Source: Pelagibacterales bacterium SAG-MED48 (GTDB taxonomy: Bacteria > Pseudomonadota > Alphaproteobacteria > Pelagibacterales > Pelagibacteraceae). From it: a DNA stretch of 48,917 nucleotides. Within the stretch, counting starts at the first letter, position 1; each line of letters begins with the position of its first letter. The stretch lies in contig JACWEP010000008.1 in NCBI GenBank assembly GCA_014653375.1, positions 1 to 48,917 on the forward strand, given 5' to 3'. The notes below the pieces were generated by a model that made no database searches, had not been told where the DNA came from, and saw only the letters and a program-made list of their open reading frames with translations. Position numbers and translations under genes: made by a program. This document shows positions 1 through 48,917 of this stretch, piece by piece.

Positions 1-269
1 ATCTAATTAAAGAAGAGTTAGATGAACTAAAAGAAGCAATGGATAATAATGATTTATTAGAAGTAGCTGATGCACTAACAGATATTTTGTATGTAACTTA
101 TGGAACAGGTCATGCATTTGGTATTAATTTAGATAAGTGTTTTGATGAAGTGCAGAATTCAAATATGAGTAAGTTGAGTGAAAATGGCGAACCTATTTAT
201 AATGAATCTGGAAAAATAATGAAGGGGCCAAATTATTTTAAACCTGACTTAACTAAATTTGTATCTTAG
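1..269 (+). CDS. MazG-like nucleotide pyrophosphohydrolase, C-terminal part (5' end outside window)
   Basis: The open frame runs in from the window edge (first full codon at base 3), so the N-terminus is missing; the first in-frame ATG at 39 is internal to the fold. The visible part shows the all-alpha NTP pyrophosphohydrolase signature: an ExxE pair in EELDELKEA, then EVADALTDILY, which supplies the second acidic metal-binding set (ExxD). It is followed by the tail GINLDKCFDEVQNSNMSKL typical of Cof-associated/MazG-like proteins. Such enzymes hydrolyse (d)NTPs to monophosphate and pyrophosphate, usually as house-cleaning; the substrate cannot be told from this fragment. Its stop overlaps the nadC stop on the other strand by 4 bases. 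Confidence 0.75.
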   Translation, partial: LIKEELDELKEAMDNNDLLEVADALTDILYVTYGTGHAFGINLDKCFDEVQNSNMSKLSENGEPIYNESGKIMKGPNYFKPDLTKFVS

Positions 270-1099
270 ATTTCTAATTTAAAATCAATAGCTGTAGCAC
301 TATGAGTAATACTGCCAACGGAAATTCTATCAACACCAGTTTTAGCAATTGATTTTACTGTTTTTAAATTAATATTTCCCGAAGCTTCAGTTTCGTAATA
401 TTTTTTAGTAATCTTAATTCCTGCTTTTAAATTTTTAATAGACATATTGTCAAATAAGACAGTATTAAATTTAAGACCCATAATTTCTTTAAGCTGTTTT
501 AAATTATCAACTTCAACTGTAATTTTTCTTCCCTTCTTATTCTTAATAGCTAGTGAAACTATGCTTCTTATATCTGATGAGGCGATGTGATTATCTTTAA
601 TCAAAAATTCATCACTTAAGTTAAATCTATGATTAGTACCACCACCTAATTTAACAGCATATTTTTGAATAACTCTAATGTTTGGGATTGTTTTTCGTGT
701 GCAGCAAATTTTCGATTTTTTACCAGCTAATTTTACAAATTGATTTGTTTTATTTGCAATACCAGAGATATGAGATAAAAAATTTAAAGCAACCCTCTCC
801 GCAATTAATATATTTTTTGCTTTACCTTCAATTGTTGCAATTAATGAACCTTTTTTTACTTGTACACCATCTTTTTTTTTAGATATAAATTTAATTTTAT
901 TATCCACCAAATCAAAAGCATGTCTTGCAAATAAAAGCCCACCGACAATTGTATTTTGATTTGATAAAAGTTTAACTTTTATAACTTTATTATTTTTAAC
1001 TAAATTTGAAGTTATATCTCCAAAAGGGTAGAGATCTTCATTTAGTGCTCTCTTAACAGTGTTGCGAATAAAATCTTTACTAAGTTTTATTTTTGACAC
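266..1099 (-). CDS. nadC: Nicotinate-nucleotide pyrophosphorylase (carboxylating)
   Basis: This 277-residue protein has the normal family length. It converts quinolinate and PRPP to nicotinate mononucleotide, CO2 and pyrophosphate in de novo NAD synthesis. Visible signatures are ERVALNFL (about 101-108), the phosphate-binding TRKT (134-137), LGGGTNHR (151-158) and KDNH (168-171). The C-terminal DRISVGSITHSA contributes the second phosphate site of the barrel. It lies 4 bases downstream of nadA on the same strand, so the two are almost certainly co-transcribed. No nadB (aspartate oxidase) is next to them in this window. Confidence 0.95.
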   Translation of the reverse strand: MSKIKLSKDFIRNTVKRALNEDLYPFGDITSNLVKNNKVIKVKLLSNQNTIVGGLLFARHAFDLVDNKIKFISKKKDGVQVKKGSLIATIEGKAKNILIAERVALNFLSHISGIANKTNQFVKLAGKKSKICCTRKTIPNIRVIQKYAVKLGGGTNHRFNLSDEFLIKDNHIASSDIRSIVSLAIKNKKGRKITVEVDNLKQLKEIMGLKFNTVLFDNMSIKNLKAGIKITKKYYETEASGNINLKTVKSIAKTGVDRISVGSITHSATAIDFKLEI

Positions 1100-1103
1100 T
1101 TAA

Positions 1104-2093
1104 TTATCTGCCTATGGCAGCCATTCTTTCAACAGGAATTCTTGCTTTTTCAATTGTTTCTTTATCCATGATTATTTCACCAGTTTCATTTTCTAAACAA
1201 TCTAATATTTTTGGAAGAGTAATTTTTTTCATATGAGGGCAAAGGTTGCATGGTCTAACAAATTCTACATTAGGATTTTCAACCTGAATATTATCACTCA
1301 TTGAACATTCTGTTACCATCATAACCTTCTGGGGCTGATTATTTTTAACATAATCAATCATACCTCCAGTTGAACCAGCAAAGTCACTTGCTTTTATAAC
1401 CTCTGGCGGACACTCAGGGTGTGCTATAATTTTTATTCCTGGGTTTTTTTCTCTAATGTCATGTATTTCTTTTTCGTTAAATTGGTCATGAACCATACAG
1501 ATGCCTTTCCAGGCAATTATTTCAACATCTGTTTGAGAAGCAACATACTTTGCTAAGTAGTCATCTGGTAAAAAAATAACTTTTTTAACACCAAGAGACT
1601 CAACAATTTTTACTGCATTTGCTGAGGTACAACAAATATCTGTTTCTGCTTTAACCTCTGCAGAAGTATTAACGTATGAAACAACTGGCACACCTGGATA
1701 TTTTTCTTTTAATAATCTAACATCTTTACCAGTTACTGATGATGACAATGAACATCCGGCATCCATATCTGGTAAAATAACTTTTTTATTTGGACTCATT
1801 AGTTTTGCAGTTTCTGCCATGAAGTGAACTCCTGCCATTAAAATAATATCTGCAGAAGTTTTTGAAGCTTCAATTGCTAAAGCAAGAGAGTCTGCTGCAA
1901 AATCAGCTACTCCATGATAAATTTCTGGTGTTTGGTAATTGTGAGCAAGAATTACTGCATTTTTTTCTTTTTTAAGTTTATTAATTTTATGAATATATGG
2001 GGCGTGCACTGACCATTCAATTTCAGGCATTACTTTTGAAATTTTTTGATAAATAGGATCTGTTGCCTTTTGTACTTCTTGTGTAAATTCCAT
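1104..2093 (-). CDS. nadA: Quinolinate synthase A
   Basis: This [4Fe-4S] enzyme condenses iminoaspartate with dihydroxyacetone phosphate to quinolinate. With the ATG at 2093 it has 329 residues. The three expected cluster cysteines are visible: C114 in DAGCSLSSS, C199 in KGICMVH and C285 in the CNLCPHMKK motif. The substrate-binding stretch AHNYQTPEIY lies near residue 50. The frame extends five codons further to a TTG at 2108, but that position abuts the -35 element of the divergent tRNA promoter and has no clear ribosome binding site, so the ATG is preferred. It is the first gene of a nadA-nadC unit. Confidence 0.95.
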   Translation of the reverse strand: MEFTQEVQKATDPIYQKISKVMPEIEWSVHAPYIHKINKLKKEKNAVILAHNYQTPEIYHGVADFAADSLALAIEASKTSADIILMAGVHFMAETAKLMSPNKKVILPDMDAGCSLSSSVTGKDVRLLKEKYPGVPVVSYVNTSAEVKAETDICCTSANAVKIVESLGVKKVIFLPDDYLAKYVASQTDVEIIAWKGICMVHDQFNEKEIHDIREKNPGIKIIAHPECPPEVIKASDFAGSTGGMIDYVKNNQPQKVMMVTECSMSDNIQVENPNVEFVRPCNLCPHMKKITLPKILDCLENETGEIIMDKETIEKARIPVERMAAIGR

Positions 2094-2109
2094 GGTGTTT
2101 TTTACCAAT

Positions 2110-2145
2110 TTGAAAGATAGATGTCATTCATTTATTATGACACAC
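2110..2145 (+). promoter_or_regulatory. Sigma70-type promoter for tRNA-Leu
   Basis: TTGAAA (2110-2115) is separated by exactly 17 bases from TATTAT (2133-2138). This places the start of transcription near 2145, four bases before the mature tRNA. The element lies between the tRNA and the divergent nadA start. Confidence 0.6.
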
Positions 2146-2148
2146 GCT

Positions 2149-2234
2149 GCGGTCGTGCTGAAACTGGTAGACAGGCACGGTTGAGGGCCGTGTGGACCTA
2201 GTCCATGAGAGTTCGAGTCTCTCCGACCGCACCA
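2149..2234 (+). tRNA. tRNA-Leu (anticodon GAG), CCA encoded
   Basis: The acceptor stem GCGGTCG (2149-2155) pairs perfectly with CGACCGC (2224-2230), followed by discriminator A and an encoded CCA (2232-2234). The anticodon arm is CACGG-TTGAGGG-CCGTG with anticodon GAG at 2183-2185, reading CUC/CUU leucine codons. A long variable arm (TGGACCTAGTCCA) marks a class II tRNA, and the T arm GAGAGTTCGAGTCTCTC is canonical. Confidence 0.97.
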
Positions 2235-2429
2235 AAATCAAACTTTTATTCATCATGTCTTCAGATTTTTGTGCTATGCTTATTTATTGTGAAAATAAAA
2301 CAAATATTCAATTTCTCAAAACATTGGAACTGCAATATATTTGTTAGAATTCATTACTCTTTTTACTAAATAGAAATCTCTTTTTAAGCTTTTAGCTAAT
2401 ATTCAATTAATTCTAATAAAAGGATTTCA

Positions 2430-2627
2430 ATGACTAAAAAAATATTATTTTATAAATCAATTATTTGGCAAATGATTGGTATGATATGGATATCTTTATT
2501 ATCCTATCTATGGTTTGGTGATTTAATTCGATCTTTAAGTTTTACTATTGTGGTTATGGTTGTGAGTATTTTTGTCTATGTTTTTTATGAGATGGCGTGG
2601 GAAAAATTTTTGAAAAAAAAGCGTTAA
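2430..2627 (+). CDS. DUF2061 small membrane protein
   Basis: This 65-residue protein has two predicted membrane spans (about residues 11-30 and 35-53) and a basic tail. The pattern KSIIWQMIGMIW at the start and VYVFYEMAWEKF at the end matches the DUF2061 family (K-S-x2-W ... YxxxExxW). The molecular role is unknown. The start is supported by AAAGGA about eight bases upstream of the ATG. It is followed 24 bases later by the convergent ygfZ stop, with no evident terminator. The 195-base leader between the tRNA and this gene shows no other convincing feature. Confidence 0.75.
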   Translation: MTKKILFYKSIIWQMIGMIWISLLSYLWFGDLIRSLSFTIVVMVVSIFVYVFYEMAWEKFLKKKR

Positions 2628-2651
2628 GAGACATCAATTCTTTATTTATTA

Positions 2652-3542
2652 TTAAGATTTAATCCAATCTGGTTTTTTAATATTAATTGAAGCATTCTTA
2701 GTATTAAAATTAGATTTTCCATTAAAATTTTCATCTAAATATTTGATTAAGGCAAACGGATAATCCTTTTCTATTAGAACTTTACCAATTTCATTTTCAT
2801 TAAAATAAATACTTTCACCCTCAATTAATTCACCTTTAATTATATTTATTGGAAATAATCTTTTCGAAAGCTTATTTTTAAGTTTAATTCTAGCAGTATT
2901 TTCTTGCCCAACATAACAACCCTTTTTAAAGTCAATTCCATTTAATTCTTCATAATTGCACTCAATACCAAACAGTTTATTTTGTAATTTATTAAAATCC
3001 TTTGGAACTATTCCAAGTTTATGACTAAATGAGTAATAATCTTTAATATTAGAGTCGTGTAGCTCAAGTTTCTTTAATGATAAATAAAGTTTTTCTAAAT
3101 TTATAATAAGCCTTGCTCCTAATTGTTTATTTCGTGGATCTAAAAGAATTGGATCTTCTCTATATTTTAAAGTAAAGCCAGCAATATCTTGAGCTTCATC
3201 AAAATTTAGAAATTTTTCATAACTAAAAGCAGCAACTACAAATTCATTGCTAAGATTTAAAATTTCAACTTTTGATCTTAACTTATAAATACTTAGTTGT
3301 TTAAATAGTCCATCTACTTGAGATTTTTCGCAATCAATCAAATAACCAGATTTATGTTTAATTATTACAAACTCATATAAAAACTTGCCTTGAGGTGATA
3401 ATAAGGATGTAAAGCAGCTATTATTATTACTGACTTTATTAATATCGTTGCTAATCAGATTTTGTAGAAATTCTTTTGTATCTTCACCGTTTAAGTAAAG
3501 TATCGCTCTATCATCTAAAATATATACATTTTTGATATTCAT
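2652..3542 (-). CDS. ygfZ: YgfZ/CAF17 folate-binding protein (Fe-S cluster maintenance)
   Basis: This 296-residue aminomethyltransferase-fold protein carries the diagnostic K-G-C-Y-x-G-Q-E motif at residues 207-214. YgfZ proteins bind tetrahydrofolate and support assembly or repair of [4Fe-4S] enzymes such as MiaB. The N-terminal half (LNGEDTKEFLQNLISNDI) matches the family's GcvT-like start. It stands alone on the minus strand, divergent from the dihydroorotase-like gene with a 43-base gap that must hold both promoters. The folate link fits the true gcvT elsewhere in the window, to which it is distantly related. Confidence 0.88.
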   Translation of the reverse strand: MNIKNVYILDDRAILYLNGEDTKEFLQNLISNDINKVSNNNSCFTSLLSPQGKFLYEFVIIKHKSGYLIDCEKSQVDGLFKQLSIYKLRSKVEILNLSNEFVVAAFSYEKFLNFDEAQDIAGFTLKYREDPILLDPRNKQLGARLIINLEKLYLSLKKLELHDSNIKDYYSFSHKLGIVPKDFNKLQNKLFGIECNYEELNGIDFKKGCYVGQENTARIKLKNKLSKRLFPINIIKGELIEGESIYFNENEIGKVLIEKDYPFALIKYLDENFNGKSNFNTKNASINIKKPDWIKS

Positions 3543-3585
3543 ATTTGATTAGTAAACATTTTTAATATAATTACTTTTTTCTGAA

Positions 3586-4890
3586 ATGTTAGATCTTATA
3601 ATCAAAAATGGACAATGTTATATTGATGGTGAATTAAAAGAGGTAGATGTAGCTATTCAAGACGGTAAAATTTATAAAATTGGTCAAATTTCTGAAGAAG
3701 CTAAAGAAACAATAAATGCTGAAGGTCAAACAGTTTTACCAGGGTGTATAGATACCCAAACCCACTTTAGAGAACCTGGTTCAACAGATACTGAAGATTT
3801 GCACTCTGGAAGTAGAGCAGCAATTGCGGGGGGGATTACTAGTGTATTTGAAATGCCCAATACCAATCCACCAACCTCAACTAAGGTAGAGTTTCAAAAA
3901 AAATTAGATCTTGCGAGAAATAGAATGTATTGCAATTATGCTTTTTATTTTGGAGCAACAGCAGATAATGCAAATGAGTTAGCAGATTTAGTTAACTTAG
4001 AAGGTTGTTGCGGAATTAAACTTTTTGCAGGTTCCTCAACTGGTAATTTATTGGTTGCTGAAGAAGAAGATATTGAAAAAGTATTTCAAAGTAGTTCAAA
4101 AGTTGTTGCAGTTCACTCTGAAGATGAAGCGATTTTAAATATTAATAAAAAATTAATTAAAAATGGAGATGTTCATTCGCACCCAATTTGGAGAAGTGTT
4201 GAATGTGCAATATCATCTACAAGAAGAATAGTCAGAATTGCAGAGAGATATAAGAAGAAAGCTCATATTCTTCATATTACAACAAAAGAAGAAATTGATT
4301 TTTTATCACAGCATAAAGGTAATATTACTTTTGAGATTACCCCTCAGCACTTAACAATTTATGCACCAGATTGTTATGATAAACTTGGAACGTATGCTCA
4401 GATGAATCCACCTTTAAGAGATAAATCTCACTATGATAGATTGTGGCACGGAGTTAAAAATAATCTTAATGACACAATAGGTTCTGATCACGCTCCTCAT
4501 TTAAAAGAGAATAAAGATAAAGAATACCCAAACTCTCCATCAGGTATGCCTGGTGTTCAAACGTTAATGCCAGCTATGTTAAATCATGTAAATGATGGAA
4601 AACTTACCCTTAATCAATTAATGAAACTTGTGTGCGAAAATCCAATTAAAATTTTTGGAATTAAAAATAAAGGATTTATTAAAGAAGGGTTTGATGCTGA
4701 TTTTACAATTGTTGATATGAACAAAATTATTGAAATTAAAAATGAAAACATAGAAAGTAAATGTGGTTGGTCACCTTTTGATGGATATAAATTTAAAGGA
4801 ACACCTACACACACAATTATTGGTGGAAATATTAAAATGCAAGATGGTAAAATCTTAGGTGATCCTGAAGGAAAACCTTTAGTCTTTTAA
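3586..4890 (+). CDS. pyrC: Dihydroorotase-like amidohydrolase (class I, Gln-substituted HxH motif)
   Basis: This 434-residue cyclic amidohydrolase is closest to class I dihydroorotase, which closes N-carbamoyl-aspartate to dihydroorotate in pyrimidine synthesis. Most binuclear-metal residues are present: carboxylated-lysine site GIKLFAGSSTG (K145), H177 in VHSEDE, H230 in HILHITT and D301 in IGSDHAPH. The N-terminal metal motif, normally D-x-H-x-H-FREPG, reads D56-T-Q-T-H60-FREPG, so the first His is Gln. From memory, alphaproteobacterial relatives with DTQVHFREPG are annotated as dihydroorotase, so this is probably a subfamily trait, not decay. Hydantoinase or allantoinase activity cannot be excluded. 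The stop overlaps the convergent prpE stop by 12 bases. Confidence 0.8.
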   Translation: MLDLIIKNGQCYIDGELKEVDVAIQDGKIYKIGQISEEAKETINAEGQTVLPGCIDTQTHFREPGSTDTEDLHSGSRAAIAGGITSVFEMPNTNPPTSTKVEFQKKLDLARNRMYCNYAFYFGATADNANELADLVNLEGCCGIKLFAGSSTGNLLVAEEEDIEKVFQSSSKVVAVHSEDEAILNINKKLIKNGDVHSHPIWRSVECAISSTRRIVRIAERYKKKAHILHITTKEEIDFLSQHKGNITFEITPQHLTIYAPDCYDKLGTYAQMNPPLRDKSHYDRLWHGVKNNLNDTIGSDHAPHLKENKDKEYPNSPSGMPGVQTLMPAMLNHVNDGKLTLNQLMKLVCENPIKIFGIKNKGFIKEGFDADFTIVDMNKIIEIKNENIESKCGWSPFDGYKFKGTPTHTIIGGNIKMQDGKILGDPEGKPLVF

Positions 4891-6777
4891 TATATTACTT
4901 TTAATTAAATCTTCTTTAATCTCAGATAATATAGCTGGATCGTCAATAGTTGGAGGTATTTTATATTCTACATTATCAGCAATTTTTCTAATAGTACCTC
5001 TTAATATTTTTCCTGATCTTGTTTTTGGTAATCTTTTAATGACAATTACTACTTTAAATGCAGCAACAGGTCCGATTTTATCTCTAACCATCTTCACACA
5101 TTCTTTTGAAATAGTATCATTATCTTTATCTACACCAGTTTTAAGAACCACTAAGCCAATAGGTAGTTGTCCTTTTAGTTTATCAGCAATACCAAGCACT
5201 GCACATTCAGCAACAGATTGATGCTCTGATAAAACTTCTTCGATGGCACCTGTTGATAATCTATGACCTGCAACATTAATTATATCATCTGTTCTTGACA
5301 TAATCCAAATATAACCATCATCATCAATATGACCTGCATCATATGTTTGATAATAACCTTCGTAATTAGTCATATAATTTTCTTTATATCTTTGATCTGC
5401 ATTCCATAATGTCGGAAAAGTTCCAGGAGGCAATGGAAGTTTGACTACAATATCTCCCATTTCATTTGGCTCTGCTAAAGTTTGATCTGGTTTAATAATT
5501 TTAACATCATAACCAGGTACAGCTTTACATGCTGAGCCATATTTAGTTTCCATCATTTCAATACCAGTACAATTAGAACTAATTGCCCAACTAGTCTCAG
5601 TTTGCCACCAGTGATCGATCACTGGTACTTTAAGTAAATTTTCTGCCCATTTTATAGTATCTGGATCTGCTCTTTCTCCTGCAAGAAATAAACTTTCAAA
5701 ACTACTAAGATCATATTTTGAAAAAAACTTACCTTCTGGATCTTCTTTTTTAATAGCTCTAAATGCGGTAGGGGCAGTAAATAAAGATTTTACTTTATAA
5801 TCTGAGATGATTTTCCAGAAAGCACCAGCATCTGGTGTTCCAACAGGTTTTCCTTCAAACAAGACAGTTGTGCATCCTTTAAATAATGGAGCATAGACAA
5901 TATACGAGTGCCCAACGATCCATCCAATATCGCTTGCTGACCACCAAATATCATCAGCATTAATATTGTAGATATTTTTCATCGTCCATTTTAGAGCCAC
6001 TATATGTCCACCAATATCTCTAACTATTCCTTTAGGAGTTCCTGTTGTGCCAGATGTATAAAGAATGTAAGCAAATTCATTTGAATTCATTTCTACACAA
6101 TCAGTTTCTTTTGCAATTGATACAACCTCATCCCAACTCACTTCCATTGGTTCATTTAATTTTACTTCATGACCTGGTCTTTGAAATAAAATCATTTTAT
6201 CAATTTTATGATTAGCAAGTTTTATTGCTTCATCAACTAATGGTTTATACTCAACAGTTCTTCCTGGTTCAAAACCACAAGAAGCAGTAACCAATAATTT
6301 TGCTTTACTGTCATCTATTCTGCTAGCAAGTTCGTTTGATGCAAAACCCCCAAAGACAACTGAGTGAATTGCTCCAATTCTTGCACAAGCAAGCATTGCA
6401 ATAACTGCCTCGGGTATCATTGGCATGTAAATAATTACTCTATCACCTTTGACAGCACCTTGATTTTTAAGTGCTCCTGCAAATTTTGAAACTTTCGATC
6501 TAAGTTCTTCGTATGTGAACTGACTTTTGTTTCCAGTAATAGGGCTATCGTATATTAATGCTGTTTTTTTTCCTCTACCTTGATCAATATGAATGTCTAA
6601 AGCATTATAACAAGTGTTTGTTATCCCATCTTCAAACCATTTATAAAAAGGCGGATTAGATTTGTTTAAAATCTTAGTCGGTTTTTTAAACCAAAAGATA
6701 TCATTTGATGCTTCTTGCCAAAATTTTTCAGGATTTTGTAAAGATTGATCATAAATATCACTAAATTTTTTAGACAT
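4879..6777 (-). CDS. prpE: Propionyl-CoA synthetase (acetyl-CoA synthetase family)
   Basis: This AMP-forming acyl-CoA synthetase activates propionate (and possibly acetate) to its CoA thioester. From the ATG at 6777 it has 632 residues, close to PrpE; the frame extends to 6873, but the extra 32 residues precede the conserved beginning and are not supported. Seen: YTSGTTGTPKG phosphate loop (240-250), VFGGFAS, HWWQTETSWAI, and the A10 motif PKTRSGK with the catalytic and acetylatable lysine near residue 590. PrpE-like features such as SDIGWIVGHSYIVYAPL and the TIDDP tail favour propionyl over acetyl. It is divergent from proteorhodopsin across a 213-base region. Confidence 0.85.
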   Translation of the reverse strand: MSKKFSDIYDQSLQNPEKFWQEASNDIFWFKKPTKILNKSNPPFYKWFEDGITNTCYNALDIHIDQGRGKKTALIYDSPITGNKSQFTYEELRSKVSKFAGALKNQGAVKGDRVIIYMPMIPEAVIAMLACARIGAIHSVVFGGFASNELASRIDDSKAKLLVTASCGFEPGRTVEYKPLVDEAIKLANHKIDKMILFQRPGHEVKLNEPMEVSWDEVVSIAKETDCVEMNSNEFAYILYTSGTTGTPKGIVRDIGGHIVALKWTMKNIYNINADDIWWSASDIGWIVGHSYIVYAPLFKGCTTVLFEGKPVGTPDAGAFWKIISDYKVKSLFTAPTAFRAIKKEDPEGKFFSKYDLSSFESLFLAGERADPDTIKWAENLLKVPVIDHWWQTETSWAISSNCTGIEMMETKYGSACKAVPGYDVKIIKPDQTLAEPNEMGDIVVKLPLPPGTFPTLWNADQRYKENYMTNYEGYYQTYDAGHIDDDGYIWIMSRTDDIINVAGHRLSTGAIEEVLSEHQSVAECAVLGIADKLKGQLPIGLVVLKTGVDKDNDTISKECVKMVRDKIGPVAAFKVVIVIKRLPKTRSGKILRGTIRKIADNVEYKIPPTIDDPAILSEIKEDLIKSNILKD

Positions 6778-6921
6778 AGATTTCGATTCGATTTTACTAA
6801 AATTGTTGGTTTTTAAATTAAAAATTGCATTTAATTTTAAAATATAAGTAAAATCAATGTTAATTAATGACAATTAAGTCTTCATTAATCTAATTTTATT
6901 TGATAATTAACGCTCTATCTT

Positions 6922-6957
6922 GGTTTAAGGTAACTTAAACCTAGTTTATATAAACTA
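6922..6957 (+). promoter_or_regulatory. Two abutting palindromes over the likely proteorhodopsin promoter
   Basis: GGTTTAAG and CTTAAACC (6922-6929 / 6934-6941) form an 8-bp inverted repeat with a 4-base spacer. It is followed without a gap by the perfect 16-bp palindrome TAGTTTATATAAACTA (6942-6957). The pentamer GTTTA therefore recurs four times in alternating orientation. A plausible -10 element (TATATA, 6947-6952) lies inside the second palindrome, with a weak TTTAAG at 6924 as -35. Either an operator or a 5'-leader structure is possible. The leader ends in a purine-rich RBS (AAAGAGGGAG, about 6974-6983). Confidence 0.5.
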
Positions 6958-6990
6958 AAAATAAAAACTAACTAAAGAGGGAGTTTTTTT

Positions 6991-7758
6991 ATGAAAAAAC
7001 TTAAATTGTTTGCTCTTACAGCTGTTGCACTATTGGGTGTTACGGGTGTTGCAAACGCAGATGTTATGTTAGCTCAAGATGATTTCGTTGGAATTTCATT
7101 TTGGATTATCTCTATGGGTATGTTAGCAGCTACTGCTTTCTTCTTCATGGAAACAGGCAACGTAGCAGCGGGCTGGAGAACTTCAGTTATCGTTGCAGGT
7201 CTAGTAACTGGTATCGCATTCATACACTACATGTACATGAGAGAAGTATGGGTAAGTACTGGAGACTCGCCAACAGTATACAGATATATTGACTGGTTAA
7301 TTACTGTGCCACTACAAATGGTTGAATTCTATTTAATTCTATCTGCTGTAGGTAAAGCAAATTCAGGAATGTTCTGGAGATTGTTACTTGGATCAGTTGT
7401 TATGCTAGTAGGTGGATATTTAGGAGAAGCTGGATACATCAACGCTACACTTGGTTTTATAATCGGTATGGCAGGTTGGGTATACATTCTTTATGAAATA
7501 TTCTCTGGTGAAGCAGGTAAAGCTGCAGCAAAAAGTGGAAACAAGGCTCTTGTAACTGCTTTTGGTGCAATGAGAATGATCGTTACAGTAGGTTGGGCAA
7601 TTTACCCATTAGGTTATGTATTTGGTTACCTAACAGGTGGTGTAGATGCAGAATCACTTAACGTTGTTTACAACTTAGCTGACTTTGTTAACAAAATTGC
7701 ATTTGGTCTAGTAATTTGGGCTGCTGCAACTAGTTCAAGCGGAAAAAGAGCTAAGTAG
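6991..7758 (+). CDS. Proteorhodopsin, blue-absorbing type, light-driven proton pump
   Basis: This 255-residue, seven-helix retinal protein starts with a cleavable signal peptide (VANA, about residues 20-23). Functional residues are all visible: H79 (partner of the Schiff-base counterion), D101 proton acceptor in RYIDWLITVP, E112 proton donor in MVEFYLI and K235 retinal lysine in DFVNKIAF. The tuning position in PLQMVEFY is Gln109, equivalent to Q105 of blue proteorhodopsins; green forms have Leu or Met. It pumps protons outward across the inner membrane under light. It is closed by a strong terminator, so it is likely transcribed as a single gene. No retinal synthesis genes (blh, crt) are in this window. 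Confidence 0.97.
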   Translation: MKKLKLFALTAVALLGVTGVANADVMLAQDDFVGISFWIISMGMLAATAFFFMETGNVAAGWRTSVIVAGLVTGIAFIHYMYMREVWVSTGDSPTVYRYIDWLITVPLQMVEFYLILSAVGKANSGMFWRLLLGSVVMLVGGYLGEAGYINATLGFIIGMAGWVYILYEIFSGEAGKAAAKSGNKALVTAFGAMRMIVTVGWAIYPLGYVFGYLTGGVDAESLNVVYNLADFVNKIAFGLVIWAAATSSSGKRAK

Positions 7759-7783
7759 TTTTACTAAGTAAAATATTTAAATT

Positions 7784-7821
7784 AGGGCGAGTATGTTCAT
7801 ACATACTTGCCCTTTTTTTTT
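7784..7821 (+). terminator. Rho-independent terminator after proteorhodopsin
   Basis: AGGGCGAGTATGT (7784-7796) pairs with ACATACTTGCCCT (7801-7813) with a single G-T wobble around a TCAT loop. A run of T follows to 7821. It lies 25 bases after the stop and 20 bases before the ferredoxin start. This separates the two transcription levels. Confidence 0.92.
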
Positions 7822-7840
7822 AAGAGCTTATATCTAATTA

Positions 7841-8161
7841 ATGGCAAAAATAAATTACATTACTCACGACAATCAAACCCATACAATTGATGTTCAAAAT
7901 GGACTTACAGTTATGGAGGGCGCAGTTCAAAATGATATTCCAGGTATTGATGCGGATTGTGGTGGTGGTATGGCATGTGCGACTTGTCATGTTTATGTAA
8001 ATGAGGAATGGTTAGATAAACTTCCAACTAAAGAAGATGGTGAAGAAGATATGCTTGATATGGCGTTTGAACCAAAACAAAATAGTAGATTGAGTTGTCA
8101 ATTAACTATTTCAGATGAATTAGATGGACTAGTAGTTAACATTCCTTCAAAACAAGTTTAA
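7841..8161 (+). CDS. [2Fe-2S] ferredoxin, adrenodoxin type
   Basis: This 106-residue ferredoxin has the C-x5-C-x2-C ... C ligand set (C40, C46, C49, C86) in [17 protein letters not shown] and LSCQLTIS. That is the vertebrate/ISC-type arrangement used by electron carriers for hydroxylases and Fe-S assembly. It directly precedes a ferredoxin reductase (stop and start adjacent) and a GST-family gene. The three form a redox cassette that follows proteorhodopsin in SAR11 genomes (from memory). The terminator upstream means it needs readthrough or its own promoter; none is obvious in the 20-base gap. Confidence 0.9.
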
Positions 8162-9178
8162 ATGATTAAAAAAGATGTATTAATAATTGGAGCAGGACCA
8201 ACAGGTTTATTTTGTGCACATCAATTAGGGATAATTGGTTTAAGCTGTGAAATTGTTGATAACCTTGATAAAGCTGGCGGCCAATGTATTGAACTTTATC
8301 CAGATAAACCAATTTATGATATACCAGCTGTTCCAGAATGCACTGGTGAGGAGTTAACAACTAATTTATTAAAACAAATAAAACCTTTTAACATTAAATT
8401 TCATTTAAATGAAAGAGTTGAAGATTTAAAAAAAGTTGAAGGTAGATGGCATGTTAGAACAAGTGGAAAACAAGAATTTGATGTAGCAAGTATTGTAATT
8501 GCTGGTGGCGTTGGCTCATTTGAGCCTAGAAAATTTCCTTTAAAGGAGTGTGAAAAATTTGAGGGAAGTTCAATATTTTATTCAATTAAAGACAAAACAG
8601 TTTTTAAAGATAAGATAATTTCAATATTTGGCGGAGGAGACTCAGCACTAGATTGGGCAATTGAGCTCTCAAACACATCAAAAGTAAACTTAATTCATAG
8701 ACGGGATGGCTTTAGTGGAGCAGAGTCTAGTGTTCAAAAAGTTAAAGAACTAAACGATCAAGGAAAAATTAATTTATATACAAAATACCAAATAGACTCA
8801 GTCTCTGGAGTCAGTAATATTCAATCAGTTAAAATTAAGCATGATGATGGGGAAACTAAAGAGTTTAAAACAGATTATATCCTTGGTTTTTTTGGGTTAA
8901 TTATGCAATTAGGTCCAATTCTAGATTGGGGTTTAAATATTAATAAAAAAGCTATTGAAGTGAATACAAAAAATTTTGAAACTAACATTGATGGAATTTT
9001 TGCAATCGGTGACATTTGCACTTATCCAGGTAAACTAAAATTAATTTTATCAGGTTTTCATGAGGGAGCTTTGGCTGCTAGAGGGTGTTTTAAATATGCA
9101 AAACCGGATGAAAAGCTTAGGTTCGAGTTTACAACCACATCAAAAGCGGCACAAGAAAGACTTGGCGTTAAAAAGTGA
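8162..9178 (+). CDS. Ferredoxin--NADP(+) reductase, thioredoxin-reductase-like (FNR2 type)
   Basis: This 338-residue flavoprotein has an N-terminal FAD motif IIGAGPTGLF (about 8-17), a second nucleotide-binding motif FGGGDSALDW in the middle and the C-terminal FAD contact FAIGDICTYPGK. It lacks the CxxC redox pair of true thioredoxin reductases. That matches the FNR2 group which reduces ferredoxin with NADPH. Its start abuts the ferredoxin stop, and its own stop overlaps the GTG of the next gene, so the three are translationally coupled. It probably serves the adjacent [2Fe-2S] ferredoxin. Confidence 0.88.
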   Translation: MIKKDVLIIGAGPTGLFCAHQLGIIGLSCEIVDNLDKAGGQCIELYPDKPIYDIPAVPECTGEELTTNLLKQIKPFNIKFHLNERVEDLKKVEGRWHVRTSGKQEFDVASIVIAGGVGSFEPRKFPLKECEKFEGSSIFYSIKDKTVFKDKIISIFGGGDSALDWAIELSNTSKVNLIHRRDGFSGAESSVQKVKELNDQGKINLYTKYQIDSVSGVSNIQSVKIKHDDGETKEFKTDYILGFFGLIMQLGPILDWGLNINKKAIEVNTKNFETNIDGIFAIGDICTYPGKLKLILSGFHEGALAARGCFKYAKPDEKLRFEFTTTSKAAQERLGVKK

Positions 9179-9801
9179 TAGAACTTTTTACCGCTGATAC
9201 ACCAAATGGTAAAAAAATATCTATTATGCTTGAGGAAATTGGTTACGAGTATAAAGTTACAAAGGTTAATTTAGATGATAGAGACCAGTTCAAACCAGAA
9301 TTTATAAAGATATCTCCTTTTAGCAAAATCCCAGTGATTACTGACCACGATAACAACGAAAGTATTTTTGAGTCAGGGGCAATTCTAATGTATTTGGGAG
9401 AAAAAAGTGGAATGTTTTATGATCATTCAAATAAATTAAAAATTAATCAATGGTTAATGGCTCAAATGGGAACAATTGGACCAATGATTGGTCAACATCA
9501 TCAATTTCATCATTACAATCCTGGTAAAAGTGAATTTGGTGAGGATCGGTATTTTAAAATTACAAAAAGAATTTACCAAGAATTAGATAATAGATTAAAA
9601 GAGTCACAATATTTAGCAGGAGAAAAATATACAATAGCTGATATTGCAACTTGGCCCTGGATTTCAAGACATGAGTGGCATGATATTGGTCTTAAAGATT
9701 ATAAAAATTTATCTAGATGGTATGTTGATATTTCTAAAAGAGAAGGTGTAATAAAAGGATATCAATTTATGAATAAGAAAGATTTGCCTCCTCAACCATA
9801 A
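9175..9801 (+). CDS. Glutathione S-transferase family protein (YfcG/Ure2-like)
   Basis: This 208-residue protein has an N-terminal thioredoxin fold with the TPNG motif (residues 8-11) and ISPFSKIPVI, ESGAILMYL glutathione contacts. A helical C-domain carries YTIADIATWPW. It resembles YfcG/GstB-type proteins, which act more as glutathione-dependent disulfide reductases than classical transferases. The start is a GTG overlapping the reductase stop (GTGA), consistent with translational coupling. Its role in the proteorhodopsin-adjacent cassette is unknown; a thiol-redox function is the simplest reading. Confidence 0.85.
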   Translation: MIELFTADTPNGKKISIMLEEIGYEYKVTKVNLDDRDQFKPEFIKISPFSKIPVITDHDNNESIFESGAILMYLGEKSGMFYDHSNKLKINQWLMAQMGTIGPMIGQHHQFHHYNPGKSEFGEDRYFKITKRIYQELDNRLKESQYLAGEKYTIADIATWPWISRHEWHDIGLKDYKNLSRWYVDISKREGVIKGYQFMNKKDLPPQP

Positions 9802-9802
9802 T

Positions 9803-9898
9803 TTAATTCATCAATTTAAATAGAGAAGTTAAGATGCCGTTTCCTGACAACTCAATAGCCAAAACAATAACAATGATTAATATTAATTTAGTATTCAT
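9803..9898 (-). CDS. Putative 31-residue membrane micro-protein (second of a coupled pair)
   Basis: This short frame encodes Met-Asn-Thr-Lys followed by a strongly hydrophobic run (LILIIVIVLAI) and a small polar tail. It fits one transmembrane helix or a signal-like segment. Its ATG overlaps the TGA of the preceding micro-ORF (ATGA on the minus strand), an arrangement typical of translational coupling. It stops one base after the convergent GST gene. I do not recognise the family. The coupling and the absence of any other content in this 216-base gap are the only support. Confidence 0.4.
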   Translation of the reverse strand: MNTKLILIIVIVLAIELSGNGILTSLFKLMN

Positions 9899-10011
9899 CT
9901 TGTAAATACATATAATAATAGAACTATCCAAATAATAGGATAATAAATATAAATATACTTTTTAGCAAAAAGAAATGAAATTGAATTTTTATTAGATTTA
10001 TTTTTTTTCAT
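9895..10011 (-). CDS. Putative 38-residue membrane micro-protein (first of a coupled pair)
   Basis: This small frame begins seven bases after the stop of the PhyH-family gene on the same strand. It encodes a Lys/Asn-rich N-terminus (MKKNKSNKNS), then one hydrophobic helix rich in Ile, Tyr and Leu (about residues 20-36) and a terminal Arg. The shape is a single-span inner-membrane peptide with its N-terminus inside. It overlaps the next micro-ORF by 4 bases. The family is not recognised. It could be chance in AT-rich DNA, but adjacency to an upstream gene and the coupled downstream frame favour expression. Confidence 0.4.
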   Translation of the reverse strand: MKKNKSNKNSISFLFAKKYIYIYYPIIWIVLLLYVFTR

Positions 10012-10017
10012 TTTTAA

Positions 10018-10845
10018 TTATAGTTGACCTTTTTTAGGAGCACCTTTATAAAAAATTTCTTGAAGATTGTCATTTTCTTTTTTTTTTAATTTGAGGTCAT
10101 TTTTATTCATTAATGATTTAGATCTTCCAATTTTTTCATGAAAGTTGTAACTATCCACTCCTCTTGCTAATTGAACACTATTTTTACCTAAAATTTGTTG
10201 AACATTAGTTCCAATATAGCTTTGAATGACAAAACCTATTCGTCGGTCATCACTTTTATTTAATTCTGAACCATGAACTGTTGTTGGATGGTGTAAAGAC
10301 ATTTGACCTGCTGTTAGCACTAAAGGTGTAGTTTCTTCTTTAGGAACATTCTTTACTGTTTGCCCTCTAGTTAATAAATTTCCTTGATTAAATTTTTGAT
10401 CATGTTCTCTGAGATTATCTTTATGAGAACCTGACCACATTCTCATACAACCGTTATTTTCATTAGAGTCTGTTATTGCAACCCAAGCAGTAACCCAATT
10501 ATGTGGCTCTAAGCCTATATATTTTGCATCCTGATGATAACTTACGAAACCTTTTTCATTAGGATTTTTGATAAAAAGAGTTGTTCCACACACAAGTATA
10601 TCTTCACCAATTAAACTTTGAACAGCATCTAAAATCTTAGGATGATGTGTAACTTCATCTAACAGAGGTGAAATTAAATGAGCATTATACCTTCCTGACT
10701 TATCTAACTCACCAGGCATTTCATTTTCTATCAATTCTATTTCATCTCGAACTTCTTTTGCCTTTTCTTTTGAAAAAATATTTATTGGAGAAACAAATCC
10801 TTCATCTTCATATTGTTTAAGTTGATTTGGTGAAAGATAAGACAT
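10018..10845 (-). CDS. Phytanoyl-CoA dioxygenase (PhyH) family Fe(II)/2-oxoglutarate oxygenase
   Basis: This 275-residue double-stranded beta-helix protein has the iron triad visible as H104-x-D106 in SYHQDAKY and H191 in TTVHGSELN. R202 in DDRRIGF binds 2-oxoglutarate. PhyH relatives hydroxylate diverse small molecules; the substrate is not evident. It is divergent from the MOSC gene with only 19 bases between starts and is followed by two micro-ORFs. The nearby ehu importer made ectoine hydroxylase worth considering, but EctD hallmark motifs are absent, so only the family is called. Confidence 0.85.
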   Translation of the reverse strand: MSYLSPNQLKQYEDEGFVSPINIFSKEKAKEVRDEIELIENEMPGELDKSGRYNAHLISPLLDEVTHHPKILDAVQSLIGEDILVCGTTLFIKNPNEKGFVSYHQDAKYIGLEPHNWVTAWVAITDSNENNGCMRMWSGSHKDNLREHDQKFNQGNLLTRGQTVKNVPKEETTPLVLTAGQMSLHHPTTVHGSELNKSDDRRIGFVIQSYIGTNVQQILGKNSVQLARGVDSYNFHEKIGRSKSLMNKNDLKLKKKENDNLQEIFYKGAPKKGQL

Positions 10846-10864
10846 ATTATTTTAAAAACTTTAT

Positions 10865-11650
10865 ATGAGTGCAACAATTTCTTCAATAAATTACTGTCCA
10901 GTTAAATCTGTTTCATTTCAGACGATTGAAAATTGTGAAATTAAAAAAAATATTGGAATTATTGGAGACAGAGTTTTTGCATTTGCTAAAGACCTAGATT
11001 TAGAACAGGTAAAACTATTTGAAAAAAGCCCAGAAGAAAGAAAAGGTAAATGGAATAAAGTTTTAACTCTTAAAAATTCACCAGTTTTGAATAAATATAA
11101 TTTTGTATTGAAAGATAAAAAACTAACATTTACTTTAAAAGATCATGAGATTTTAACTATAAATATAAACGAGTTAAGTGAGCGAGAAGCACTTTCAACC
11201 AAGATTATAGAATTAGAAAACTCTTTAAAACAACCAATAGTTTTAATGAAAAATAATAAATCTCCATTTTTTGATACATCAATTTCAAACAAAGTAGATT
11301 TTGTTAATTCAGTTTCACTTTTAAATATTCAAAGCATCAATGATTTTCAAAAAAAAATTGAAAAGGAAATCGAGCCATCAATATTTAGAGGAAATATATG
11401 TGTTGATGGAATAGAGCCTTGGAAAGAACGTGAATGGATTGGCAAAATAATCAAAATTAATAATGTTTTTTTTAAAGTAGAAAAAAATATTCCAAGATGT
11501 GTTGCAATTAATTTAAAACCCCAAACTGATGATAATTCTTTTAATTTACTTCAGTCATTAAAAAAAACGTACAATCATTTTGAAATGGGAATTTATTTAA
11601 CTGCTTTAGATGATGGTAACATAAGTATTGGAAACACAATAGATATATGA
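10865..11650 (+). CDS. MOSC-domain protein (mARC-like, molybdenum-cofactor-related)
   Basis: This 261-residue protein has a MOSC N-terminal beta-barrel segment (ISSINYCPVKSV ... GIIGDRVFAF) followed by the MOSC domain. In the latter, FRGNICVDG, the cysteine in IPRCVAINLKP and the terminal ISIGNTIDI are visible. In mARC-type proteins the corresponding cysteine ligates molybdenum, and the enzymes reduce N-hydroxylated compounds. No partner gene for cofactor transfer is adjacent. A bulged inverted repeat at 11654-11677 after the stop could be a weak transcription end. Confidence 0.8.
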   Translation: MSATISSINYCPVKSVSFQTIENCEIKKNIGIIGDRVFAFAKDLDLEQVKLFEKSPEERKGKWNKVLTLKNSPVLNKYNFVLKDKKLTFTLKDHEILTININELSEREALSTKIIELENSLKQPIVLMKNNKSPFFDTSISNKVDFVNSVSLLNIQSINDFQKKIEKEIEPSIFRGNICVDGIEPWKEREWIGKIIKINNVFFKVEKNIPRCVAINLKPQTDDNSFNLLQSLKKTYNHFEMGIYLTALDDGNISIGNTIDI

Positions 11651-11751
11651 GTCAAGATTCAATTATAAGTTGATCTTAATCTTTCTCTTTATTTGCAAGG
11701 AAACTGAATTCTTGTTAACTTATTTGAATAATTAAACAAAGAGGAGAGATA

Positions 11752-12597
11752 ATGAATAAATTAATTAAATCGATTTCAGTTTTTCTTGTAATTCTTTTTA
11801 GTATTTCCTCAGTTAATGCAGCAACATTAACTGATAGATTAAAAGATGGACACAAGCTAAGACTAGGTTTTGGAACTGCAGTGCCATGGGCTTATGCTGG
11901 TGATAATGGTGAAGCATTAGGCTTTGTTAACATGATTGCTTTAACAGTTCTTGAAGAAATGGGAATTACTGAGCATGAAACTAAAGTATTTGAATGGTCA
12001 GGATTAATTCCAGGAATTAATGCTAATAGATCAGATATGATCACTGGGGGTATGTATATTTTAAAAAGTAGATGTGCCAATATCAATTTCTCAGACCCAA
12101 TTGGTCTTTTTGGTGATGCAATGTTAGTGCCTAAGGGAAATCCAAAAGGTATCAATAATTATGAGGATGTTATTCGAACTGGTGCAAAACTTGTAACAGG
12201 TGCTGGTTTCAACACAGTTGAAGCTGCTAAGAAATATGGTGTTCCTGATAGTCAAATGATGTTAGTTGAAGGTGAAGTTGGAATTCTAGCTGCTATGAAA
12301 GCTGGAAGAGCTGATGTTGCTGTTCAAACTTTCTTTGGTGCAAAAGAACATGAAGAAAAAACAGGTGGTGCATTTGAAGTAACTGATCCTAAATTAATGC
12401 CTAAAGAAACTCTAAACGTTGTTGGTATTGGTTTTAGAAAAACTGACACAGAGTTTAGAGATAACTTTAATGCTGCATTAGCAAAAGTTTTAGCAAACCC
12501 AGGAAAAATGTTGGAAAGAGCTGGTAAGTATGGCTATGATAAAGCTCAATTACCTCCTGCTGACATGACTACAGAGTGGGCTTGTTCAACTAAATAA
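11752..12597 (+). CDS. ehuB: ABC transporter periplasmic solute-binding protein (EhuB-like)
   Basis: This 281-residue family-3 binding protein has a signal peptide ending near residue 23 (SSVNA). The ligand-binding fold includes WAYAGDNGEALGFVNMIA, ITGGMYILKSRCANINFSDPI and GRADVAVQTFFGAKE. It heads an ehuB-ehuC-ehuD-ehuA order, the arrangement of the ectoine/hydroxyectoine importer. Family-3 binding proteins also bind polar amino acids, so the ligand is inferred from gene order and sequence style. A good RBS, GAGGAGAG, precedes the ATG. A strong hairpin follows the gene, which would keep binding protein in excess of the membrane subunits. Confidence 0.75.
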   Translation: MNKLIKSISVFLVILFSISSVNAATLTDRLKDGHKLRLGFGTAVPWAYAGDNGEALGFVNMIALTVLEEMGITEHETKVFEWSGLIPGINANRSDMITGGMYILKSRCANINFSDPIGLFGDAMLVPKGNPKGINNYEDVIRTGAKLVTGAGFNTVEAAKKYGVPDSQMMLVEGEVGILAAMKAGRADVAVQTFFGAKEHEEKTGGAFEVTDPKLMPKETLNVVGIGFRKTDTEFRDNFNAALAKVLANPGKMLERAGKYGYDKAQLPPADMTTEWACSTK

Positions 12598-12616
12598 AAA
12601 TATTAAATTTTGAATT

Positions 12617-12653
12617 AATCAGGCGATAATAAATAGTCGCCTGATTTTTTTTT
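12617..12653 (+). terminator. Intra-operon hairpin terminator/attenuator after ehuB
   Basis: AATCAGGCGA (12617-12626) and TCGCCTGATT (12637-12646) form a perfect 10-bp stem with a 10-base loop, followed by an uninterrupted T tract to 12653. It lies between the binding-protein gene and the permease genes. It probably terminates most transcripts, and readthrough feeds ehuCDA. Confidence 0.9.
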
Positions 12654-12672
12654 AACCATAAAGGTTTTTTGA

Positions 12673-13344
12673 GTGAGCTATTTTGCATTTTTATCAGAAC
12701 ATGGTCCAACCATGCTACTTGGAACGGTCACTACAATTAAAGTGTTAGTATGTTCAACTATTTTGTATGTCATTATTTCATTAATTTTTGGATTGATGCG
12801 TTTATCAAAAAACCCAATTATTCAGGGAACGGCTACAGTTTATATAGAATTTTTTAGAGGAACTTCTTTATTAGTCCAATTATTTTGGTTTTATTATGTG
12901 CTACCTTTTTTTGGCTTAACACTTGAGGCATTTACGGCTGGAGTGGTTGCGATAGGAATGAATTTTGGGGCTTATGGAGCAGAAATAGTAAGAGGCGGTG
13001 TTTTAGCAGTTCCAAAGGGACAATGGGAAGGAGCTTTTGCTCTTAACTTTACACCTGCTAAAAGGATGAGAAAAATAATCATCCCTCAAATATTTCCAAT
13101 AATATTGCCACCAGCTGCAAACTTAACAGTAGAACTTTTAAAAGCTACAGCGCTTGTTGCTCTTGTAACTGTTGTAGATTTAACATTTGAAGCAAAACAA
13201 ATTAATGCAATCACTTGGCTTTCAGCCCAATGTTTTGGAACTGCACTTTTAATTTATTATATTATTTCAAGATTTTTTCTTGTTCCATTCTTAAGATGGT
13301 TAGAGGTTATCGCTGCAAGAAAAGTCGGAAAGGATAGAATTTAA
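12673..13344 (+). CDS. ehuC: ABC transporter permease (EhuC-like)
   Basis: This 223-residue inner-membrane permease of the polar amino-acid/ectoine class has about five membrane spans. The EAA loop that docks the ATPase is visible as QWEGAFALNFTPAKRMRKIIIPQ. The family marker FFRGTSLLVQLFW occurs near residue 60. Translation appears to start at a GTG (12673), 20 bases after the attenuator's T tract; no in-frame ATG gives a sensible N-terminus. It is immediately followed by the second permease with no gap. Confidence 0.85.
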   Translation: MSYFAFLSEHGPTMLLGTVTTIKVLVCSTILYVIISLIFGLMRLSKNPIIQGTATVYIEFFRGTSLLVQLFWFYYVLPFFGLTLEAFTAGVVAIGMNFGAYGAEIVRGGVLAVPKGQWEGAFALNFTPAKRMRKIIIPQIFPIILPPAANLTVELLKATALVALVTVVDLTFEAKQINAITWLSAQCFGTALLIYYIISRFFLVPFLRWLEVIAARKVGKDRI

Positions 13345-14031
13345 ATGAACGCTGAGTGGAGATGGGATTTTGCAATTGAGATATTACCACAAATGTTGTT
13401 AGCAACTTTAAACACAATATTAGCTGCCGGTATCGGTTATGCTATTGCTGCAGTAGTCGGATTATTGTTTTTATTAGGTCAAAGAACTCCAATTAAAGTA
13501 GTCAATATGATTAATAGAGAGATTGTTGAATTTATCAGATCCACACCTCTACTAATCCAATTATTCTTTGTTTATTTTGTTCTACCTCAATTTGGAATTA
13601 CACTGTCAGCTTGGGTTTGTGGAATGATTACAATTGGTCTTCATTTTGGAACTTATTTATCAGAAGTTTATAGAGGAGCTTTAGAAGGTGTGCCTAAAAC
13701 ACAATGGGAAGCTTGTAGAGCTTTAAATTTTTCAACATTTTATACTTATAGAAAAATAGTTTTGCCCCAAGCTTTTCCAATAGCAATACCAGGCATGGGA
13801 AATTACTTAGTTGGTATCTTTAAAGATACTCCATTACTATCAACTATTGGTGTAGCAGAGTTATTTCATGCAGCAACTGCTGTTGGGGGATATCACTACC
13901 GTTATTTAGAACCATATACTATAGTAGGTTTGATATTTTTAACATTATCAATCCCTGCAGCAATGTGGATTAGAAAAATTGAAAAAAATGTTAATTTAGC
14001 ACAAGGAAAAATAAAAAAAGAACAGCTTTAG
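13345..14031 (+). CDS. ehuD: ABC transporter permease (EhuD-like)
   Basis: This 228-residue second permease subunit shows [19 protein letters not shown] and the EAA loop [24 protein letters not shown]. Hydrophobic segments fit five spans. The opening [18 protein letters not shown] resembles EhuD more than HisM/GlnP. The start codon follows the ehuC stop directly and the stop is one base before the ATPase start, so the three membrane/ATPase genes are tightly coupled. Confidence 0.85.
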
Positions 14032-14032
14032 T

Positions 14033-14821
14033 ATGGAAAAAAACTCATCAGATATCATAGTTAATTTTTCAGATGTAACAAAACAATATGGAGATTTAGT
14101 TGTTTTAGATAAATTAAATCTAGAAATTAAAAAAAATGAAATGGTATCTATAATTGGACCATCTGGATCAGGGAAAACGACAGTTTTAAGAGTATTGATG
14201 ACTTTAGAAAAAATAAACCAAGGTGTAATCCATTTAGATGGTGAACCTCTAACTCATATGGACTCGGATGGTAAATTAGTTGAGGCTAGTGAAAAATATT
14301 TAAGGGAAAGAAGATCAAAAATTGGAATGGTATTTCAACAATTTAATCTATTTCCTCATATGACAGCTTTGCAAAACTGTATAGAGGCACCTATCGAAGT
14401 TTTGGGCATGAAAAAAGATGAAGCAGAACAAAGAGCCCTAGATTTATTAGAATTAGTTGGTTTAACAGATAAAAAGGATCAGCATCCAAGTAGACTTTCT
14501 GGAGGGCAACAGCAGCGTGTTGCTATTGCTCGTGCTCTTGCAATGAGACCAAAAGTTATGCTACTTGATGAAATTACATCTGCATTAGACCCAGAGGTAG
14601 TAGGTGAAGTATTGAATGTCATTAGATCCTTAAATAAGGAACATAATTTAACAATGATAATGGTTACTCACCAGATGGGTTTTGCTAGAGAGATATCAGA
14701 TAGAGTTTGTTTTTTTAATGAAGGTAAAATTTTTGAACAAGGTCCACCAGAAAAATTATTTGATGATCCACAAAATGAGAGAACTAAACAATTTTTACAC
14801 GCAGTACTTGACGCTAACTAA
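14033..14821 (+). CDS. ehuA: ABC transporter ATP-binding protein (EhuA-like)
   Basis: This 262-residue ATPase has Walker [10 protein letters not shown] (42-50), Q-loop FQQFNLFPH (101-109), signature LSGGQQQ (155-161), Walker B VMLLDE (175-180) and the switch histidine in MVTHQMG. The VLRVLMTLE stretch just after Walker A is characteristic of EhuA-type proteins. It energises uptake by the EhuC/EhuD channel. Its stop lies within a 14-bp AT-only palindrome at 14815-14828 followed by T6, a weak terminator candidate facing the convergent dksA gene. Confidence 0.9.
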
Positions 14822-14834
14822 TTAGTTATTTTTT
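14815..14834 (+). terminator. Weak AT-only hairpin at the end of ehuA
   Basis: TAACTAATTAGTTA (14815-14828) is a perfect palindrome overlapping the ehuA stop codon and is followed by six T. The stem is short and nearly GC-free, so termination would be inefficient. No stronger candidate exists before the convergent dksA stop. Confidence 0.3.
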
Positions 14835-14835
14835 A

Positions 14836-15360
14836 TCAATCATCCGCATGAACTTTTTCATTTTTTTCATGCTTTTCTTGTGCAGCAATCGTATATTTTG
14901 CAACAGGTCTTGCCATTAATCTTTTTAATCCAATTGGTTCTGCGGTATCTAAACAGTAACCATAAATATCTTCTCTAATTCTTGCCAATGCTTTATCAAT
15001 TTCAGAAATTAATTTAATTTGTCTATTGATAGCTTTCATTTCAACATTTTTATCTGTGTAAGAGCTTGCTTGATCCACAACATCTGCAGAAATACTATTA
15101 TCATCCATACTACCATGATAAAGAGCTTCGTTATTCGCTTTTACCAAATCTTTTTTCCACTCTGTAAGTTTGATCCTAAAGAACACTTTATGTTTTTCAC
15201 ACATATATTTTTCAGTATCTTTGGGTATATAAGTTTTAGAAATTTTTATTGGTACTTTTTTAGCAATAACCTTTGGTTTGCTTACAGCTTTAGCTTTAGG
15301 TTTTGTAACTTTAACTTTTGATTTTGAAACTTTTTTTTTAACTTTAGTAGTCTTTGGCAT
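14836..15360 (-). CDS. dksA: RNA polymerase-binding transcription factor DksA (zinc-cysteine-poor)
   Basis: This 174-residue protein has a lysine-rich extension (about residues 1-44), the coiled-coil region (about 60-130) and the C-terminal DksA globule YGYCLDTAEPIGLKRLMARP. DksA works with ppGpp in the RNA polymerase secondary channel to tune rRNA and amino-acid promoters. Of the four zinc cysteines of E. coli DksA only C136 remains; the others are T139, T157 and A160, as in several alphaproteobacterial DksA proteins. The N-terminal tail of repeated Lys-Pro/Val-Lys is unusual and could contact nucleic acid. The gene is single and convergent with ehuA. Confidence 0.88.
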   Translation of the reverse strand: MPKTTKVKKKVSKSKVKVTKPKAKAVSKPKVIAKKVPIKISKTYIPKDTEKYMCEKHKVFFRIKLTEWKKDLVKANNEALYHGSMDDNSISADVVDQASSYTDKNVEMKAINRQIKLISEIDKALARIREDIYGYCLDTAEPIGLKRLMARPVAKYTIAAQEKHEKNEKVHADD

Positions 15361-15438
15361 AGTATAAAATTGAATTTTCGCAGTATATTCAGCAAATTAG
15401 GGGTGTCAAGCAAGCTGAATTGATATAAATATTTATAA

Positions 15439-16830
15439 ATGACCAATAATACTAGAAATATAAATAATTTTTTTTATATTTTTGTTTTAGCTCATCTTAT
15501 ATTTTGGACTTTAGTTCCATCCCTAACTAATCAAAATTTACCACTAGATACTATTGAAGCGCTAGCATGGGGAAGTAATCTTGAATGGGGTTTTAACAAA
15601 CATCCTCCAATGAGTGCTTTTTTTCCAGAAGTTTTTTTTCAAATTTTTGGCTCACAAGACTGGGCTTACTATTTTCTTAGTCAAATTTTTGTTATTATTT
15701 CTTTTTATTATGTGTTTAAATTTTCTAAAGAATTTTTTAATAGCAATTTACTGGGTCTAATTTCAGTTTTACTAATTGAAGCTATTTATTTTTATAATTT
15801 TACTACCCCAGAATTTAATGTAAATATTTGCCAATTACCATTTTGGTCATTAACTGTTTATTTTTCATGGAAAATTTACAACAGTAAACAAGTAAAATTT
15901 ACTGATTGTTTTTTGGTTGGTTTATTTGCAGCTTTTGGATTTCTATCAAAGTATTTATTTGTTTATCTCTTAGCTTCAATTGATCTCTTATTTATCTATT
16001 TAATTTTTATAAAGAAAGATAGAAAATTTGATTTTAAATATTTAATAACCTTAGAAGTATTTTTAATTGCCCTGGTACCTCATTTGATTTGGCTTAATAA
16101 TAACGAGTTTATTACCATAACTTATGGGCTTGCCAGAACTGGATTAGAACAATCTAGTTTAATTGATCATATTAAATTTCCACTTATTTTTTTGATAAAA
16201 CAGATTGGATTATTAATTCCATTCTTAATTTTAGTTTGGCTATTAATAAAAAAAATTAAATTCAAATTTAATTTTAAAGATAAAAAATTACTTTTTTTAT
16301 TAGCAATTAATATTTTACCAATCATTTTAATGTTTTTAACTTCAGTTGTTACTGGTTCTAAAATTAGAACTATGTGGATGACGCCATTTTATTTATTTTT
16401 CGGCACTTTATTTATTCATTTGCTTAAATCAGAAATAAACATCAAAAAACTTAAAAAATTTGCTTTTGGTTTTTTATTTTTATTTTTATTAAGCCCTTTA
16501 CTTTATGCTTACATGTCTCTTTCAAAAGATAACAAAAGAACTGATTATTTTGGAAAACAAATTGCAGATCTTATTGATAGAAGATGGGCTGAGAATTTTT
16601 CAAATCAAATCATGTATGTTGTAGGTGATGAATGGCATGCGGGTAATTTGTCTTATCATTTAAGTGATAGGCCTAAATGGTTCCTTAGTATTGATGGAAA
16701 AGTAGACAAATTAGACCCTTCTGGTGGTTTAATTTATGTTGGTAATCCTGAAATATTAAAAGATTTATGTCCTGGAGAATTTGGTAAAATTGCTAAGCAG
16801 GGTATTTGTATGATTGGATTAAGAAAATAA
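15439..16830 (+). CDS. GT39-family (ArnT/PMT-like) membrane glycosyltransferase
   Basis: This 463-residue protein has about ten or more hydrophobic segments. It carries the first-loop motif LDTIEALAWGSNLEWGFNKHPPM typical of ArnT-like enzymes, in which the acidic residues bind the lipid-linked donor. Such enzymes transfer a sugar from a polyprenyl-phosphate carrier to a lipid or protein on the periplasmic side. A soluble C-terminal domain follows. The following GT2 gene starts directly at its stop; GT2 enzymes often make the polyprenyl-phosphate sugar, so the two plausibly act in sequence. The acceptor is unknown. Confidence 0.8.
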   Translation: MTNNTRNINNFFYIFVLAHLIFWTLVPSLTNQNLPLDTIEALAWGSNLEWGFNKHPPMSAFFPEVFFQIFGSQDWAYYFLSQIFVIISFYYVFKFSKEFFNSNLLGLISVLLIEAIYFYNFTTPEFNVNICQLPFWSLTVYFSWKIYNSKQVKFTDCFLVGLFAAFGFLSKYLFVYLLASIDLLFIYLIFIKKDRKFDFKYLITLEVFLIALVPHLIWLNNNEFITITYGLARTGLEQSSLIDHIKFPLIFLIKQIGLLIPFLILVWLLIKKIKFKFNFKDKKLLFLLAINILPIILMFLTSVVTGSKIRTMWMTPFYLFFGTLFIHLLKSEINIKKLKKFAFGFLFLFLLSPLLYAYMSLSKDNKRTDYFGKQIADLIDRRWAENFSNQIMYVVGDEWHAGNLSYHLSDRPKWFLSIDGKVDKLDPSGGLIYVGNPEILKDLCPGEFGKIAKQGICMIGLRK

Positions 16831-17700
16831 ATGAAAATTATATTATTAATTCCAATTTATAATGACAGGGAGTCTTTAAAAAAATTAATTGAAAATATAA
16901 ATTTTGAAGTAAAAGATTTGAATTCTGAAATTTCAGTTGTTGTTATAAATGACGCTTCATCTCAACAAATAGTAGATACTTATCAAAATTTAGAAAATAT
17001 TAATTCTTTTGAAATTATTAATATGAAAGAAAATAGGGGTCACACAAGATGTATCGCTTCAGGATTAAAATATATTTTTGAGAAAAAAGAATTTGATTTT
17101 GTGATTCCAATGGATGGAGACGGAGAAGATAGACCTGAAGAAATTAAGAATTTTATTCATCAAGCAGAACAATCTGATGATAAAACTATAGTTGGAGAAC
17201 GAACTAAAAGATCTGAAAGCTTATTTTTTAAAATTTGTTATCAATTACATAAACTTTTAACCTTAGGTTTTACTGGTCATTCAATTAAGTTTGGTAATTT
17301 TACCTGTTTATCAAAATCAACTATTAAAAAAATGTTAAATGAAAAAGCTACCTGGAATAGTTTTTCTGGCTCATTAAAAAAAGTAGAAAAAGATTTGTTA
17401 TCTATACCTTCTATAAGGGGTACTAGATATTTTGGCCCATCTAAAATGAGTTTTTTTAATTTATTAAAACACTCCCTTTCAATTATAAGTGTATTTCGAA
17501 AAACAGTTTTAATTCGCTCGGCTTTATTTATAGTTTTTTATATTTTACTGATGCAAAGTAATGCATCTATTATTACTTCAATACCTTTGATTTTATTATT
17601 GATAATGATTTATTCCATGTCTACTTTATCTTTAAGAGAAAATATGGATGAGTTTGATAAATCTTTAGAAAATATTAATGATATTGAAAAAATAAAGTAA
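16831..17700 (+). CDS. GT2-family glycosyltransferase (polyprenyl-phosphate sugar synthase-like)
   Basis: This 289-residue protein has a GT-A domain with a nucleotide-binding start LLIPIYNDRE, ND41 in VVINDASS, and the metal motif DGDGED (95-100). Two hydrophobic segments near the C-terminus (about residues 228-265) anchor it. The architecture is that of dolichol/undecaprenyl-phosphate glycosyltransferases such as DPM1 and ArnC. Its start abuts the stop of the GT39 gene, consistent with a donor-synthesis step for that enzyme. It ends eight bases before the convergent umuC stop. Confidence 0.8.
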   Translation: MKIILLIPIYNDRESLKKLIENINFEVKDLNSEISVVVINDASSQQIVDTYQNLENINSFEIINMKENRGHTRCIASGLKYIFEKKEFDFVIPMDGDGEDRPEEIKNFIHQAEQSDDKTIVGERTKRSESLFFKICYQLHKLLTLGFTGHSIKFGNFTCLSKSTIKKMLNEKATWNSFSGSLKKVEKDLLSIPSIRGTRYFGPSKMSFFNLLKHSLSIISVFRKTVLIRSALFIVFYILLMQSNASIITSIPLILLLIMIYSMSTLSLRENMDEFDKSLENINDIEKIK

Positions 17701-17708
17701 TGAAAAAT

Positions 17709-18989
17709 TTAAATAGCTCTAATTGTTGGTAGAGAATAAAAGTCAGCCGTATCTATCTTAGAAGAATACTCTCTTTTCATGTTCCATCTCTTTTGAACAC
17801 CAGCACTTGCAACACTTAAAGTAGATCTTCCGTATCGATGATTAGTATTATCAATAGATCTCATTAAACTGCTTATTTTCTCATCTTTTTCAGATAAAAA
17901 TAGATTAGTTTTATCATTAGCATTTGAGAGCCCTGTGAGCATTACGCCTGCTTTTTGATATTGATAACCATTTTTAAATATACTCTCTAATATTATAACC
18001 GCAGTTTTAACTACCTCGATACTATTGTTTGTTGCAATTGGAAAATCAATGGTCTTTGCATTTGAATAATATCCGTAGTTTCTTTGAAATGGACTAGTTC
18101 TAACAAATACAGTGATTGCTTTTGCGACTAACGACTCTGATCTAATTTTTTCAGATGCATTCAAACAATAATTTGCAATTGCTTCTTTTAATTCTTGAAA
18201 TCTTTCCACTCTTTTACCAAATGATCTTGAAACAACACAGCTTTTTCTTTTTGTTGTAGTTGTTTCTAAATTAATACAGGGAATTCCTTTAAGCTCCATT
18301 GCGGTTCTTGAACCCAAAACATTAGAGGATTTTTTAATCCAACTGTTAGATTTATTCTTAAGTTGCTTAGCGTTATAAACTCCATTTTTATTATAAAATT
18401 TTGTTAACTGCTTACCTACACCCCATACATCATTAATTTCAACTTTTTCAAGTACAGGATCTAAGTTATCAATTCCAATTAAACTAGTAACCCCTGATTG
18501 CTTTTTCTTTGCTATATGGTTTGCAATTTTACTTAGAGTTTTTGTTTTAGCAATTCCAATACTAGTTGGAATACCAGTCCATTTTAAAACTGTTTCTCTA
18601 ATTTCTTTTCCAACTTTTTCTACATCTTGATCTGGAAAGTTTGATAAATCTAGAAATGCTTCATCAATAGAGTAAATTTCCATATCTGAATTAAACCTTT
18701 TAAGAGTTCTCATTACTCTTCTAGATAAATCTCCATATAAAGAATAATTAGATGAAAAAACTTCAACTTTATTTTTAATAATAATATTTTTTGCTTTAAA
18801 ATAAGGTTCACCCATTTTAATTCCTAAAGCTTTTGCTTCAGTAGATCTTGAGATGATACAGCCATCATTATTAGATAAGACTACAACAGGTTTTCTTCTT
18901 ATCTTAGGATTAAATAACCTTTCACACGAAACGTAAAAAGAATTACAATCAACTAGTGCTATTTTTCTAGTACGTAGAATGGATGACAT
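17709..18989 (-). CDS. umuC: DNA polymerase V catalytic subunit UmuC
   Basis: This 426-residue Y-family translesion polymerase opens with ALVDCNSFYVSCERLF, whose D14 is catalytic, and has the second acidic pair in YSIDEAF (D109, E110). A helix-hairpin-helix VWGVGKQLTKF follows, then the little-finger domain. It copies across lesions, with mutations, together with UmuD'. It overlaps the upstream umuD by 23 bases, so it depends on the same SOS promoter. Confidence 0.95.
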   Translation of the reverse strand: MSSILRTRKIALVDCNSFYVSCERLFNPKIRRKPVVVLSNNDGCIISRSTEAKALGIKMGEPYFKAKNIIIKNKVEVFSSNYSLYGDLSRRVMRTLKRFNSDMEIYSIDEAFLDLSNFPDQDVEKVGKEIRETVLKWTGIPTSIGIAKTKTLSKIANHIAKKKQSGVTSLIGIDNLDPVLEKVEINDVWGVGKQLTKFYNKNGVYNAKQLKNKSNSWIKKSSNVLGSRTAMELKGIPCINLETTTTKRKSCVVSRSFGKRVERFQELKEAIANYCLNASEKIRSESLVAKAITVFVRTSPFQRNYGYYSNAKTIDFPIATNNSIEVVKTAVIILESIFKNGYQYQKAGVMLTGLSNANDKTNLFLSEKDEKISSLMRSIDNTNHRYGRSTLSVASAGVQKRWNMKREYSSKIDTADFYSLPTIRAI

Positions 18990-19362
18990 AAGTTACAACT
19001 CCCCAAATAAAAATATCTTGTTCTTCATTGATTAAAATTCTGTCAGTAAATTCTTTAGATCCTGAGGTTAGAAATTTTTTATCTTTTTCTTGAACTAAAG
19101 ATTTAACGACCAGCTCATCATGAACGTTTGCAATCACTGTTGAAAAGTTTCTTGGTTTTAAACTTTTATCGACAACCAATAAGTCTCCATCATTAATTCC
19201 AACATCTACCATTGATTTACCTTGCACCCTGATGATGAAGGTAGCTGGAACATTTCTTATTAAATGTATATTCAAATCAATATCTTCTTCGATATAATCT
19301 GTTGCAGGTGATGGAAAACCAGCACCAGCTTTATGTAGATAATAAGGGATTGTAAGTTTCAT
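18967..19362 (-). CDS. umuD: UmuD, self-cleaving LexA-like subunit of DNA polymerase V
   Basis: This 131-residue S24 peptidase has the cleavage dipeptide A14-G15 in KAGAGFPSPA, nucleophile S50 in VQGKSMVD and general-base K87 in ELVVKSL. RecA-stimulated autocleavage produces UmuD', the active partner of UmuC. The ATG directly follows an alphaproteobacterial LexA box, leaving almost no separate leader. It is the first gene of umuDC. Confidence 0.95.
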   Translation of the reverse strand: MKLTIPYYLHKAGAGFPSPATDYIEEDIDLNIHLIRNVPATFIIRVQGKSMVDVGINDGDLLVVDKSLKPRNFSTVIANVHDELVVKSLVQEKDKKFLTSGSKEFTDRILINEEQDIFIWGVVTYVIHSTY

Positions 19363-19409
19363 GTTCTTGTTTTGTTCTTATTTATAGACTAGTTATACAA
19401 TACACGCAA
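19363..19409 (-). promoter_or_regulatory. SOS-controlled promoter of umuDC with LexA box
   Basis: On the plus strand GTTC (19363-19366), seven bases, GTTC (19374-19377) is the alphaproteobacterial LexA box. Read toward umuD it is GAAC-N7-GAAC. Upstream on the minus strand, TTGCGT (19404-19409) and TATAAA (19381-19386) lie exactly 17 bases apart. They place the start point at the beginning of the box, so LexA would cover the initiation site, and the transcript leader would be only about 15 bases. Confidence 0.75.
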
Positions 19410-19433
19410 GAGGTTGTATTTTGAGTCTGTAAC

Positions 19434-19455
19434 TGAATCAAAAGTGAATCAAAAG
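19434..19455. repeat. Tandem 11-bp direct repeat in the umuD / GFA intergenic region
   Basis: TGAATCAAAAG occurs twice in exact tandem (19434-19444 and 19445-19455), followed by GTGAAC. It lies between the SOS promoter and the first GFA gene. It could be a binding site or simple slippage; nothing else in the sequence decides between them. Confidence 0.6.
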
Positions 19456-19543
19456 GTGAACATTGAAACTACATTTTGTGTACTTGTGGATAACTTTGAC
19501 CAGAGATAGTTTTAATTAAATATTAAATAGATAAAAAAGATAA

Positions 19544-19912
19544 ATGAAAACATTAACATGTCATTGTGGTGCAGTTGAAATCCAAGTTAATTTTAAAGAA
19601 GAAATAGATAAATTGATGAGATGCAATTGCTCAATGTGCAAAAGAAAAGGGACCATGGTTGCAACAATTGATAAAAAAGATTTAAAAATTGTTAAGGGAG
19701 AAAATAAAATAAAATTTTATCAGTTCAATACAAAAGTAGCTAAACATCATTTTTGTTCAGAGTGTGGAGTTCAAACACACAATTTAAGAAGAAGCGATCC
19801 AAATACTTATGGTATTAATATAGGATGCATGGACGAGATAGATGTAAATGAATTATTTAGACTAAAAACCTTTATAAGCGATGGTCAAAACCATATAAAA
19901 GATAGGAAATAA
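19544..19912 (+). CDS. GFA/CENP-V-fold zinc protein, copy 1
   Basis: This 122-residue protein has the zinc-site cysteines of the GFA fold: C6 and C8 in CHCGAVE, C27, C29 and C32 in RCNCSMC, and C71 and C74 in FCSECG. The family is named for glutathione-dependent formaldehyde activation, but most members have no proven reaction. It is followed at once by a same-length paralogue; the two share roughly half their residues and come from a local duplication. A weak purine-rich leader precedes the ATG. Confidence 0.82.
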   Translation: MKTLTCHCGAVEIQVNFKEEIDKLMRCNCSMCKRKGTMVATIDKKDLKIVKGENKIKFYQFNTKVAKHHFCSECGVQTHNLRRSDPNTYGINIGCMDEIDVNELFRLKTFISDGQNHIKDRK

Positions 19913-20281
19913 ATGAAAAAATTAATTTGTCATTGTGAGAGTGTTGAGCTTGAAGTTAAAGAGACAGAAGGAGCATTTAGTAAATTTTTAAGATGTAATT
20001 GTTCACTTTGTAAGAAGAAGGGATATATTATGACCTTTGCTCCAATTATAGATGTAAAAATTATAAAAGGTGAAGATAAACTTAAACTTTATCAATATCA
20101 CACCAAAGTAGCAGAGCATTATTTTTGTTCAGAGTGTGGAATTTATACACATCATAAAATGAGAAGCAAACCTGATACATATGGATTAAATGTTGGATGC
20201 ATTGATGATATTGATCAGTTTAAATTAGATAATGTTGGTTTAAATGATGGCCATAATCATCCAATGGATCAAAAAAATTAG
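19913..20281 (+). CDS. GFA/CENP-V-fold zinc protein, copy 2
   Basis: This 122-residue paralogue of the preceding gene starts directly after its stop. The zinc cysteines are kept: C6 and C8 in CHCESVE, C28, C30 and C33 in RCNCSLC, and C72 and C75 in FCSECG. The loop after CHC differs (ESVELE against GAVEIQ), as does the middle (YIMTFAPIIDVK), which suggests some functional divergence or heterodimer formation. The GFA annotation is by fold only. Confidence 0.82.
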   Translation: MKKLICHCESVELEVKETEGAFSKFLRCNCSLCKKKGYIMTFAPIIDVKIIKGEDKLKLYQYHTKVAEHYFCSECGIYTHHKMRSKPDTYGLNVGCIDDIDQFKLDNVGLNDGHNHPMDQKN

Positions 20282-20289
20282 TAAGCTCA

Positions 20290-21219
20290 ATGCAAGTTAT
20301 TGATAAATGTTTTGATAAAGTAAAAAAAGATTGTTTTAAATTTATTAAATTACAAGAAACATCAACAGAAAAATTTAGCGATAAAGAAGAGATGATAAAG
20401 TCATTTTTAATTCCTGTATGTTTTTCAATTGCAAAAAAAGCTAATAATAAAAAACCTTACCTCGTTGGCTTAGCTGGAGGACAGGGAACAGGTAAAACGA
20501 CTATTAGTTCAATAATTAAAATTATATTAGAAAAATATTTTAAACTTAAAGTTTTTAAAATTTCAATTGATGATTTTTATAAAACTAGAAAAGAAAGATT
20601 GAATTTATCAAAAAAGATTCACCCTATGCTTATGACAAGAGGGGTGCCAGGAACACACGATGTTCAAATGATGTTAAATTTTTTCAAGAAAGCAAAGAGT
20701 AAAAATTTTAAGAAGATTGAACTTCCAAAGTTTAACAAAGCAATTGATGACAGAGCACCCAAAAAAAATTATTACAAAATTAAAGAAAAGCCTGATGTAA
20801 TAATATTTGAAGGGTGGTGTGTTGGAGCTAAATCAGAATTGAATAAAACGCTTGAAAAATCAATTAATTCATTAGAAAAAACTTATGATCAAAAATTTAC
20901 ATGGAGAAAATATGTAAATCAGCAATTAAAAACCAATTATAAAAAACTATATTCTCAATTGAATTGTATGATTTACTTAAAAGCAAAAAACTTTGGTTTG
21001 CTTCAAAAATGGAGATTAAAACAAGAGCATAAACTTTGGCTTAAAAAAAAAAGAGTATCTAGCAATAAAATTATGAGCAAAGGTGATGTGATAAATTTTA
21101 TGCAGACTTATCAAAGAATTACAGAAAATATGTTCAAAAAAATGCCTAAATATGCTTCTATAGTTTTAAATTTAAATAGTAACCATCAGATTAAATCTGC
21201 AGTATATAAGAATAAATGA
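20290..21219 (+). CDS. P-loop kinase, glycerate 3-kinase-like (GLYK/TDA10 type)
   Basis: This 309-residue P-loop protein has Walker A GGQGTGKTT (63-71) and a PRK/uridine-kinase-like layout: SIDDFYKTRKER, then RGVPGTHD and FNKAIDDRAP, and the Walker B region VIIFEGWCVG. This pattern matches the plant/yeast D-glycerate 3-kinase family, which makes 3-phosphoglycerate from glycerate. Glycerate kinase activity would fit a photorespiration- or glycine-linked carbon flow, but the substrate is inferred from family only. Its stop overlaps the TolC-type start (ATGA). Confidence 0.65.
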   Translation: MQVIDKCFDKVKKDCFKFIKLQETSTEKFSDKEEMIKSFLIPVCFSIAKKANNKKPYLVGLAGGQGTGKTTISSIIKIILEKYFKLKVFKISIDDFYKTRKERLNLSKKIHPMLMTRGVPGTHDVQMMLNFFKKAKSKNFKKIELPKFNKAIDDRAPKKNYYKIKEKPDVIIFEGWCVGAKSELNKTLEKSINSLEKTYDQKFTWRKYVNQQLKTNYKKLYSQLNCMIYLKAKNFGLLQKWRLKQEHKLWLKKKRVSSNKIMSKGDVINFMQTYQRITENMFKKMPKYASIVLNLNSNHQIKSAVYKNK

Positions 21220-22508
21220 AAAAAATATTAACACTAATCAGTCTAACATTATTTTATTTTAGTAATGTATCTGCTGTAACTTTATATGATGCTTTAAATC
21301 AAACATATCAAAATAATATTCAGCTAAATGCAGAAAGAGAAAATATTAAAGCATCAGAAGAAGATATTAATATTTCAAAAGCAGACTATAAACCAACATT
21401 AACTTTAAGTGGCTCAAAGAGCGTAGAAAATACAAATAAACTTACAAATCAAAGTGGAGGAGATGCCTCTAGTAATGACGCTGATCCATTGACTACTTCT
21501 ATAAAATTAGAACAAACAATTCTTGATTACGGAAGAGATTTATCTTTAGAGAAAAGTTTAATTGGACTAGATTTAGCTAAAGCAAAGCTGATTAAAAAAG
21601 AACAAGATATTCTACATAGTGCAATCGAAGTTTTTACTAATTTAATACTTGCTAGAGAAAAACTAACAATTAATAGAAAAAATTTAAATCTATTAAATAG
21701 ACAACTTGAAAATGATAAAATTAGATTAGATAGAGGTCAAATTACAATTACTGATTTAGCCCAAACAGAATCTTCACTTGCAGGTGCTCAAGCTCAATTT
21801 ACTCAAGCAAAAAGTGATTTAATAATTAGTAAATTGAATTATGAAAATATTATTGGGAAAATAGATAATCCAAAATCTCTTAGAAAAAACTCAAATTCAA
21901 TTGTAAGTATTCCAAAAAGTTTAGATGAGGCAATCAATTTATCTAAACAAAATAACCCAGATATTAAAATTGCAAATTTTGATGTCATTCAATCAGAAAA
22001 AGATTTGGCAATAGCAGAGTCAGATTTAAAACCGACAGCTTCATTATCTTTAGAAAAATCTTATGCTGATGACTTGAGTTCAACTATTGATAGAAAAGAT
22101 AAAGATATATTGAAAGCCACAGTTAGTTGGCCGTTTTATTCAGGAGGTAAAAAAAAATCAACTATCAATAAAAATTCAAATTTAACAGCTAGAAAAAGAT
22201 TATTATTAGATGATGTGAATAGAACAAATGAAACCAATGTAGCTAGCGCATGGTCAAGTTTAGAGTCTTCAAAAAGTTTTTTAAATTCTGTTAAAGTTCA
22301 AGTAAGAGCGGCTCAAATCGCTAACGAGGGAATTGCTGCTGAATATGAAAGGGGGTCCAGAACAACCCTTGATGTTATTCAATCAAACGGTTTATTGCTT
22401 TCTGCTCAAATTTCTTTAGCTGATTCTGAGAGAAATTACCTTATGGCCCAGTATAATTTGTTAAAAACAGTTGGGCTTTTGAACAGCCAATATTTAAAAC
22501 TTAAGTAA
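21216..22508 (+). CDS. tolC: TolC-family outer-membrane efflux/secretion channel
   Basis: This 430-residue protein has a signal peptide (cleavage near residue 20, SNVSA) and a repeated TolC architecture: long amphipathic helices in two halves around residues 50-210 and 240-420. Recognisable pieces are LEQTILDYGRD, DRGQITITDLAQTESSLA and its second-half echo YERGSRTTLDVIQSN. It forms the outer-membrane duct for RND/ABC/type I exporters. No inner-membrane pump or adaptor gene is adjacent, so it probably serves partners encoded elsewhere. It is translationally coupled to the kinase upstream. Confidence 0.88.
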   Translation: MKKILTLISLTLFYFSNVSAVTLYDALNQTYQNNIQLNAERENIKASEEDINISKADYKPTLTLSGSKSVENTNKLTNQSGGDASSNDADPLTTSIKLEQTILDYGRDLSLEKSLIGLDLAKAKLIKKEQDILHSAIEVFTNLILAREKLTINRKNLNLLNRQLENDKIRLDRGQITITDLAQTESSLAGAQAQFTQAKSDLIISKLNYENIIGKIDNPKSLRKNSNSIVSIPKSLDEAINLSKQNNPDIKIANFDVIQSEKDLAIAESDLKPTASLSLEKSYADDLSSTIDRKDKDILKATVSWPFYSGGKKKSTINKNSNLTARKRLLLDDVNRTNETNVASAWSSLESSKSFLNSVKVQVRAAQIANEGIAAEYERGSRTTLDVIQSNGLLLSAQISLADSERNYLMAQYNLLKTVGLLNSQYLKLK

Positions 22509-22512
22509 TTAT

Positions 22513-22567
22513 TTGACTTTTTTGAGTAAAAAAATAAATATATTGCCAATAAGAACAAAATGTGTAC
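22513..22567 (+). promoter_or_regulatory. Probable recA promoter with degenerate LexA box
   Basis: TTGACT (22513-22518) and TAAATA (22535-22540) give a plausible sigma70 promoter with a 16-base spacer. Downstream, GAAC (22553-22556), seven bases, GTAC (22564-22567) matches the GAAC-N7-GAAC SOS box in seven of eight positions. It shares the AAGAACAAAA start of the umuD box. The RBS AAAAAGG lies about six bases before the recA ATG. Confidence 0.5.
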
Positions 22568-22616
22568 ATTTAAAATATGATTCGAGAGTTAAAAATATTA
22601 ATAAAAAAGGCAAAAA

Positions 22617-23765
22617 ATGACTAAAAACAACTTAAAAGTAGTTAAAACTACAAAAGCTCAGCAAGCAGAAGGCAATGAAAAAAATAAAGCACTAGATGCT
22701 GCAATAGCTCAAATTACAGATAATTTTGGAAAAGGTTCAGTGATGAAACTTGGTCAAAGAAAAGCAATGGATGTTGAGTCAGTATCAACTGGTTCTTTAA
22801 GCTTAGACATAGCGCTTGGAATAGGTGGTTTACCAAAAGGAAGAGTTGTTGAAGTTTATGGGCCTGAATCTTCAGGTAAAACAACATTAGCATTACAAGT
22901 TGTTGCTGAAGCACAAAAAGCTGGAGGAATTTGTGCATTTGTTGATGCAGAGCACGCGTTAGACCCAGTTTATGCAAAAAAACTTGGTGTAGATACTGAA
23001 GAATTATTAATTTCACAACCAGATACAGGTGAACAAGCTTTAGAAATAGCAGATACTCTTGTTAAATCTGGATCAATCTCTGTAATTGTTGTTGATTCAG
23101 TAGCAGCATTAACTCCTCGAGCAGAAATTGAAGGAGAAATGGGAGATCATCATGTTGGTCTTCAATCAAGATTAATGAGTCAGGCTTTGAGAAAATTAAC
23201 AGGTTCAATTTCTAGTACTAATACTATGATGATTTTTATTAACCAAATTAGAATGAAAATTGGAGTAATGTTTGGAAGTCCAGAGACTACTTCAGGTGGA
23301 AATGCCCTTAAATTTTATTCATCTGTGAGAATGGATATTAGAAGAATTGGAGCAATTAAAAATGGTGATGAAATTATTGGTAACTCAACTAGAGTTAAAG
23401 TAGTTAAAAATAAAGTTGCACCACCATTTAAAGTAGTAGAGTTCGATCTTATGTATGGAAAAGGAATTAGTAAAGTTGGTGAACTTGTTGACCTTGGAGC
23501 AAAAGCTGGAGTAGTTGAAAAATCTGGTGCTTGGTATGCATATAAAGGTGAAAAAATTGGACAAGGTCGTGAAAATGCTAAGATTTATTTAGAAGAAAAT
23601 CCTAATATTGCAGCTGAAATAGAAATGTCGATAAGAGAAAAAGCTGGAGTAATAGCAAAAAAAATTGAAGGAAATCCTCTTGACCCAGAAAAAGCTGCTA
23701 AAGATCAAATTGAAGATCCAGAAGTAGCAATTAAAGAGGAAGCAACACCTCCTAAAAAGAATTAA
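22617..23765 (+). CDS. recA: Recombinase A
   Basis: This 382-residue RecA has Walker [10 protein letters not shown] (82-90), the Walker B region [10 protein letters not shown] and the L1/L2 DNA-binding loops around [10 protein letters not shown] and [13 protein letters not shown]. It forms filaments on single-stranded DNA, promotes strand exchange, and triggers LexA and UmuD self-cleavage. The acidic, lysine-ended C-terminal tail ([20 protein letters not shown]) is normal for the family. It stands as a single gene with its own promoter and terminator. Confidence 0.98.
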
Positions 23766-23788
23766 TTAATAGGTCATCTTTAATTATT

Positions 23789-23816
23789 AAAAGGCGCTTA
23801 ATTTAAGCGCCTTTTT
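23789..23816 (+). terminator. Rho-independent terminator after recA
   Basis: GGCGCTTA (23793-23800) pairs with TAAGCGCC (23804-23811) around an ATT loop. It is extended by A4/T4 pairs and ends in five T. It lies 24 bases past the recA stop and clearly before alaS. Confidence 0.92.
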
Positions 23817-23865
23817 CCCCTTACTGTTATCTAGACATAAAATAAAAAAGCTGTATTTTAAAAAT

Positions 23866-26532
23866 ATGGCAGATAAATCATTAAACGATATAAGAAATAT
23901 ATTCTTAAAATATTTTGAAAAGAATGGTCATAAGATCGTGGAGTCTAGTAATTTAGTTCCAAATAACGATCCTACTTTAATGTTTGCTAATTCTGGAATG
24001 GTTCAGTTCAAAAATGTATTCACAGGACTTGAGAAAAGAGATTATCAAAGAGCTACTACTTCACAAAAATGTGTAAGAGCCGGTGGAAAGCATAACGATT
24101 TAGAAAATGTTGGCTACACACCTCGCCACCACACATTTTTTGAAATGTTAGGAAATTTTTCATTTGGAGATTATTTTAAAGAGCAAGCAATTCACTATGC
24201 ATGGGATTTGATCACTAAAGATTTTGGTATAGATAAAGATCGTCTTTATGTAACAGTTTATCATGAAGATGATGAAGCTTTCAATTTTTGGAAGAAAATA
24301 GCTGGTTTTAGCGATGATAAGATAATTAGAATAGCAACATCTGATAACTTTTGGTCAATGGGTGAAACAGGTCCATGTGGCCCATGTTCGGAGATTTTTT
24401 ATGATCATGGTGATCATTTAGCGGGAGGTTTACCAGGAACTAAATATGAAGATGGAAACCGATTTATAGAAATATGGAATTTAGTATTTATGCAATACGA
24501 GCAAATCTCAAAAGATAAGAGAATAGATCTTCCAAAACCATCTGTTGATACTGGAATGGGATTAGAAAGAATTGCAGCTTTACTACAAGGTACACATGAT
24601 AATTATGAAACAGATCATTTTAAAACGATTATAGGCTCTGCTTCTGAAATTATAAAAGTAAAACATGATCAGTCAAATCAATCTAGCTTTAGAGTTATTG
24701 CAGATCATTTAAGAGCTAGCGCTTTTTTAATTGCAGAGGGTGTACTGCCCTCTAATGAAGGGAGAGGTTATGTTCTAAGAAGAATTATGAGAAGAGGAAT
24801 GAGACATTCTCATTTGCTTGGATCTAAGGACCCAGTATTTTATAACTTATTTGAAACACTTAGAGATGAAATGTCAGCCAATTATCCAGAATTAGTGAGA
24901 GCAGAGTCATTAATTAAAGAAACTTTAAAAATGGAAGAGGAAAAATTTTTAGTTTTGCTAGATAGAGGTATTAAGATTTTAAATGAAGAAATTACAAAAA
25001 TTAATAAAATTTTGCCTGGAGATATAGCCTTTAAACTTTATGAAACATATGGATTTCCAATAGATTTAACAGAGGACATACTAAAATCTAAATCATTAAA
25101 ATTTGATAAAGAAAGATTTGGTATTTTAATGAGAGAGAGTGTTGAACTTGCTAAAAAAAATTGGAAAGGTTCTGGTGATAGTGCTATTGAAAAAATCTGG
25201 TATAGTATAAAAGATAAAAGTGGATCAACAGAATTTTTAGGTTATGAAAATAATCAATCACAAGGTGTTGTAAAATGTTTGTTGAAAAGTCATAAAGAAG
25301 TATCAATTTTAGTTGAAGGTGATGAAGCGATAATTGTTGTTAACCAAACTCCATTTTATGGAGAATCTGGCGGTCAAATTGGCGATACAGGTGAAATTGT
25401 TGCAGATAATTTTAAATTTGAGGTAAATGATACTCAAAAGAAATTAGGTGACTTGATTGTTCATTACGGAAGAGTAACAGAAGGTTCAATCAAATTAGAT
25501 GATGTAGTTTCATTAAAAATAAATACTCAAAGAAGAAAAAATATGCGTGCATACCACTCTGCAACTCATTTACTGCATGAATCATTAAGAAGAGTTTTGG
25601 GTACTCATGTAACTCAAAAAGGCTCTTTGGTTGAACCTAATAGATTAAGATTTGATTTTAGTCACATGAAACCTATTTTAAATGAGGAAATTGATAAAAT
25701 TGAAAATTATGTAAATACAATGGTTTCAAAAAAAACAGATGTTAAAACACGATTAATGACACCTGATGAAGCTGTTGAAAACGGAGCTTTAGCACTTTTC
25801 GGAGAGAAATATGGTGAAGAAGTTAGGGTTCTATCGATGGGTGATGATGAGGGAAAATACTTTTCAACTGAATTATGTGGGGGAACTCATGTTAAAAATA
25901 CAGGAGATATTGGTAATTTTAAGATTATTAGCCAATCTTCAATTGCAGCAGGTGTTAGAAGAATTGAGGCTTTAAGAGATAAACAATTAGAGGATTATCT
26001 TAAAAATAAAGAAAAATTATCCAGTATTTCATTAGAAAAAAATGACGAAATAATAAACAGTTTGAGCCAGCAAATAACAGAATTCGGCGGAAAACCATCT
26101 TTAGATGAAACTGACCAGAAAATTTTAATTAAAAATCTAACAAAACAATTAGAAACAATATCTGTTAATTCAATTATAGAAGATAAGTCAAAAAATATAA
26201 TTAAAGATGAAGAAATTAATGGAATAAAATTAAGACTTCAAAAAGTAGAAGGCCTTCCTCCAAAAGAACTAAGAAAACTTGTAGACAAAGGTAAAAAAGA
26301 ATTAAGTGAAGGTATCGTAATAGTATTTACAAGTAAGGATGATAAGGTTGGAATTGCTGTAGGGGTAACTGAAAAGCTAATTGATAAATTTGATGCAGTT
26401 CAATTTGTTAAAGTTGGTTCAGAAATTATTGGTGGAAAAGGTGGTGGTGGAAGAAAAGATTTTGCTCAAGCTGGAGGACAAGATCAATCTAAAATAGAAG
26501 AAGCTTTTGAAAAGCTTAAAACTTTAATTTAA
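23866..26532 (+). CDS. alaS: Alanyl-tRNA synthetase
   Basis: This 888-residue class II synthetase charges tRNA-Ala. The N-terminal catalytic core shows [30 protein letters not shown] and [14 protein letters not shown]. The editing domain has the zinc histidines H564 and H568 in [10 protein letters not shown] and the CGGTHV motif. The C-terminal C-Ala domain ends with [16 protein letters not shown]. The length and order are standard. The last nine bases overlap the end of icd on the other strand. Confidence 0.98.
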
Positions 26533-27738
26533 TTTATTTTTAAGATTACCATCAATTTCATCTAAGAACTGATTGGTAGTTAAATATTTACTTGACGGCC
26601 CAACAAGGATTGCTAAATCTTTTGTCATCGCTCCATTTTCTACACATTCAATACAAACGGTTTCAATTGTTTGTGCAAACTTGATTAAATCATCATTATT
26701 ATCTAATTTTCCTCTGTGAGCTAGTCCTCTAGTCCAAGCAAATATAGATGCGATAGGGTTTGTTGAAGTTTCTTTACCTTGCTGATGCATTCTGTAGTGT
26801 CTAGTTACAGTCCCATGGGCTGCTTCTGCTTCCATTATTTTTCCGTCTGGTGTTAAAAGTGTGCTCGTCATTAGTCCTAAAGAACCATAACCTTGAGCCA
26901 TTGTATCAGACTGAACATCTCCATCATAATTTTTACATGCCCAAATATATTTACCACTCCATTTCATTGCACATGCAACCATGTCATCAATTAATCGGTG
27001 CTCATATGTTAAATTATTTTTTTCAAAATCTTCTTTATATTCTTTTTCAAAAATCTCTTGGAATATATCTTTAAATCTACCATCATATTTTTTTAGAATT
27101 GTATTTTTAGTAGACATATAAACAGGCCACTTTTTAATTAATCCATAACTAAAACAAGATCTTGCAAAATCCTCGATTGATTTATCTAAATTGTACATTG
27201 ATAGTGCTACACCAGGACCTGTAAAATTAAATACCTCATGTTTTATTTCATCTTTTCCATCTTCAGATGTCCACTTAACTTCTAATTTACCTTTGCCAGG
27301 TACTTTGAAATCAGTTGCTCTATATTGATCACCAAAAGCATGTCTTCCAATTACGACTGGATCTGTCCATGAAGGAACTAATTTTGGAATATTTTTACAA
27401 ATGATTGGTTCTCTAAATACGGTACCTCCAATAATATTTCTTATGGTTCCGTTAGGAGATCGCCACATTTTTTTTAATTCAAATTCTTTAACTCTTTCTT
27501 CGTCAGGGGTAATTGTTGCACATTTAATTCCTACCCCAATTTTTCTTATAGCATTAGCAGAGTCGATAGTAATTTGATCATCTGTATTATCACGACTTTT
27601 CATTCCAAGATCATAGTATTCAATGCCTAAATCAACATACGGGAGAATTAGTTTGCTTTTTATAAACTCCCAAATAATACGGGTCATTTCATCGCCATCT
27701 AACTCTACAATGGGGTTATTTACCTTGATTTTACTCAT
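26524..27738 (-). CDS. icd: Isocitrate dehydrogenase, NADP-dependent, eukaryote-like homodimer type
   Basis: This 404-residue TCA-cycle enzyme converts isocitrate to 2-oxoglutarate with NADPH formation. The sequence is of the mitochondrial-like subfamily common in alphaproteobacteria: [15 protein letters not shown] at the start, [22 protein letters not shown] at the substrate site, and [20 protein letters not shown] with the metal aspartates. It is divergent from psd by 77 bases and convergent with alaS, with a 9-base overlap of coding sequence. Confidence 0.97.
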
Positions 27739-27815
27739 TAAAATAAATTTATCTTATTAATTGAATTTGATTGGTTTATATACATATTAATCAAAAATTA
27801 GCAAATAGGAAGAAT

Positions 27816-28463
27816 ATGTTCAGCAAGATATTTCCACCAATACATACAGAAGGATATAAATTTTTAGTAATTGCAGTTTTTATTACAATTGTACTGATGG
27901 TCTTTAGTAGTTTTTTAGGAACTATAGGATTGCTTTTAACTGTATGGGTTTATTATTTTTTTAGAGACCCAGAAAGAGTTATAATTGAAGATGATAATTA
28001 TTTGGTAAGTCCAGCAGATGGTGAAGTTATTAAAGTTGAAGAAGTAGATGGACCCAAAGAAGTTGGTTTGGAAAATAAAAAATTCAAAAAAATAAGCATT
28101 TTTATGAATGTATTTGATTGTCATGTTAATAGAACACCATGTGCAGGAACAGTTGAAGATATTTTGTACAAACCAGGAAAATTTTTAAACGCATCATTTG
28201 ATAAAGCAAGTGAGGATAATGAAAGAAATTATTATAAAATAAAAGACACAAGTGGAAATAATATAATAGTTGTTCAAATAGCTGGTTTGATCGCAAGAAG
28301 AATAGTATGTGAAACAAATAACGGTCAAACACTTAGTCAAGGTGAAAGAATAGGTATGATTAGATTTGGAAGTCGTGCAGATGTATATTATGAAAATTAT
28401 GAACCACTTGTTAAAGTTGGTCAAAAAGCGATTTCAGGTGAAACATTACTGGCTAAAAAATAA
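27816..28463 (+). CDS. psd: Phosphatidylserine decarboxylase, short type
   Basis: This 215-residue proenzyme makes phosphatidylethanolamine from phosphatidylserine. Self-cleavage at G185-S186 in RFGSRADVYY creates the pyruvoyl cofactor on the small subunit. A membrane span lies near residues 15-50. The frame opens earlier at a TTG (27771), but the ATG at 27816 is preceded by AGGAAGA at good spacing and gives the normal N-terminus. The CDP-alcohol transferase gene begins two bases after the stop, so substrate synthesis and decarboxylation are encoded together. Confidence 0.93.
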   Translation: MFSKIFPPIHTEGYKFLVIAVFITIVLMVFSSFLGTIGLLLTVWVYYFFRDPERVIIEDDNYLVSPADGEVIKVEEVDGPKEVGLENKKFKKISIFMNVFDCHVNRTPCAGTVEDILYKPGKFLNASFDKASEDNERNYYKIKDTSGNNIIVVQIAGLIARRIVCETNNGQTLSQGERIGMIRFGSRADVYYENYEPLVKVGQKAISGETLLAKK

Positions 28464-28465
28464 TT

Positions 28466-29269
28466 ATGGAGCAACCAAAAAATAACCTGAAAGTAATTTC
28501 AGAAAAGAAAAATGTAAGAATGATTTTGCCTAACATGCTAACACTAATAGGTGTTTGCATAGGACTAACTTCCATAAGATTTTCTTTTAACGGACAGTTT
28601 GATTTAGCTATAATAGCTATAATTATTGCAGCTGTAATTGATGGTCTAGACGGTAGGATTGCTAGATTAATTAAAGGAACATCAAAAGTTGGAAAAGAAC
28701 TAGACTCTTTAACTGATATGATAAGTTTTGGAGTTGCCCCCGCATTTATAATGTATTTTTGGACATTAAGTTCTCTAGGTAGATTTGGTTGGTTGATATG
28801 TTTAATTTATGTAATTTGTGTAGCATTAAGATTAGCAAGATTTAATATAAATTCTAATCAAGAGCCTTCGTGGAGAGATAATTTTTTTGAAGGAGTTCCT
28901 TCTCCAGCGGGAGGTATTTTAGTTTTAACACCTTTAGTAATAAGCATGACTAATTTTGATTATATAAAACTTGATAATAATATTATTGCACCAATATTTT
29001 TTATTACTACTTCACTGTTACTAATTAGTAAATTTCCCACATACTCATTTAAAAAAATTGTTATACAAAGAAAAACAACAATTTTTTTACTATTTGGTAT
29101 AGTTTTATTTTTTGGACTACTTTTAATTTACCCATTTGTTGCAATATCAATGAGCGCAATTGCATATCTATTTATGCTTCCAATAAGTTATTTTCATTAC
29201 AATAAATTGAAAAAAAATAATGAAGATAAAGAAAATGTTGAAGACGATGAGTTTGAAGACATTTTATAA
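28466..29269 (+). CDS. pssA: CDP-diacylglycerol--serine O-phosphatidyltransferase
   Basis: This 267-residue polytopic enzyme attaches serine to CDP-diacylglycerol. The complete CDP-alcohol phosphotransferase motif D-G-x2-A-R-x8-G-x3-D-x3-D is present with D62, G63, A66, R67, G76, D80 and D84. About seven hydrophobic segments follow, with an acidic C-terminal tail (EDKENVEDDEFED). It is operonic with psd upstream and overlaps the next gene by one base (TAATG). Together with psd it supplies the phosphatidylethanolamine route. Confidence 0.93.
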   Translation: MEQPKNNLKVISEKKNVRMILPNMLTLIGVCIGLTSIRFSFNGQFDLAIIAIIIAAVIDGLDGRIARLIKGTSKVGKELDSLTDMISFGVAPAFIMYFWTLSSLGRFGWLICLIYVICVALRLARFNINSNQEPSWRDNFFEGVPSPAGGILVLTPLVISMTNFDYIKLDNNIIAPIFFITTSLLLISKFPTYSFKKIVIQRKTTIFLLFGIVLFFGLLLIYPFVAISMSAIAYLFMLPISYFHYNKLKKNNEDKENVEDDEFEDIL

Positions 29270-30168
29270 TGAAAGAAAATGTTATTATATCTTTGGCAGA
29301 TGCAAATTACTTTGAATTATTGAACGAATTAGTAGATTCAATTAAAAGATTTAAAGAGAGTAAAAATACTGCAATTTGCATAATGGATGCGGGGTTAACT
29401 GATGAGCAAAAGTCAGTATTATCAACTAAAGTCGATGAAATTAAACCAGCTGACTGGGATATTGAAGTTCCTAATTTTAAAATTAAGGGGAGAGAGTGGT
29501 TAAAGAGTCAGGTATCGAGAGCTTTTTTACCAAAATATTTTCCTAATTATAAAAAATATTTATGGATTGATGCAGATGCATGGGTCAATTCATGGGATGC
29601 TATTGAATTATATTTTAAAGGTTGTGAAAAAGAAAAATTATCAATAGCAACATCAGCAGATAGAGCTTATGGAAGAGTTTTAAGAGCGGAATGGTTTATT
29701 GGAAGTTTTGCAAGAATTAAATCTCAAAATTACAAACATGCAAAATCTTCAGGATTTTCAGAAAAAATTGCAAGACAGGTTGCTCTTAAACCACATTTAA
29801 ATATAGGTGTGTTTGCTTTAGAAGCCAATGCTCCTCACTGGGAGATTTGGCAAAAAAATTTAAAAGTTGCTTTAAAAGCAGGCAAAATTTGGGGCTCAGA
29901 ACAAATTGCAATGAACATAACTATTTACTCAGATAATTTAGCAGTAGAAATATTACCTGCTTATTGTAATTGGATTTTGATCGATGGACTTAAGTTTGAC
30001 GAGAAAAGAAATACTTTAGTCGAACCTTATTTGCCAAATCATGAGATTGGCATAGTACACTTTGCTGGAAAAAATAATGATCAAATTAGAAATAATAAAA
30101 ATCATATTTCCAAAGTAGAAACTGTTGATGGTAAAATAATACATTTAAAACTAAGATTTAATAATTAA
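29269..30168 (+). CDS. Nucleotide-sugar glycosyltransferase-like protein (GT8-type fold)
   Basis: This 299-residue soluble protein opens with the strand-helix VIISLADANYFELLNELVDSI and has a metal-binding D-A-D-A-W at 101-105 in LWIDADAWV. NIGVFALEANAPHW and a late H (VHFAGKNN) follow. The layout resembles GT8-like retaining glycosyltransferases. It sits between pssA and rlmE with no gaps, which says little about substrate; a lipid headgroup or surface glycan is possible. Donor and acceptor are unknown. Confidence 0.6.
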   Translation: MKENVIISLADANYFELLNELVDSIKRFKESKNTAICIMDAGLTDEQKSVLSTKVDEIKPADWDIEVPNFKIKGREWLKSQVSRAFLPKYFPNYKKYLWIDADAWVNSWDAIELYFKGCEKEKLSIATSADRAYGRVLRAEWFIGSFARIKSQNYKHAKSSGFSEKIARQVALKPHLNIGVFALEANAPHWEIWQKNLKVALKAGKIWGSEQIAMNITIYSDNLAVEILPAYCNWILIDGLKFDEKRNTLVEPYLPNHEIGIVHFAGKNNDQIRNNKNHISKVETVDGKIIHLKLRFNN

Positions 30169-30780
30169 TTGAAAAAAAATAAAATTTCAAAAAACTGGGT
30201 TAATAAACAGAGAAGAGACACTTACGTTAAACAATCAAAAGTAGATGGCTATAGAGCAAGATCTGCTTATAAATTAATTGAAATAGATGAAAAGTTTAAA
30301 ATATTCAAGGGAGGTATATCGGTCATAGATATAGGTGCGGCTCCAGGAAGTTGGTCCCAATATGCTGTCAAAGCTGCAAAAAGTGGAAGATTGATTTCGA
30401 TTGATTTAAAAAAAATGGAGCCAATTGGTAAAACAATCCAAATTCATGGAGATTTTACAGATCCAAATATTCAAACAGAAATTAAGAAACACGTTAGCTC
30501 AAAAGTTGATGTGGTAATGTCAGATATGGCGGTAAATACTACTGGAATTAAGAATATAGACTCAATTCAAACGGGCGAATTATGCATTGAAGCAATGTTA
30601 TTTTCAAAAAATTTGCTGAAAGGTAATGGTTTTTTTATTTCAAAAATATTTCTTGGTGGCACATTTAACGAAATAGTCGCAGAAGGAAAAAAATATTTTA
30701 AAGAAGTTAAGGTTTTTAAACCAAAATCTAGCAGGAAAGACTCTAAAGAAAGTTTTATAATTTGCAGAAAACTTAGATAG
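30169..30780 (+). CDS. rlmE: 23S rRNA 2'-O-methyltransferase RlmE (FtsJ/RrmJ)
   Basis: This 203-residue enzyme methylates U2552 of 23S rRNA during late 50S assembly. The SAM motif DIGAAPGSWSQ begins at residue 54, K35 in RSAYKLIEID is the first catalytic lysine, and VMSDMAVNTTG carries the catalytic aspartate. The start appears to be a TTG placed directly after the stop of the previous gene; the basic N-terminus (KKNKISKNWVNKQRRDTY) is normal for the family. Confidence 0.93.
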   Translation: MKKNKISKNWVNKQRRDTYVKQSKVDGYRARSAYKLIEIDEKFKIFKGGISVIDIGAAPGSWSQYAVKAAKSGRLISIDLKKMEPIGKTIQIHGDFTDPNIQTEIKKHVSSKVDVVMSDMAVNTTGIKNIDSIQTGELCIEAMLFSKNLLKGNGFFISKIFLGGTFNEIVAEGKKYFKEVKVFKPKSSRKDSKESFIICRKLR

Positions 30781-30817
30781 AGACTTTTAATTTATAAGGA
30801 ATCGTATATAAAAGATT

Positions 30818-31894
30818 ATGGTTCCTATTAAAGAAGCACTAACCTTTGATGATGTTACATTAGCGCCAAAATACTCAGAAATTTTACCTTCAGAAGTAAA
30901 TACTAGCGTATTATTAACAAAACACCTTAAACTTAAAACACCACTACTATCATCAGCAATGGATACAGTAACAGAGAGTAAAATGGCAATTGCTATAGCA
31001 AAAGCTGGAGGAATTGGGGTAATTCATAGAAATCTTGATATTAAAAAACAAATCTTAGAAATTCAAAAGGTGAAAAAACAAAAATTATTAGTAGGAGCAG
31101 CTGTTGGGGCGGGACCAAATGAATTTATCCGAGCTAAAGCTATAATTAAAGAAGAAGTTGATTTAATAGTGGTTGATACTGCACACGGCCATACAAAAAA
31201 AGTAGGTGAAATAATTAAATTTATTAAGAAATTAAAAAATAATAAAATTGCTTTATGTGCTGGAAATATCGCAACACCAGAAGCTGCAAAGTTCTTAATT
31301 AAATTGGGAGTTGATATAATAAAGGTTGGTATTGGACCAGGTTCTATTTGTACAACAAGGTTAGTTGCAGGAATAGGAGTTCCTCAATTAAGTGCAATCT
31401 TGTATGTAAGAAATGGTTTAAAAAATAAGAATGTAAAAATTATCTCTGATGGTGGTATTAAATATTCTGGAGATTTAGCAAAAGCTTTTGCAGCAGGAGC
31501 TGATGCTGTAATGATTGGTTCATTATTTGCTGGTACGGATGAAGCACCAGGCAAGTTAATTAAAAAAAATGGTAAATTATTTAAAAGTTTTAGAGGAATG
31601 GGATCGGTAGGAGCAATGAACAAAGGTTCTGCGGACAGATATTTTCAAACTAAGCAAAAAGACTCTTCAAAATATGTACCAGAAGGTGTTGAAGGATTTG
31701 TAAAATATAAAGGAGATGTTGGAAGTATTATTTATAAATTAATTGGAGGTCTGAAATCATCGATGGGCTACTTAGGATCTAAAAATATTTTAAAATTAAG
31801 AAATAAACCAAATTTTGTAAAAATTACTAAAGCAGGTTTTTATGAAAGCATGGTTCATAATGTTGATGTTGTAAAAAACGATAGTAAATATTAA
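30818..31894 (+). CDS. guaB: IMP dehydrogenase lacking the CBS (Bateman) module
   Basis: This 358-residue barrel oxidises IMP to XMP with NAD. The catalytic loop GPGSICTTR has C178; SRAMDTVTE-like [10 protein letters not shown] and GIGVIHRN are at the start, and the flap Arg-Tyr is in [22 protein letters not shown] is IMPDH-like, not GMP reductase-like. The usual enzyme is about 480-490 residues; here the sequence passes from IQKVKKQ (about 82-88) straight to KLLVGAAVG. The roughly 120-residue CBS pair that gives allosteric control by nucleotides is therefore absent. The reading frame is clean across the junction, so this is a real domain loss. Confidence 0.92.
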
Positions 31895-32331
31895 TGAATA
31901 AAATTCTTAAATTATTGCTTTCTATTTACGTTATTATTATGAGCTCTTCAATTGTACATAGTAGTGAAAATTTTTTTGATGAAGCAATGACTATGTATCA
32001 AAATGAAAAATATGAAGAAGCACGATTTTTGTTTGAACGAAACATAGTTTATAATCCTAAGGATGCCAAAACATATTTATACTTAGCCAAAATTTATAAT
32101 CATGAGGAAAACCAAAGAAAAGAAGAAAATAATTTAACCACTGCATTATTAATTGAGCCTGATAATGAAGAGGTTCTATTAATGTTAATGAAAATAGCTT
32201 TAAAGAAATCAAATTATACGAAAGTTAAAGATCTTTCTCAAACTTTTATCAAAGTTTGCAATAAATTATGTAGTGAAAATGATCAAATTCAAGAGTCTTT
32301 GAAAAATTTAGAACCAAAAAATGAGTCTTGA
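31894..32331 (+). CDS. TPR-repeat protein with N-terminal signal/anchor
   Basis: This 145-residue protein has a hydrophobic N-terminus ([17 protein letters not shown], a signal peptide or anchor) and about two to three tetratricopeptide-like helical repeats (for example [34 protein letters not shown]). It is likely periplasmic and used for protein contacts. It lies between guaB and guaA and overlaps both: one base with guaB and 11 bases with guaA. Whether it has any link to nucleotide synthesis is unknown. Confidence 0.7.
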
Positions 32332-32989
32332 TCAAAACCTTAGCAAAATCTTAATAGTTGATTTTGGCTCTCAATTCACTCAACTTATAGCGAGAAGAAT
32401 AAGGGAAATAGGAGTTTTTTCAGAAATTATTAGCCATAAAAAAGTAAAAATTAAAGATATTGATCATACAGTTAAAGGAATAATTTTATCTGGAGGACCT
32501 TTAAATGTTTATCAAATAAACAAATACTCGTTTGATAAAAAAATTTTACAACTAAATCTTCCAGTTTTAGGAATTTGTTTTGGTCACCAGATACTTTCTA
32601 AACTTAATGGTGGCAAAGTTAAACAATCAAAACATCGTGAATTTGGATTAGCAAATATTTATAAAAAAAATGATAGTCTTTTAACAGCTAATTTTTTTAA
32701 CAACAAAAAATCAAAAAAAGTTTGGATGAGTCATGCTGACCAAGTTTCTAAAATCCCAAAAAATTTTAAAATAATAGCATCAAGTACCAATTCTAAATTT
32801 GCAATAGTTGAAAATAAGATGAAAAAATTTTATGGTGTTCAATTTCATCCTGAAGTAACACATACAGAAAATGGAAAAAAAATAATAAGTAATTTTATTT
32901 TTTTAATATGTAATATTAAGCGTAACTGGTCATCTAAAGATCAAAAAAATAAAATTAATAAAAGAAGTAAGAGAGCAAGTTGGATCTAA
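32321..32989 (+). CDS. guaA: GMP synthase, glutamine amidotransferase part (frame broken before ATPase part)
   Basis: This frame codes for the N-terminal glutaminase domain of Gua[15 protein letters not shown], nucleophile C86 in GICFGHQ and the catalytic His/Glu in [11 protein letters not shown]. The domain would then continue into NWSSKDQK, but the frame goes off course and ends after a non-homologous SKRASWI. Removing one A from the A7 run at 32943-32949 restores [30 protein letters not shown], the expected GuaA linker and ATP-pyrophosphatase start. The intact protein would be about 520 residues. It starts inside the TPR gene by 11 bases. Confidence 0.9.
32943..32949 (+). other. A7 run at the guaA frame break
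   Basis: Seven A residues lie exactly where the GuaA reading frame changes. One base fewer restores homology on both sides. Candidates are an assembly or sequencing indel, a genuine mutation, or expression through polymerase or ribosome slippage on the A run. Confidence 0.75.
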
Positions 32990-33884
32990 TAAGGTTATTT
33001 GTGCTTTGTCAGGTGGTGTTGATAGTAGCGTAGTTGCTCAATTACTTAATAAAGCTATTGGTAAAAAATTATACTGCATTTTTGTTAATACAGGTCTTTT
33101 AAGAAAAAATGAAGAAGTTCAAGTAGTACAGACTTTTAAAAAACGATTAAAGATGAATTTAATTTATGTTAATGCAGAAAAAGAATTTTTAAAAAAATTA
33201 TCAAATGTCTCTGATCCTGAAAAAAAAAGAAAAATTATTGGTAATCTTTTTATTAAAATATTTGATCGTTATGCAAAAAAAATTAAAGATGTTAAATTTT
33301 TAGCACAAGGAACACTTTACCCAGATTTAATTGAAAGTAGATCTGTAACTGGCAGCCAAACCTCAAAGATTAAATCTCATCATAATGTGGGCGGTTTACC
33401 AAAAAAGATGAAATTAAAACTAGTAGAACCATTAAAATTTTTATTCAAAGATGAAGTTAGAAAATTAGGTTTAGAATTAAATCTAAGTAAAGACATTATT
33501 TCTAGACATCCTTTTCCAGGTCCAGGTCTTGCAATTAGAATGCCTGGTTTAATTACTGATGAAAAAATAAAAATTCTAAAAGAAGCAGACTATTATTTTA
33601 TTCAAGCTTTAAAAGATCATGGTCTTTATCATAAAATTTGGCAAGCTTATGCTGCTCTATTGCCTGTTAAAACTGTAGGTGTTATGGGAGATAATCGTAC
33701 ATATGAATATTTATGTTTATTGAGAGCTATTACTTCTGAAGATGGAATGACGGCTGATTTTTATGAGTTTAAAAAGTCCTTTATGGAGACTATTTCAAAC
33801 AAAATAGTCAATAGTATTCGTGGCATTAATAGAGTGGTTTATGATATTACCTCAAAACCTCCTAGTACTATTGAATTAGAATAA
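32950..33884 (+). CDS. guaA: GMP synthase, ATP-pyrophosphatase and dimerisation part
   Basis: This is the C-terminal two thirds of GuaA in the shifted frame. It opens at the frame break with [17 protein letters not shown], reaches the P-loop SGGVDSSV, then [34 protein letters not shown] and the dimerisation end [14 protein letters not shown]. These all match the family's order. The first start-like codon inside it is a TTG at 33006, which lies within the P-loop and would not make a working enzyme. This argues for one continuous gene read through the A7 site. It aminates XMP to GMP. Confidence 0.9.
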
Positions 33885-33907
33885 TTTTATACTTATAAAT
33901 TAATTTT

Positions 33908-34327
33908 ATGAAGTATTTACATACAATGATTAGAATTAAAGATGTAAATGAGTCTTTAAGATTTTTTTGTGATGGCTTGGGTTTAAAAGAAATAAAAAGA
34001 ATAGAAAGTGAAAAAGGAAGATTTACCTTACTTTTCTTATCTGCTCCTAATGATGAAAATGCTCAGATAGAATTAACTTATAATTGGGACGGAGATGATT
34101 TGGGTAAGGGATCAAGAAATTTTGGTCATCTTGCATATAGAGTTAATAATATTTACGAAACTTGTCAAAGATTAATGGATATGGGTTATACCATTAATAG
34201 ACCTCCAAGAGATGGTCACATGGCATTTGTTCGTTCACCAGATCAAATTTCAATTGAAATTCTTCAAGAAGGAAATTTAGAACCTAAAGAACCATGGACT
34301 TCAATGGAAAATAATGGCACTTGGTAA
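33908..34327 (+). CDS. gloA: Glyoxalase I (lactoylglutathione lyase)
   Basis: This 139-residue VOC-fold enzyme converts the methylglyoxal-glutathione adduct to S-lactoylglutathione. The four metal ligands are visible: H5 in LHTMIRI, E55 in IELTYNW, H74 in FGHLAYRV and E117 in ISIEILQ. The fold halves are intact and the length is standard. It lies 23 bases after guaA and just upstream of panB. Confidence 0.93.
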   Translation: MKYLHTMIRIKDVNESLRFFCDGLGLKEIKRIESEKGRFTLLFLSAPNDENAQIELTYNWDGDDLGKGSRNFGHLAYRVNNIYETCQRLMDMGYTINRPPRDGHMAFVRSPDQISIEILQEGNLEPKEPWTSMENNGTW

Positions 34328-34331
34328 GTTA

Positions 34332-35105
34332 ATGAAAAAAAAGATTTATAATTTAATAGATAAAAAAAATAAATCTAAGATTGTGAGTTTAACTGCTTAT
34401 TCTAAAAATATAGCATCAATTTTAGATGATTTTTGTGATTTAATTTTAGTAGGTGATTCTCTTGGATCAGTTTTATATAACTACAAATCTACAAGAGCGG
34501 TTACTCTTAATGCAATGATTGAACATTCTAAAAGTGTGAGAATGGGCATTAAAAAAAGTTTAATGGTAGTAGATATGCCTCACAACACTTATAGAACTTC
34601 CAAAGAAGCATTAAAAAATGCTAAAAAAATTATTTCAAAAACTAAATGTGATGCAGTTAAATTAGAGGGAGGAAAAAAAATTTTTGAAATTGTTAAAACA
34701 TTGGTTAGAAATAATATTACTGTTATGGGACACTTGGGTGTTCTTCCGCAATCTGCAAAAAACTTTAAATTTAAAGGAAAAAAGATTTCAGAGCGCAATA
34801 AGATTTTAAATGAAGCTAAATTACTCGAGTCTGCAGGAGTTTTTTCAATGGTTTTAGAGTGTGTAGAAAGTAGTTTAGCAAAAAAAATTACTAAAAATAT
34901 TAATATTCCAACAATTGGTATTGGCGCTTCAAACAATTGTGATGGTCAGGTTTTAGTCACAGATGATTTAATCGGCCTTAATCCAATAAATGTTAGGTTT
35001 GTTAAGAAATATTCTAATATTAGAAATGAAATTATTAAAGCAGTTAGAAATTACTCAAGAGAAGTAAAAAATAAAAAATTTCCTTTAAAGAAACATTCCT
35101 ATTAA
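34332..35105 (+). CDS. panB: 3-methyl-2-oxobutanoate hydroxymethyltransferase
   Basis: This 257-residue barrel makes ketopantoate from 2-oxoisovalerate using methylenetetrahydrofolate, the first step toward pantothenate. The motif ILVGDSLGSVL with D42 and S43 binds metal and substrate. KLEGG, MGHLGVLPQS and IPTIGIGASNNCDGQVLV are typical. The frame extends six codons upstream into gloA, but the ATG four bases after the gloA stop gives the natural MKKKIYNL start. No panC or panD is nearby. The stop directly abuts the stop of the convergent TerC-family gene. Confidence 0.92.
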   Translation: MKKKIYNLIDKKNKSKIVSLTAYSKNIASILDDFCDLILVGDSLGSVLYNYKSTRAVTLNAMIEHSKSVRMGIKKSLMVVDMPHNTYRTSKEALKNAKKIISKTKCDAVKLEGGKKIFEIVKTLVRNNITVMGHLGVLPQSAKNFKFKGKKISERNKILNEAKLLESAGVFSMVLECVESSLAKKITKNINIPTIGIGASNNCDGQVLVTDDLIGLNPINVRFVKKYSNIRNEIIKAVRNYSREVKNKKFPLKKHSY

Positions 35106-35720
35106 CTAAAAATATTTAATAAATTCTTCGTTTATTTTAAGTATCTCCAAATCAACCAATCCACCTATGATTAATTGTAGACCAACAATCAATATAAATA
35201 CTAAGCCAACATAAGCGATCCAGATATGTTTTTGGATGTAATTTGCCATATATGTAGCAAGAGCTCCTGTTAAAACAACAGATAAAACAAGACCAAAAAT
35301 CATAAATCCAAAGTATCCTTTGGCAGCACCCACTACGCCGATTACATTGTCAAAACTAATTGTAATATCTGCAAACAAAACTTTGTATATACTCTGTATA
35401 TAAGATGGTTCTTTAGATTTTTTTGCTGGAGTTTTAGTTTTATTTTTCATCTCAACTAAATCTTTTCTTAAATCATTAACAATCCAAATTAGAAGTAAAC
35501 CACCTAAAATTTTTATGAAATAGAATTCAAAAAGATAAGTGGCAAATATTGCAAAAATAACTTTAAAGATGAGAGCACCAGCAACACCCCATAAAATTAT
35601 TTGTTTTCTATATTTTGGAACAAAGTTTGAAGCAATTAAGCCGATAATAATAGCGTTATCTGCTGCTAAAATTATATCTATAAAGATAATTTGGAGTAAT
35701 ATTATTGCTTCTTCGATCAA
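35106..35720 (-). CDS. TerC/YjbE-family integral membrane protein
   Basis: This 204-residue protein has about seven membrane spans. It carries the paired acidic motifs typical of TerC proteins, IDIILAADNAIIIG near the start and ADITISFDNVIGV in the second half. Those residues are thought to bind metal ions; YjbE-like members are linked to manganese export. A lysine-rich cytosolic loop (KNKTKTPAKKSKEP) separates the two halves. It follows the TPR gene after five bases on the same strand. Confidence 0.82.
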   Translation of the reverse strand: MIEEAIILLQIIFIDIILAADNAIIIGLIASNFVPKYRKQIILWGVAGALIFKVIFAIFATYLFEFYFIKILGGLLLIWIVNDLRKDLVEMKNKTKTPAKKSKEPSYIQSIYKVLFADITISFDNVIGVVGAAKGYFGFMIFGLVLSVVLTGALATYMANYIQKHIWIAYVGLVFILIVGLQLIIGGLVDLEILKINEEFIKYF

Positions 35721-35725
35721 GATTT

Positions 35726-36217
35726 CTAATATTTAGATTTTTTTGTTCCTGCTATTATTTTTTTTAACTCATCATACTCTTCACAGTCACAATTTTCTAA
35801 TATATTTAATCTTTCTTTTGCAAGATCAATTCTATTGGTGACAACATAAAGCTCACCTAGGTACTCGTTAATACCTATGTGATTAGGCTCTAAAGCTAAC
35901 CCTTGAAGATAATATTTTTCTCCAACCTCGTAATCACCAAGTTTTCTTGTCGTAAAGCCGAGATAATTTAGTGTATCTGCTTTGTTAGGTTTTTTTTCAT
36001 TAGATTTTATTAAAAGTGTCAAAGCTTTTTCATACCTTTTATTAGCTTTTTCAATTTTACCTTTTTTTTCATATTTTTTTGCAGATTTAATAATTGTAAC
36101 TGCTTTGTCATAATTAGATTTTACTTTACTAGAGTTATCATCGCTAGAACCCGCAGAATATGAATTTACAGTAAATAAAATAAATATAAAAAAAGTAAAA
36201 ATAGTTTTGGTTATCAT
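35726..36217 (-). CDS. Secreted or anchored TPR-repeat protein
   Basis: This 163-residue protein has a hydrophobic signal-like start (IFTFFIFILFTVNSYSA) followed by TPR helices, for example KKYEKKGKIEKANKRYEKALTLL and DTLNYLGFTTRKLGDYEVGEKYYLQGLALEPNH. It is likely periplasmic. It lies between pxpA (one-base overlap) and the TerC-family gene, all on the minus strand. The function is unknown. Confidence 0.72.
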   Translation of the reverse strand: MITKTIFTFFIFILFTVNSYSAGSSDDNSSKVKSNYDKAVTIIKSAKKYEKKGKIEKANKRYEKALTLLIKSNEKKPNKADTLNYLGFTTRKLGDYEVGEKYYLQGLALEPNHIGINEYLGELYVVTNRIDLAKERLNILENCDCEEYDELKKIIAGTKKSKY

Positions 36218-36990
36218 TAAATAAATTTCTCCATTAAGTTTAAAGGTTTTAGCTCAAGTTTATTTTCTATCAGGTTATCTTTAATTGACTTTGCTGTAGC
36301 TAATGAACTCTCATTATCTCCATGTATGCATACAGAGTCTATTTCACAAGGTATTTGCTTACCACTGTGGCAATTAAGCGACTGATTTTTTACCATACTT
36401 AATACATGTTTTTTTGCTTGTTCTGGATCAGTTATTAAAGCGTGTGGCTTTTTTCTAGAAACTAAATTACCATCATCTTCATAGTTTCTGTCAGCAAAAA
36501 TTTCACAAGCAATTTTCATATTTAATTTTTTTGCAGCTTTCTCCATTTTTGACCCTGTTGGCACTAAATATATCAAGTCTTTGCTAATTTCATTTATAGA
36601 TTTTGCCAAAGTAGTTGCTAACTCAATATCTTCACAGGCCATATTATTCAAGGCACCATGAGGCTTGATATGGGTAACGGTCTCGCCATGTTCACTAGCA
36701 ATTTTTTGTAAAATATCGTATTGATCAATAATTAATTTTCTAACTTCACTTGAAGAAAGATTAATTCTTGTTCTTCCAAAATTCTCAGGATCATTAAAAG
36801 ATGGATGAGCACCAATACTAACGTTATTTTTTTTTGATATTTGAACTACCTGATTCATAGATTCATTGTCACCGGCATGGAATCCACAAGCAACATTAGC
36901 TGAATTTACTATCTGAAGTAAATCTGGATCATTCTTATTAGAATGATGTTTAGATTTTTCTCCTAAATCACAATTGATATTAATTTCCAT
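36217..36990 (-). CDS. pxpA: 5-oxoprolinase subunit A (LamB/YcsF family)
   Basis: This 257-residue protein opens with INCDLGEKSKHH and carries NVACGFHAGDNESMNQ, VSIGAHPSFNDPENFGR, HIKPHGALNN and CIHGDNESS, all LamB/YcsF marks. With PxpB and PxpC it hydrolyses 5-oxoproline to glutamate using ATP. The ATG at 36990 is chosen because the longer frame (to 37020) overlaps the start of pxpB and adds residues before the conserved beginning. It is divergent from pxpB with a 28-base gap. Confidence 0.93.
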   Translation of the reverse strand: MEININCDLGEKSKHHSNKNDPDLLQIVNSANVACGFHAGDNESMNQVVQISKKNNVSIGAHPSFNDPENFGRTRINLSSSEVRKLIIDQYDILQKIASEHGETVTHIKPHGALNNMACEDIELATTLAKSINEISKDLIYLVPTGSKMEKAAKKLNMKIACEIFADRNYEDDGNLVSRKKPHALITDPEQAKKHVLSMVKNQSLNCHSGKQIPCEIDSVCIHGDNESSLATAKSIKDNLIENKLELKPLNLMEKFI

Positions 36991-37018
36991 AGTCTTTATT
37001 GTTGAAGTATAACATGGC

Positions 37019-37693
37019 ATGATAAAAAATATATCAAATCTTGGTGACGCAGCTCTTTACTGTGATTTTGGTATTGAAGTAAACAGAAATATTAATTCTG
37101 AAGTAATAAAATATTTCAAAGCTATCAAAGAAAAAAATATTGAAGGAATTAACAATTTAACACCTTCGTATAATAAATTAATTATATCTTTTGACTTAAG
37201 TGTAACGAATTATGGCGAGATTAAAGACAAAATTGAAAAACTTAATATCAATGAAGTACCAAATAATTCAAATAAGAAATTAGAAATTCCAGTTTGTTGT
37301 GATACTTCATTTTCTTTAGACATTGAAAGATTAGAAAAGAAATTAAATTCAAGTAAACAAAAAATTTTAGAAAATTTTTTTAATAAAGAATATTTCTGTT
37401 ACATGACAGGTTTTATTGCTGGAATGCCTTTTTTGGGTGATTTAGATAAAAATATGAGAGCTCAAAGATTGGAAACTCCAAGAGTAAAAGTTCCTAAGGG
37501 ATCAGTCGGATTGACAGAGCAATTTGCTAATATTTATACCTTTGAAAGTCCTGGGGGCTGGAACATAATTGGCAATACGCCTTTGGTTGTATTTGACAGC
37601 ACAAAAGAAAAAGAACCAAATTTAATTAATCCTGGAGATACAGTTATCTTTAAGCCCATAACATTAGATGAATATAAAAATTACAATGAATAA
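37019..37693 (+). CDS. pxpB: 5-oxoprolinase subunit B (KipI family)
   Basis: This 224-residue protein belongs to the allophanate hydrolase subunit 1 family: IPVCCDTSFSLDIERL, MTGFIAGMPFLGDL, RLETPRVKVPKGSVGLTEQFANIY and ESPGGWNIIGNTPL are all typical. It forms a complex with PxpC for 5-oxoproline cleavage. The gene overlaps the pxpC start and is divergent from pxpA, so the three subunits come from two transcripts. Confidence 0.92.
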   Translation: MIKNISNLGDAALYCDFGIEVNRNINSEVIKYFKAIKEKNIEGINNLTPSYNKLIISFDLSVTNYGEIKDKIEKLNINEVPNNSNKKLEIPVCCDTSFSLDIERLEKKLNSSKQKILENFFNKEYFCYMTGFIAGMPFLGDLDKNMRAQRLETPRVKVPKGSVGLTEQFANIYTFESPGGWNIIGNTPLVVFDSTKEKEPNLINPGDTVIFKPITLDEYKNYNE

Positions 37694-38630
37694 GGATTAT
37701 TTTGAAATAATAAGAGCTGGAATTAATACAACATTCCAAGATCTTGGAAGAAAAAATTTATATCATATTGGTATTCCTTTCAGTGGAGCTATGGATAATA
37801 GAAATTTCTTATTGGCGAACAAGCTAGTAGGTAACAAGCTTGATTTACCTGTTATGGAGTTTGCATACCAAGGACCTTTATTAAAGTTTAATGGTAATAA
37901 GATTAATATTGTTATCACTGGAGATGTTATTTTTAAAATTAGAAAAAAAAATAATGAAATTGAAGGAAATTGTTATGAGACTTATGAATTAGAGCAAGGA
38001 GATGAGATCGATATCTTATCAACAAATAAATCTGTGTATGGATACTTAGCCATTAGTGGAGAATTTGATTTAAAATTTCAATGGGGAAGTTGTTCGGTAA
38101 ATATAAAGGCTAATATAGGCTCCAATGAAGGTAAAAAATTAAATAATGGTCAAAAAATAGATATTTCTAAAATTAATCCAAATCTAGAAAAGAAGAAATT
38201 AAATTATTTTAATTCAAAGATAGAAAACATAAGAGTTATCAAAGGAACTAATTTTGATTATTTTTCAGAGGAAGGAAAAAATAATTTTTTTGAAAAAGAG
38301 TTTATTGTTTCAAAATTGTCTGATCGAATGGGTATGAGATTAGAAGGACCGAAAATTGAAAACATAGTAAATACCAATATAAAATCTGAAGGTTTATTAA
38401 AAGGAGTTATTCAAGTTCCTGGCGATGGTAATCCAATTATTATGATGTCGGACCATGGAACCATAGGGGGTTATCCAAAATTTGGGGTTGTGGTAAGTGC
38501 TGATTATGACAGATTAGTTCAAATATCACCTGGTTCAAAACTAAAATTTAAAGAAATTGATTTATCTGATGCGGAAACTTTATTTAAGTTGTATGAGATG
38601 GAAACTCAAAATTTAATTTCTCAAATTTAA
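37686..38630 (+). CDS. pxpC: 5-oxoprolinase subunit C (KipA family)
   Basis: This 314-residue protein of the allophanate hydrolase subunit 2 family shows IRAGINTTFQDLGRKNLYHIGIP-type N-terminus, SGAMDNRNFLLAN, LSDRMGMRLEGP, GVIQVPGDGNPIIMMSDHGTIGGYPK and VVSADYDRLVQISPG. The ATG at 37686 overlaps the pxpB end by 8 bases; an upstream ATG at 37668 would add six residues. The stop is followed immediately (TAATG) by the transporter gene, so import or export and 5-oxoproline use may be linked. Confidence 0.92.
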   Translation: MNKDYFEIIRAGINTTFQDLGRKNLYHIGIPFSGAMDNRNFLLANKLVGNKLDLPVMEFAYQGPLLKFNGNKINIVITGDVIFKIRKKNNEIEGNCYETYELEQGDEIDILSTNKSVYGYLAISGEFDLKFQWGSCSVNIKANIGSNEGKKLNNGQKIDISKINPNLEKKKLNYFNSKIENIRVIKGTNFDYFSEEGKNNFFEKEFIVSKLSDRMGMRLEGPKIENIVNTNIKSEGLLKGVIQVPGDGNPIIMMSDHGTIGGYPKFGVVVSADYDRLVQISPGSKLKFKEIDLSDAETLFKLYEMETQNLISQI

Positions 38631-39508
38631 TGAATATAATTATAAAAATACCTGGTCCATTGTTGATATTTTTTGGTGCTTTAAGTTTGAGTTTTGGGGG
38701 TCTTATAGTTAAGTCTTTTGAAGGATCAACATTATGGCAAATTTTATTTTGGAGATCGTTATTTTTTTCACTAACTGTATTAGTTTTTTTAGTAATTAGT
38801 TATAAAAAGAAAACCTTTAAAGCGTTTAAAGACTCAGGTTTGCCAGGGTTTTTTGGTGGAATTGTCTTATCTTTTGGTTTTTGTGGGTATGTGTTTGCGA
38901 TGTACAATACTACAGTTGCCAATACAAATTTTATTATATCATTACAAATTTTATTTTTGGCAGTATTTGGATACTTCTTTTTAAAAGAAAAAATTTCAGC
39001 AATTACATTAACCTCAATTATTTTAGCTATGACAGGCGTTTTATTGATGGTGGGTAATTCTTTAACACCAGGTGAGTTATCTGGAAATCTTGCAGCTTTT
39101 ACTATGCCCATAACATTTGCTGTTTTAATTATAATAGTTAGAAAATTTCCAACCGTTGATATGGTTCCAGCACAATTTGTGGCAGGCTTATGTTCATGCT
39201 TGATTGGATTTTTATTATCAACAAAAATAATGATTTCTCCTCATGATATATTTTTAGGTTTTGTAGCTGGTTGTTTTCAGGTTGGTTTAGGATTTATATT
39301 CATTACAACAGGTGCACGCACAACACCCTCTGCAATGGTAGGAATAATTATGCTTTCAGAATCTGTACTTGGTCCACTATGGGCATTTTTATTTGCAAGT
39401 GAAAGAGTACCTTTATTTACTATAATTGGAGGAGGAATAATACTTTTTGCAGTATTACTTCAATTTTATTATTTACTTTTTTCAAATAAAAAAAAAATTA
39501 GTAATTGA
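38630..39508 (+). CDS. EamA/DMT-family membrane transporter
   Basis: This 292-residue protein has about ten membrane spans arranged as two EamA halves (ILFWRSLFFSLTVLVFL and MVPAQFVAGLCS; SESVLGPLWAFLFASERVPLFT is the classic second-half signature). DMT proteins move metabolites such as amino acids or nucleotide sugars, often out of the cell. It overlaps pxpC by one base and is likely co-transcribed with pxpBC. The substrate is unknown. Confidence 0.85.
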   Translation: MNIIIKIPGPLLIFFGALSLSFGGLIVKSFEGSTLWQILFWRSLFFSLTVLVFLVISYKKKTFKAFKDSGLPGFFGGIVLSFGFCGYVFAMYNTTVANTNFIISLQILFLAVFGYFFLKEKISAITLTSIILAMTGVLLMVGNSLTPGELSGNLAAFTMPITFAVLIIIVRKFPTVDMVPAQFVAGLCSCLIGFLLSTKIMISPHDIFLGFVAGCFQVGLGFIFITTGARTTPSAMVGIIMLSESVLGPLWAFLFASERVPLFTIIGGGIILFAVLLQFYYLLFSNKKKISN

Positions 39509-39533
39509 CTTATATAGTCAGTTAATAGATTAT
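39505..39533 (+). promoter_or_regulatory. Promoter of the gcv operon with a palindrome at the -35 region
   Basis: TTGACT (39505-39510) and GATTAT (39528-39533) lie 17 bases apart, placing the start near 39540, just at the first riboswitch helix. TGACT-TATAT-AGTCA (39506-39520) forms an inverted repeat over the -35 and spacer. It could be a repressor site or chance. Confidence 0.5.
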
Positions 39534-39540
39534 TCATTTA

Positions 39541-39686
39541 CGGGAGAGACTACAAACTTATTGTAGCGCCGAAGGAGCAACCACCCAGGAATCTCTCAGG
39601 CAAAAAGGACCGTAACGTATTAACTCTGGAAAGAGATTAAGTTCTCGCCGAAGGAGCAAAACTCTCAGGCAAATATACAGATGGGT
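39541..39686 (+). ncRNA. Tandem glycine riboswitch (two aptamers) upstream of gcvT
   Basis: Aptamer 1 runs from GGGAGAGAC (39542) through GCGCCGAAGGAGCAA and CTCTCAGGCAAAAAGGAC to about 39612. Aptamer 2 runs from CTCTGG (39624) through CGCCGAAGGAGCAA and CTCTCAGGCAAATATACAG to about 39685. Both keep the conserved glycine-binding core. It ends about 15 bases before the gcvT ATG, so the expression platform overlaps or controls the RBS region. Glycine binding is expected to switch on the cleavage operon. Confidence 0.96.
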
Positions 39687-39699
39687 ATAATGAGTTAAT

Positions 39700-40803
39700 A
39701 TGGAAATAAAAAAAACATCACTTTATCAATTACACCAAAATAGTAATGCTAAATTTGTAGAATTTGCAGGCTATGAAATGCCTATTCAATATGATCGAGG
39801 CATAATTGAAGAACATAAATTTACAAGAAAGTATTCTGGAGTCTTTGATGTATCTCATATGGGTCAATTATTTATTTATGGAGATGAGAATTTAACAAAA
39901 GATTTAGAAAAAATTTTCCCTGTAGATTTAAAAAATTTAGAATTAAATTCTTCTAAATATAGTTTTTTAATGAACAATGAAGCTGGAATTTATGATGATT
40001 TAATTATTACAAAAATAGAAGGAGGATTTATCATTATTTTAAATGCGGCCTGTAAAGATAATGATCATAAAATCTTAAGTAAATTACTTTCAAACAAGTA
40101 CGATATGAGTTTAGATGAATCACGTTCTTTAATTGCCATTCAAGGACCTAAGTCAGTACAAATTCTTAATAATACAATCAAAGGTGTTAAGAACCTTAAT
40201 TTTATGACTGGAAACTGGTTTTTATATAAAGAGAAAAAAATATTTATAACAAGGTCTGGATATACAGGGGAAGATGGTTTTGAGATTTCAATTGAAAATC
40301 ATTTAGTTGAGGACTTTACAAAAGAACTCCTAGAAAAAGGTGCAAAACTAATAGGTTTAGGCGCAAGAGATACCTTAAGATTGGAAGCTGGATTGTGTTT
40401 ATATGGACATGAGCTAGATATTAATAAAACACCAATAGAAGCAAATCTTAAGTGGGCAATATCAAAACAGAGAATTGAAAATAGTTATTTTATAGCATCA
40501 GATGTAATAAAAAATCAAATAAAAGAAGGTGTCAAAAAAACAAGAGTTGGCATTAAACCAGAAGGCAGGATTATTGCTCGTGAAAAAACAAAAATTTTTA
40601 ACGAAAACGATTTGTTGATCGGTGAAGTTACCAGCGGAACATTTGGACCAAGTGTAAATGGCCCTATAGCGATGGGATATGTCGAGCAAGAATTTTCTAA
40701 AAAAGATACAAAAGTTTTTCTTGAAGTAAGAGGAAAAAAACATCCAGCTAATATATGTGGATTACCATTTTATAAAAAAAGTTATGTGAAAGGAGTAAGC
40801 TAA
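39700..40803 (+). CDS. gcvT: Aminomethyltransferase, glycine cleavage T protein
   Basis: This 367-residue tetrahydrofolate-dependent enzyme takes the methylene group from aminomethyl-lipoyl GcvH, forming methylene-THF and ammonia. It shows [46 protein letters not shown] and [19 protein letters not shown], all GcvT hallmarks. It is the first gene of gcvT-gcvH-gcvP under a glycine riboswitch. Its stop overlaps the gcvH start by one base (TAATG). Confidence 0.96.
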
Positions 40804-41183
40804 TGAGTGAAGTTAAGTATTCAAAAGAGCATGAGTGGATTAAAGTTGAAGGAGATATTGGAACAATAGGAATTACTCAACATGCAACGGAAATGTTGGG
40901 TGATATAGTATTTGTTGAATTGCCAGATGTTGGTTCATCAGTTGAAAAAGATGGTAATGCTGGTGTGGTAGAATCCACTAAAGCAGCAAGCGATGTTTAC
41001 ACCCCAATATCTGGAGAAGTTATGGAAAATAATCAAGCTATTGTTGATGATCCAGGAAAAATTAATTCTGATCCAGAAAATGAAGCGTGGTTTTTTAAGT
41101 TAAAAATTAAAGATAAAGCTGAGATGGATTCATTGATGAATAAAGAAGAATACGAAAAATTTTCAAAAGAAAGTGGTAGTTAA
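40803..41183 (+). CDS. gcvH: Glycine cleavage H protein, lipoyl carrier
   Basis: This 126-residue carrier has the lipoylation lysine K60 in [14 protein letters not shown]. The hammerhead fold sequence [20 protein letters not shown] and VNSDPE-like [14 protein letters not shown] are standard. It shuttles the aminomethyl group from GcvP to GcvT and electrons to lipoamide dehydrogenase. It is encoded between gcvT and gcvP with no gaps. Confidence 0.97.
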
Positions 41184-44042
41184 ATGTTAAAAAATGCTCA
41201 AAAAGATTTTATCCAAAGACATATAGGCCCCTCTGAAGAGGAACAAAAAGTAATGCTTGAAGAGTTAGGATTTAAAGATTTAGATGAGTTAATTGAAAAT
41301 ACAGTACCAGAAAAAATTCTATTTAAAGACAAATTAGATATAGGAGACCCTAATTCTGAGTACAAAGCACTTAGAAAATTAAAAGATATTTCAAAAAAAA
41401 ATAAAGTTTATTCAAGTTTCATAGGAATGGGATATTACGGAACATACACTCCATATGTAATACTAAGAAATATATTAGAGAACCCAGGATGGTATACGTC
41501 TTATACACCATACCAACCAGAAGTAGCTCAAGGAAGACTCGAGATGTTGTTAAATTTTCAACAAATGATAATTGATTTCACAGGCATGGATATTGCTAAT
41601 GCTTCTTTGTTAGATGAAGGCACTGCAGCAGCTGAAGCTATGGGTTTGAGTTATAGGGTTTCAAAATCAGAGACAAAGAAAGTGTTTATTTCAAAAAACT
41701 GTCATCCACAAACTATTGAAGTTGTTAAAACAAGAGCTGAACCTTTAGGGTTAGAAATTATAGTTGGAGATGAAGATGTAGATATTAAAGAGGATATTAT
41801 TTGTGGAATTATTCAATATCCAGGCACATTAGGAGATATTAAAGATCCTAGTGAAGCTATAAGTAAAATCCATAAACAGAGTGGTAAAGCAGTATTAGTT
41901 TGTGATTTATTAGCTTTAGCAAAATTAAAAACACCAGCAGAATTAGGAGCAGATATTGCGGTAGGAAGCTCCCAAAGATTTGGAATCCCTATGGGATATG
42001 GTGGTCCACATGCAGCATTTTTTGCAACTAAAGACGAATATAAAAGATCAATGCCTGGAAGAATAGTAGGTGTATCAGTAGATCGACATGGGAAAAAAGC
42101 TTATCGATTAGCCCTGCAAACAAGGGAGCAACACATCAGAAGAGATAAAGCTACTAGCAATATTTGTACAGCACAAGCCTTACTAGCAATAGTCTCTGCG
42201 GCTTATGCGGTTTATCATGGTCCAAAAGGAATTAAGAAAATCTCAGAAAGTGTTTCACAATTAACCAAAAACTTTGCTGATAAATTAAAACAATCTGGGT
42301 ATGAACTTTATTCAGATTATTTTTTTGATACTGTAACTGTAAAAACTTTTGATAAGACAGATAAGATCTATAAAAATGCGCTAGATCAAGGAGTTAATAT
42401 AAGAAAAGTAAACTCTGAAATGTTAGCAGTTTCTTTTGATGAGAGAAAAAATCTTTATCGAGCAAATCAGCTATTAAAAATTTTTAATTGTTCTGAAACA
42501 ATAAAAGAAACGATGAATGAAAGTTTATCCAATATACCAAAAAATCTCTTAAGAACCTCAACTTATTTAGATCATCCTGTTTTTAACAATTATCATTCTG
42601 AAACAGAAATGCTTCGATATTTAAAAAGATTAGAAGACTCAGATATAGCATTAAATAGATCTATGATTGCTTTAGGCTCATGTACAATGAAGTTAAATGC
42701 TGTTGCTGAAATGATACCAGTGACATGGAAAGAATTTTCTCAACCACATCCTTTTTCTCCAGTTGAACAAATGGATGGTTATAGAGAATTATTTACAGAT
42801 TTAAAAAATTGGCTTAGATCAATTACTGGTTTTTCAGGTGTATCATTACAACCAAATGCAGGAGCTCAAGGTGAATTTGCTGGCTTGATGGTTATACGTA
42901 AATTTCATGAAAAGAATGATGAAACTAATCGAAATGTTTGTTTAATACCAAGTTCAGCACATGGTACAAATCCTGCAAGTGCACAAATGGTTGGTATGAA
43001 AGTTGTTGTTGTTAAATGTGACCAACATGGAAATGTAGATTTTGAAGATTTAAAGAAAAAAGCTGAAGAACATTCTAATAACTTAGCTGCTTTAATGGTT
43101 ACTTATCCTTCAACACACGGTGTATTCGAAGAAAAAATAACTGATATTTGTGAGCTTATTCATAATCATGGTGGACAAGTTTATATGGATGGAGCAAATT
43201 TAAATGCATTGGTAGGAATTGCTAAACCTGGAAAATTTGGCCCAGATGTTTGTCATATAAATTTACACAAAACATTTTGCATACCACACGGTGGTGGCGG
43301 TCCAGGTATGGGACCAATAGCATGTAAAAAACACTTAGAAGTTTTTTTACCAAAACATTCTGTTATTAAAGATTGCGGACCTGCAACAGGAATAGGTGCT
43401 GTTTCTGCTGCACCTTGGGGAAGCTCAAGCATTTTGTCAATTTCATGGATGTATATTAAGATGATGGGATCTGAAGGATTAAAAAAAGCATCACAAGTTG
43501 CAATATTAAACGCAAATTATATTGCTCATAAATTAAAAGACTCATTTCCAATTCTATATAAGGGAAAAAGTGGAAATGTAGCTCACGAATGTATTATAGA
43601 TATTAGAAATATTAAGTCAGAAACTGGCATAACAGAGGAAGATATAGCTAAAAGATTAATAGATTTTGGCTATCATGCACCAACCATGTCATGGCCAGTT
43701 GCAGGTACGATGATGATTGAGCCAACAGAAAGTGAAAGTTTGAGTGAAATTAATCGATTTTGTTCAACACTTCAAAAAATTAAACAAGAAATAGATAAAA
43801 TTCATTCTGGGATCTACGATAAATTAGATAATCCACTTAAGAATGCGCCACATACACACCTTGAATTAACTTCTAACAAATGGGATCATAAATACGAAAG
43901 AGAAGAAGCAGCTTATCCATCTGAATTTTTAAAGCTAGCCAAATATTGGCCACCAGTTGGTAGAGTAGATAATGTTTATGGTGATAAAAACTTATTTTGT
44001 ACATGCCCATCGATGGATGAGTATGAAGATACTGCTGCATAA
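41184..44042 (+). CDS. gcvP: Glycine dehydrogenase (decarboxylating), P protein, single-chain
   Basis: This 952-residue PLP enzyme decarboxylates glycine and loads the H protein. The pyridoxal lysine is K696 in INLHKTFCIPHGGGGPG. QRHIGPS at the N-terminus, TYPSTHGVFE and PHPFSPVEQ are typical. The one-chain form is a fusion of the two-subunit type. Its start follows gcvH directly, and the gap to the next gene is only 11 bases, so readthrough into the flavoprotein cluster is possible. Confidence 0.97.
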   Translation: MLKNAQKDFIQRHIGPSEEEQKVMLEELGFKDLDELIENTVPEKILFKDKLDIGDPNSEYKALRKLKDISKKNKVYSSFIGMGYYGTYTPYVILRNILENPGWYTSYTPYQPEVAQGRLEMLLNFQQMIIDFTGMDIANASLLDEGTAAAEAMGLSYRVSKSETKKVFISKNCHPQTIEVVKTRAEPLGLEIIVGDEDVDIKEDIICGIIQYPGTLGDIKDPSEAISKIHKQSGKAVLVCDLLALAKLKTPAELGADIAVGSSQRFGIPMGYGGPHAAFFATKDEYKRSMPGRIVGVSVDRHGKKAYRLALQTREQHIRRDKATSNICTAQALLAIVSAAYAVYHGPKGIKKISESVSQLTKNFADKLKQSGYELYSDYFFDTVTVKTFDKTDKIYKNALDQGVNIRKVNSEMLAVSFDERKNLYRANQLLKIFNCSETIKETMNESLSNIPKNLLRTSTYLDHPVFNNYHSETEMLRYLKRLEDSDIALNRSMIALGSCTMKLNAVAEMIPVTWKEFSQPHPFSPVEQMDGYRELFTDLKNWLRSITGFSGVSLQPNAGAQGEFAGLMVIRKFHEKNDETNRNVCLIPSSAHGTNPASAQMVGMKVVVVKCDQHGNVDFEDLKKKAEEHSNNLAALMVTYPSTHGVFEEKITDICELIHNHGGQVYMDGANLNALVGIAKPGKFGPDVCHINLHKTFCIPHGGGGPGMGPIACKKHLEVFLPKHSVIKDCGPATGIGAVSAAPWGSSSILSISWMYIKMMGSEGLKKASQVAILNANYIAHKLKDSFPILYKGKSGNVAHECIIDIRNIKSETGITEEDIAKRLIDFGYHAPTMSWPVAGTMMIEPTESESLSEINRFCSTLQKIKQEIDKIHSGIYDKLDNPLKNAPHTHLELTSNKWDHKYEREEAAYPSEFLKLAKYWPPVGRVDNVYGDKNLFCTCPSMDEYEDTAA

Positions 44043-44053
44043 AAATTATTAAA

Positions 44054-45298
44054 ATGAAAATTGCAGTAGTTGGATCTGGAATCTCAGGATTAAGCGCTGC
44101 TTATTATTTATCAAAAAAACATAAAGTAGATTTATTTGAAAAAGAAAATCAGTTTGGTGGTCATGCAAATACACTAAAAGTAAAATATGATACTAATAAG
44201 GAAGTAGCTGTTGATATTGGGTTTATGGTTTTTAATCAAAAAACATACCCAAATTTAATTAATTTTTTTTTAGAAAATGAAATTAAAATAGAAAAAAGCG
44301 ATATGTCATTTTCAGTATCTGTAAGTGGTAGTGACCTGGAATATTGCGGTAAAGGAATTAAAGGGATTTTCTCTAATAAAAAAAACTTATTTAATATTAA
44401 GTTTATTAAAATGTTTTTTGAAATAATTAATTTTTACAAAAATTGTGAAAAAATAGAAATTAAAAGAGATGATAAAAAAACATTAGGTGAATATTTAAAG
44501 GATATAAAAATTTCAAATTATTTTATTAATTATCATATCATACCAATGGTATCTGCGATTTGGTCAATGCCTCCATACGAGGCATCACAAATGCCACTAA
44601 CTTTTTTTTTAAGTTTTTTTAAAAACCATGGGTTATTCAAATTAAAAAATAGACCACAGTGGTATACAGTAGGAAATAGAAGCAAAACTTATGTGGATAA
44701 GATTGTTGGTCAAGTTAGTGGAGAACATTTTAAAAATTATAATATAAGCAAAGTTGTTAGAAATGATTTTGGAGTTAAAATTTATTATGGAGGAGAAAAT
44801 GAATTTTTTGATTATGATAAAGTAGTAATAGCCACACATGCAGATGAGGCTCTAAATATAATTGAAAATCCAACTTCAGAAGAAGCAATGATTTTAAAAA
44901 ATTTTAAGTATAGAGAAAATACAGCGATTATACATTTTGACGATTCAATTATGCCAAAAAATAAAAAAGCATGGTGCTCTTGGAACTCTTCAATGAGCAA
45001 GGACAATATAGAAAAAACATCAGTTACATATTGGCTAAATCAATTACAAAACTTAAAAATAGATAAGGATATTTTTTTAACGATAAATCCATTTAGAGAA
45101 ATATCTGAGGAAAAAATATTCAAAAAGGTCAAATTTACTCACCCTTATTATGATAGTGATGCTTTATCTAATCAAAATAATTTAAATAAAATTCAAGATA
45201 AAAAAAATATTTTATTTTGTGGAAGTTATTTTGGATATGGTTTTCATGAAGATGGAATAAAATCTTCTATCAATATGCTAAAAACTTTTAATGATTAA
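44054..45298 (+). CDS. FAD-dependent amine-oxidase-like flavoprotein (UfaD-like candidate)
   Basis: This 414-residue Rossmann flavoprotein opens with VVGSGISGLSAAYYLS (dinucleotide-binding, residues 5-20) and E29 contacting the ribose. FGGHANT and VDIGFMVFNQKTYPNL are typical of the NAD/FAD-binding protein group encoded beside DUF1365 and CFA-synthase genes. In Rhodobacter a member of such a set (UfaD) desaturates methylated fatty acyl chains (from memory). The C-terminal FCGSYFGYGFHEDGIKSS closes the FAD site. It overlaps the DUF1365 gene by eight bases. Confidence 0.75.
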   Translation: MKIAVVGSGISGLSAAYYLSKKHKVDLFEKENQFGGHANTLKVKYDTNKEVAVDIGFMVFNQKTYPNLINFFLENEIKIEKSDMSFSVSVSGSDLEYCGKGIKGIFSNKKNLFNIKFIKMFFEIINFYKNCEKIEIKRDDKKTLGEYLKDIKISNYFINYHIIPMVSAIWSMPPYEASQMPLTFFLSFFKNHGLFKLKNRPQWYTVGNRSKTYVDKIVGQVSGEHFKNYNISKVVRNDFGVKIYYGGENEFFDYDKVVIATHADEALNIIENPTSEEAMILKNFKYRENTAIIHFDDSIMPKNKKAWCSWNSSMSKDNIEKTSVTYWLNQLQNLKIDKDIFLTINPFREISEEKIFKKVKFTHPYYDSDALSNQNNLNKIQDKKNILFCGSYFGYGFHEDGIKSSINMLKTFND

Positions 45299-46058
45299 AA
45301 ATTCATATATTTATGATGGAAATGTAATTCATAAAAGATTTAAACCTAAAGTTCATTTTTTTAAATATAAAGTATTTTCCCTACTTATTGATTTATCAGA
45401 ATTAGAATTGTTAGATAAAAGTTTAAAAATATTTTCATATAACAAATTTAATATTATGAGCTTTTACAATAGAGATCATGGTGCAAGAGATGGTAGTTCT
45501 ATAAGGGGGTGGGTGATTGATAACTTAAAAAGAAATAATGTTGATACTAAGAATATTCAAATAAAACTTTTATGTTATCCTAGAATATTTGGGTATGTTT
45601 TTAATCCCTTGAGCGTATTTTATATCTATGACAATAATTCAAATTTGATATCTGTTATGTATGAAGTAAAAAACACATTTGGTGAGCAGCATACTTATAT
45701 TTTTAAAACAGATATTGATCAGAATTTAATTCAACACATGTGTAAGAAAAAATTTCATGTATCACCTTTTATTGAAATGGATTGTATTTACTTTTTTAGA
45801 TTATTGAAGCCAGGTAAAAAAATTTCTGTAATAATTGATCAAAATGATAAAGAGGGTAAAATTTTATATGCATCTCAAGATGGTGTGAGAAGTGAAATGA
45901 CTAATGCTAACTTCATTAAATCATACCTAAAACATCCATTAATGACATTTAAAATTATTTTAGCGATACATTTTGAGGCATTTAAATTGTGGAAGAAGGG
46001 TATTAAGTTTATAAAAAAAACACTAAAAATTAAGAATAATATAACAATAGAAAATTAA
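45291..46058 (+). CDS. DUF1365 protein
   Basis: This 255-residue protein begins SYIYDGNVIHKRFKPKVHFFKYKVFSLLIDLSEL and has NRDHGARDG, LCYPRIFGYVFNPLSVFY and HVSPFIEMDCIYFF, the family's conserved segments. The biochemical function is not established. It is almost always encoded with an amine-oxidase-like flavoprotein and a cyclopropane-synthase-like methylase, as here. The stop overlaps the next start by one base. Confidence 0.85.
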   Translation: MIKNSYIYDGNVIHKRFKPKVHFFKYKVFSLLIDLSELELLDKSLKIFSYNKFNIMSFYNRDHGARDGSSIRGWVIDNLKRNNVDTKNIQIKLLCYPRIFGYVFNPLSVFYIYDNNSNLISVMYEVKNTFGEQHTYIFKTDIDQNLIQHMCKKKFHVSPFIEMDCIYFFRLLKPGKKISVIIDQNDKEGKILYASQDGVRSEMTNANFIKSYLKHPLMTFKIILAIHFEAFKLWKKGIKFIKKTLKIKNNITIEN

Positions 46059-47236
46059 TGTTCGTATACAATGTATCAGATAAAATTGTTTTTAACATTT
46101 TAAGTAAGATTAATCGTGGCTATTTAGAAATTACTTCTTTTGATGGAAACGTATTCAAATTTGGTAATCCTGAAGATAACTTAAAAACAAATCTAATTAT
46201 TAAAAAACCAAATTTTACGTATAACCTTGTCAGAGGTGGCAGTATTAGCTTTGCAGAATGTTACATGCGTGGTGAATTTGAAACAAATAATCTCTCAAAT
46301 TTAATTGAATTGACAGCAAGAAATATAAAAATTATTTATAAATTTTCAGGATTACTTGATCTACCAATAATTAATTTTATTAAAAATAAAGTAATTAAAA
46401 ATACAAAAAGTAGAAGCAAAGATAATATTGCAAAACATTATGATCTTGGAAATGATTTCTTCTCACTTTGGTTGGATGATACTTTGACCTATTCGAGTGC
46501 AATATTTGAAGATGAAACAAAAAATTTAGTAGAAGCTCAAAATAATAAGTATCAAAAATTAATTGATTTAATTAAACCTAATAATGGTGACAAAGTTTTA
46601 GAGATAGGATGTGGCTGGGGTGGTTTTGCAGAATATATTGGTAAAAAATATGATGTTAAGCTTGATTGTATAACAATTTCACAGAGACAATTCGAATATA
46701 CCAAAGAAAGAATTCACAAATGTGGACTAAATGAAAAAGTAAATATTGAGATTAAAGATTATCGTGATTTAAAAGGAAAATATAACTCTATAGCCTCTAT
46801 TGAAATGATTGAAGCAGTTGGTCAAAATTATTTAGACAGTTATTTTAAAACAATTAAAGGTAATTTATCTGAAGACGGTAAAGTCGCTATTCAAGCAATT
46901 ACCATAGATGATAGTTTATTTGATAGATATAAAAATAAACAAGATTTTATACAAAAATATATTTTTCCTGGTGGATTTCTCCCCAATAAAAATAGTATTA
47001 ATAAATATGTGTCTGATAATGGTTTAACTATAAATTCATATATCTCTTATGCTGATGATTATGCAAATACTTTGGCAATTTGGAAAGAAGAGTTTAATAA
47101 AAAGTGGAATTTGATAAAGAAACAAGGTTTTGACTTAACATTTAAGAGAATGTGGGAATTTTACCTTTCTTATTGTGAGGCTGGCTTTAAATCAAAAAAT
47201 ATTGATCTTATTCAATTTTCACTTCAAAAGAAATAA
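46058..47236 (+). CDS. Cyclopropane-fatty-acyl-phospholipid synthase-like methyltransferase
   Basis: This 392-residue SAM-dependent enzyme has the substrate-facing HYDLGNDFFSLWLDDTLTYSSA (127-148) and the SAM motif LEIGCGWGG (181-189). IEMIEAVGQNYLDSYF and IFPGGFLPN are also typical of CFA synthases. It methylates the double bond of unsaturated acyl chains, giving either a cyclopropane ring or, as with Rhodobacter UfaM, a methyl branch that leads toward furan fatty acids. The neighbours favour the second, but the sequence alone does not decide. Confidence 0.85.
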   Translation: MFVYNVSDKIVFNILSKINRGYLEITSFDGNVFKFGNPEDNLKTNLIIKKPNFTYNLVRGGSISFAECYMRGEFETNNLSNLIELTARNIKIIYKFSGLLDLPIINFIKNKVIKNTKSRSKDNIAKHYDLGNDFFSLWLDDTLTYSSAIFEDETKNLVEAQNNKYQKLIDLIKPNNGDKVLEIGCGWGGFAEYIGKKYDVKLDCITISQRQFEYTKERIHKCGLNEKVNIEIKDYRDLKGKYNSIASIEMIEAVGQNYLDSYFKTIKGNLSEDGKVAIQAITIDDSLFDRYKNKQDFIQKYIFPGGFLPNKNSINKYVSDNGLTINSYISYADDYANTLAIWKEEFNKKWNLIKKQGFDLTFKRMWEFYLSYCEAGFKSKNIDLIQFSLQKK

Positions 47237-47257
47237 CGTCTACTAAAGGAGAGTTTT

Positions 47258-47806
47258 ATGCGACATATAAAAATTATTAAATCAATTTCATTGATAATTG
47301 TATTGTTCTTAATTACAAGTTGTTCAAATAATAGTGCCATGAAACCAGAAGATTTTAAGAATAAAGAACCAAGATTAATAATTGAAGAATATTTATCAGG
47401 CAATGTTAAAGCCTGGGGTGTACTACAAAATAGATCGGGAAAAGTTACAAGACAATTCTCAGCTGATTTAAATGGATCATGGGATGGTAAACAATTAATT
47501 TTAAATGAAAAATTTAATTGGGATGATGGTGAAATCCAAAATAGAGAATGGACTATCAATAAAATTGATGAAAATAATTATGAGGGAACAGCTGGTGATG
47601 TTGTTGGTAAAGCAAAAGGTTATTCTTATGGACCTGCATTCAAATTTGAATACGTTTTATTGGTTCCTGTCAAAGGTAAAGAAATGAAAATAACTTTTGA
47701 TGATTGGATTTTCAAACAAGATGATAGAGTTGCAATCAATAGAGCTACTATGACCAAGTTTGGTTTTAAAGTTGCAGAGTTGACAGTTGTTTTTGTTAAA
47801 GATTAG
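47258..47806 (+). CDS. DUF3833 lipoprotein
   Basis: This 182-residue protein has a lipobox LITSC with lipidated C22, so it is anchored in a membrane facing the periplasm. Its body is beta-rich (AWGVLQNRSGKVTRQFSADLNGSWDGKQLILNEKF) and matches the DUF3833 family, which is typically beside CFA-synthase-like genes. It has a strong RBS, AAAGGAGAG, seven bases before the ATG. Its stop overlaps that of the convergent SDR gene by 4 bases. Confidence 0.85.
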   Translation: MRHIKIIKSISLIIVLFLITSCSNNSAMKPEDFKNKEPRLIIEEYLSGNVKAWGVLQNRSGKVTRQFSADLNGSWDGKQLILNEKFNWDDGEIQNREWTINKIDENNYEGTAGDVVGKAKGYSYGPAFKFEYVLLVPVKGKEMKITFDDWIFKQDDRVAINRATMTKFGFKVAELTVVFVKD

Positions 47807-48564
47807 TAGTTTATTTTTTTCATACCTTTTTCAACAATCTTAAAATAAATCGAACTTGGTAAAATACTTAAAAATTTTAAAAAGTAAGTAAAAACTTTTG
47901 GAAAGTGAATTTCAAAAGTTTTTCTCTTAGTTAAACCTGTGTAAATTTGCTCTGCTGCAAATTCTGGAGATTTTATCATTGGCATTGGAAAATCATTTTG
48001 ATCTGTCATAGGTGTTTTAATAAAACCTGGGCTGATCAAACTAATTCTTACATTTTTTCTTTTCATTTCAAAATGAAGACTCTCTGCAAAACTAGTTAAG
48101 GCAGATTTTGATGCACAATATGCGCCTGCTGCTGGTAATCCTCTGTATCCAGCCACAGAAGAAACAATAGATATTTGGCCGCTTTTTTTATCTTTATAGT
48201 AATTATAAACAGAGTTTATGGAATTCATTGTGCCAAAATAATTTACTTCCATAATTTTTCTAATTTTTTCTAAATTAAACTCTTTTTCAGATTGAGGATC
48301 ATGGATACCTGTGCCAAATACACAAATTTCAATATCTTTAAATTTTTCAATAATATTTTTAAAAATAGTCTTACATTGTTCAATATCAGTTACATCTAAA
48401 GGAAATGGGTGGATATTTTTGTTTTGTTGATTTAATTCTTTAAGTAAATTTTCACGTCGAGCAGATGCTGCCACATGCCATCCTTCATTAGCAAATTTTA
48501 TAGATAGTGCTTTACCTATACCGCTACTAGCACCTGTAATCCAAATAACTTTATTTTCTTGCAT
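47803..48564 (-). CDS. Short-chain dehydrogenase/reductase (SDR)
   Basis: This 253-residue enzyme has the NAD(P) motif TGASSGIG (10-17) and catalytic Tyr149 and Lys153 in AYCASKSA, with the serine region SIVSSVAGY before it. A hydrophobic C-terminal stretch (TYFLKFLSILPSSIYFKIVEKGM) suggests membrane association, fitting a lipid substrate. It is divergent from the TspO gene by about 20 bases. Substrate unknown. Confidence 0.85.
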   Translation of the reverse strand: MQENKVIWITGASSGIGKALSIKFANEGWHVAASARRENLLKELNQQNKNIHPFPLDVTDIEQCKTIFKNIIEKFKDIEICVFGTGIHDPQSEKEFNLEKIRKIMEVNYFGTMNSINSVYNYYKDKKSGQISIVSSVAGYRGLPAAGAYCASKSALTSFAESLHFEMKRKNVRISLISPGFIKTPMTDQNDFPMPMIKSPEFAAEQIYTGLTKRKTFEIHFPKVFTYFLKFLSILPSSIYFKIVEKGMKKINY

Positions 48565-48585
48565 CTTATAATGTATAGTACGTAT

Positions 48586-48917
48586 ATGCTTAAAAATAAA
48601 ATTTTATCTTTTATACTTTTTTTTTTAATAACATATTCAGCATCAGTTATTGGAGGGCTTGCTACTGTTAGCTTTAAGGAGCCATGGTATTCATTATTAA
48701 TTAAACCAAACTTTAACCCTCCAGACTGGATATTTGCTCCTGTTTGGACGACACTTTATTTAATGATGACTATTGCTATATGGAAATTCTGGCATGATAA
48801 AAACCGTGACATGAATACCGTATATATCTATTTTATTCATTTAATTTTTAATACAACCTGGAGTATTGTTTTCTTTGTTTTTCATAAAATGGTTTTAGCT
48901 TTAGTTGTTCTTATTGC
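48586..48917 (+). CDS. TspO/MBR-family membrane protein (3' end outside window)
   Basis: The open frame reaches the window edge with about 110 residues visible. After a hydrophobic N-terminal helix comes EPWYSLLIKPNFNPPDWIFAPVWTTLYLMM, the hallmark W-Y-x-x-L-x-K-P-x-x-x-P-P region of TspO/PBR proteins, which bind porphyrins and cholesterol-like ligands; in Rhodobacter TspO modulates oxygen and photosynthesis-gene responses. An in-frame ATG at 48571 is an alternative start. The position at the end of the lipid-modification cluster suggests photooxidative stress. Confidence 0.82.
   Translation, partial: MLKNKILSFILFFLITYSASVIGGLATVSFKEPWYSLLIKPNFNPPDWIFAPVWTTLYLMMTIAIWKFWHDKNRDMNTVYIYFIHLIFNTTWSIVFFVFHKMVLALVVLI

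Follow-up and report, generated by a model that had tools for sequence, protein, structure and literature searches.

The window analysed here is a stretch of 48,917 nt that forms contig 66 of a 1.07-Mb genome in 67 contigs, whose named relatives belong to the Pelagibacteraceae (SAR11). It carries a proteorhodopsin gene preceded by an intergenic region of 213 nt with 19.7% GC. By Pfam matches, an acetyl-CoA synthetase gene lies upstream of proteorhodopsin in divergent orientation, and the 3' side holds a terminator-like hairpin followed by genes for a 2Fe-2S ferredoxin and a pyridine-nucleotide oxidoreductase. Since the strong terminator-like hairpin at 7784-7813 intervenes, the ferredoxin and reductase genes may be expressed mostly apart from the proteorhodopsin mRNA. 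Ten proteins encoded between 2652 and 12594, including proteorhodopsin, were scanned. Nine matched Pfam families, none of them a regulator, and the protein at 2652-3539 is without a Pfam match. The longest perfect palindrome of the window, ACCAGTGATCGATCACTGGT (20 bp, 5607-5626), is located within the acetyl-CoA synthetase gene. The features around the proteorhodopsin start are listed below.

6881-6886, + strand: -35-like hexamer TTCATT, separated from the -10 element by a 17-nt spacer
6901-6909, + strand: extended -10 element TG-A-TAATTA (TG at 6901-6902; hexamer TAATTA at 6904-6909)
6917, + strand: probable transcription start, an A 74 nt before the ATG, equivalent to position 529616 of HTCC7211, as mapped in that relative
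6922-6941, + strand: hairpin 1, 8-bp stem with the GNRA-type loop GTAA, 5 nt from the probable RNA 5' end
6942-6957, + strand: hairpin 2, the perfect 16-bp palindrome TAGTTTATATAAACTA, abutting hairpin 1 with no gap
6963-6988, + strand: hairpin 3, predicted weak pairing of AAAAACU (6963-6969) with AGUUUUU (6982-6988), enclosing the ribosome-binding site
6977-6983, + strand: Shine-Dalgarno sequence GAGGGAG, strongly conserved in alignments A1-A4; four of its seven nucleotides are predicted to be paired
6991-7758, + strand: proteorhodopsin gene (PF01036, E 2.3e-56)
7784-7813, + strand: intrinsic-terminator-like hairpin with a T run, between the proteorhodopsin and ferredoxin genes

Promoter and 5' end of the transcript

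A first-pass annotation of the region had described an 8-bp inverted repeat with a 4-nt spacer, adjoined by a perfect 16-bp palindrome. Direct reading bears out this geometry. The arms of the inverted repeat are GGTTTAAG (6922-6929) and CTTAAACC (6934-6941), with the loop GTAA at 6930-6933, and GTTTA/TAAAC appears four times in alternating orientation, as that annotation had stated. It had also placed the likely -10 element inside the palindromes (6922-6957). This is not the case, as the conserved -10 hexamer is at 6904-6909 and the mapped start is upstream of both palindromes. The extended -10 pattern TTTG-N-TA(N)4 is present in all 115 distinct upstream sequences of the genus g1; in a single case the spacing to the palindrome is odd, at 13 nt. 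CTTC is found in 113 of the 115, and in 111 it lies exactly 24 nt 5' of the -10 hexamer.

Transcript 5' ends have been mapped in the Red Sea on strain HTCC7211 (Hou 2016, PMC5069720). In the available part of that paper, Table 2 gives bacteriorhodopsin PB7211_669 at 529616-530457 with 507 TSS reads, the 10th among the mapped TSSs, which places SAR11 proteorhodopsin among the most strongly started transcripts at sea. The HTCC7211 coordinates were placed on a relative genome that shares them (G385, 1,456,888 bp). As a check of this placement, all ten Table 2 genes in the stretches examined (18 tried) have a stop codon where the printed coordinates end. Position 529616 of G385 is an A, 74 nt 5' of the ATG and 5 nt 5' of hairpin 1. 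It is not a start codon, because the 842 nt from it to the end of the gene are not divisible by three. For gidA, ahcY, PB7211_401 and PB7211_767, the 'Start' given in Table 2 is the start codon; therefore, 'Start' was taken as a TSS only where it is off the codon. We infer that the proteorhodopsin entry is a TSS in this sense. For glcB, the available text of PMC5069720 gives a start 162 nt 5' of the codon, and the table coordinates agree. A check of the transcript 5' end, which the first-pass annotation had proposed, is thus provided by the published HTCC7211 mapping as far as it is available, and it puts the start 5 nt before hairpin 1. Together with the conserved promoter upstream, a start at about this distance shows, or at least strongly supports, that hairpin 1 and the palindrome are inside the transcript.

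Conservation and pairing of the leader

Perfect palindromes of at least 16 bp are common in the AT-rich DNA considered here. The window contains seven, where a simple expectation gives 2.5 per window, and 400 kb of G385 contain 41. The rarity of the palindrome was therefore rejected as evidence. A combined filter asked for a perfect inverted repeat (7 bp or longer, loop of 3-8 nt) lying 0-2 nt from a perfect palindrome (14 bp or longer). Two sites in 448.9 kb passed, the proteorhodopsin leader of the window among them; the homologous site of G385 fails because of a wobble pair. The first-pass annotation had raised the concern that similar palindromes are common at random AT-rich sites. The concern holds for the palindrome alone. 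By folding energy, the G385 leader is 12th among 375 upstream regions and so not extreme. Rarity is a weak argument, and the strong evidence is conservation.

Proteorhodopsin upstream regions were collected from 220 loci in three genera of the family (g1, g5 and g6). These loci are part of the search matches, comprising the best ones and a hand-picked spread, and some genomes are present twice. Two loci were too short, and the other 218 yielded 184 distinct 100-nt leaders, none of which was dropped. The first-pass annotation had named loss of the palindromes in close relatives as the outcome that would tell against it. In this alignment of SAR11 upstream regions they are kept, which favours the finding. 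A self-complementary centre of 2, 4 or 6 bp lies between the GTTTA/TAAAC arms in all 184 leaders (TA in 98, AATT in 33, TATA in 28, ATAT in 14, TTAA in 10 and ATATAT in 1). Of the 184 leaders, 154 have Watson-Crick pairs at all seven arm positions, and 16 have G-U pairs in the arms. Breaks affect at least one arm pair in 21 leaders and fall almost always on the outermost two positions; 8 leaders lack both outer pairs. The five inner pairs are intact in 183 leaders. L235 has A and T in place of the arm G and C, and L242 has one mismatch. Thus, the arms are nearly invariant and several palindromic centres occur across the three genera, while the flanks drift.

Folding predicts a hairpin directly beside the palindrome in 183 of the 184 distinct leaders; about 72 are expected from shuffled sequences, which is not few. 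The counts by genus are 112/112 in g1, 54/55 in g5 and 17/17 in g6, against 40.5, 22.9 and 9.1 in shuffles. The mean MFE is -9.0 in g1, -9.0 in g5 and -9.7 in g6, compared with -2.5, -4.9 and -6.5 for the shuffles. In g6 (L150, L151 and L206-L224), GAGGGAGA occurs invariantly near the tip of hairpin 1, in 17 of 17 distinct leaders. It resembles a further Shine-Dalgarno sequence and lies 5' of the genuine one.

Covariation was analysed in alignment A1, which holds 74 of 90 distinct g1 leaders (the other 16 form A2), and in A3, which holds 49 of the 55 g5 leaders, with 6 left out. Double changes occur in six of the eight pairs of hairpin 1 in A1 and in four of the five pairs at its foot in the g5 alignment. 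The three-helix structure has 36 double-change cells in A1, against 3.5 +/- 5.2 after shuffling, and 98.6% paired cells, against 96.7% after shuffling. Sliding the partners in A1 lowers all covariation measures. Helices 2 and 3 are nearly invariant in this alignment, and its covariation thus speaks to hairpin 1. Five of six palindrome pairs never vary there, which is neutral as to RNA pairing. Hairpin 1 keeps its pairing while its sequence drifts, and this shows, or strongly supports, that it is an RNA stem. Its loop is GNRA in 44 of the 66 four-nucleotide loops among the 74 leaders. RNAalifold recovered hairpin 1 in part in g5 and did not recover it in g6, where the alignment is gapped; single sequences fold in this way. 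At the outer pair of hairpin 3, g1 has A-U, whereas g5 and g6 have G-C. In L237, each arm of hairpin 3 is shorter by one pair.

In the predicted ensemble of the window leader, separate hairpins dominate, with pair probabilities of 1.0 for hairpin 1 and 0.71-0.95 for the palindrome. The palindrome hairpin alone is predicted to be weak (-1.6 kcal/mol at 37 °C and -3.5 at 20 °C). The first-pass annotation had suggested mutually exclusive structures in which the middle arms pair with each other (TAAAC-N3-GTTTA). In addition to the dominance of separate hairpins, this pairing is kept in only 1 of 184 distinct leaders, so the suggestion is not upheld. The firm part of the interpretation is that the leader is transcribed and folded, and the folding is very likely. 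A known RNA family was considered and rejected, since a search of 6700-7900 against Rfam gave 10 matches up to E 5, none above the gathering score.

The element was found only at proteorhodopsin in the genomes searched. The 16-mer palindrome has one exact match in its own genome; allowing two mismatches gives 4 sites, whereas the reversed pattern gives 11. Of 25 genomes, 22 have the pattern TAGTTTA-N2-6-TAAACTA at proteorhodopsin, and the other three have altered outer bases. Elsewhere in the 25 genomes it occurs at 4 sites, all with an asymmetric centre, and the reversed control occurs at 22. A covariance model (R1) run on 20 genomes matched proteorhodopsin in 12 (g1, g5 and g6), whereas the eight genomes of g2, g3, g4 and the sister family gave no match there. 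Its other seven matches had E values of 0.03-1, and six of these viewed by eye were four terminator-like hairpins and two seemingly coding stretches. The search for further copies of the double palindrome, which the first-pass annotation had proposed, hence returned no second promoter with the element in these genomes.

Wider relatives (g2, g4 and the sister family) have different perfect palindromes, 16-20 bp long, ahead of proteorhodopsin and near the Shine-Dalgarno sequence. These are TTTTGTTTAAACAAAA and longer forms, TAATTTTATAAAATTA and TAATTTTTAAAAATTA. A palindrome of 16-20 bp was found in 19 of 20 wider-relative leaders, in which clade members are not independent; the exception is the single g3 genome. 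In the 400-kb comparison, 7 of 375 upstream regions, proteorhodopsin included, had such a palindrome. In L157 and L158 (g2) and in L156, L159 and L161 (g4), an inverted repeat and a T run precede TTTTGTTTAAACAAAA on the 5' side of the proteorhodopsin Shine-Dalgarno sequence, possibly an attenuator-like arrangement.

Meyer et al. 2009 reported, likewise for SAR11, upstream RNA structures identified by covariation (the rpsB, rpsL and ffh motifs and SAM-V). According to the available text, HTCC1062 was screened and intergenic regions below 26% GC were dropped; the proteorhodopsin intergenic region of the window, at 19.7%, is below this cut-off. The main text of Meyer 2009, as available, does not contain 'proteorhodopsin' or 'rhodopsin', and 'rhodopsin' is likewise absent from the available main text of Stav 2019, which deals with the SAR11 strain HIMB5. 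Stav 2019 mentions five protein-binding candidates in HIMB5, with which the leader may overlap. In the literature searched, which includes Stav 2019 by its main text, no report of the proteorhodopsin leader or of such SAR11 palindromes was found.

Proposed protective leader and alternative functions

We propose that the two palindromes fold as hairpins 1 and 2 in a 74-nt structured 5' leader that protects the mRNA, with a probability of about 0.52. The first-pass annotation had offered a structured leader as one of its guesses, and this guess gains support from the position inside the mapped transcript and from the covariation of hairpin 1. Hairpin 1 would act as a 5'-terminal stem-loop that denies a single-stranded end to 5'-end-dependent RNases. 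Hairpin 2 would extend the block begun by hairpin 1, and hairpin 3 would be opened by the ribosome. In this manner, a constitutively transcribed gene could give rise to a long-lived and abundant proteorhodopsin mRNA. The argument for a protective stem-loop is that hairpin 1 preserves its pairing but not its sequence, that it lies at the mapped 5' end and that the gene is reported to be constitutive, abundant and insensitive to light. Steindler 2011, in the part available, describes proteorhodopsin expression as constitutive, abundant and unchanged by light. The leader, conserved in at least three genera and located at the mapped 5' end, may bear on this constitutive expression.

Stabilising stem-loops are known in the 5'-UTRs of other bacterial mRNAs. 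The ompA hairpin is at the very 5' end. The proteorhodopsin leader resembles the ompA type, including recA and vacA, in having a stem-loop a few nucleotides from the 5' end (5 nt for the HTCC7211 start in the available mapping), and hairpin 1 conserves pairing rather than sequence, as expected of such an element. As with ompA, the mRNA is abundant and encodes an envelope protein, and a strong Shine-Dalgarno sequence follows the stem-loop. In contrast to the ompA type, the 74-nt leader is made up of three hairpins in tandem, of which the second is a perfect palindrome with a self-complementary centre, and stabilisation is putative. According to the available part of PMC7509114, 5'-UTR stem-loops stabilise recA and vacA mRNA, and hairpins protect puf. 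Some features fit the protective leader less well, among them the weakness of the palindrome hairpin on its own, the lost or broken arm pairs in some leaders and the incomplete recovery of hairpin 1 by RNAalifold in g5 and g6. The constant self-complementary centre of the palindrome is left unexplained by a hairpin function, because a hairpin needs no self-complementary loop. In addition, if hairpin 3 forms as predicted, pairing of four of the seven Shine-Dalgarno bases is a poor fit to a fully open site.

The constant centre would be explained by RNA homodimerisation or by a DNA dyad, since only intermolecular pairing or a dyad needs it. In homodimerisation, two leaders would pair over 16-18 bp via the palindrome, with hairpin 1 stacked on each side. 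The dimer would protect or mark the mRNA in dependence on its concentration, and the palindromes of other abundant SAR11 mRNAs would act alike. A homodimerising RNA is expected to conserve a self-complementary segment as such, and this is seen in 184/184 leaders with six centre types, whereas none of the 4 sites with the same arms elsewhere in the 25 genomes has a self-complementary centre. At 20 °C, the leader dimer is predicted at -69.3 kcal/mol, compared with -55.0 for two monomers, and the predicted Kd of the isolated palindromes is approximately 2e-11 to 6e-10 M. The 12-14-nt palindromes of other genes are also predicted to favour the duplex over the hairpin. However, these energies ignore kinetics, ribosomes and proteins, and any palindrome would score likewise. 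The available part of PMC7357161 describes dimerisation through palindromes in guanidine-II riboswitches, the hatchet ribozyme and retroviral RNA. The leader is similar to the guanidine-II riboswitch, the hatchet ribozyme and the retroviral DIS in having a self-complementary segment able to join two RNAs. The palindromes of those homodimers, as far as described there, are 2-6 nt long, whereas here a whole hairpin of 16-18 nt is self-complementary and the dimer is a prediction. We consider homodimerisation of this leader rather unlikely, at perhaps one chance in five.

A DNA operator, in which a dimeric regulator binds the palindrome just 3' of the start and represses or tunes the gene, appears less probable again. 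Like known dyad operators, the site is a perfect palindrome near the transcription start, with dyad symmetry that includes the centre. A repressor would fit a site in the initially transcribed region, and symmetric double changes could arise if the regulator co-evolved. Unlike in dyad operators, the spacing of the half-sites varies among 2, 4 and 6 bp, which a rigid dimer would not tolerate, and the element is wholly inside the transcript. No second site was found, as the 4 other pattern sites in 25 genomes are all asymmetric, although a regulator of one gene would still be compatible with this. In 16 of the 184 leaders, the palindrome contains a G-T opposition; RNA can accommodate this as a wobble pair, whereas in DNA it breaks the symmetry. 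Variable spacing, location wholly inside the transcript and G-U pairs are the reasons why RNA is favoured over a DNA dyad. The nine Pfam-matched proteins scanned around the element include no regulator, and expression is described as constitutive and independent of light in the available literature. The first-pass annotation had suggested a double operator bound by a regulator of the light, redox or nutrient type. It is not our leading idea, because of the lack of a second site in the genomes searched, the variable spacing and the position inside the transcript.

A translational switch responding to temperature, a ligand or a protein is improbable. Here, hairpin 3 would partly close the ribosome-binding site, and the AAACUA/UAGUUU copies in the palindrome and the arms of hairpin 3 would swap partners, so that the site opens or closes. 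A possible alternative partner for the palindrome's 5' arm is the AAACUAA before the Shine-Dalgarno sequence, both copies are conserved, and in L235 the palindrome arms and the downstream copy are changed together. In L122, however, the downstream copy is lost and the palindrome is intact. An RNA thermometer would hold the ribosome-binding site in a stem that opens on warming. Pairing of four of the seven Shine-Dalgarno bases is predicted from 10 to 37 °C, but it changes little over this range. No Rfam family reached the gathering score, and the sequence of hairpin 1 is unconserved, unlike that of a binding pocket, except for the invariant GAGGGAGA of g6.

A functionless chance palindrome, kept by descent or perfected by templated (quasipalindrome) mutation, is very improbable: AT-rich palindromes of 16 bp are indeed common (41 in 400 kb), but the nearly invariant arms with several palindromic centres in three genera with drifting flanks, the covariation of hairpin 1 with its non-palindromic loops, and the other palindromes in 19/20 wider-relative leaders against 7/375 regions, even though these leaders are not independent, all argue against it.

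Palindromes in leaders of other active SAR11 genes

Palindromes are also present in the mapped leaders of several other highly active SAR11 genes. The pattern was first noticed in two leaders and then tested on 27 of the 36 genes in Table 2 of PMC5069720, the available source of the starts. Fourteen of the 27 have a leader of 12-100 nt, with the start codon of livK set by eye. A perfect palindrome of at least 10 bp is present in 9 of the 14 (potD, tauA, opuAC, PB7211_641, dctP, livK, PB7211_1419, yhdW and proteorhodopsin) and absent from the mapped leaders of the other five (amt, hupA, PB7211_1146, groS and acpP). The combined probability against dinucleotide shuffles is 2e-7, or 2e-6 without proteorhodopsin, both being post hoc values. 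The palindrome begins at +1 in potD, PB7211_641 and dctP and at +2 in tauA and opuAC. The yhdW leader has the proteorhodopsin design, with an 8-bp hairpin and a 4-nt loop followed directly by an 18-bp palindrome. The sites in G385 are as follows.

G385, L313, L314, L316, L321, L327/L333, L297:18651-18681 and L312:2141-2174: palindromes of 10-18 bp at potD, tauA, opuAC, PB7211_641, yhdW, dctP and livK

Orthologs were searched for in 31 genomes each, which gave 23 for potD, 19 for opuAC and 27 for yhdW. A palindrome of at least 10 bp precedes 23/23, 15/19 and 26/27 of them, against 3.0, 1.2 and 3.3 expected, the orthologs not being independent. The potD orthologs (L383-L405) have two leader types, either AACGTTAACGTT or CGTTTAAACG running into GGAGG. 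L391 has CGATTAATCG, a symmetric variant of CGTTTAAACG; in L395 the usual palindrome is broken and another one was counted.

Genome-wide enrichment is modest and confined to long palindromes. In 400 kb of G385, palindromes of at least 14 bp lie upstream in 8 of 173 cases, against 2.7 +/- 1.5 expected, and those of at least 12 bp in 15 of 173, against 8.8 +/- 2.8. At a threshold of at least 10 bp there is no enrichment (28/173 against 23.8 +/- 4.6). Three of 11 genes resembling those for solute-binding proteins, among them the window gene at 11752-12597, have no perfect palindrome of at least 8 bp in the 75 nt upstream.

The 12-14-nt palindromes of the other genes are predicted to fold weakly as hairpins (0 to -2.0 kcal/mol at 20 °C) and to form good duplexes. 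A SAR11 cell is so small that one molecule corresponds to approximately 10-100 nM. Abundant envelope-protein mRNAs of SAR11, for proteorhodopsin and solute-binding proteins, might dimerise in identical pairs via perfect 5'-leader palindromes, often at the first nucleotides, a generalisation that we regard as doubtful. If true, mRNA dimerisation would offer concentration-dependent protection or regulation of abundant messages with few regulators. More broadly, palindromes in several of the most active SAR11 leaders, with symmetric double changes, would suggest a post-transcriptional device common to these genes in a bacterium poor in regulators. A further palindrome of 22 bp, at L296:15206-15227, contains GTTTCACGTGAAAC, which we take to resemble a parS site.
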